Assembly: GCA_009783865.1 (NCBI GenBank)
Contig: WRCR01000002.1
Coordinates: forward strand, 1 to 37,226
DNA length: 37,226 nucleotides
From: Planctomycetaceae bacterium
Lineage (GTDB): Bacteria; Planctomycetota; Planctomycetia; Pirellulales; Thermoguttaceae
Reading direction: 5' to 3'
Shown here: in pieces, positions 1 to 37,226 of the stretch
Numbering within the stretch: position 1 is the stretch's first letter
Layout: each line of letters begins with the position of its first letter
Translations under genes and position numbers: made by a program
Notes under the pieces: generated by a model
Seen by the model: only the letters and a program-made list of their open reading frames with translations
Told to the model about the DNA's origin: nothing
Database searches by the model: none

Positions 1-67
1 CTTCCTCTGATTGAAAGTTGGCAATCCAATCCTTGCCGCCGTTTTGAATCTCCCGCAATTCATTCAA

Positions 68-1435
68 TTACGCATTGAAATCGCTTTTGATGAAGCCGCC
101 TTCCTTGACGTTTAGCGGAATATCTTCCTTCAACGCAGCTGATAACAAATCCGCAAGTTCCGTGCAAGGGTCAATAGAACCGCAGAGACCGGCAAACAAT
201 CCGCTCTGCATTTTCTCCAGCGGCTTGCGAAGCGGCGGCAGAAGTTTCAAGGTTCTTCCTATCATCGAGAAGTCCCGCGGCGTTCCCCGATTCTGTACGA
301 CTCTCGTCAGTATCCGCTGTAAATCATAGACCTGCCGCAGATAATTTTGTATTTCCGCAATGACCGGCAGGTTGTTGGACAACTCTTCAACGGCATCGAG
401 GCGTTCATTGATTTCACTGATGTTTAGCAGCGGATTTGCAACGGCTTCGGCAAGTTCCCGCGAACCCATCGGCGTAATACATTTATCTAGAACGCCTAGC
501 AGCGAACCCTCCCGTTTGCCGCCGCGAATTGTACGGGTGATTTCCAGCATGCGCCGGCTTGATTCGTCAATCTCCAGCGAACTGTTGAGACGGTATGCCG
601 TTATTGAATCGATGTGAACGGAGGACTGCCGCTGTGTTTCGTTGACATAATCCAGCACCGCACCGGCAGCACGGATTGCGGGCAAGTCAAGCGCGTCATC
701 GGTAAAGCCGAAGCCCTCCAGCGTTGCAGTACCGAATTGCTTCAGCAACAACTGATAAGCGGATTGAAGATTGAAAACCCAGTCGGGACGCTTGCTGATT
801 TGTATGTTCGTTTGCGGCGGCAGGGAAAATGTTTCGCTTTCACTGTAAATGATTTCGGTCGGTGACACACGGGCAATGTGTTCGGCAAGATGTTCCAGCG
901 GAACTGATGCGGCGTAAAACGCACCGGTCGAAAGTTCCAGCCAAGCAATTCCCGCTGTTGTGTTCGATAGTGTTTCTTGACGAACATTCCTCGTTTTCGT
1001 GTTTTGTTTGATGTCTTCGATGTAAAATGCAAGCAGGTAATTGGATTCCTTTGGGTCGAGCAGCGTTTCTTCGGTGATGGTACCGGCTGTGACAATGCGT
1101 GTGACAGCCCGCTTGACGATTTGCCCTTGTTTGAGTGTTTTCGGGTCTTCCATTTGTTCGCAGACAGCGGCGCGGTATCCGGCTGCGATGATTTTCGCAA
1201 TGTAAGAGTCGAGTTGATGGTGCGGAAAGCCCGCCATTGGTGTGCCGTCTGCCCCTTTTTCGCGGCTGGTTAGAGTTAACCCCAGCAGTCGGGCGGCGGT
1301 CTTGGCATCGTCGTAAAACATTTCGTTGAAGTCGCCCATTCGGAAGAGGAGCAGTGCTTCGGGACAAATTCTTTTTGCCTCGTGATACTGCTTCATCATC
1401 GGCGATAATTTCGGCTCAAACGCTGACGAAAGCAT
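68..1435 (-). CDS. mutS: DNA mismatch repair protein MutS, N-terminal part; ORF ends at an in-frame TAA although MutS homology continues to the window edge
   Basis: Translation has MutS domain I signatures (SPMMKQYHEAK..LLFRMGDFNEMFYDDAK, GTPMAGFPHHQLDSYIAKIIAAGYRAAVCEQMEDP, LDPKESNYLLA). After TAA (68-70) the same frame reads LNELREIQNGGKDWIANFQSEE, matching the conserved MutS (E)LDELR..GKxWIA segment. Confidence 0.93.
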   Translation of the reverse strand: MLSSAFEPKLSPMMKQYHEAKRICPEALLLFRMGDFNEMFYDDAKTAARLLGLTLTSREKGADGTPMAGFPHHQLDSYIAKIIAAGYRAAVCEQMEDPKTLKQGQIVKRAVTRIVTAGTITEETLLDPKESNYLLAFYIEDIKQNTKTRNVRQETLSNTTAGIAWLELSTGAFYAASVPLEHLAEHIARVSPTEIIYSESETFSLPPQTNIQISKRPDWVFNLQSAYQLLLKQFGTATLEGFGFTDDALDLPAIRAAGAVLDYVNETQRQSSVHIDSITAYRLNSSLEIDESSRRMLEITRTIRGGKREGSLLGVLDKCITPMGSRELAEAVANPLLNISEINERLDAVEELSNNLPVIAEIQNYLRQVYDLQRILTRVVQNRGTPRDFSMIGRTLKLLPPLRKPLEKMQSGLFAGLCGSIDPCTELADLLSAALKEDIPLNVKEGGFIKSDFNA

Positions 1436-1554
1436 TGAAAATCAAAGACGGGTGAAACATCGGTAAAGACATTGATTTTATCGGGTGTTTGGGAATATTC
1501 AATAGTGTTTAGCAATATTTTGTTTGTCGGGAGACGAGAAAATACACTCACTTT

Positions 1555-2106
1555 TTACAACTGCTTGATTTCCTCTTCGGGCAGTTCGGTAATGTCGATA
1601 ATATCGGCGATGGAATATCCCTTTGCTTTCATATTGCGGGCAGTTTCTATTTTACCTTCGATTTTACCTTCGGCTCTTCCTTTTTCTATTCCTTTTCTGG
1701 TCGCATTTCGCATCGTAGCAGCGTAGTCCATGCGCCATAACTCGTGCTTGTCGTATTCCATCCTCGCCTGCTCATCGGCGGACAACTGCTTCACCATTGC
1801 AACCACTTCTTCAAACACCGGCTTTTTTTTCGCTATCATTTCGTACTCCTCTCTGTTCTTTGCCCTAATCAGCATCAGCCAATCAAACAATTCAGTAGTA
1901 TCACTCTTTTTCGGCAGCTCAAGCGTATGAATTTCTTTCAAGTCCGTCAACTCTACCTTGTGCTTGGCATCGTAATAATACCTAAACGTGTGATGATACT
2001 CCGCACTATTCGGTATTACAATGAAGTCCGTGATAACTATAGTGATCACCTGCTTGATAACACCGTAGTCATCGCCTTCACCGATTTGCTCGGTAATCGT
2101 AAAACA
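1555..2106 (-). pseudogene. C-terminal fragment of an Rpn/PD-(D/E)XK nuclease family putative transposase (PDDEXK_2-like)
   Basis: Frame reads CFTITEQIGEGDDYGVIKQVITIVITDFIVI...LELPKK..ELFDWLMLIRAKNREEYEMIAKKKPVFEEVVAMVKQLSADEQARMEYDKHELWRMDYAATMRNATRKGIEKGRAEGKIEGKIETARNMKAKGYSIADI, typical of the C-terminal half of Rpn-type proteins. The N-terminal half is absent; stop TAG at 2107-2109. Confidence 0.7.
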
Positions 2107-2118
2107 CTAGCTAATAAC

Positions 2119-2138
2119 CGGCGGGGGTATCCCCGCCG
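2119..2138. repeat. palindromic mini-element
   Basis: CGGCGGGG-GTAT-CCCCGCCG. Confidence 0.7.
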
Positions 2139-2149
2139 CTCTTATACAT

Positions 2150-3451
2150 CTACCTTGACTTCGGATTTAACGGCAGAGGTTCCGGCAAGTTTTCCTGCAA
2201 CTCCTTCTCGGCTGAACGCATGAACGGCGAATAAGTCCCCTGCCGTATTGCCGGAAGTCCTATTTCAACACCCTTCTGAACTTCGACCGTTTTCGCTTCG
2301 GAAACCTTCGCCGGAGCAGAAGTCAGCGATGCCGTTTGTACTACAGAAGTTGCCGGTCCGGAAAATGAAAGCGAAGCAGACGCATCATTGCGGATTTCAT
2401 TTTCCTTCATCGCAGGATTTTTCGATGCAGCAAACGATACCGCCGCACGGTTTTCGGATGCGTCGTCTTGCTTAATGACATCTCTTTCGATAACATTATT
2501 CGCAATAGGGATTTTTACTTCGGCAACTTTCGGCTGCGGGATTGCGGCAGCATTAGCTGCACTATCCAAGAGGCGAATCGGCTGTTTCAATACGGCTTGG
2601 AACGAAACATCCCTTGCAGGCAATTCCTGTGTTTCCGGTTCTAGTATTTCCGTTTGAAGTTCCGCCGTCATAGCGGTTTCCGCAGATGTTTCAACTGATT
2701 GTTTCGCTTGTTCGATTTGATGCGGTATAACCCGCAGCCGTCCTTCGCGGGATGCCGCTGCCAGTTTTTCCGCCTGTCCGTTTTCCAGCAAAAGAGAGAT
2801 GCTTTGAATCTTTCTGCCGCCGGACACGACTTCCTTCGCATTGACTTGATGAACGGCAACATTTCTCAAAACGATTTTTCTGTCTTCACTGCCGGTCTCC
2901 GTGTTGTCCATTGAGTAATACTTGTCGAGGACAAGGTTTTTCATACGGACGAATTCGCCGGTCTCTGCCTGCTTCGGTACACAATGAATGTCAACTTTCG
3001 CACCGGCAGTAATGAACTGCGTGAGCGGTTTGTCCGCTTCGACAACGCTGTTTCCTACCCGCAGGTTTCCGATTTCAAGCGACACAATCTGCGAACCGGC
3101 AGGAAAATACTCTGCTGTATTACCTGCGGCACTTCTCTGTAAGAGCAAGTCCTCACAGATAGGACAGTCTTTGATGAGCGGGTATGCCGGTTTGCGGCGA
3201 TACACCTGCATAAAGTCGGCTATTGCCTGCTCCGGTATTTCATCAACAGGAACGTCTTTGAAAACAACATACTCCGCCGTTATTTCCGTTCCAAGAGGGA
3301 TTTCCTTTTGCGCAACGAGAATTTTTATCGTCGGTCTTTGCTGAACTACCTCAACCGGCTTCGTACTAAGAAAGAAGTACGCGATAGAACGAGCAGTAAT
3401 TATCCCGATTACAAACGAGAGCAACAATAACACCCAGCCGCTGGTACGCAT
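2150..3451 (-). CDS. cpaB: CpaB/RcpC-like Flp pilus assembly protein with SAF domain (start chosen at MRTSGWVLLLL)
   Basis: N-terminal TM followed by VLVAQKEIPLGTEITAEYVVFKDVP (SAF-like), YPLIKDCPICEDLL and AGAKVDIHCVPK, typical of the CpaB family. The ORF track starts earlier (3661), but the signal-like start is at 3451. Confidence 0.72.
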   Translation of the reverse strand: MRTSGWVLLLLSFVIGIITARSIAYFFLSTKPVEVVQQRPTIKILVAQKEIPLGTEITAEYVVFKDVPVDEIPEQAIADFMQVYRRKPAYPLIKDCPICEDLLLQRSAAGNTAEYFPAGSQIVSLEIGNLRVGNSVVEADKPLTQFITAGAKVDIHCVPKQAETGEFVRMKNLVLDKYYSMDNTETGSEDRKIVLRNVAVHQVNAKEVVSGGRKIQSISLLLENGQAEKLAAASREGRLRVIPHQIEQAKQSVETSAETAMTAELQTEILEPETQELPARDVSFQAVLKQPIRLLDSAANAAAIPQPKVAEVKIPIANNVIERDVIKQDDASENRAAVSFAASKNPAMKENEIRNDASASLSFSGPATSVVQTASLTSAPAKVSEAKTVEVQKGVEIGLPAIRQGTYSPFMRSAEKELQENLPEPLPLNPKSR

Positions 3452-3722
3452 ATTCTTACCGCCTATTCGTTGACAAAAAGTCCCTCCATGCCTTATCGGC
3501 GTTTTAGAGGACCGAACTTTAACGACATCGTTTAACCCTGTTGCCAAAAAAGGTGAGAAAAACCCCTCCAACCACCTAACATCAAGCCCTAAATTAAAAA
3601 AATTTTTCGACATAACCCCTTGAAAACAAAACATTTCCGTAAATTGTATCATTTTGCACATGGTGACTACCTATTTTAACGTTATTTTACCTATTTTGAC
3701 AATTAGTGGTGAGTTGCGAGAG

Positions 3723-3741
3723 CCGCCGACTGCGTCGGCGG
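3723..3741. repeat. palindromic mini-element, GCCGCCGAC subfamily
   Basis: CCGCCGAC-TGC-GTCGGCGG, followed by gtacaacc. Confidence 0.7.
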
Positions 3742-4021
3742 AGTACAACCGGCGCAAATACTAACACACCCCCTAAACTTGGCAAGAGCAAAAAGTGCCA
3801 GTTTGAGCGGCGAGTGGTGAGTTGCGAGCGGAGAGCGGTGAGTTGCGAGAACAAAGCCGCAAGTGAAGGCGGATGTATCGTTTTTTGGGCAGCCGCCGCC
3901 GAAACTTGCAATAAAAACTAAAATTTTTTCTTTTTTCTATTGCAATTATCACGGAAAGCAATTATAATGGTCACAGATAGTAGTTTTTTTATTTATCATT
4001 CGTTCACAAGGAGTTTTTTCT

Positions 4022-5233
4022 ATGCGAAATTATGCAACGAAAATAGGCGATTTGAGGGGGGGAAACGAAACAATACGAGCGGCGGACGATAAACCGCCAT
4101 CCGGCAGTTATCACTGCCGGCTCTTAAGAGCATTTACCCTCGTTGAACTTCTAGTCGTCATCGCCATTATCGGCGTTCTTATTGCTTTGCTCTTGCCTGC
4201 CGTGCAAGCCGCCCGCGAGGCGGCAAGAAGAATGTCGTGCTCAAACAAACTCAAGCAAATCGTGCTGGGGGCGCACAACTATCACGATGTCAACCATGCG
4301 CTGTTTGCGAGTTTGAGTCAAGGCCGGCTTTCTCCCGACCAAACGGCAAATGCCGGCAACTACGACCGCAACAGCGGCTGGACGAGATTGTTTCCGTTTG
4401 TTGAACTGGCTCCGCTGTGGGACGCAATTATGACCACTAATATCGGCAGCGCAGTGGGAAGCAGTTCGTTAAGTACAACCAATCCGGCTGCCGCGGTTAT
4501 ATCTTCGTTTGTCTGTCCTTCTTCGGAAAATCAGAAAAAACCTACCACTGTATATTCACTAAGCAATTACCGGATGTGCCAAGGCGATAATGCAAATTAC
4601 GCCGGCGGCGGCATAAGTAATCCCGAGGTTAATGTGCGCGGCATGTTCGGCAAGTCGATTTGGCACCCGCTTTCCGCCGTTGTTGACGGTACAAGTAATA
4701 CTGTCTTTTTCGGTGAACGGGAAAACGCGCTGGCAGCAACCAACTGGAATACTTCTACCCGAATGATTAAAAACCATGCCGAATACGGCAGCACTTTTAG
4801 TACTTTCAGCGGTAGCATCAGTACTACTAATCCCATGTATTTGGTGAGCCGTCAGACCTGTCTTAATACGGTCGGAGCGAACGGGTTTTATAAGACCTCA
4901 ATCGCCGCCGCCGATATGCGGAATTACTGGAGCAATCTTTATGACGGCGCGAATTTCATCAACCGGTTTTCGACAATTATTGCGCCCAACGGACCTTCTT
5001 GTACTCACGGAAACAACGGCAGCATGATGACAGCGACTAGCAATCACAGCGGCGGCGTACAGGTTGCGCTGGGAGACGGCAGTGTGCGGTTCGTTTCGGA
5101 AACGATTGACACCGGCAGCGGCGATAATTTCTACGGCACCGGAACGGCGAGTGCAACGGCACAAGGCGAATCGCCTTTCGGCGTTTGGGGCGCAATGGGA
5201 AGCCGCGATGGCGGAGAAAGTAAAACACTGTAA
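4022..5233 (+). CDS. DUF1559 domain-containing prepilin-like (type II pseudopilin-like) protein with extended leader
   Basis: [55 protein letters not shown]-terminal H-(x)[14 protein letters not shown]...[12 protein letters not shown]. Confidence 0.93.
4101..4120. repeat. palindromic mini-element inside DUF1559 leader, TATC-loop subfamily
   Basis: CCGGCAGT-TATC-ACTGCCGG, preceded by GGCGGacgataaaCCGCC (4081-4098). Confidence 0.75.
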
Positions 5234-5249
5234 TTTAACCATAGTTTAG

Positions 5250-5277
5250 CCGCCGACTTTCACTTTCAAGCCGACGG
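5250..5277. repeat. degenerate palindromic mini-element, GCCGCCGAC subfamily
   Basis: tttagCCGCCGACTTtcactttcAAGcCGaCGGtacaa (two arm mismatches). Confidence 0.5.
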
Positions 5278-5331
5278 TACAAATACGTAACATTTTTTTT
5301 ATCATAACATTTTTTATAAGGAACAACAAAA

Positions 5332-6435
5332 ATGAAAACAAACAGAAATGCTTTTACCCACGTTGAATTACTAGTCGTCATCGCCATTATCGGCGTTTTA
5401 ATTGCTTTGCTTTTGCCTGCTGTTCAGGCAGCCCGTGAAGCCGCAAGACGTATGGCGTGTTCGAACAAACTTAAACAAATCGTGTTAGGGGCGCATAACT
5501 ACCACGATGTCAATGATGGTTTGCCCGCTTGCGGAAAGCGGGGTCCCTATCCGGGACAAATTATTGTCACGACAAATAGTAACCGTCAGAACCGAAACAG
5601 CGGTTGGCCTAGTTTGTTTCCGTTTGTCGAATTGGCGGCTCAATTCGAGCAGTTGGCGCAGACCGATTTCGACCCTTGCGGTTTGACCGGGTTAGGAGCA
5701 GGTGCTTTGCGGGGTACAAACCTTATGTTGTTCATCTGCCCTTCTTCGCAAAACCAAAAGAAATCCGCTGGTACAGTGTCAATTTCCAACTATAGGATGT
5801 GTCAGGGCGACAATGCACACGCTATTAGTTATACTGCACAGGAAGCACAAAACCGCGGTGCCTTCGGATGCATGAGTTGGCTGCCGTTTGCCTCAATCTC
5901 TGATGGTACAAGCAACACAATCTTTTTCAGCGAGCGGGAAAACGCGAATCCCGATGGCGGTTGGTCTGCAAACTTTACCCGAATGATAATAGATAACAAT
6001 GAGTACGACAACAGCCAGGGTACTTTCACGACTACTTATCTGGTGAGTCGTCAGACCTGCCTTAACACGGTCGGACCTAACGGAATGTATAAGGATTCAA
6101 TCAGTTCCGCAACCAATATGCGGAACTATTGGGGTTCTCTTTACGATGGGGCGCAGTTTGTTTCGATGTTTTGTACTATCATTCCGCCGAATGGACCGAG
6201 TTGTTCTAACGGCAATACCAACGGAATAATACCGCCTTCGAGCCGGCACAGCGGCGGCGTACAGGCTGCAATGGGAGACGGCAGTGTGCGGTTCGTTTCG
6301 GACACGATTGATGCCGGCAACGGTGATAACTTCTACGGCACCGGAACGGCGAGCAATTTAGCAACCGGACCGTCGCCTTTCGGCGTTTGGGGCGCATTAG
6401 GAAGCCGCAACGGAAAAGAGAGTAAAACACTTTAA
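5332..6435 (+). CDS. DUF1559 domain-containing prepilin-like protein
   Basis: [48 protein letters not shown]...[14 protein letters not shown]-like aaggaac upstream. Confidence 0.93.
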
Positions 6436-6448
6436 TTGATGAGTTTAG

Positions 6449-6469
6449 CCGCCGACATTAAGTCGGCGG
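6449..6469. repeat. palindromic mini-element, GCCGCCGAC subfamily
   Basis: tttagCCGCCGAC-ATTAA-GTCGGCGGtacaac. Confidence 0.7.
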
Positions 6470-6500
6470 TACAACCACTTTTTTTCAAGGAACAATAAAA

Positions 6501-7619
6501 ATGAAAATAAACAGATACGCTTTTACCCTCGTTGAATTACTAGTCGTCATCGCCATTATCGGCGTTTTAATTGCTTTGCTTTTGCCTGCTGTTCAGGCAG
6601 CCCGTGAAGCCGCAAGACGTATGACATGTTCAAACAAACTCAAACAAATCGTGCTGGGTTCGCATAACTATCACGATGTCAACGACGCTCTGCCGTGTAC
6701 TTCGCAACCTGGCAATTATCCGCTGCAAACGGGCGATGCTACTACCAGAGAACGAAACAGCGGGTGGCCCAAGTTGTTTCCGTATGTAGAATTGTCCGCA
6801 CAATTCGATGCTTTGATGAGTTACGACATAGGCAAACTAACTGACAGCGGCTTTGCCCCCGGTGCCGCCGATAATCCCGTGCGGGCGAATTTAACACTGT
6901 TTCTCTGTCCTTCTTCGGCAAACCAAAGAAAGGACGAAGCAACTATGTCTATCTCTAACTACCGAATGTGCCAGGGCGACAACACAAACGCAACTAGTTA
7001 TACCGCAAAAGAGGCGCAACTGCGCGGCGCTTTCGGCACTATGAGTTGGTTCCCGCTTGCTTCCATTGTTGATGGTACCAGCAACACTGCTTTCTTCAGC
7101 GAACGAGAAAACGGAACAACAACGGGACAAACTACCAACTGGAATACTCTTTCCGGAATGATTAAAGATAACAACGAATATGGGAACAGTCAAGGTACTT
7201 TCTCTTCTGCGTCGCCTTGGTATCTGGTGAGCCGTCAGACCTGTCTCAACACGGTTGGAACTGACGGGCAATATAAGACCGCCTTAATAAGTACCGCCAG
7301 TATGCGGAATTATTTCGGCAACCTTTATGACGGTGCAAAGTTTATTACGTGTTTCGCAACGATTATTCCTCCGAATGGACCGAGTTGTTTTCACGGTAAT
7401 AATTGCGGAATGCTGACTGCAACAAGTAACCACAGCGGCGGCGTTCAGGTTGCGATGGGAGACGGCAGCGTGCGGTTCATTTCGGAAACTATTGATTCCG
7501 GCAGCGGCGACAACTTTTACGGCTCTGGAACGGCGGGCGTAACTGCAACCGGTCCTTCGCCCTTCGGTGTTTGGGGCGCACTAGGAAGCCGCAACGGAAA
7601 AGAGAGTAAGGCACCGTAA
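6501..7619 (+). CDS. DUF1559 domain-containing prepilin-like protein
   Basis: [48 protein letters not shown]...[14 protein letters not shown]-like aaggaac upstream. Confidence 0.94.
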   Translation: MKINRYAFTLVELLVVIAIIGVLIALLLPAVQAAREAARRMTCSNKLKQIVLGSHNYHDVNDALPCTSQPGNYPLQTGDATTRERNSGWPKLFPYVELSAQFDALMSYDIGKLTDSGFAPGAADNPVRANLTLFLCPSSANQRKDEATMSISNYRMCQGDNTNATSYTAKEAQLRGAFGTMSWFPLASIVDGTSNTAFFSERENGTTTGQTTNWNTLSGMIKDNNEYGNSQGTFSSASPWYLVSRQTCLNTVGTDGQYKTALISTASMRNYFGNLYDGAKFITCFATIIPPNGPSCFHGNNCGMLTATSNHSGGVQVAMGDGSVRFISETIDSGSGDNFYGSGTAGVTATGPSPFGVWGALGSRNGKESKAP

Positions 7620-7751
7620 ATTCGTCTGAACCGCTTATTACATTGATTAAATGATTACCGTGATTTTTTGTTAAACATTATTCGTAATATAAATAGAGTT
7701 GTTCGGGAACCGACATTTCTGCGCAGGCAGGAATCCAGAGGAACGGGTATA

Positions 7752-7790
7752 ACCTTTTACGTCTAGATTCCCGCTTTCGCGGGAATGACG
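7752..7790. repeat. REP-like repeat with ATTCCCGC/GCGGGAAT palindrome
   Basis: accttttacgtctagATTCCCGCtttcGCGGGAATgacg, shared with 27096-27133. Confidence 0.8.
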
Positions 7791-7868
7791 GCTTTGGAGT
7801 TTCCGAACAGGTCTAATGTAATCAAAGGTTCAGAAACATTTTTTAACCAAACCCTAGAAAGAAAATTT

Positions 7869-8363
7869 ATGAGAACAGTATTGCTTTTGTGTTTATCTAT
7901 GCTGCTTTTAACCGGTTGCGGTACGCCGAAGCCGGAAGGAATGCCCGACTTGTATCCGGTTAAAGTGAAAGTCCACGATGGCGGCAAAGCACTCGACGTT
8001 ATCGGCGTGGAATTTTATAAAACGGGTGAGGCGACCCAGTATTCGCTGGGCGGAGTGACCGACTCTTCCGGCAATGCCGACGTTCTGACGATTAGCGGAA
8101 AATTCACCGGCAAAGGTCTTCCCGCCGGTTCTTACCGCGTTGTGCTGCGGCAGCGTGTCGAAATTCCGGCGGAGTTGCAGGAAGACGAAAACGTTGAGTT
8201 GTCGGATTCCGCACGACTGGAACTGGAAAAGAAACGGAAAAAGTTTATGGACGAAAATCTGAAATTTTCATCGAAGTTATCTAGTCCAGCAGAAACGCCG
8301 CTGAAAATTGAGGTTTCTCAATCCGGCGGCGAATTAGATGTTGACGTTTCGCAATATAAATAA
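7869..8363 (+). CDS. small lipoprotein with carboxypeptidase-regulatory-like fold
   Basis: Lipobox LLLTGCGTP after signal peptide MRTVLLLCLSMLLLTGC; body VKVHDGGKALDVIGVEFYK..GGVTDSSGNADVLTISGKFTGKGLPAGSYRVVLR; common neighbour of DUF1559 genes. Confidence 0.75.
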   Translation: MRTVLLLCLSMLLLTGCGTPKPEGMPDLYPVKVKVHDGGKALDVIGVEFYKTGEATQYSLGGVTDSSGNADVLTISGKFTGKGLPAGSYRVVLRQRVEIPAELQEDENVELSDSARLELEKKRKKFMDENLKFSSKLSSPAETPLKIEVSQSGGELDVDVSQYK

Positions 8364-8371
8364 GCGGCATC

Positions 8372-8405
8372 GTTTAGCGGCGGTTCGCAGAACCGCCTGC
8401 TGAAC
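8372..8405. repeat. palindromic mini-element, TTCGYARAA subfamily, with outer arms
   Basis: GTTTAGC-GGCGGTTC-GCA-GAACCGCC-T-GCTGAAC. Confidence 0.75.
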
Positions 8406-8414
8406 AGAAATCTA

Positions 8415-10376
8415 TCAGTTACATGGGTCGCATGGGACGCATGGAACTTCCATTCGAACCACTTTCGGAACGCAGCGGGTCACCGTGTACGGAACCTTGT
8501 ATGCTTCCAGTTGATAACAAATCACCGTTTTCTCGACCGTTTCAGGACGCAATACCGTGTATTGAACATCGCGGACACACTGTTCCTGCACCATTCTGCA
8601 AACGCTGACCGGCACTTGTTTCGTGTGGTTTTCAACTACATTTCGGCAAACCTGATAAGTGACGGTTCTGACGCGTGTTTCCGGCACCATAGTGCAAACG
8701 GTGTACTCTTCGACACACGTTTCCGGCACCATTCGGCAAACCTGATAAGTGCAGGTGCGGACGCGATGTTCCGGCACTAAACGGCAAACCTGATAGGTAC
8801 AAACCTTCGTTTCCGGCACCATTCGGCAAACCTGATAAGTGACGGTTTTGACGCGTGTTTCCGGTACCATAGTGCAAACGGTGTACTCTTCGAGACGTGT
8901 TTCCGGCACCATTCGGCAAACCTGATAGGTGCAGGTGCGGACACGCTGTTCCGGTACCAATCGGCATACTTTGTACTGTTCAACTCTTTGTTCCGGTACC
9001 ATTCGGCAAACCTGATAGGTGCAGGTTCTCGTGCGTGTTTCCGGTACCATAGTGCAAACGGTGTATTTTTCTACCTTTGTTTCCGGCACCATAGTGCAAA
9101 CGGTATAAGTACAGGCCTTGACATGTGTTTCCGGTACCAATCGGCAAACCTTGTATTTTTGAACGCGTGTTTCCGGCACCATTCTGCAAACGGTATAAGT
9201 GACGGTTTTAACCCGCTGTTCCGGTACGTAACGGACGCATTGTACGACTTTTTCGCAAATTTCCGGCACCCAAACCTTGCGGTAGCAGGTCACCGGCGGA
9301 CATTGAACCTTGACGGTTTTGAATCGCGGCTTGTCGCACGGGTTGCAGGGGTCAATCTCCGGCACGACTTTGCAAACGACCTTGCCCGGTACCTGATAAC
9401 ACTGTGTTTCCCAGCGGCCGGAGCAGTATTTAACCGTCTTTTCGTAGGTCTGCGGAACACAAACGGTATAGGTCACCTCTTTAGTACACTGTTCATAAAC
9501 CGGTACGCAAACCGTATAAGTTCTTTCCCGTTCTTCCCAGACGGGCTTGCAAACAGTGTAAGGAATTTCTTTTACCCGCTGTTCATAAACCGGCTTATAG
9601 ACGGTGACATTTCTTGTTCGTTCTTCATAGACGGGTTTGCAAACGGTGTAGGGGATTTCCTTCGTCACCGTTTCATAAACCGGTCTCATAACTGTATAGA
9701 CCCTTTCGCGGTCTTCATAGACGGGTCGGCAAACGGTGTAGGGGATTTCCTTCGTCACCGTTTCATAAACGGGTTTGCAAACGGTGACTTCTCTCGTCCG
9801 CTTTTCATAAACGGGTCGGCAAACGGTGTAGGGAACTTCTTTCGTCAGCGTTTCATAGACGGGTCTCATAACCGTGTATTCCCGCTGTTTTGTTTCCCAG
9901 ACCGGCTTGCAAACTGTGTAGGGAATTTCTTTCGTCACCGTTTCATAAACGGGTTTGCAGACGGTGACTTCCCGCGTCCGCTTTTCATAAACGGGTCGGC
10001 AAACGGTGTAGGGGACCTCTTTGGTGCAGGTCTCAAAAACCGGTTTTACAGTTTGGTAGGTAACGGTTTTGTACTGGGTTTCCCAGACGGGTTTGCAAAC
10101 GGTGTAGGCGACTTGCCGGGTGCGGACTTCAGGCACATACCGAGTGCAGGTGATAGTGCGCGGCACCGCTACTTTTTTGAAGCAGGTTTTATAACAGGTG
10201 ACCTGCTGCTGTTCGTACACGATACGATGACATATCTTTTTGGAAGCAGCAAAACTGACTCCTGCCGCGCTGGGATGGTAACAGCCGACACCGCAGAAAC
10301 CGGCTTCGGCTGTGCTGTATCCAAAACCTAGACAAAGAAATACTGCGGCAAGTATTCCCAAAAAACGACTCTTCAT
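8415..10376 (-). CDS. secreted Cys-rich YTV-repeat protein (Pfam YTV-like, planctomycete cell-surface type)
   Basis: Signal peptide, then tandem 14+16 aa units: CKPVYETVTKEIPYTV / CRPVYEKRTREVTV and CRMVPETRVRTCTYQV / CTMVPETKVEKYTV. Confidence 0.85.
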   Translation of the reverse strand: MKSRFLGILAAVFLCLGFGYSTAEAGFCGVGCYHPSAAGVSFAASKKICHRIVYEQQQVTCYKTCFKKVAVPRTITCTRYVPEVRTRQVAYTVCKPVWETQYKTVTYQTVKPVFETCTKEVPYTVCRPVYEKRTREVTVCKPVYETVTKEIPYTVCKPVWETKQREYTVMRPVYETLTKEVPYTVCRPVYEKRTREVTVCKPVYETVTKEIPYTVCRPVYEDRERVYTVMRPVYETVTKEIPYTVCKPVYEERTRNVTVYKPVYEQRVKEIPYTVCKPVWEERERTYTVCVPVYEQCTKEVTYTVCVPQTYEKTVKYCSGRWETQCYQVPGKVVCKVVPEIDPCNPCDKPRFKTVKVQCPPVTCYRKVWVPEICEKVVQCVRYVPEQRVKTVTYTVCRMVPETRVQKYKVCRLVPETHVKACTYTVCTMVPETKVEKYTVCTMVPETRTRTCTYQVCRMVPEQRVEQYKVCRLVPEQRVRTCTYQVCRMVPETRLEEYTVCTMVPETRVKTVTYQVCRMVPETKVCTYQVCRLVPEHRVRTCTYQVCRMVPETCVEEYTVCTMVPETRVRTVTYQVCRNVVENHTKQVPVSVCRMVQEQCVRDVQYTVLRPETVEKTVICYQLEAYKVPYTVTRCVPKVVRMEVPCVPCDPCN

Positions 10377-10733
10377 TATTGCTCTCCTCTAATAAATACC
10401 TCAAGCAAGGGCTGCTTTGGACGGGGGGACTAAAACGGACGACATTAACTCGGTTGTCACCTCATCCGCTGATTGTCAGTCCGCCAAACGGCAACCTCTT
10501 CCGGGCAGGGAAGTACCAGTTATATCGTCTGGGAAAAAGGGCGGACTTCAAAAAATATCGGATAAGACAACAAAACGTTATTTACCGTAAAACCCGTTTG
10601 TGCGGAAACGGTAAAACAACTAGTATGCGAATTATAGACATGTTTTACAAAAAAGAAAAGAGGGGGTAAATAAAAAAAATAAAAAATTTGAAAAAAATAC
10701 AAAAAGTGTTCCGATTTCGCCGATTTTAACGAT

Positions 10734-10759
10734 TTTAGCGGTTATGGCTGCCTGCTAAA
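10734..10759. repeat. degenerate palindromic mini-element
   Basis: TTTAGCGGttatggctgCCTGCTAAA. Confidence 0.45.
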
Positions 10760-10767
10760 CGGCTTTT

Positions 10768-12987
10768 CTACCGAACTTCTGCCAAAAAGACCTTCATCGA
10801 AAGCGGTCCCATACGTAACGGCTTATTCAAATCCGGTTTGGGTCCGTTCTTTTCGGGAAAAATATCCAGCGGTGCGGCGGCGGCGGTGTCAACGAACAGC
10901 CGCCACGAGTAATTATGACAGACAGCCGGAAATGAAAAGTCCCGCGGTTCCCAGCCGCCGTGAAGCATCATCAATACGTTATGCATCGAACCTTCGTATT
11001 CCATTGTCGGCGGTGCTGCCCCCAAAAAACAAGTCAATGAGCGTTCCAGTCCGTTGTTCCAAGGAACTTGTCCGCCTTGTGAACCGAACCAACTGATGTC
11101 CGGCGGTCCTCCGGTAACACGCGGCTGACCGGAAAGATAATACGGCTGACGAACAGTGAACTCACTCTTGCGGAAATGAATCAATTCCCTCACAAATCTA
11201 TAAAGGGATTGATGCCGCTTCAAGAGCCGCCAATCAAACCATGAAACCGCATTGTCCTGACAATAAGCGTTGTTGTTTCCCTGCTGTGTTCTGCGGACTT
11301 CATCGCCCTGCGAAATCATTGGAACACCTTGACTCAACAGCAGTGTTGCCATCATGTTTTTCACTTGCCGATTGCGGGTATTTTCAATTTCCTTGTTTGT
11401 AGTCACGCCTTCGGCACCGTAATTACAACTGAAATTATTGTTATCGCCGTCCCGATTGTTCTCTCCGTTGTCTTCGTTGTGTTTGTGATTGTACGAAACG
11501 AGGTCGTTCATCGTAAAACCGTCGTGGGAAGTCACGAAGTTGATACTGCTTTGGGGACCTCTTCCGCTGTGTGAATACAGGTCGCTTGAACCGGCAAGCC
11601 GGGTAGCGATTGCGCCGGTCATTCCTTGGTCGCCTCGCCAGAATCGGCGGACATCATCGCGGTATTTACCGTTCCATTCTGCCCATCGCTGTGAGCCGAT
11701 GCTTTGATTGCCGTGTGCCAGCGAGCCGAAAGAACCGACTTGATACGCGCCGGCTGCATCCCACGCTTCGGCAATGATTTTTGTATCCGCTAGCAGCGGG
11801 TCTTCCGAAATCTGTTCTATCAGCGGCGGATTTGCCTGCAAGTTTCCCGATTGGTCCCGGCTCAATATCGAAGCCAAATCGAACCGGAAACCGTCAATAT
11901 GATAATTATAAACCCAGTGCCGCAAGCAGTTAAAAATCATATCGCGGACTATCGGGTGGTTGCCGTTGACGGTATTTCCGCAGCCGCTGTAATTTTTGTA
12001 ATAGGGTCCCCGCTCCAGCATATAATAAATTTGGTTATCGAGTCCTTTGAAACTTAACGTTGGTCCGTTCTCATTTCCTTCGCAGGTATGATTGAAAACG
12101 ACATCGAGAATCACTTCGATGCCTGCTTGGTGAAAAGCACGCACAAGTTCTTTGAACTCACGGACTTGCGCGCCGGGTTCTTTCCCGTGAGCATAGCCGC
12201 GGTGTGGAGAAAAGAACGCCATCGTGTCATAGCCCCAGTAATTTTTGATGGCGGATTCTTTGCCGTCCGCTGCCAGTATCGGAAATTCGTGTACCGGCAT
12301 TAACTCGACTGCGGTCACTCCTAAATCGAGGAGATACGGAATCTTTCCGATGAGACCGAGATAAGTGCCGGGATACTGTGTTTCACTTGTTTTTGAAGCG
12401 GTGAAGCCCTTGACGTGCAGTTCGTAAATTACTGATTTGGACAAGTCGTGCCGCAGGTGTTTATCGCCGCGCCAATCGAAGTCCTCGTCATCGATAACAA
12501 CGCACTTCGGCGGACGAATAATTCCGTCATTTGATTCCTGAAATGTTCCTGCCAGTGCTTTTGCGTAAGGGTCAATTAGGCGGGCGTTACCGTCAAAGCG
12601 GAGTCCTTTGTTCGGTTCAAAGGGACCTTCTGCTTGAAAGTGATAGAGTTGTTTTGCTTTCAAACCGTCAATGAACAGCGACCAGACGTGTCCCCAGCGG
12701 TTATCTTCTTTGTTAAAGTGGATAATGTCGGATGGTTCTGTGTCGGTAACCTTTTCGTAGAGCAGCAGTTTCATTGAGCGGGCGAGTCGGCTTACCACGC
12801 TGAAATGTACTCCGGTATCGCCTAAATTGGCACCGAAGGGCAAAGAACGGGTAAAGCGCATTGCCGATGAAGTATGCACAGAGAATTTCTCCTGCGGTAA
12901 TAAATTGTCCGGTAGTTCACGAAACGGAAAAACCGGCAATCCAGACGAAAACACTTCGGAAAATCTGGATGAACTGAACCGGAGCAT
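10768..12987 (-). CDS. glgX: glycogen debranching enzyme GlgX/TreX type (GH13)
   Basis: GANLGDTGVHFSVVS, VIYELHVKGFTAS, EVILDVVFNHTCEGNENGPTLSFKGLDN, GFRFDLASILSRDQSG, SHDGFTMNDLVSYNHKHNEDNGENNRDG. Confidence 0.93.
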   Translation of the reverse strand: MLRFSSSRFSEVFSSGLPVFPFRELPDNLLPQEKFSVHTSSAMRFTRSLPFGANLGDTGVHFSVVSRLARSMKLLLYEKVTDTEPSDIIHFNKEDNRWGHVWSLFIDGLKAKQLYHFQAEGPFEPNKGLRFDGNARLIDPYAKALAGTFQESNDGIIRPPKCVVIDDEDFDWRGDKHLRHDLSKSVIYELHVKGFTASKTSETQYPGTYLGLIGKIPYLLDLGVTAVELMPVHEFPILAADGKESAIKNYWGYDTMAFFSPHRGYAHGKEPGAQVREFKELVRAFHQAGIEVILDVVFNHTCEGNENGPTLSFKGLDNQIYYMLERGPYYKNYSGCGNTVNGNHPIVRDMIFNCLRHWVYNYHIDGFRFDLASILSRDQSGNLQANPPLIEQISEDPLLADTKIIAEAWDAAGAYQVGSFGSLAHGNQSIGSQRWAEWNGKYRDDVRRFWRGDQGMTGAIATRLAGSSDLYSHSGRGPQSSINFVTSHDGFTMNDLVSYNHKHNEDNGENNRDGDNNNFSCNYGAEGVTTNKEIENTRNRQVKNMMATLLLSQGVPMISQGDEVRRTQQGNNNAYCQDNAVSWFDWRLLKRHQSLYRFVRELIHFRKSEFTVRQPYYLSGQPRVTGGPPDISWFGSQGGQVPWNNGLERSLTCFLGAAPPTMEYEGSMHNVLMMLHGGWEPRDFSFPAVCHNYSWRLFVDTAAAAPLDIFPEKNGPKPDLNKPLRMGPLSMKVFLAEVR

Positions 12988-13083
12988 TATACCTTATTTT
13001 GTCGGCAATGTGGAAAAACAGCGAAAAAAGTTGTATCTTGAGGATATAATCGGCAAAACAGCGGATATAATTCATTGTTTGGC

Positions 13084-13102
13084 GGCGGTTCGTAGAACCG
13101 CC
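13084..13102. repeat. palindromic mini-element, TTCGYARAA subfamily, abutting the stop of the 1092-aa gene
   Basis: GGCGGTTC-GTA-GAACCGCC. Confidence 0.7.
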
Positions 13103-16100
13103 CTAATTCCACTGCGGAAACGGCGGGAGATATTGAAGCGGATTAAACCGCTGCCACGGCGACGGCTGTCTCGGCTGCGGCGCAGGCAAAACTTTCGGCA
13201 CCTCCAGTTGAACCCCCGAAATGCAAACATCGTCCAAATGCACCTCACCAAAACCGTGATGTACAAAACGAACAAAATAATTACCGTCAGAAGGCGCAAT
13301 ACGATAAAACGCAAATTCACGCCAATCGCCCCTCGTATGCAGAAAACGCAGCGCAAGTGCTTCACCGCCGAGCGAATCAAACACCATAAAACCGTCTGCC
13401 GTTGAAGTCAGCGGTTTTGGAATACGAACCCAGCCGCTCGTACAAATGATTTCTCCCATCTTGACCGCAACCGGCGGTGTCGTAAAAAACAACGGAGCGG
13501 CTTCCATTTGCAGCGGCACTGCGTTAGCGGCATCCGTACTCGGCATAACAAGCATTCGCAAGCCGAAATTTCCGCTGCGTTTTGCCTCCGATGAAATCTC
13601 CAGAAGCGGCACCGCAACACTGTCAACTTTATGCAAAAGCGGAATCCAGCCGCCTTGTTCCCAGTTGTTTTTATTTTCCATGTCGCCGCCGAAAAGCCGA
13701 TTCACCGGCTCAAGTGTTGCGCCCATCAATCGTTGATAAGTCGAAAGATACTGCGGCAGCGTTGCAAAGGAAACCGACACCGGAGTCATACACGGATTCG
13801 AATCATGCCGCGTTGCGTTTTGCAGCAATGACCTCGTTATAACCCGCAGTCCGCGGGTGGACTTCTCCGCTTGCAAATACGCCTTGGAATAATCCGGCGG
13901 ATTCTGCTGCAAAAATCCCTGCGCAATTCGAAGATAATTCTTCGTCTCTTTTATGAGCGATTCCTGTTCCGTGATGTTAATAATCGGCAGGTTGTCTTCC
14001 TTGTGTATCGGAATTGTTCCGGCATCTTTCGCCTGCTGCAGCCGGCTGAATATCCGCTCTGTTGAAGCCGACTGCAACTCCGCTAACTTGCAGGCAAGTT
14101 CCGCTGCCCGGGGACCTATCTCACGGGCAATACCTGAAATCTCGCCGAAAGCATCATCGTTTTCACCGAAGTAAATGTAAGTGTTAAGGCAGCATTCTTC
14201 CAACTCGATTTTAATACCGCCTGCCACCCGCTCCGGGTTCAGCGGTAATAACCGCCCCGGCGTTAGTTGATATGCATCGTAGGTCTCCGGTATTCCCGAC
14301 ACGATATAACTCAATGGACCTTCTACTGCTCCGCCTATTGCGAATTGGGAATCCCTTTCCTGCCAAATCGGAAGCAGCAGCCGCGTTCTGCCGGCAGTTA
14401 AGACCGCGCCGCTCATCTTGCCTTTCATTGACGTTTTGATTAGTTCGGGACGCTTGCGTCCGTCGGCAAACCATTTATCAAGCAGTTGCAGTTCCCAGTT
14501 CATCAATTCCAGCGAGATTCTGCGCTGCGCCGTTGCAGGGTCATCAGCATTCAACGGTGAATTAGACCTGAAAATCAATCCGTGCAAACCGACCGCTAAA
14601 GCACGAAAAACCTGCATCTTCAGTTGTTCATGAGTGAAGGGATGCACGTCTTGAACGTTTCCGCCGAAGAGTGTCCATTGTTCCGCAACCCGCGGGTCAA
14701 TATCCGTCTGAATGGTGTACCAGAACGGCATATCCGGTCGGGCAAGTTCGGGATAGCCGCTCATCCATTTTTCTAACTCGAAAAAGTCCAGTGAAGTCGC
14801 CAGCGGCTGTCTGTCCATCACCAATATGTTCATAGTTCGGCTATAATCCCGGACTCCGCTCCGCGCTGTGCAGAGCAAAGGCCGGCGGCGCATCCGGTCG
14901 GCGTTTTGAATCCACGCTGCCCGCTGCGACTCCGCCTGATATTCACGGATTGTGCTGTTATCTCCGAAATTCCAAGCAAGTACATTATCGTACATTGAAC
15001 TGATTTGCGCTGCTCCCAAAAATCTGTCCCGCTGACTGCTGTTTGGAGAATAAACCGTTGCGGCTTCAATTTCGGATTGTTCCGGCGGCGAACAGACCAG
15101 CCAAATTCCTGCTTCTGCTGCTTCCCGAAGCAACTCTGGTCTCGGTTTGCCTTTAATCCAAACGGTGTTAAATTCCAGACGGCGCAGATAACTTAACGGT
15201 TCGCCTTGATATTCAATGCAGCGCACACCGAAGGGTCTGTCATCGAGCATCATTGTCTTTTCAGCAAGCGTTACTTTCAAAGATGATGCCGGCGAGGCGA
15301 AATTCAACGAAGGATTGTCCGTACCGGCTGCTCCGTCTATTGTACGGGTGTTCGTCAGTTGCAGTTCCAAGTGCTGCTGATTAGCACCTGCGCCGCCGGA
15401 ATAAACATACCGCCGTTCTTCGCCGGCTGCCGTTCTCGCTCTCGGTGAAGCAGCAAGCAGCGGCGAGGTTTGTTCCAAACCGGCAGAAACCGTCCAATCG
15501 GTATAACCGGTAGAACCTTTTGTTGTATTGGAATGAAGGAAAACGCATTGACTGCCTGCTTCAAGTTTGAAAGCGTGGTAATTGACGGGGTCGAACACCG
15601 GCGCAAGGTTCTGCGGCCGGTTTTCGGTTCTTGCCAGTATATCGTTTCTTGCCGAGACGTGACTACAGATTTCCAACGCATCGATGTTGATAACCGGCAT
15701 CTGGACTTTTCCGTTTGCCGCCTCTTCGGCGTTTGGTTCGCAAAAGAGAATAACCTGCCGGATATAGCGGTCGCGCAAGTCGATGTTCATTTTCAAGCCG
15801 AAGCGGAGCAGCGAACCGACGCGGTTTATTTCTTTCGCCAGATTGTTTTGTCCGTTTTTGTCCCGAAAGCCGAGTTGTTCCCATTGTCCGCTGCCGGTGG
15901 TTTTGCTTCCCATAACGAGAAACGATACCGGTTCTCTGGTTTCGTAATGTATTGCGTGCGGCAGCACGATTTGTGCGGCAAGAACGACATTCGGCAACGC
16001 CGTTTGAACGGCAACGGTGATTTGCGTATCTTCGATGACAGCTGGGTATCCGACTGAATGTGCAAGCACGATGCTCGATTGCGGCGGCAGTTTCAGTTGA

Positions 16101-16381
16101 ATTGTTTCGCAACTGTTTCCCTGCAACGCTGTTCTAGGCACGGAAGTCCGCTGCTGTGAAACGGCGGCGGCGTTATTTTCCCAATGCGGTGCTGTCCAGG
16201 TTGCGTCTTTTCCTTCGAAGTATTCCGCCCAATTTGGAACGGCGGTTTGTTGCGGTGTGAATCGAATGTTTCCGTAAGGAACTTCGGGGCGCAGCATCTG
16301 CGGTTCGTCGGCAAACAGTGCTGCCGTGAAAAACAGGAAGGATAAAAGAAATAACGTACGAAACATTTTCGAATAATACAA
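13103..16381 (-). CDS. large secreted protein of unknown function (alternative start 16366, MFRTLFLLSFLFFTAALFADEP)
   Basis: Uninterrupted 1092-aa ORF with signal peptide; central region resembles a sugar-hydrolase-like barrel, C-terminal jelly-roll-like segment (DGNYFVRFVHHGFGEVHLDDVCISGVQLE). Confidence 0.8.
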   Translation of the reverse strand: MYYSKMFRTLFLLSFLFFTAALFADEPQMLRPEVPYGNIRFTPQQTAVPNWAEYFEGKDATWTAPHWENNAAAVSQQRTSVPRTALQGNSCETIQLKLPPQSSIVLAHSVGYPAVIEDTQITVAVQTALPNVVLAAQIVLPHAIHYETREPVSFLVMGSKTTGSGQWEQLGFRDKNGQNNLAKEINRVGSLLRFGLKMNIDLRDRYIRQVILFCEPNAEEAANGKVQMPVINIDALEICSHVSARNDILARTENRPQNLAPVFDPVNYHAFKLEAGSQCVFLHSNTTKGSTGYTDWTVSAGLEQTSPLLAASPRARTAAGEERRYVYSGGAGANQQHLELQLTNTRTIDGAAGTDNPSLNFASPASSLKVTLAEKTMMLDDRPFGVRCIEYQGEPLSYLRRLEFNTVWIKGKPRPELLREAAEAGIWLVCSPPEQSEIEAATVYSPNSSQRDRFLGAAQISSMYDNVLAWNFGDNSTIREYQAESQRAAWIQNADRMRRRPLLCTARSGVRDYSRTMNILVMDRQPLATSLDFFELEKWMSGYPELARPDMPFWYTIQTDIDPRVAEQWTLFGGNVQDVHPFTHEQLKMQVFRALAVGLHGLIFRSNSPLNADDPATAQRRISLELMNWELQLLDKWFADGRKRPELIKTSMKGKMSGAVLTAGRTRLLLPIWQERDSQFAIGGAVEGPLSYIVSGIPETYDAYQLTPGRLLPLNPERVAGGIKIELEECCLNTYIYFGENDDAFGEISGIAREIGPRAAELACKLAELQSASTERIFSRLQQAKDAGTIPIHKEDNLPIINITEQESLIKETKNYLRIAQGFLQQNPPDYSKAYLQAEKSTRGLRVITRSLLQNATRHDSNPCMTPVSVSFATLPQYLSTYQRLMGATLEPVNRLFGGDMENKNNWEQGGWIPLLHKVDSVAVPLLEISSEAKRSGNFGLRMLVMPSTDAANAVPLQMEAAPLFFTTPPVAVKMGEIICTSGWVRIPKPLTSTADGFMVFDSLGGEALALRFLHTRGDWREFAFYRIAPSDGNYFVRFVHHGFGEVHLDDVCISGVQLEVPKVLPAPQPRQPSPWQRFNPLQYLPPFPQWN

Positions 16382-16484
16382 ATTTTCTATCTATGGAAGA
16401 AGGGCAAAATCCGGTTTTTTTGCCGGAAATTCCTGCAAGATGTTCATGTTGTCCGAAAAAGAGGAACAAATTTGAATAATTTTT

Positions 16485-16513
16485 TTGTTTTTTCTCAAGA
16501 AAAAGGATAAAAT
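16485..16513 (+). promoter_or_regulatory. candidate sigma70-type promoter TTGTTT-N17-TAAAAT
   Basis: ttgttt (16485-16490), 17-nt spacer, taaaat (16508-16513). Confidence 0.45.
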
Positions 16514-16544
16514 AGAGTACAGAGACAACGTAATAATAAATGTT

Positions 16545-16575
16545 GCCCTGTTCTTTGCGGGACAGGGGCTTTTTC
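16545..16575 (+). terminator. terminator-like hairpin between the candidate promoter and the 16608 ORF
   Basis: GCCCTGTtctttgcgggACAGGGGC followed by TTTTT. Confidence 0.5.
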
Positions 16576-16607
16576 CGAAATAATCCTCCCTTTTCCGTCC
16601 TTTGCAA

Positions 16608-16907
16608 ATGACTAGTGAAACACCGCATTTTTCTGTTATTTCGTCCGGCGAGCGCGTTCCGATGGCTTCGGAGATTGACGAACTGACCGGCTTGCTTCGT
16701 TTGATTGATGATTTACCGGAAAAATTTCAAGAGGATTTTTACAAACTGTTCCAGCGTTTGCTGGATAGTTTTGAACGCCGGCAGCGGATACTTGAGTATG
16801 TTCAGGAGACCTTGAACACGATGAAGTTGGATTTGAAGTATTTGATTTTCGATTTGGAGGCGACCCGCCGCGAAAGGGATGAATACAAGGCACTTGCGAA
16901 CCGCTGA
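16608..16907 (+). CDS. small conserved-looking hypothetical protein, mostly helical
   Basis: ORF MTSETPHFSVISSGERVPMASEIDELTGLLRLIDDLPEKFQEDFYKLFQRLL...; ATG at 16608, in frame with the track start at 16602. Confidence 0.65.
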   Translation: MTSETPHFSVISSGERVPMASEIDELTGLLRLIDDLPEKFQEDFYKLFQRLLDSFERRQRILEYVQETLNTMKLDLKYLIFDLEATRRERDEYKALANR

Positions 16908-17034
16908 AAATAAGGTTATCGGTCGAAAAACTGGTGTTGATACTATTGGCTATTATTGTGTGCAATCGGACCGCAGCGGCTTTGTCAGTATTGCCCTTTC
17001 TTTCCTTTGCGGTATAATGTGCTTGTATGCCGAC

Positions 17035-17193
17035 TATCGTAATGACAAACGTCAATTCATAGCGGCAGTCGGAGGCGGCGTTATCGATGACAATGTCCGT
17101 GACTTTGCCCTGAAACGCGGCTTATTCGTCATTATGCAATCCGGCAAGAACATCGAAGTCATTCAACCCAAAGGCAAGCCGAAGGTGTGGTAG
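17035..17193 (+). pseudogene. C-terminal remnant of a DUF3782/PD-(D/E)XK-like nuclease protein
   Basis: YRNDKRQFIAAVGGGVIDDNVRDFALKRGLFVIMQSGKNIEVIQPKGKPKVW resembles the conserved tail (..ALKxGLFVIxxSGxxxxIxxPKGFKPRxW) of that family; no matching upstream domain in frame. Confidence 0.4.
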
Positions 17194-17286
17194 GTGCCGA
17201 CGACACAGTCGCTGGCTCTCTACCGCGGATACCGCCGTTTGCCGGCAATTTAGAAATCCTTGTACGCTAATTCGACACGTTGTCAA

Positions 17287-18423
17287 CTAAAACGTCACAC
17301 TTTCGCTGCCGTTGATGCTGCCTACTGCGCCCCAAATGCCCCAAGGCGATTTACCAACGTGGTTGGTGCCGGGGTTACTTACCGGTGTTTGATTCGGGTC
17401 TCCGCAGTTGATTGTATCAGATACAAAACGTACCGAACCGTCGACAAGCGAAGTGTTTACACCGCCGGAATGATAACTTGCCGCAGAAACCAGTGTTCTT
17501 GTATCCGGCTGCCCCTCGGAATACCCGCAGGTAACACTGTTGGGCGGCAGTATGGGATGAAATCCAGTGTGATGAGCGCGGTGAGCAGCCCACGAAGCAC
17601 CGACAAACCGCTCAAAACTGCCGTAGCAAAGCGCGCCGGGAATTTCATTACCCGATGCCTTTTGCAAACACTCAAGCGGAGGAGTAGTACCGTTGCTGGC
17701 AAGCGCGAGGTATGCGGTGTCTTTCCGAATATGACCGCGGGTTGCCGCCGCATCCCGGACGTTATGAATAGTGCGCTCACTGAAAAGCAGTGTATTACTG
17801 GTTCCGTCCGAGATGGAAGCCATCTTTATTTTTCCGTATTTACTGGATTGAAAGACAGCACGATTAGTATTTTCGTCATCATCTCTCCGGTAGAAATCGC
17901 CGTAATTTCCGCCGTAACTGCACTTGCCGGCGCGGTTGGCATCTGTTTTTTGTGAATTACCTTCGGACGGACAAAGAAACGTTAGAATTTCGGCTTGGGC
18001 TGGATTGCCGGTCCCCGTGCCGGATGCCACATTCCAATACGAGGTTGTCGTCTTGTCGCAATTTCTCTGGGCTATAGCATCATAGACAGATGCCTGTTCG
18101 ATGTGCGGCAGACACGGAACAAAAGGTCCCATGAATGTTATCGCCCAGTCCTTGGTTTCCTGGGCAGTTCCCCCGTCAACGTAGGGAGCGTATTTGATTC
18201 CCATTGTTGACTGGGCGCAGCGGTGCGGAAATATCCCGTGCGTATCGTGATGGTTGTGACACGCCAGAGAGAGTTGTTTCAGATTGTTGGTACAACTCAT
18301 TCTTCTCGCCGCCTCGCGGGCTGCTTGAACAGCGGGCAAAAGCAAAGCGATGAGAACGCCGATAATGGCAATGACTACGAGAAGTTCAACAAGCGTGAAG
18401 GCAAATTTATTATTTATTTTCAT
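17287..18423 (-). CDS. DUF1559 domain-containing prepilin-like protein
   Basis: [60 protein letters not shown]...[15 protein letters not shown]. Confidence 0.93.
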
Positions 18424-18556
18424 TATATTAGTCCTCAAAAAGAAAAAAGATTTATAAGATGACGATGATACCGACGATTTTTGCTGTTTGAACCGCTAAT
18501 TAAATGATTAGTATGAAAAATCACCGTAACCAGTTAATCAGCGGTTCAGAAATTTG

Positions 18557-19756
18557 CTACAATGTTGTGCTTTCGCCGCCGTCTACACTGCCGAGTGCGC
18601 CCCAAACACCGTAGGGACTCTTGCCGACAGTAACATCGGTTTCGTCCATTCCTGCTGTCCGGCAGTTGATGGTATCGCTGACAAACTGCACGCTGCCGTC
18701 AACTCTTCCAACTTGAACACCGCCCGAATGATACGACTGCGCCGTAAAAATACCATACGTGGTGCTTGGTGTTCCTGAAGATTGGCCGCCAGTCCAGCCG
18801 TTGCCGGTACAACTGGGACCATTGGGCGGTATCACCGTATTAAAACCGGTTACTGATGCCATTCCGTGAAATACGGCGCACTGGCGGCGGGCATCAGTAG
18901 TGACGGCAGTATAAAGTTTCCTGTCAGTTGTGCTGATAGCATTCCAGCAGGTTGTTAACGGAGTGGTTGTGTTCACACTGACACTGGAATGACTGCCGCG
19001 TACACTGTAACTGCCCTGCGTTTTCGCCGCAGGACATTCACTAAACATTACCGTATTACTGGTGCCATCGGTAACGGCTTTCATTCCTATCCATATATCA
19101 CCAGCAGAGAAACAACCGCGGGTTCTGAAGTCATTTCGGCACATGTTGGTATATGCGTCGCCGAAACAGGCAACGTAACTTCCTCTCGCGCCCTTGCTTG
19201 GCATATAAGACGGGTCGGAACCGAAAGAGTCAGAAGGACAAATAAACGGAATAATTTGCCCATAAAGTTCCGGCATGTGGGATTCCGTGGTCTCTTTGTT
19301 GGTGTCGGCATCAACGTACTTACTGCCGGGCAGAACCGTCGAGGTACCGTTGTCGGGTCTGACATTGTAATTGAAGTAGTTTTGCACCAGTCCGTCGTAG
19401 CGCGACTGCTGTTCCACGAACGGCAGAAGTTTCGACAGCGAATTCCAATATCGGCTGGCTAATCCCGGATACTTTGAGACCACGAAACTGGTGCAGCCCG
19501 CAGGAAACGCACCGCAAACATCGTGATAGTTCTGCATACCCAGCACGATTTGTTTGACATGGTTGCTGCACGACATTCTTCTTGCCGCCTCGCGGGCGGC
19601 TTGAACGGCAGGCAAGAGCAATGCGATAAGAACGCCGATAATGGCGATAACGACGAGAAGTTCAACGAGAGTGAATGCTGACCGGCGATGGTCATCGCCG
19701 GCTACTAATTCGTTTCCCCCCCTCAAATCACCTAGATTAAAAATCGTCTTTTTCAT
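18557..19756 (-). CDS. DUF1559 domain-containing prepilin-like protein with extended leader
   Basis: [80 protein letters not shown]...[14 protein letters not shown]. Confidence 0.93.
   Translation of the reverse strand: MKKTIFNLGDLRGGNELVAGDDHRRSAFTLVELLVVIAIIGVLIALLLPAVQAAREAARRMSCSNHVKQIVLGMQNYHDVCGAFPAGCTSFVVSKYPGLASRYWNSLSKLLPFVEQQSRYDGLVQNYFNYNVRPDNGTSTVLPGSKYVDADTNKETTESHMPELYGQIIPFICPSDSFGSDPSYMPSKGARGSYVACFGDAYTNMCRNDFRTRGCFSAGDIWIGMKAVTDGTSNTVMFSECPAAKTQGSYSVRGSHSSVSVNTTTPLTTCWNAISTTDRKLYTAVTTDARRQCAVFHGMASVTGFNTVIPPNGPSCTGNGWTGGQSSGTPSTTYGIFTAQSYHSGGVQVGRVDGSVQFVSDTINCRTAGMDETDVTVGKSPYGVWGALGSVDGGESTTL
19682..19701. repeat. palindromic mini-element inside DUF1559 leader
   Basis: CCGGCGATG-GT-CATCGCCGG. 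Confidence 0.75.
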
Positions 19757-19897
19757 TCCAAATTCTCCTGATTGCAAAGTTATTAAACAAAATTTACTAA
19801 GGTTGCCAGTAAAACAATTACCGACATTCATTGTAGCACACTTTTGTGATGTTTTCAAGAGAAAAATCTTCGGTTAGGCAAATTTTGTGGAAAATTG

Positions 19898-21127
19898 TCA
19901 ACCGATAATCTTTTTTGCCGCTGCCGTCAACGGCGACGATACACTGTCAACTTCCTGCAACAACGAAGCAAGGCGTTCTTTGCTCTGCTGAATGCTCTCC
20001 GGTGTTGACAGCCAATCAATCAAACATGCTGCCGCTTCTTTTGACTTATCCGTGCAAGTTAGAAATTCGGGAAACAACATCTTGCTGCGGGTTTCAACAT
20101 CCGCCTCCGCCGGAATGAATCGGACTGCATCGCCGTAAAAGACCGGCGTTTCACCGGTTGTTTCGTTTCTGTGTCTGTCAAGTTCCAGCAGGTTCACCAG
20201 TGTTATCGAAGGCGTTCTCCGAAAAAACCGTTGAATGAAAAACGGAAGCCGACCGACTCTGTAATAAATGACTGCCGGCTTGTTGCAGGCAAGTGATTCC
20301 AAAGAAACCGAGCCGGAAACCGCAAGACAGCAAGATGCCAGCCGAAGTAATTCCGGCGTTTTACCAACAAAGACCGGTATCATAAGTCCGCGCTGCTCTA
20401 ACATCTTGCGTATGAAAGCCGCTTGCGTTTCTTTGAAAGCGGCAAACACCGGTCGGACTTTCGGAACAGCAGCACGGACAATTTCAACGGCGAAAAGTAT
20501 ATCGGCAAGATTGCCGTGTACTTCCTGGTCACGCGAGCCGGGCAAAAGTGTCAGAATAGGTTCATCGCCGCATTGCTTGCGGAATGATTCCATAAAAGCG
20601 GTGTCGGGCTGATACTGACGCGTCTCTTCAAAGAAGGGATGTCCGATGTAGTCCGTTTCAATACCGTGTTTTTCAAACCAGCGTTGTTCAAACGGCAGCG
20701 GAGAGAAGACCTTGTCGACGTACCGCTTCATTTTTTTGACTCGCCATGAAGCCCAACTCCAGATTTGCGGCGGCATAAAGTAATAGACGGGAATCCCGTA
20801 TTTCTTGGCGCATTTCGCAACATGCCAGTTGAAGCCCGGATAATCAACGAGTATAACAGCATCAATTTTTTCGGAGGCGAAGACCGCTTCGGCTTGTTTC
20901 AGAAAGTTGCGGAAGAGGAAATAATTCGCAAGGGGTTTCTTCAGCCACATCACGGCGTGCTGTGTTAAGTCGGCAAGGAGTTTGCAGTTGCTGCTTTGCA
21001 TTTTGGGACCGCCGAAACCGATACATTCCGTTTCCGGTTCGAGGGAGCGGAGGCGGTCAATCAGATGAGCGGCGTGCAGGTCGCCGCTGGGTTCACCGGC
21101 AGAGAAAAACAAACGCAGGTTGTTCAT
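19898..21127 (-). CDS. lpxB: lipid-A-disaccharide synthase
   Basis: LRLFFSAGEPSGDLHAAHLI, GFGGPKMQ, YYFMPPQIWSWASWRVKKMKRYVDKVFSPLPFEQRWFEKHGIETDYIGHPFFE, LTLLPGSRDQEV. Confidence 0.94.
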   Translation of the reverse strand: MNNLRLFFSAGEPSGDLHAAHLIDRLRSLEPETECIGFGGPKMQSSNCKLLADLTQHAVMWLKKPLANYFLFRNFLKQAEAVFASEKIDAVILVDYPGFNWHVAKCAKKYGIPVYYFMPPQIWSWASWRVKKMKRYVDKVFSPLPFEQRWFEKHGIETDYIGHPFFEETRQYQPDTAFMESFRKQCGDEPILTLLPGSRDQEVHGNLADILFAVEIVRAAVPKVRPVFAAFKETQAAFIRKMLEQRGLMIPVFVGKTPELLRLASCCLAVSGSVSLESLACNKPAVIYYRVGRLPFFIQRFFRRTPSITLVNLLELDRHRNETTGETPVFYGDAVRFIPAEADVETRSKMLFPEFLTCTDKSKEAAACLIDWLSTPESIQQSKERLASLLQEVDSVSSPLTAAAKKIIG

Positions 21128-22092
21128 GAACTTGTTTTCCTAACTAATACCCTCGCAAAACATTTTTTGCCGTTAATACAAGGGTGATATACCTTATCAT
21201 CAATAAGAGCATACCCTTTTTCCAATAAACCGTTTAATATAGAGCGGGCGGATACAGCAAACGGCTTCTTATAATCACTTGGAATATAACAATTATCGAC
21301 AATTAACGTTTTTGAATCATCATACCTTTTATACTTTTCCGGTATATCTTTTAACGGTATTATTTTAAGATGGTTATACTTTTGTCTGTTTTTTATAGGG
21401 ATATTTGTGTACCAGGTTCCTGCTGCTCTTGTTAATTCCCTTTTAGATGTTAGATACCAATCGACTCTGTTATACCCAGCCCATGCTTTACCCTCTTTGA
21501 AATATGGAATAAAAGCAAGAGTTATCGGATTTGTTATGTTGGAAATAATAAGAAACTTCTTGCCGCTTTCAATAATCATTCTCCAATAGTCGATTGCTCT
21601 GGAAAACGGCGGATTCGTACATACGATGTCGGTATCCTCACGAAGTATTTTCAAGGACAATGGGTCATCAAAACTGCCGGTATAATTTTTCGGATATTCC
21701 TTTGTTCCTATTTCGCTGAATCCGTTTTTCGTAAAAATGTAACCCTTCGGTCCTTGATTGAATAAGTCAACCTTTCCGCCGTAATGAGTACATATCAGTT
21801 TTTTTATTCCTAACTCTTTGAATTTTTTCAAGAAATATAATGCGAAAGCAGATGTTGTTCTTTCGTTATTACCGACTGCGTCATCGCAATTACAAAAGAC
21901 GACTTTGTTTTTCCAAACCGATTTGGGATACATGTCTAACTCTTTTTCGACATCTTCGTACCGTGTAAAAAATTCGTCATTATCGGCTCTTTGGGCTCTG
22001 TGAAGTAATGTTTGCCTTGTCACACCCCTTTCTTCAAGCGTCGGGGTTGTTTTTTTAATTATCTTTTCCTGCTCCGATTTGTTCTTTGCCAT
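21124..22092 (-). CDS. EcoRI-family adenine-specific DNA methyltransferase, lacking the N-terminal GIY-YIG domain of its neighbours
   Basis: DNDEFFTRYEDVEKEL, VVFCNCDDAVG, IVCTNPPFSRAIDYW, WYTNIP, LLEKGY...NGKKCFARVLVRK (M.EcoRI-like layout); ends in ATGA overlap with lpxB. Confidence 0.85.
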   Translation of the reverse strand: MAKNKSEQEKIIKKTTPTLEERGVTRQTLLHRAQRADNDEFFTRYEDVEKELDMYPKSVWKNKVVFCNCDDAVGNNERTTSAFALYFLKKFKELGIKKLICTHYGGKVDLFNQGPKGYIFTKNGFSEIGTKEYPKNYTGSFDDPLSLKILREDTDIVCTNPPFSRAIDYWRMIIESGKKFLIISNITNPITLAFIPYFKEGKAWAGYNRVDWYLTSKRELTRAAGTWYTNIPIKNRQKYNHLKIIPLKDIPEKYKRYDDSKTLIVDNCYIPSDYKKPFAVSARSILNGLLEKGYALIDDKVYHPCINGKKCFARVLVRKTSS

Positions 22093-22121
22093 GAGTACTC
22101 TCCTAATCTGCGGATTTCTCC

Positions 22122-23414
22122 TTATACTTTCTTAACTAATACCCTTCCGAAACACTTTTTACCATCCACGTATGGAAAGTACTGATTATCTTTAACAATT
22201 TTATAACCTTTTTCTAATAAACCATTTAGGAGCGGACGAACAGATACAGCAAACGGTTTCTTATAATCGCTTGGAATATAACCGTGATTTACGATTAACA
22301 TTTTTGAATCATCATACTTTTTGTATTTTGCCGGTATATCTTTCAACGGCATTATTTTTAAGTGTCTGGATTTCGGTCTTTTTTTTATGGGAATGTTTGT
22401 GTACCAATGTCCGGCGGCGGCTAATAATTCTCTTTTAGGATTTAAGAAATTATCAACACTGTTGTACCCGGGCCATGCTTTACCGTTCATAAAATACGGA
22501 ATAAAAGCCGGAGTTACAACATTCGATATATTAGAAATAATGATAAAACGCTTGCCGCTTGTAATGAGCATTTGCCAATAGTCCCGCGCTCTTGAAAACG
22601 GAGGATTCGTGCAGACGATGTCGGCATCATCACGAAGAATTTTCAAGGACAGCGGGTCATCAAAACTGCCTGTGTATTTTTGGGGAAATTCCTTGATTTC
22701 CCTAAATCCGGTTTTTGTAAAGATATAACCTCTTGGTCCTTGATTAAATAAGTCAACTTTCCCTGCGTAATGTGTACAGATTAGTTTTTTTAATCCTAGT
22801 TCCTCAAACTTTCTCAAAAAATATAGAGCGAAAGGCGACGTTGTTATTGCATCAGTACCCACTGCGTCATCGCAGTTGCAGAAAACGGCTTTGTTTTTCC
22901 AAATGGACTTTGGATAAATGTTTAATTCTTTTTCGACATCTTCGTATCGTGTAAAAAACTCGTCATTGTCAGCGTTCTGTGCTTTTTGCATTACGTCTTT
23001 CTTCGACATACCTCTTTCTTCAAGCGTCGGAGTTGTTTTTTTAATTATCTTTACGATTTGCTTTTTGTCTTCTTTCTTGATGAAAATTTCTTCAACAAAC
23101 GACGCGTGTGACTTTATAAAACTAACATACCTCTCAAACAACGTCTGATTATAAAAATAAATTTCTTTGCTTTTTTCTTCACGCAGGAAAACGTATTCTT
23201 TTTCAATATCCCTTTCAACTCGTGTCATATTTTTTACTTTACATGTGAAGAGATAAGCATAGACATTGTCCTTGGACTTGCCCGTCATAGAGTTATATTC
23301 TTTGAGCCGCCGGTCAAGGTCATTCGTCTTGCCTATTTTGCACTTGGAAGGTTCCAGCGATGACTGCACGATGTAGATATACTGGTTTTCCTGCTCCGAT
23401 TTGTTCTTTGCCAT
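22122..23414 (-). CDS. GIY-YIG (T5orf172/MUG113-like) nuclease domain fused to EcoRI-family adenine methyltransferase
   Basis: N-term YIYIVQSSLEPSKCKIGKTNDLDRRLKEYN...RVERDIEKEY...KEIYF; C-term CNCDDAVG, CTNPPFSRARDYW, KCFGRVLVKK; SD AGGAGAG upstream. Confidence 0.85.
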   Translation of the reverse strand: MAKNKSEQENQYIYIVQSSLEPSKCKIGKTNDLDRRLKEYNSMTGKSKDNVYAYLFTCKVKNMTRVERDIEKEYVFLREEKSKEIYFYNQTLFERYVSFIKSHASFVEEIFIKKEDKKQIVKIIKKTTPTLEERGMSKKDVMQKAQNADNDEFFTRYEDVEKELNIYPKSIWKNKAVFCNCDDAVGTDAITTSPFALYFLRKFEELGLKKLICTHYAGKVDLFNQGPRGYIFTKTGFREIKEFPQKYTGSFDDPLSLKILRDDADIVCTNPPFSRARDYWQMLITSGKRFIIISNISNVVTPAFIPYFMNGKAWPGYNSVDNFLNPKRELLAAAGHWYTNIPIKKRPKSRHLKIMPLKDIPAKYKKYDDSKMLIVNHGYIPSDYKKPFAVSVRPLLNGLLEKGYKIVKDNQYFPYVDGKKCFGRVLVKKV

Positions 23415-23443
23415 GAGTACTCTCCTAATCTGCGGATTTCTCC

Positions 23444-24742
23444 TTATACTTTCTTAACTAATACCCTTCCAAAACAGCGTTCACCATTTACATACGGAAC
23501 ATATTCTTTATGTTCGACGAGTTTATATCCCTTTTCCAATAAACCATTTAATATGGAACGGACAGATACAGCAAAGGACTTCTTATAACCGCTTGGAATA
23601 TAACCATTATCGACAATCAACATTTTAGAATCATCGTATCTTTTGTATTTTGCCGGTATATCTTTCAACGGTATTATTTTTAGGTGTCTGGATTTCGGTC
23701 TTTTTTTTATGGGAATGTTTGTGTACCAATGCCCGGCTGCGGACACAAGTTCTCTTTTAGGATTTAAAAAATAATTAACACTGTTGTACCCGGGCAATGC
23801 TTTTCCTTCTTCAAAGTATGACATATAGGGCTGGTTCTTAACATTTGTTATATTAGAAATGATTATGAACTTTTTCCTGCTTGCGATAATTATTCTCCAA
23901 TAGTCCCTCGCTCTTGAAAACGGCGGATTCGTACAAACAATGTCGGCATCCTCGTTCAGTATTTTCAACGACAATGGATGGTCAAAACTGCCGTTATATT
24001 TTCTGGGATATTCCTTTGTTCCTATTTCGCTATACCCGGTCTTGGTAAAAATATAGCCCCGCGGTCCTTGATTGAATAAGTCAACGTTTCCCGCAAAATG
24101 CGTACAGATTAGTTTTTTTAATCCCAACTCTTTGAAATTTTCCAAAAAGTACAAGGCAAAGGGAGATGTTGTTATTTCGTCATCGCCCACTGCGTCATCG
24201 CAGTTGCAAAACACGACTTTGTTTCTCCAAATTCTTTTAGGATACATCGACAGTTCTTTTTCGACATCTTCGTACCTTGTGAAAAACTCGTCGTTCTTAA
24301 CCTTCTGTGCTTTTTGAAGTATTTCTTTTGTTGTCAGTCCTCGTTCTTTAAGCGTCGGAGTTGTCTTTCTGATTATCCTGACTATCTGTTTTTTATCATC
24401 TTGTTTGATAAAAATCTCTTTAACAAATAATGTGTGCGATTTTATAAACTTGACGTATACATTAAACCAATGAGGATTACAAAAATATATTTCCCTGCTT
24501 TTCTCTTCCCGCAGATTAAAGAATTGCTTCGCCATATCTGCTTCAATCCGCGCCATATTTTTGACTTGACACGTGAAGAGATAAGCATAGACGTTGTCTT
24601 TGGACTTGCCCGTCATATTGTTATACTCTTTGAGCCGCCGGTCAAGGTCATTCGTTTTGCCTATTTTGCACTTGGACGGCTCTAGCGATGACTGCACGAT
24701 GTAGATATACTGGTTTTCCTGCTCCGATTTGTTCTTTGCCAT
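23444..24742 (-). CDS. GIY-YIG nuclease domain fused to EcoRI-family adenine methyltransferase, second fusion paralogue
   Basis: Same architecture; MAKNKSEQENQYIYIVQSSLEPSKCKIGKTNDLDRRLKEYNNMTGK..., CTNPPFSRARDYW; start at 24742 aligns with the paralogue start. Confidence 0.85.
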   Translation of the reverse strand: MAKNKSEQENQYIYIVQSSLEPSKCKIGKTNDLDRRLKEYNNMTGKSKDNVYAYLFTCQVKNMARIEADMAKQFFNLREEKSREIYFCNPHWFNVYVKFIKSHTLFVKEIFIKQDDKKQIVRIIRKTTPTLKERGLTTKEILQKAQKVKNDEFFTRYEDVEKELSMYPKRIWRNKVVFCNCDDAVGDDEITTSPFALYFLENFKELGLKKLICTHFAGNVDLFNQGPRGYIFTKTGYSEIGTKEYPRKYNGSFDHPLSLKILNEDADIVCTNPPFSRARDYWRIIIASRKKFIIISNITNVKNQPYMSYFEEGKALPGYNSVNYFLNPKRELVSAAGHWYTNIPIKKRPKSRHLKIIPLKDIPAKYKRYDDSKMLIVDNGYIPSGYKKSFAVSVRSILNGLLEKGYKLVEHKEYVPYVNGERCFGRVLVKKV

Positions 24743-24761
24743 ATAACCTCTGGTTTGTCCT

Positions 24762-24781
24762 CGGCGAGTTATCACTCGCCG
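24762..24781. repeat. palindromic mini-element, TATC-loop subfamily
   Basis: CGGCGAGT-TATC-ACTCGCCG. Confidence 0.75.
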
Positions 24782-24810
24782 CTCGTAATGATGAATTTCG
24801 TAATGATGAA

Positions 24811-25962
24811 TTATTTTTCGTAACCGAAACGCTCGAAATATCTGCTCCAGCACCCGGCGATTTTTCGTTTCACCTCTTCGTCCATCTCGAACTTGTTCTT
24901 CTTGTATTCCTTTTGCGAAGCGGCAAAGGTCTCCATCACCGGCTTCACTTGAGCAAAATCGCCGAGTTGCAGCGTACTGTAAATCCTTTCCAGCGTGTCA
25001 ACCGGCGCAGAAGTCAATTCCTTGAAAGACACTTCGCAGAACTGTTCCGGTCTCAACAATTTAATATCTTCGTCAAACGCATCATACATCGTGTTGAGCG
25101 AATCGAAAACGTAGTCCTCCATTCCGATTCCTTTCGGGATTTGCGCGCCTTCGTCTTTCGACAGCCGCATCCAAAGATTGTAAGTCGAAGGAAAAATCGA
25201 ATACGGATTGCGGTGAATGTGAATGAACTGTGCATCAGGATATTTTTCCAATATCGCCGCTATCCGACCGGTATGAGTCGGCGATTTCAAAACGATACGC
25301 TTGTCCGGCATGAGAACCGTCAATGACCGCAAAAATTCGTCAAGACGATTCAGCCAGTCCGTCCGCTTTTCGGATGAAAGATTTTTCAACGTGAGATAAT
25401 CGAAGTCAATCCGCTCAGGATTATTCGGAAAGAACATATTGCGGTAAGGCGACGGAAGTCCCATCGACATCAGCGCGAACTCATCTTCCTGCGGACGGTC
25501 AAAGCCCGCTGCCATGTTGTCAATCGGTCGTTTCTTCGGCATTACAATAGCCGCTATGGGACGCAGATAAAACCGGGAAAAGATGAAGTGTTCCGGTGCG
25601 AAACAAGTATAGGTGTCGGCAAAGCCGAAACGCTCATCGTTGATGAGATATTCATGCAGCAAAGTCGTTCCGCTGCGCCAATGTCCGATAACAAAGAGCG
25701 GCGGTGCTGCGAGTTTCGTCTTCTTGATTTTTCTTCCGTAGAAGAGCCGCTGTAAAATCGCAGACGGTGAATTAGCGATTACTCCCAGTCCGAGTACAAC
25801 TCCGACCATTCCCCAGCAAAGCGGCGAGACGCGGTAATTGCCGCTTTTCAATAGTTTTAAGGCGGCGCGCACTGTCATTCCGTCCCAAAAACGGGGATAC
25901 CAAAATCGGTCTTTGTAGCCGCCGACTTCTGCTGTTTTTACTGCTGGTTTTTTTACCGACAT
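24811..25962 (-). CDS. sulfotransferase family protein
   Basis: PPLFVIGHWRSGTTLLHEYL (5'-PSB loop), RIVLKSPTHTGRIAAILEKYPDAQFIHIHRNPYSIFPSTYNLW (3'-PB motif). Confidence 0.9.
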   Translation of the reverse strand: MSVKKPAVKTAEVGGYKDRFWYPRFWDGMTVRAALKLLKSGNYRVSPLCWGMVGVVLGLGVIANSPSAILQRLFYGRKIKKTKLAAPPLFVIGHWRSGTTLLHEYLINDERFGFADTYTCFAPEHFIFSRFYLRPIAAIVMPKKRPIDNMAAGFDRPQEDEFALMSMGLPSPYRNMFFPNNPERIDFDYLTLKNLSSEKRTDWLNRLDEFLRSLTVLMPDKRIVLKSPTHTGRIAAILEKYPDAQFIHIHRNPYSIFPSTYNLWMRLSKDEGAQIPKGIGMEDYVFDSLNTMYDAFDEDIKLLRPEQFCEVSFKELTSAPVDTLERIYSTLQLGDFAQVKPVMETFAASQKEYKKNKFEMDEEVKRKIAGCWSRYFERFGYEK

Positions 25963-26041
25963 AATTTTCTCCCTTCATTTTCGGTTATAGCCATTTTAAC
26001 ATTTAGCGGCAACGTACGGTACTCCGCACTGATGGTTTTGT

Positions 26042-26057
26042 GTCGGCTATCGCCGAC
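26042..26057. repeat. palindromic mini-element, TATC-loop subfamily
   Basis: GTCGGC-TATC-GCCGAC. Confidence 0.65.
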
Positions 26058-26112
26058 GCAGCCGCCCGGCGGGTAGTGAGCAGCGGGTGACGAGAACATA
26101 GCGGCAATCGCG

Positions 26113-26910
26113 CTATTTCGCTGTCGGCTGACTCAACAAAATGTTCCGGTTCAACAGTTGAATCTGCGCTTCGAGTGCCTTGATAGTTGTTTTTAACTCT
26201 TCGGTTTCTTTGCGGAGCGATTCCACACTGTTCTTCAACTCCGTCAATTCTTTTGATGGCTGCGGCACCCACGGAGAATCAGCAAATGCCCGCTCTTGGT
26301 CAAACTCGGTCGGCATAGACCGCTGCGGCGGCATTCCCGGCTGCTGCATCATCATGTTCGGCTGCATCATCGGCGGCTGGGCAACCGGCATCATAGGATT
26401 ACCGCCCGGAATCATTGAAGGGTCGAACTGCGGCGATAAATTCGGCGGCATACTATTCGGTCTCGGCATCGCCGGTAAAGTGTTCTGCATTGGATTCTGT
26501 TCTGTTAAATTCAGTTGCTCGGCGACCCCCTTTAGTTCCTTGGCGATTTCACTTTGTCTTTCGGTCAACATAGTCCGCATTTGCGTATCATTGGGGTCAA
26601 TGAAACTGAGTTGCCGCTGTATCTGCTGCAATTCAAAATTCATTTGGTCGCGCATCCGCATCAAGACGACAGGATTGATACGGGGCATTGCCGGCATACC
26701 GCCCATCACATTGGGACCCGACATAACGGGCTGCACCGGATTTTGCAGCGGGTCAGCCGCCGGTACTGTTTGCGCCGTAATCGGCTGCACTACAGGCGGC
26801 GTTGTTGACGGCACTGCGGGTTGCGTTGCCGGCTCTTGCGCCGGTTCTTGAGCGGAAACGGCAACTGCCGAAAGAGCAATCACGAATGATAATAAGAGTT
26901 TCGTTTTCAT
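26113..26910 (-). CDS. secreted Pro/Met-rich protein with C-terminal coiled coil, function unknown
   Basis: Signal peptide MKTKLLLSFVIALSAVAVSAQ, Pro/Met-rich middle (PMMPVAQPPMMQPNMMMQQPGMPP), C-term ELTELKNSVESLRKETEELKTTIKALEAQIQLL. Confidence 0.75.
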   Translation of the reverse strand: MKTKLLLSFVIALSAVAVSAQEPAQEPATQPAVPSTTPPVVQPITAQTVPAADPLQNPVQPVMSGPNVMGGMPAMPRINPVVLMRMRDQMNFELQQIQRQLSFIDPNDTQMRTMLTERQSEIAKELKGVAEQLNLTEQNPMQNTLPAMPRPNSMPPNLSPQFDPSMIPGGNPMMPVAQPPMMQPNMMMQQPGMPPQRSMPTEFDQERAFADSPWVPQPSKELTELKNSVESLRKETEELKTTIKALEAQIQLLNRNILLSQPTAK

Positions 26911-27057
26911 TGGTCTGATTTTTGTTTAGGGCTGTCCAACATCCATTTTTCAATTATAACAAAATTTTTCCATTTTTTCAAGGCAGAAAAAGCGTGTTTA
27001 AAGACGTTTACACATCATTTAGAGCGTTTTTGGATTTTTCGTGGCCAAATTCCTGTC

Positions 27058-27133
27058 ACCCCCGTGAAGGCGGGGGGTCTAGAGAATAGATGTGAACCCT
27101 TTACGTCTAGATTCCCGCTTTCGCGGGAATGAC
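27058..27133. repeat. REP-like paired repeat (ACCCCCG..CGGGGGGT plus ATTCCCGC..GCGGGAAT)
   Basis: caccCCCGtgaaggCGGGgggtctagag ... accctttacgtctagATTCCCGCtttcGCGGGAATgacg. Confidence 0.8.
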
Positions 27134-27174
27134 GAAAGTGAATTCCAGCAGTCCACACCAATTCTTGATATGCT

Positions 27175-28545
27175 CTAACCGGTACTCCGGCTCTCCTGTG
27201 TTTCCAGCAGGAGCCGCTCGTTTTTCTGATTCGGGCAATACCAATAACAGCGTCCGCAACAGACACAGCGGAACACATCGACTTCGTAATTCGTTCTTTT
27301 GCGCCGCATTGAAATGGAAATTAGTTTGATGCCGATGACCAAGCCGACCCAAACGCCGAGAAACAAGCCCGCATAACGGAACTGCCGGTATTTAGCCAAA
27401 GCACTTTTATACACTTCTTCATACGGAACGCCGGTTTGAATTACCGTGCGGGTTTCGGGAAAAGTTCCGAAAGCGTCCGTCAATTTTTGTTCTTCCGCAT
27501 AAAGCAGTTCGGCAGTGCGGACATCAAAATGCAGCCCCGCAAACAACGGTGCAATGTAATAACCAATCACCGCAAAGACGGCAATGCTCACCGGCAGAAG
27601 CAGCAGCGTGAACGCAAACCAGCGGAGTCCGCTGCGGCGTTCCGGCAGCGTTGGTTCCGCTGTCGGTTTTGCGACCGCATTGTAAGGACAGATATTTTCG
27701 CAAAGATTGCAATTCGTACACGGCTGCGGCGAGATTGATATTTTACGCTTCGACAACCCGCTGCAAAACGAAAGCAAACCGCCGTAAGGACAAAGAAACC
27801 GGCAAAACGGTCTGCCGATAAACATTCCGATGATGAGCAGAACGACACTGTAAATCATTATCGGATACAAGCCGCCGAGACGGAAAAAACCGGCGTAAGG
27901 GTCAAAGCGGCAAACGAGATAACCCAAACCGGTATAAACAAAAAAGACGGCAAGTCCCAAATTGACATAACGGAAAATGCCCAGACAATTTTCAATGCCG
28001 TCCGGTATCGCAAGCGGTTTTATCAGCGTTAATTCCTGCACCGCTCCCAACGGGCAAACCGATGAGCAGAACACTCTGCCGAAAAACAGCGATACCAATA
28101 ACGGCAGCAGAAAAAGAATGAGAACCGTCCAAGGAATAAAAGTGTGCTGCTGCGTTATAGCGGCAACTATGTTTTGCAGCATACCGACCGGACAAGGACA
28201 GGCCTGCATCGCAAAACCGAGTATAACGACAGAAAGAACGGAGAGAGCGAACAGGATTTTCCTTGACCGCCAGCGGTAAGCGGCAAGAGCAGCAAGAACA
28301 ATCAATGCCGCATATAAAACAACGGCAAGAAAATTTTCGACGGAGACCGGTATCTTCGGCAGCGGTGCGTCGGTCGGCGGAAGTTTGTATTCCGATTCAA
28401 ACACCGGCGGCGGATTCCGCGGCACTGCGTTTGCTTCTGTGCAGAAACACAGAAACAAAACAGAAACCGCTGCCGTGACGGTACAAAACTTAACGAGTCG
28501 TTTGAAAGTTCTTGTCAAATAATTTTTCGTTTCTTTCGATAGCAT
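27175..28545 (-). CDS. NapH/CcoG-like polytopic membrane protein with 4Fe-4S clusters
   Basis: CSSVCPLGAVQEL, CRFLCPYGGL, CTNCNLCENICPYNAV, CVCCGRCYWYCP; multiple TM segments. Confidence 0.8.
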   Translation of the reverse strand: MLSKETKNYLTRTFKRLVKFCTVTAAVSVLFLCFCTEANAVPRNPPPVFESEYKLPPTDAPLPKIPVSVENFLAVVLYAALIVLAALAAYRWRSRKILFALSVLSVVILGFAMQACPCPVGMLQNIVAAITQQHTFIPWTVLILFLLPLLVSLFFGRVFCSSVCPLGAVQELTLIKPLAIPDGIENCLGIFRYVNLGLAVFFVYTGLGYLVCRFDPYAGFFRLGGLYPIMIYSVVLLIIGMFIGRPFCRFLCPYGGLLSFCSGLSKRKISISPQPCTNCNLCENICPYNAVAKPTAEPTLPERRSGLRWFAFTLLLLPVSIAVFAVIGYYIAPLFAGLHFDVRTAELLYAEEQKLTDAFGTFPETRTVIQTGVPYEEVYKSALAKYRQFRYAGLFLGVWVGLVIGIKLISISMRRKRTNYEVDVFRCVCCGRCYWYCPNQKNERLLLETQESRSTG

Positions 28546-30955
28546 TACGAAATTTGTTTTCTATATCTTTTAGTTGCTGATATTTTTCCATTTGAATTTT
28601 ATCACGCAGCGTCAATGCAATGCTTCCGTCATCGCCGCGCGGCGTTTGCTGCAAAGCGGTTTTACCTGCTTCAATAATCGCAAGGGCTTCCTTGTACCGC
28701 TCATCGGAAGCGTTGCCCCGCAATGATGCCAAGCAAGGACTCAACTCCGGTCGGGTGAACGAAATTTGCCAATCCAGCGGTAATTGAGTGCTGTTGCCGC
28801 CGCTCTTGACGACTTCTTTGAATCCGCAAAGTTCCGACAAGCGATTCAGTTGCTGGTCGGTCAGCGGACTGCGTCCGAAACGGTTATCGGGAAAAGACGT
28901 TTGATAAACCGGATAATACGGCGCATTCAAATCAATCCAGGTTATTACGCGGCTGACCGCTTCGCGGTTCGTTTTGCCGTCAATGTACATACCGAGTTCA
29001 CGGCGTTTTGCGTCAATCTTATCACCGTTGGAAAGTTCTTTTATCGCGGCGTGTCCCGCCAGCAGAACATCGGAAAGTTTGCTTTGTGTTGAACCCCAAG
29101 CAAACGGTTTGAGTTTAATGTGCGGTCCCGCTCCAATCGGTTTAATAAGTTGTCTTCGATATAATTCGACATAAGACGTGTTGAATATGTTGTTCAAGTC
29201 GCCTGCAAGATTAAGGGAGGGTGAATTATTTTCTCGTTCTTCATCTTTTTCTTTATAGTCGTGGCAGCGTGTACAGTATTTATCGAACACCGGCTGCACT
29301 TCTTTGACGTAACTGAAGAGCCGCGGTTCGCCATACCAAGGAGTCAAGGTTCTCGGCGGCTTTGTCAGCGCAAGCGGTGTTTTCTGCGGTGCCGGTACTA
29401 CGGTGAGGCGGTCTTCATGACAGCCGGCGCAGCCGTTGGTCTCGCCCGGTCGAATTATAACGCCGCTGCGCATCGATTGAATCATTCTTTCGTCTTCATC
29501 GAGTATTTGAAAGTACACAAACGTATCCGCAGGAACGACGAAGTTAACACTGCCGTCTTCTTCGACAGGTACGGTTCCGATAACCCGTTTGTTGATAAAC
29601 TCGAACCAATTCATACCGGGTGCTTGTTCGCCGTGTCCGTTGCTCCAGCCCTTTGGCGACCACGTTTGTTTTTCCGGCGATTCGATTACCCGCAAGTATT
29701 TTACGCTGCCTTTTTTCACATCGGACATGCCGAAGCCCTCATAGACATTGGAAACGTAAAACACGCCGGTGCTTTGCGATAAGTCGGCTTTCTGCGTATT
29801 GACCGGCGGCGGTGTCGTTGCCTTCACCGGCATCGGGTCAAAGCAGCCGCCTGCGTCTTTGTCATCGAAAACCAATTCCATAGTGCCGTCTTTGCCGAGA
29901 AGATAGATGCCGGTCTTTTCGCCTTTGCCGAAAGTTCCGCTTGCGAGATACCAATCGGCGGACAGCGGAAACGGGTCTTCAAACTTCGGATTTACTTTCA
30001 CGAAGGTATCGTACTTGAATACTTCCCGAAGTGAATACGCCTGCTTGTCAGTATCTTCAACGAGGTTGATTGCATCCGGCGGGAAAGTTTGCAGCACCGC
30101 TTGTTTTCCGTCAATACCTTTCTGCCGGTCGATGACGGCAATCGCTCCCCACGGTCTGTCGTGGCAAGACGAAAACGTTGCAATGAAGACGGAAGAACTG
30201 CCGGGGAGCATTCGGGCATCAATTATTGCGCCCGGCGTTGAAGTGTTATTGCCCCACCAGATGCTGTGATTGAAGCCGTCTGTTGAAGTAACCCAAAGAC
30301 CTTGCGCATCGCCGAAGTTGCGGTCAATATATTCCCAGCGGTCGTAAAGTATTCTGCCGTCGGGAGTTAGAGAACTATGTCCTTCAAAGAGCGTACTCTT
30401 ACCGATTTGCTGAACGTTTGAACCGTCGCCGTTCATCTTGTAAAGGTTGCACATGATATGCCGATTGCACATGCAGTACTTCGGTTCGCGGGTTGACGAA
30501 AAAACAATATCGCACGAACCGTCCGAATTAGCAGACGGGACATAGAGCGGGTCAATATCCGAAACGCCGGGTAGGAAAGTCAACTGCGTCAATTTTTTCG
30601 TGCAGAATTCGTATTCGCAGATATGGTAATCATCGTCTTTGTTTTGCCGTATAGACAGTAGCACTTTCTTTGCGTCAAATGATATGCAAGGGTCTCTGAC
30701 AATTCCTTCGGGGAAATTCAACAGTATTTCAACGGTGTTATCTTTCGGATTCCAAATTTTCAGTTGCGAGCCGCCGCGGAAACTACCGGCGTTGATTTCA
30801 CCCTTTTGGAACATCGTTGCTGTATTGTGATGGTCGGAACGGTATTGTTCTCTCGCAACATAGAGTATCGGACTATCGAGTACATTATGAGCGGCAGGTG
30901 TCAATCCGCCGGTAACACAAACGAAGATAACGAAAACGAAAATACAGGAACGCAT
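28490..30955 (-). CDS. HzsA-related (hydrazine synthase alpha middle-domain-like) secreted protein with two c-type heme motifs
   Basis: Beta-propeller-like N-term (SSTREPKYCMCNRHIMCNLYKMNGDGSNVQQIGKSTLFEGHSSLTPDGRILYDRWEYIDR), CAGCHED and CTRCHDY heme-binding motifs. Confidence 0.75.
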   Translation of the reverse strand: MRSCIFVFVIFVCVTGGLTPAAHNVLDSPILYVAREQYRSDHHNTATMFQKGEINAGSFRGGSQLKIWNPKDNTVEILLNFPEGIVRDPCISFDAKKVLLSIRQNKDDDYHICEYEFCTKKLTQLTFLPGVSDIDPLYVPSANSDGSCDIVFSSTREPKYCMCNRHIMCNLYKMNGDGSNVQQIGKSTLFEGHSSLTPDGRILYDRWEYIDRNFGDAQGLWVTSTDGFNHSIWWGNNTSTPGAIIDARMLPGSSSVFIATFSSCHDRPWGAIAVIDRQKGIDGKQAVLQTFPPDAINLVEDTDKQAYSLREVFKYDTFVKVNPKFEDPFPLSADWYLASGTFGKGEKTGIYLLGKDGTMELVFDDKDAGGCFDPMPVKATTPPPVNTQKADLSQSTGVFYVSNVYEGFGMSDVKKGSVKYLRVIESPEKQTWSPKGWSNGHGEQAPGMNWFEFINKRVIGTVPVEEDGSVNFVVPADTFVYFQILDEDERMIQSMRSGVIIRPGETNGCAGCHEDRLTVVPAPQKTPLALTKPPRTLTPWYGEPRLFSYVKEVQPVFDKYCTRCHDYKEKDEERENNSPSLNLAGDLNNIFNTSYVELYRRQLIKPIGAGPHIKLKPFAWGSTQSKLSDVLLAGHAAIKELSNGDKIDAKRRELGMYIDGKTNREAVSRVITWIDLNAPYYPVYQTSFPDNRFGRSPLTDQQLNRLSELCGFKEVVKSGGNSTQLPLDWQISFTRPELSPCLASLRGNASDERYKEALAIIEAGKTALQQTPRGDDGSIALTLRDKIQMEKYQQLKDIENKFRNAIERNEKLFDKNFQTTR

Positions 30956-31060
30956 TGTAATTAAAAATGAAAGGCAGAAGGCGTTTTATCAGCACCCGAT
31001 TGTAATCTTGCATTGATAAAACGTCAACATACCGGAGAAAAATGAGCGTACCGACAACGA

Positions 31061-31180
31061 AGCGGGAAACTGTGTTTCCCGCTGTTCCGAAAAGACGTTT
31101 TTTATGAAAGCGGGAAACACAGTTTCCCACTGTTCCGAAAAGACGTTTTTTTATGAAAGCGGGAAACACAGTTTCCCGCT
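31061..31180. repeat. three GGGAAAC palindromes in 48/49-bp tandem arrangement
   Basis: AGCGGGAAAC-TGT-GTTTCCCGCT (31061-31083); AGCGGGAAAC-ACA-GTTTCCCACT (31109-31131); AGCGGGAAAC-ACA-GTTTCCCGCT (31158-31180); linker tgttccgaaaagacgtttttt(t)atgaa. Confidence 0.85.
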
Positions 31181-31193
31181 CGTTGTTGTCATT

Positions 31194-32750
31194 TTAGAAA
31201 TACACCCGGATACTCGTTCCAAAGATGTCTTCGTAGCAAACATTCTTCGCCGAGTTGAAGTTATGCTCCGAATGGATGTATTCAAATATCCAGCGCAGAT
31301 TCGGAGTCCAGAACCAGTTCATGCCGAGCGTAATGTCGTTCTGTCTTCCCGCTCTTCCGTTGTAATCCCGCCAGTCAGTCAAGTCGAGATAACTCCAGCC
31401 GACGACCGCCTGCCAGGCACCGAAACCGTCAATCAGGTTCCAGCCGCAGTAATCAAACGGATGGAAATTGCGCTTGACTTTTGCCGCACCGAAGTTGCCG
31501 TTTGCTAAACTGTAAGTTCTGTATTCGCCGGTAAGGAAATACTTGAGTTCCACATAAGCACCGTTTGCAGTTCTATCCGGTTCTCCTCTAAATGCATTAA
31601 ACCTTGCAGTGTAAATTTCAGACGCAACACTGAAAGGTCCATTCTGATAAGCGAATTCAAAGCCGCCGCGATTGCTGCAGTCATTCGCAAAAGCACCCGT
31701 TGTCAGCGAAGTTTCAAGGAAACTCACCGAGCCGAAATTCGTTGACATAGTTGCACTTTTAGTATAGTCCGTATGTACATATTCCCAATGACCGCCGAGA
31801 TGAAGAACCTTTTTTCCTTCATCGCAGAATAACGGAACAGCACTCAAGCGGACGTTGACGACTTCACCTTGATTATCATCAGGGATATAACGGTTAATGT
31901 TCGTTGCCCCGGCTTGAAATACGCCGGTAAATAACCGGACCCGGTCGCGGGCAAACAGATTCGTTGACGATATACCGACACGCCGTCCTAATCCAAAGGT
32001 AGACGAAGGACCGGTAAATTCAGTCAAGGTTGTATGCAGTTCGCTTCCCGGATATGCGAGACCTACGTCCGGTTTGTAATGACCGACGCGGACATAACCG
32101 AGCAGCGGAATGTTTTTAGCACCAATCCAGTTGTCATATAAACTGACTTGTCCGTTTGTCGGCGAAAGCGAAACTTCGAGTTTATAATCGAAGGATTCAA
32201 AACCGCTGCCGCTGATACCAATCTGCATATTACGGATACCGGCTCTGTTCTGCACATCGCCGTATTCCTGAAACGATTCCTGTTTCTGGTCTACTGCAAA
32301 GGTGTCGATGATGAGCCGACCGGTTATTTTCGGAGAAGACCACGACTTTTTGGTGTCGGGTTTCTTGTCCGCTGATTTCAGTTTTTCAATTTCCGCTCTG
32401 AGACCGTCGATGTCTGAGTAAATTTTCGGGTCGACAACGGTAACGGTTTGTGTCTGCGGCGGAGCAGGAACGGGTTTCTTTGCTTCTTTTGTTTCCTTTT
32501 TCTCTGATACGTTGGCAACTTGCGTAATTGTTACGGGAGTTGGTGCAGTTTGCGGCACGGCACCTTCCTGTGCGAGAATTACCGGTTTGCTGCCTTTTCG
32601 GTGCGGTGTCAGACCGCTGTCTTTTGCGGCATCTTGAATAACGGTTTCCCCGGCGGTGCCGCTTGCCGGTTCATTACCGAGGGCTGTTGTCCCGCCTATT
32701 AAGGCGAAAGACAATGCGCCGAGTAGAAAGAACGAGCATGATTTTCTCAT
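31194..32750 (-). CDS. OprO/OprP-like outer-membrane porin
   Basis: Signal peptide, coiled coil (DIDGLRAEIEKLKSADKK), then beta-barrel-like region ending with aromatic EDIFGTSIRVYF. Confidence 0.75.
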   Translation of the reverse strand: MRKSCSFFLLGALSFALIGGTTALGNEPASGTAGETVIQDAAKDSGLTPHRKGSKPVILAQEGAVPQTAPTPVTITQVANVSEKKETKEAKKPVPAPPQTQTVTVVDPKIYSDIDGLRAEIEKLKSADKKPDTKKSWSSPKITGRLIIDTFAVDQKQESFQEYGDVQNRAGIRNMQIGISGSGFESFDYKLEVSLSPTNGQVSLYDNWIGAKNIPLLGYVRVGHYKPDVGLAYPGSELHTTLTEFTGPSSTFGLGRRVGISSTNLFARDRVRLFTGVFQAGATNINRYIPDDNQGEVVNVRLSAVPLFCDEGKKVLHLGGHWEYVHTDYTKSATMSTNFGSVSFLETSLTTGAFANDCSNRGGFEFAYQNGPFSVASEIYTARFNAFRGEPDRTANGAYVELKYFLTGEYRTYSLANGNFGAAKVKRNFHPFDYCGWNLIDGFGAWQAVVGWSYLDLTDWRDYNGRAGRQNDITLGMNWFWTPNLRWIFEYIHSEHNFNSAKNVCYEDIFGTSIRVYF

Positions 32751-33017
32751 CTAAATCTCCTGAAAACGTTTGTTTGCTTCTTTTGGATTTTGTATGTCGG
32801 TTTATTTTTTCGGGATGGGATTTTTCGGGATAACCCCGAAAAACGAAATATCCGTAAAATCAATATCGTTTCCTACAACCGTAAAAATCCGCAAATTTAG
32901 AAGTTTCGCCGGCAATTTGTGCAGATACAAAAGTTAAAACCGGCAAAAGCAGAATAATCAAAAAAATCGGTATTTATGACGCAAATTAACTATTTTGCGG
33001 GAATGCTTTAGATTAAC

Positions 33018-33036
33018 GCCGGTTCGCAAAACCGGC
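33018..33036. repeat. palindromic mini-element, TTCGYARAA subfamily
   Basis: GCCGGTT-CGCAA-AACCGGC followed by tgctaaac. Confidence 0.65.
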
Positions 33037-33047
33037 TGCTAAACGAG

Positions 33048-34472
33048 TTATTCCGCGAACACTTCCGCCGCTTTTTGTCCGCTGATGACAGCACCTTCCA
33101 TCGTTGCGGGCAAACCGGTCTGCGTCCAATCACCTGCCAATGCCAAGTTGCAAAACGGCGTTTGCTGCGTCGGACGCGCCGAATAAACGGCAACCGTCGG
33201 TGCAAATGCTGCCTCGAAATATGTAGTCACCCGACTGTGCAAAACCTTGAACGGTTCCTGCCCTTCTGAAGAAAACACCGTCGGAAAAGAAGCCGACAAC
33301 TGCTGCAAAACCTTTTCAACAACAGCACCGCTGCCTTTTGCCGTCAACTCTTCGTCTGACAGCAGCCGGTGCGCTGCACTTATCGTAATTGTATGTTTAT
33401 AACCGGCGGTATTGTTCTTTGCCGAATGACAAACGAGAAATTGACCGGCACCGTTCAAAAGAACTGCTACGGACTGCGGAGGAGGAAGAATCGGACGATT
33501 CAAATAAAGATGTACTGTCGTAACTGCTCCTGATTCAAAACGTTCCAACCCCAGTTCGTCAACGTATTCTTCCAGTTCCGAATGATTCAAAATATCTCTT
33601 GCCCGCCATATCGGAACAGCGAGAATAAAATAATCGAAATCAAACGCTTCGCCGCTTGCCGTTTCTAAAGCGAAGACCCTTGCCGGTTCGTTCTCCGCCG
33701 CTTCATTCCAATAGAGACGTTTCACTCTGCTGAAATAGTGAACCGGTATGCCGAGTTGCTGTAACTTTTCCGCAACGGCTGTATGATAAATCTGTTTCAG
33801 CGGAGCCGCCGGTATTTGAAACGAAAGCGGACAGCCGGTGAAAAACGTTCCGTGAACGACATCGGCAACCGCCTGCACGCAAACGCTGTCTATTGTTTCG
33901 CATAAAGCACTCAATACCATCGGCTGCCAGAACGAATTGATACATGCGTTTGAAACCTTGTGTTCTGCAAGAAAAGCGGCGAAACATTTTTTGTGCTGTT
34001 CGTTTTGTTTTGCAGAGAAAGTTCCTAACTTCTTAAGCAAGGACAGCGTTTTGATTCTTTCACTGAAAGAGATAAACGGAAACCGAAGAAACGCAAACAA
34101 GTATTTCCAGCGGTGCGGCAAGAAGGGGAAAGGATGCAGCGCATATTGTTTTCCCGCCCGATTAACGAAGGAGAGCGGACTGGAAACGAAAAATTGTTCG
34201 AGTGATAATCGGCTGTGCAGACCGGCAAGTTCTGTGTTGCAGTTCATTGAGACGTGCTGTCCGTTGTCAATTTCATCGGTAAAGCCCGGCACAGAAAAGG
34301 AAGAAAGACGACCGCCGAGAGTTCCCGACCATTCGAAGATTTCCGGTGTGAACCCCAGCCGCTGTGCGTGTTCAGCCGCAGCGATGCCGGACAATCCACC
34401 GCCGATAATTGCCAACCGGCGGCTATGCGGTGCTGATGTATTCCGATTATTATTGGGCTGACTTATCGACAA
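33048..34472 (-). CDS. hpnE: hydroxysqualene dehydroxylase HpnE, FAD-dependent
   Basis: RLAIIGGGLSGIAAAEHAQRLGFTPEIFEWSGTLGGRLSSF, DNGQHV, LALAGDWTQTGLPATMEGAVISGQKAAE. Confidence 0.85.
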   Translation of the reverse strand: MSISQPNNNRNTSAPHSRRLAIIGGGLSGIAAAEHAQRLGFTPEIFEWSGTLGGRLSSFSVPGFTDEIDNGQHVSMNCNTELAGLHSRLSLEQFFVSSPLSFVNRAGKQYALHPFPFLPHRWKYLFAFLRFPFISFSERIKTLSLLKKLGTFSAKQNEQHKKCFAAFLAEHKVSNACINSFWQPMVLSALCETIDSVCVQAVADVVHGTFFTGCPLSFQIPAAPLKQIYHTAVAEKLQQLGIPVHYFSRVKRLYWNEAAENEPARVFALETASGEAFDFDYFILAVPIWRARDILNHSELEEYVDELGLERFESGAVTTVHLYLNRPILPPPQSVAVLLNGAGQFLVCHSAKNNTAGYKHTITISAAHRLLSDEELTAKGSGAVVEKVLQQLSASFPTVFSSEGQEPFKVLHSRVTTYFEAAFAPTVAVYSARPTQQTPFCNLALAGDWTQTGLPATMEGAVISGQKAAEVFAE

Positions 34473-34487
34473 GAGTTTCCGGCTTTG

Positions 34488-35321
34488 TTATCGGTTCTTA
34501 TACCGCTGCGTTTGTTTCTTCGTCTTATTACTCGTTTTATTTCCCGTATTGTTGCGGCGATTATTACATTTTTTTACAGGAAAAGATAGAGGACTCTTCT
34601 GCACGGTATTGATTTCGTTTTTACTTAATAGCCGCCATTCACCGGGAGCGAGTTTGCCGAGCCGGATTGGTCCCACCGCGATTCGGAACAGGGTTTGGAC
34701 TTTATGTCCTAACTTTGCAAGAAGACGGCGGACTTCGCGGTTCATTCCTTCTGTCAAAGTTAAGTCGAGAATCGTACTTTGTTTGTGCTGTCCTTTGATG
34801 ACGCAGTCCGCTGCTTTCGCAAATCCGTCGGAAAGATAAACGCCTTCTTTTAGTTTCTTGACGGTTTCGTATGTTACTTCGCCCGCAACTTGAACCCGAT
34901 ATACTTTCGGAACACCGAATTTCGGATGTGTCAATTTCTGGGAAAACTCGCCGTCATTTGTTGCGAGAATTAAGCCCTCGCTGTCTTTGTCGAGTCGCCC
35001 GATGAGGAAAAGACGACCGAATTTTTCCGGTATTAAATCGATGGTTCTTTGTCTTCCCTGCTGGTCTCTGTCGGTACAGAGATAACCTTTCGGTTTGTAT
35101 AGTGCGAGGTAGACCCTCTTGGAATGTTTCAGGCGTTCGCCGTCGACTTTGATTTCGTCGGTGTCAGGATGAACTTTTGTTCCGAGCGGAACGACATTTC
35201 CGTTGACTTCCACGCGTCCTTGCAGAAGCAGTTCTTCGCATTGTCTTCTGCTTCCGAATCCTGCTGCCGCTAATATTTTTTGGAGCCGCTGCGGTTCAGT
35301 TTGTTCGTTTTTGATTTTCAT
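34488..35321 (-). CDS. rluB: 23S rRNA pseudouridine synthase, RluB/RsuA family with S4 domain
   Basis: RLQKILAAAGFGSRRQCEELLLQGRVEVNG (S4), YKPKGYLCT, GRLDKDSEGLILATNDG, LTEGMNREVRRLLAKLGHKV. Confidence 0.9.
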   Translation of the reverse strand: MKIKNEQTEPQRLQKILAAAGFGSRRQCEELLLQGRVEVNGNVVPLGTKVHPDTDEIKVDGERLKHSKRVYLALYKPKGYLCTDRDQQGRQRTIDLIPEKFGRLFLIGRLDKDSEGLILATNDGEFSQKLTHPKFGVPKVYRVQVAGEVTYETVKKLKEGVYLSDGFAKAADCVIKGQHKQSTILDLTLTEGMNREVRRLLAKLGHKVQTLFRIAVGPIRLGKLAPGEWRLLSKNEINTVQKSPLSFPVKKCNNRRNNTGNKTSNKTKKQTQRYKNR

Positions 35322-35322
35322 A

Positions 35323-35427
35323 GTGTTTTCTGTCTTTCGCTGCCATTTCGTACTCCTCTATGTTTTTTGCCTTTATCAGCGGAAGCAGCGAAGGTACAAC
35401 TAATTTGACGGATTTCTTCTTCAACAT
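35323..35427 (-). pseudogene. short Rpn-type fragment similar to the 1555-2106 pseudogene
   Basis: Frame from ATG at 35427 reads PSLLPLIKAKNIEEYEMAAKDRKHYE; compare LFDWLMLIRAKNREEYEMIAKKKP at the 1555-2106 copy. Confidence 0.5.
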
Positions 35428-35488
35428 AACAACTATTCTACCGCTTCCGGCGGGAAAGGGAATAAGGTAACAAAATTATGTGAGTTTA

Positions 35489-35508
35489 GCGGGGACTAAA
35501 GCCCCCGC
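35489..35508. repeat. palindromic mini-element overlapping the murJ stop codon
   Basis: tttaGCGGGG-actaaagc-CCCCGC. Confidence 0.6.
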
Positions 35509-37160
35509 CTCTTTGACTTCGACAATTCATCGCCGCCGAGTATCTTCAAAACCGAAAAATAAACGAGTAAGCCGATGCCGCCGCCGAGTCCAATGTGCGA
35601 AATATCCGACAGCGAATCGTTGCCGGGCAGCGTCTTCATTATCGCCGCAGTTGCGATAAACATAAAAACGCCGGCTGCAAAAGAACGAATCATACAGAGG
35701 AGTATTCCACGAAAATCAATGTGTCCATGTTTCTTTGCGAACAAGAAAAACAGCAGACAGAATTGAAGTATTGCCGAAATGCTGATAGACAACGCCAAGC
35801 CCTTTTCCTTGACCGTGTGAATCAAAACAAGTGCCAGAACAAAATGAAAACCGACGCTGAACAATCCTGTGAGGAACGGTGTCCGTATATCATCGAAGAG
35901 ATAAAATGCCCGAATCATTATCGGCAAAGCACAAAATGCCCAAACGCCGATGCCGAACCAAAATATCATGTCGGCAGTTCTTGCGGTGTCTTCGGCGGTA
36001 AATTGTCCGCGTTGAAACAAAAGATGCGCAAGCCGGTTCGCAAACATCATCAATCCGATTCCAGCCGGTATCGAAAATATCAGCAGAATTCTTATTCCCA
36101 TCGAAAGGTCTTTGCCGAATTGTTTGAAATCCTTCTGTGCAGCATGCTTACTCAACAGCGGATATATCACCGTCATCAAAACGAGACCGATGAGTCCCTG
36201 CGGAAATTCAAAAAGACGTTCACTGAAATACAGTGCCGACACTGCTCCGCTGCGCAGCGGAAACAAAAACAGATTGCCGGTTATCAAACTTGTTGTGCCT
36301 GCCGGTCCCGAAAAAAGCCACGCCAATACTGTTGCGGAGAGCAGCATCAGCGGAACGGACATTAAACCGAAAAGTTGCGGAAAGAAAACTGCGAAGACCG
36401 TTTTTAATTCCGGCATGATTTCCTTGAAATGAAACTCCGGTTTGAAACCGAGTTGCTTCAAACGCCAAAGGAGCAGAAACAGTTGCAGCAGACCGGCAAG
36501 GACAATACTAACGGCAAGGACGCAGCCCTGCGCTGCGGGGTCGGAAGTAAGACGCGGTGCCGCAAAAAGAAGAGCGAAAATCCATATAACGTTCAAGACG
36601 GCGGAAATGAAAGCGGGAAAGGTGAAATGTCCTGCCGTTTGCAATGCTGCTGAAGTGATTGCTACCATACCAACCAAAATGATGAACGGCAGGAGAATCG
36701 CAAAGTAATATGAAACGAGAGAAACCTTGTTGGACTGCTCGAAATAAGAAAAGCCGATGAAGCAGATAATTTCACTGATAAATATCAAGAAACACAAGAC
36801 GACAAATATAATAGTCAGGACGGCGGTTAAAAGTTTTCGTGCTTTTTGTCTGTCCTGATGATAAACTTTGCTGAATACCGGTATGAAACTGACGGAGAGT
36901 GAGCCGTCGCCGAACAATTTTCGTGCAATGTCAGGCAGCCGGAAAGCGGCAACGAAAGCATCTAGAACACCGTTTGCAGATGCGCCGAAGAACGAGGCGG
37001 TGACCATATCCCGCAGCATGCCGAGAAAGCGGCTCAACAACATTCCGAGGAAGACGATGAATGTGCTTCGGAAGAAACTGCGTTTCTTTTTTATATGAGC
37101 GTCTATACGAGCGGCGGGTGAGAACCCGCCGGTGTTATCTTTCATGTTTTCTATCGGCAT
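35496..37160 (-). CDS. murJ: lipid II flippase MurJ
   Basis: GMLLSRFLGMLRDMVTASFFGASANGVLDAFVAAFRLPDIARKLFGDGSLSVSFIPVFSK plus many TM helices. Confidence 0.93.
   Translation of the reverse strand: MPIENMKDNTGGFSPAARIDAHIKKKRSFFRSTFIVFLGMLLSRFLGMLRDMVTASFFGASANGVLDAFVAAFRLPDIARKLFGDGSLSVSFIPVFSKVYHQDRQKARKLLTAVLTIIFVVLCFLIFISEIICFIGFSYFEQSNKVSLVSYYFAILLPFIILVGMVAITSAALQTAGHFTFPAFISAVLNVIWIFALLFAAPRLTSDPAAQGCVLAVSIVLAGLLQLFLLLWRLKQLGFKPEFHFKEIMPELKTVFAVFFPQLFGLMSVPLMLLSATVLAWLFSGPAGTTSLITGNLFLFPLRSGAVSALYFSERLFEFPQGLIGLVLMTVIYPLLSKHAAQKDFKQFGKDLSMGIRILLIFSIPAGIGLMMFANRLAHLLFQRGQFTAEDTARTADMIFWFGIGVWAFCALPIMIRAFYLFDDIRTPFLTGLFSVGFHFVLALVLIHTVKEKGLALSISISAILQFCLLFFLFAKKHGHIDFRGILLCMIRSFAAGVFMFIATAAIMKTLPGNDSLSDISHIGLGGGIGLLVYFSVLKILGGDELSKSKRRGL
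37112..37131. repeat. palindromic mini-element inside the murJ 5' coding region
   Basis: CGGCGGGT-GAGA-ACCCGCCG. Confidence 0.7.
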
Positions 37161-37226
37161 TGGCGGTGCAATGCGGTTTTGATTCTATTCGCCTCTTGCA
37201 TTTCTTCAGCATATCATATTTTCTGC

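Follow-up and report, generated by a model that had tools for sequence, protein, structure and literature searches.

A tandem array of putative GIY-YIG nuclease/EcoRI-type adenine methyltransferase fusions in a planctomycete belongs to a gene family found in two bacterial phyla

Background

What might a GIY-YIG nuclease do when it is joined in one chain to an EcoRI-type adenine methyltransferase (MTase) and no separate restriction enzyme is encoded beside it? The question is raised by three adjacent genes, here called M1, M2 and M3, in a planctomycete draft genome; they lie in a stretch of 37,226 nucleotides that was analysed as a whole and is referred to below as the window.

Most Type IIC restriction-modification (R-M) enzymes carry a PD-(D/E)XK nuclease N-terminal to a gamma-class MTase and are sometimes accompanied by one or two additional MTases, and the main review of these enzymes lists GIY-YIG nucleases solely as stand-alone Type IIP enzymes (PMC4081073). 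When the GIY-YIG enzyme Eco29kI was fused by engineering to its cognate MTase, the product functioned as a Type IIC enzyme (PMC3039593), and the combination of a monomeric MTase with a dimeric restriction endonuclease in one chain has been argued to be regulated by assembly (PMC12707154). R-M systems as such are known to move (PMC3031569).

Results

Layout of the array and its surroundings

All three genes are on the minus strand and are transcribed in the order M1, M2, M3. M1 (23444..24742; 432 aa from its ATG) and M2 (22122..23414; 430 aa) each join a T5orf172-type GIY-YIG domain to an EcoRI-type adenine MTase, whereas M3 (21124..22092; 322 aa) is an MTase-only derivative with its MTase intact. 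These assignments rest on open reading frames and Pfam matches throughout, together with the nearest relatives for M1, a structural model for M2 and the phylogenetic tree for M3, and they bear out the initial annotation, which had described three adjacent paralogues of which the first two are fusions. The GIY-YIG domain occupies residues 1-115 both in M1 (24398..24742, minus strand; Pfam) and in M2 (23070..23414, minus strand; conserved residues and model); within M2 its core spans approximately residues 10-105 and is followed by a linker (106-138) and the MTase (139-430). The M1/M2 and M2/M3 spacers (23415..23443 and 22093..22121, minus strand), each with a ribosome-binding site, are indeed identical 29-mers, as had been annotated.

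The array is flanked upstream by a sulfotransferase-family gene (24811-25962) and downstream by lpxB (19898-21127), the ATG of which overlaps the M3 stop codon (ATGA). According to Pfam, neither neighbour is a stand-alone restriction-enzyme or EcoRI-like endonuclease gene, and the earlier statement that the array has no separate restriction enzyme holds. Two copies of ATTCATCATTACGA and the 20-nt inverted repeat CGGCGAGTGATAACTCGCCG occur in the gap between the sulfotransferase-family gene and M1; the inverted repeat (24762..24781, strand unassigned) lies closely 5' of M1 and is a possible terminator or repeat. The position beside lpxB is not a conserved insertion: elsewhere in the genus, flanks of up to 1.5 kb around lpxB contain neither the array nor the sulfotransferase gene.

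The host genome (G000) is a fragmented draft of 532 contigs, with a gene content that points to a planctomycete and at least 10 EcoRI_methylase genes. It also has a fourth fusion copy, cut by a contig end (G000:C112). Elsewhere in this genome, on G000:C4 (L044 6810-9967), an EcoRI-type MTase adjoins a C5 DNA methylase and a HaeII-type restriction endonuclease. At the window edge there is a short MutS-like reading frame of 455 aa (68-1435, stop at 68); MutS proteins are usually about 850 aa long.

Domain assignment, active-site residues and predicted structure

Both halves of the fusions exceed the Pfam cut-offs, as the initial annotation had anticipated. EcoRI_methylase (PF13651; curated cut-off 26.4 bits) matches M1, M2 and M3 with E-values of 2e-40, 1.9e-43 and 3.1e-40 and scores of 139-150 bits, in matches that leave the last ~60 profile positions uncovered. 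T5orf172 (PF10544; cut-off 20) matches M1 and M2 with E-values of 2e-10 and 7e-11 (scores 41.5 and 43), and the MUG113 profile likewise passes its cut-off in both; M3 has no Pfam match to either. Across the family, 22/22 GIY domains match the T5orf172/MUG113 profiles at E<=0.01, and the PADLOC candidate defence family PDC-S57 matches the GIY-YIG part in 22/22 as well. Pfam searches of the fusions revealed neither NUMOD nor any other homing-type module for DNA binding, nor a modification-reading domain, and no other nuclease family, including PD-(D/E)XK, was found by Pfam in M1, M2 or their homologues; no separate recognition or specificity domain was identified in the fusions.

In the family alignment (M2 numbering) Y12, Y14 and K26 are present in 27/27 sequences, R36 in 26/27 and E84 in 24/26, while Asn-Pro-Pro-Phe (NPPF), C-terminal to the nuclease domain, is found in all 30 of 30. 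The Tyr, Arg and Glu residues are presumably catalytic, a role that we assign from their place in the motif and from what is established for the GIY-YIG superfamily. The exceptions are E84D in the fourth host copy (G000:C112), E84K in G631:C12 and R36G in G158, and some nuclease halves among these copies may be decayed or dead.

AlphaFold2 models are of moderate confidence (pLDDT 70 and 76) and show the expected beta-beta-alpha-beta-alpha order in the GIY domain. When this domain alone was submitted to Foldseek, the top ten hits were all Slx1 GIY-YIG chains, but at weak E-values of 0.16-1.2; the C-terminus of the models retrieved SAM methyltransferases, also with weak E-values, and a sequence search of solved structures gave nothing useful. 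As regards the proposed catalytic geometry, the residues are thus kept in most homologues, and we regard the Slx1 ranking of the modelled fold as supportive of a GIY-YIG fold, not as proof.

The fusion is a gene family in two phyla

Searching genomes for the two-domain architecture revealed a real family, with 21 full-length fusion homologues in Planctomycetota and Spirochaetota. Besides the host, their carriers are G170, G503 and G158 from the same genus, numerous genomes from a single spirochaete family, and another spirochaete group with 27% GC. Copy numbers are minimum values, since many additional copies run off the end of a contig, as repeated genes are expected to do; start codons of homologues were chosen by us. 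One such copy, in a Spirochaetaceae metagenome-assembled genome (L059), is cut by the contig end and has neighbours that read as fliF- and fliG-like. Phage and plasmid records contained no place covering 80% of the fusion query and yielded plain EcoRI-type MTases only. A GIY-YIG gene beside a methyltransferase in Leuconostoc phage LLC-1 was discarded as a candidate, the enzyme matching general SAM methyltransferase families and no DNA MTase family. Of separate interest is G181:C56 (L012 1471-3411), where a single 646-aa frame joins an EcoRI-type MTase to a Dam-like (MethyltransfD12) MTase.

The MTase tree places the fusion family in a single clade, distinct from the canonical EcoRI-type MTases (support 100/100) and separated from them by a central branch of ~1.9 changes per site. 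Planctomycete and spirochaete fusions are interleaved within it; planctomycete monophyly is rejected (p-AU 0.003), and the gene has therefore crossed phyla. With dS high in most pairs and the ratios accordingly rough, median dN/dS is 0.137 for the GIY part and 0.127 for the MTase part, ~0.13 in both halves; in the one pair of species that share a locus (G777/G882) the values are 0.07 and 0.14. These rates indicate equal purifying selection on the two halves. Since homology spans whole domains and both are under purifying selection, the sequence comparisons also indicate that the domain matches are not due to chance.

Array history and recurrent nuclease loss

M1, M2 and M3 form a single clade (support 98/98 in one tree and 100/95 in another), which supports the origin of the array by local duplication. 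The initial annotation had drawn the same conclusion from the identical spacers; the tandem origin stands, and the identical spacers are no evidence of recent growth. The identical junction block extends to 85 nt (the 29-nt spacer plus 27 nt before it and 29 nt after it), whereas the gene bodies are only ~75-80% identical in DNA (differing by ~20-25%), with MTase-part dS of 1.07 for M1-M2 and 1.30 for M2-M3. Because the bodies have diverged this far (M1-M2 dS ~1.1), the junctions cannot date the duplication, and growth by recent duplication is ruled out; the duplication is old, and its junctions were probably homogenised later by recombination.

The initial nine codons (MAKNKSEQE) are retained in M3, after which its sequence picks up at the position matching M2 residue 122; this in-frame deletion of ~112 codons (M2 residues 10-121) removes the nuclease. 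By this comparison M3 is a nuclease-deleted derivative of the fusion, and such an event recurs in the family. About five independent nuclease losses can be placed on the tree (M3, G489:C266, the second copies of G631:C12 and G631:C75, and G753:C38), and at G631:C12 a fusion is directly followed by an MTase-only copy, the same arrangement as M2-M3. In G489:C183 the nuclease part is partially deleted. MTase motifs were kept after each loss, bar C-G-D for C-D-D in G489:C266, and no complete gene consisting of the GIY-YIG part alone was seen in the family. Two further loci show damage of other kinds: a degenerate fusion copy whose frame is broken and contains stops (G754:C5; L203 5062-6400), and a fusion gene interrupted by ~90 bp resembling a repeat elsewhere in that locus (G588:C40; L123 5121-6558).

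Genomic context and mobility

In the neighbourhoods read, partly by eye and in part against Pfam, the genes beside the fusions were housekeeping or unrelated ones, and no GmrSD_N gene and no nuclease family of any kind was recognised beside a fusion. For seven of the canonical EcoRI-type MTases from these groups an adjacent gene is of the GmrSD_N kind, with an HNH domain visible in five; the planctomycete pairs are at L041 7760-8860, L050 2366-3499, L051 13034-14206, L052 5318-6379, L017 188-1285, L013 1-763 and L014 2562-3227, and this recurrent two-gene pair is itself R-M-like. Consensus-like sigma-70 promoters (at most 2 mismatches, within 100 bases upstream) precede 9/25 fusion copies against 0.8 in shuffled sequence, an enrichment that fits self-contained expression.

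A clear insertion is found in the spirochaete genus of G777, where a FecR-like gene and the next gene are adjacent in 23/25 species. In G777 and G882 the fusion alone sits between them, with ~55 and 30 bases of upstream DNA and no transposase or repeat seen at the site, and the comparison shows a clean single-gene insertion. About 2 kb downstream of the G777 fusion lie two DNA-methyltransferase-like genes and a third gene (L197 10441-14053), perhaps another R-M system. Apart from this pair of species all insertion loci are different, and no motif common to the upstream and downstream flanks that were read was seen. Two fusion genes are near phage structural, packaging and integration genes (L199 5255-6625; L200 6666-7961), with terminase and integrase genes in G800 and major head and tape-measure genes in G898; because of these neighbours, phages are likely to be one vector of the gene. 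The mobile-cassette character that had been suggested for the array is supported by the cross-phylum transfer, the clean insertion and the phage-gene neighbours.

Attempts to find a recognition site gave no candidate that held. CAATTG is strongly depleted in the host genome (1 observed, 39.9 expected) and likewise low in G158, but it was rejected because it is equally low in G487, where no fusion was found, and not low in several carriers. GAATTC avoidance followed no pattern among the genomes, and no palindrome avoidance was tied to fusion carriage.

Discussion

We consider that M1 and M2 are probably natural single-chain, Type IIC-like R-M enzymes in which GIY-YIG takes the place of PD-(D/E)XK, encoded by a gene that spreads alone. 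A single chain for modification and cleavage, as initially annotated, is thereby the best-supported explanation of the locus, with cleavage, methylation, shared specificity, dimerisation and protection by M3 being what we infer from the domains. The C-terminal gamma-class (NPPF) domain would recognise and N6-methylate a DNA sequence, and the N-terminal T5orf172-type domain would cut DNA with unmethylated sites, probably once two chains have come together on it. M3, its nuclease excised, would act as a stand-alone methyltransferase adding protection. The gene would move between bacteria on its own, as a self-contained unit carried at least in part by phages, and would persist as a defence or selfish gene.

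The pattern of nuclease loss could also be read differently: the protein may be a solitary epigenetic or protective adenine MTase whose GIY-YIG part merely binds or targets DNA, or serves recombination or repair, without restricting foreign DNA. In its favour are a proposed role of T5orf172 proteins in phage recombination (PMC7824862), the repeated loss of the nuclease half from genes that retain the MTase, and the substitutions at catalytic positions in some copies. Yet most copies keep all of the catalytic residues, constraint on the GIY half equals that on the MTase, and a toxic nuclease paired with a protective MTase would likewise yield one-sided loss; we hold this account to be unlikely. 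Mobility bears on a homing-like selfish gene, in which GIY-YIG would cut gene-free chromosomes at the insertion site, repair would copy the gene in and methylation would shield the carrier. Such a gene would be solitary, present in several copies per genome and scattered over phyla, as observed, and could insert cleanly as in one spirochaete genus, but loci that all differ bar one species pair, flanks in which no common motif was seen and the missing NUMOD-like module make it improbable.

We find it very improbable that the fusion is a modification-dependent, Type IV-like enzyme, its GIY-YIG domain cutting DNA with a particular methylation and its EcoRI-type domain writing another mark. GIY-YIG domains can serve such roles, since engineered fusions of the DpnI winged helix with GIY-YIG restrict m6A-modified DNA (described in PMC12707154), but the present fusions have no recognisable modification-reading domain, and a Type IV cutter has no need of a methyltransferase of its own.

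If the reading as a single-chain R-M enzyme is true, the family would supply a combined R-M enzyme of natural origin with GIY-YIG as its nuclease. A more ambitious view, which we regard as doubtful, is that it constitutes a transposase-less one-gene mobile element: a one-chain R-M enzyme that would protect its host and force its own maintenance, insert cleanly across phyla, shed its nuclease to leave free MTases, and drift to new specificities in tandem copies. Since intact fusions, pseudogenes, partial deletions and MTase-only genes exist side by side in the family, nuclease loss can be watched and one can ask whether it gives rise to orphan methyltransferases; how a gene with no transposase inserts cleanly can be approached directly through the empty sites in 23 related species. 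We found no published description of a natural fusion of GIY-YIG with an EcoRI-type MTase in the open literature, REBASE and subscription papers being outside the scope of the search, and the novelty of the combination is provisional.

Among known systems, Type IIC/IIG enzymes such as MmeI, Eco57I and BpuSI likewise carry a nuclease N-terminal to a gamma-class NPPY/F/W MTase in one chain, and some are accompanied by one or two stand-alone MTases (PMC4081073), as M3 accompanies M1 and M2. Those described have a PD-(D/E)XK nuclease, whereas the fusions have GIY-YIG and an EcoRI-type MTase with no identified separate specificity module. EcoRI itself has an MTase homologous to that of the fusions (PF13651), but its endonuclease is a separate, unrelated protein with no counterpart at the array. 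The EcoRI-type MTase plus GmrSD_N/HNH pairs involve a related MTase family in the same bacterial groups, but the nuclease is a separate gene of another fold and the MTases fall in a separate clade. In DnmA-YeeB-YeeC of B. subtilis (PMC9973331) a T5orf172 GIY-YIG protein is also encoded with an adenine MTase, in three separate genes that include a helicase. The Slx1-like GIY-YIG plus COG4123 proteins of Lactobacillales (PMC1564403) are, like M1 and M2, natural fusions of GIY-YIG with an NPPY-type MTase, but in reverse domain order and from different families. RM.Eco29kI (PMC3039593) has GIY-YIG N-terminal to a DNA MTase in one chain as the fusions do; it is man-made, with another GIY-YIG enzyme and a 5-methylcytosine MTase, and the natural fusions, with their adenine MTase, would be its counterpart in nature.
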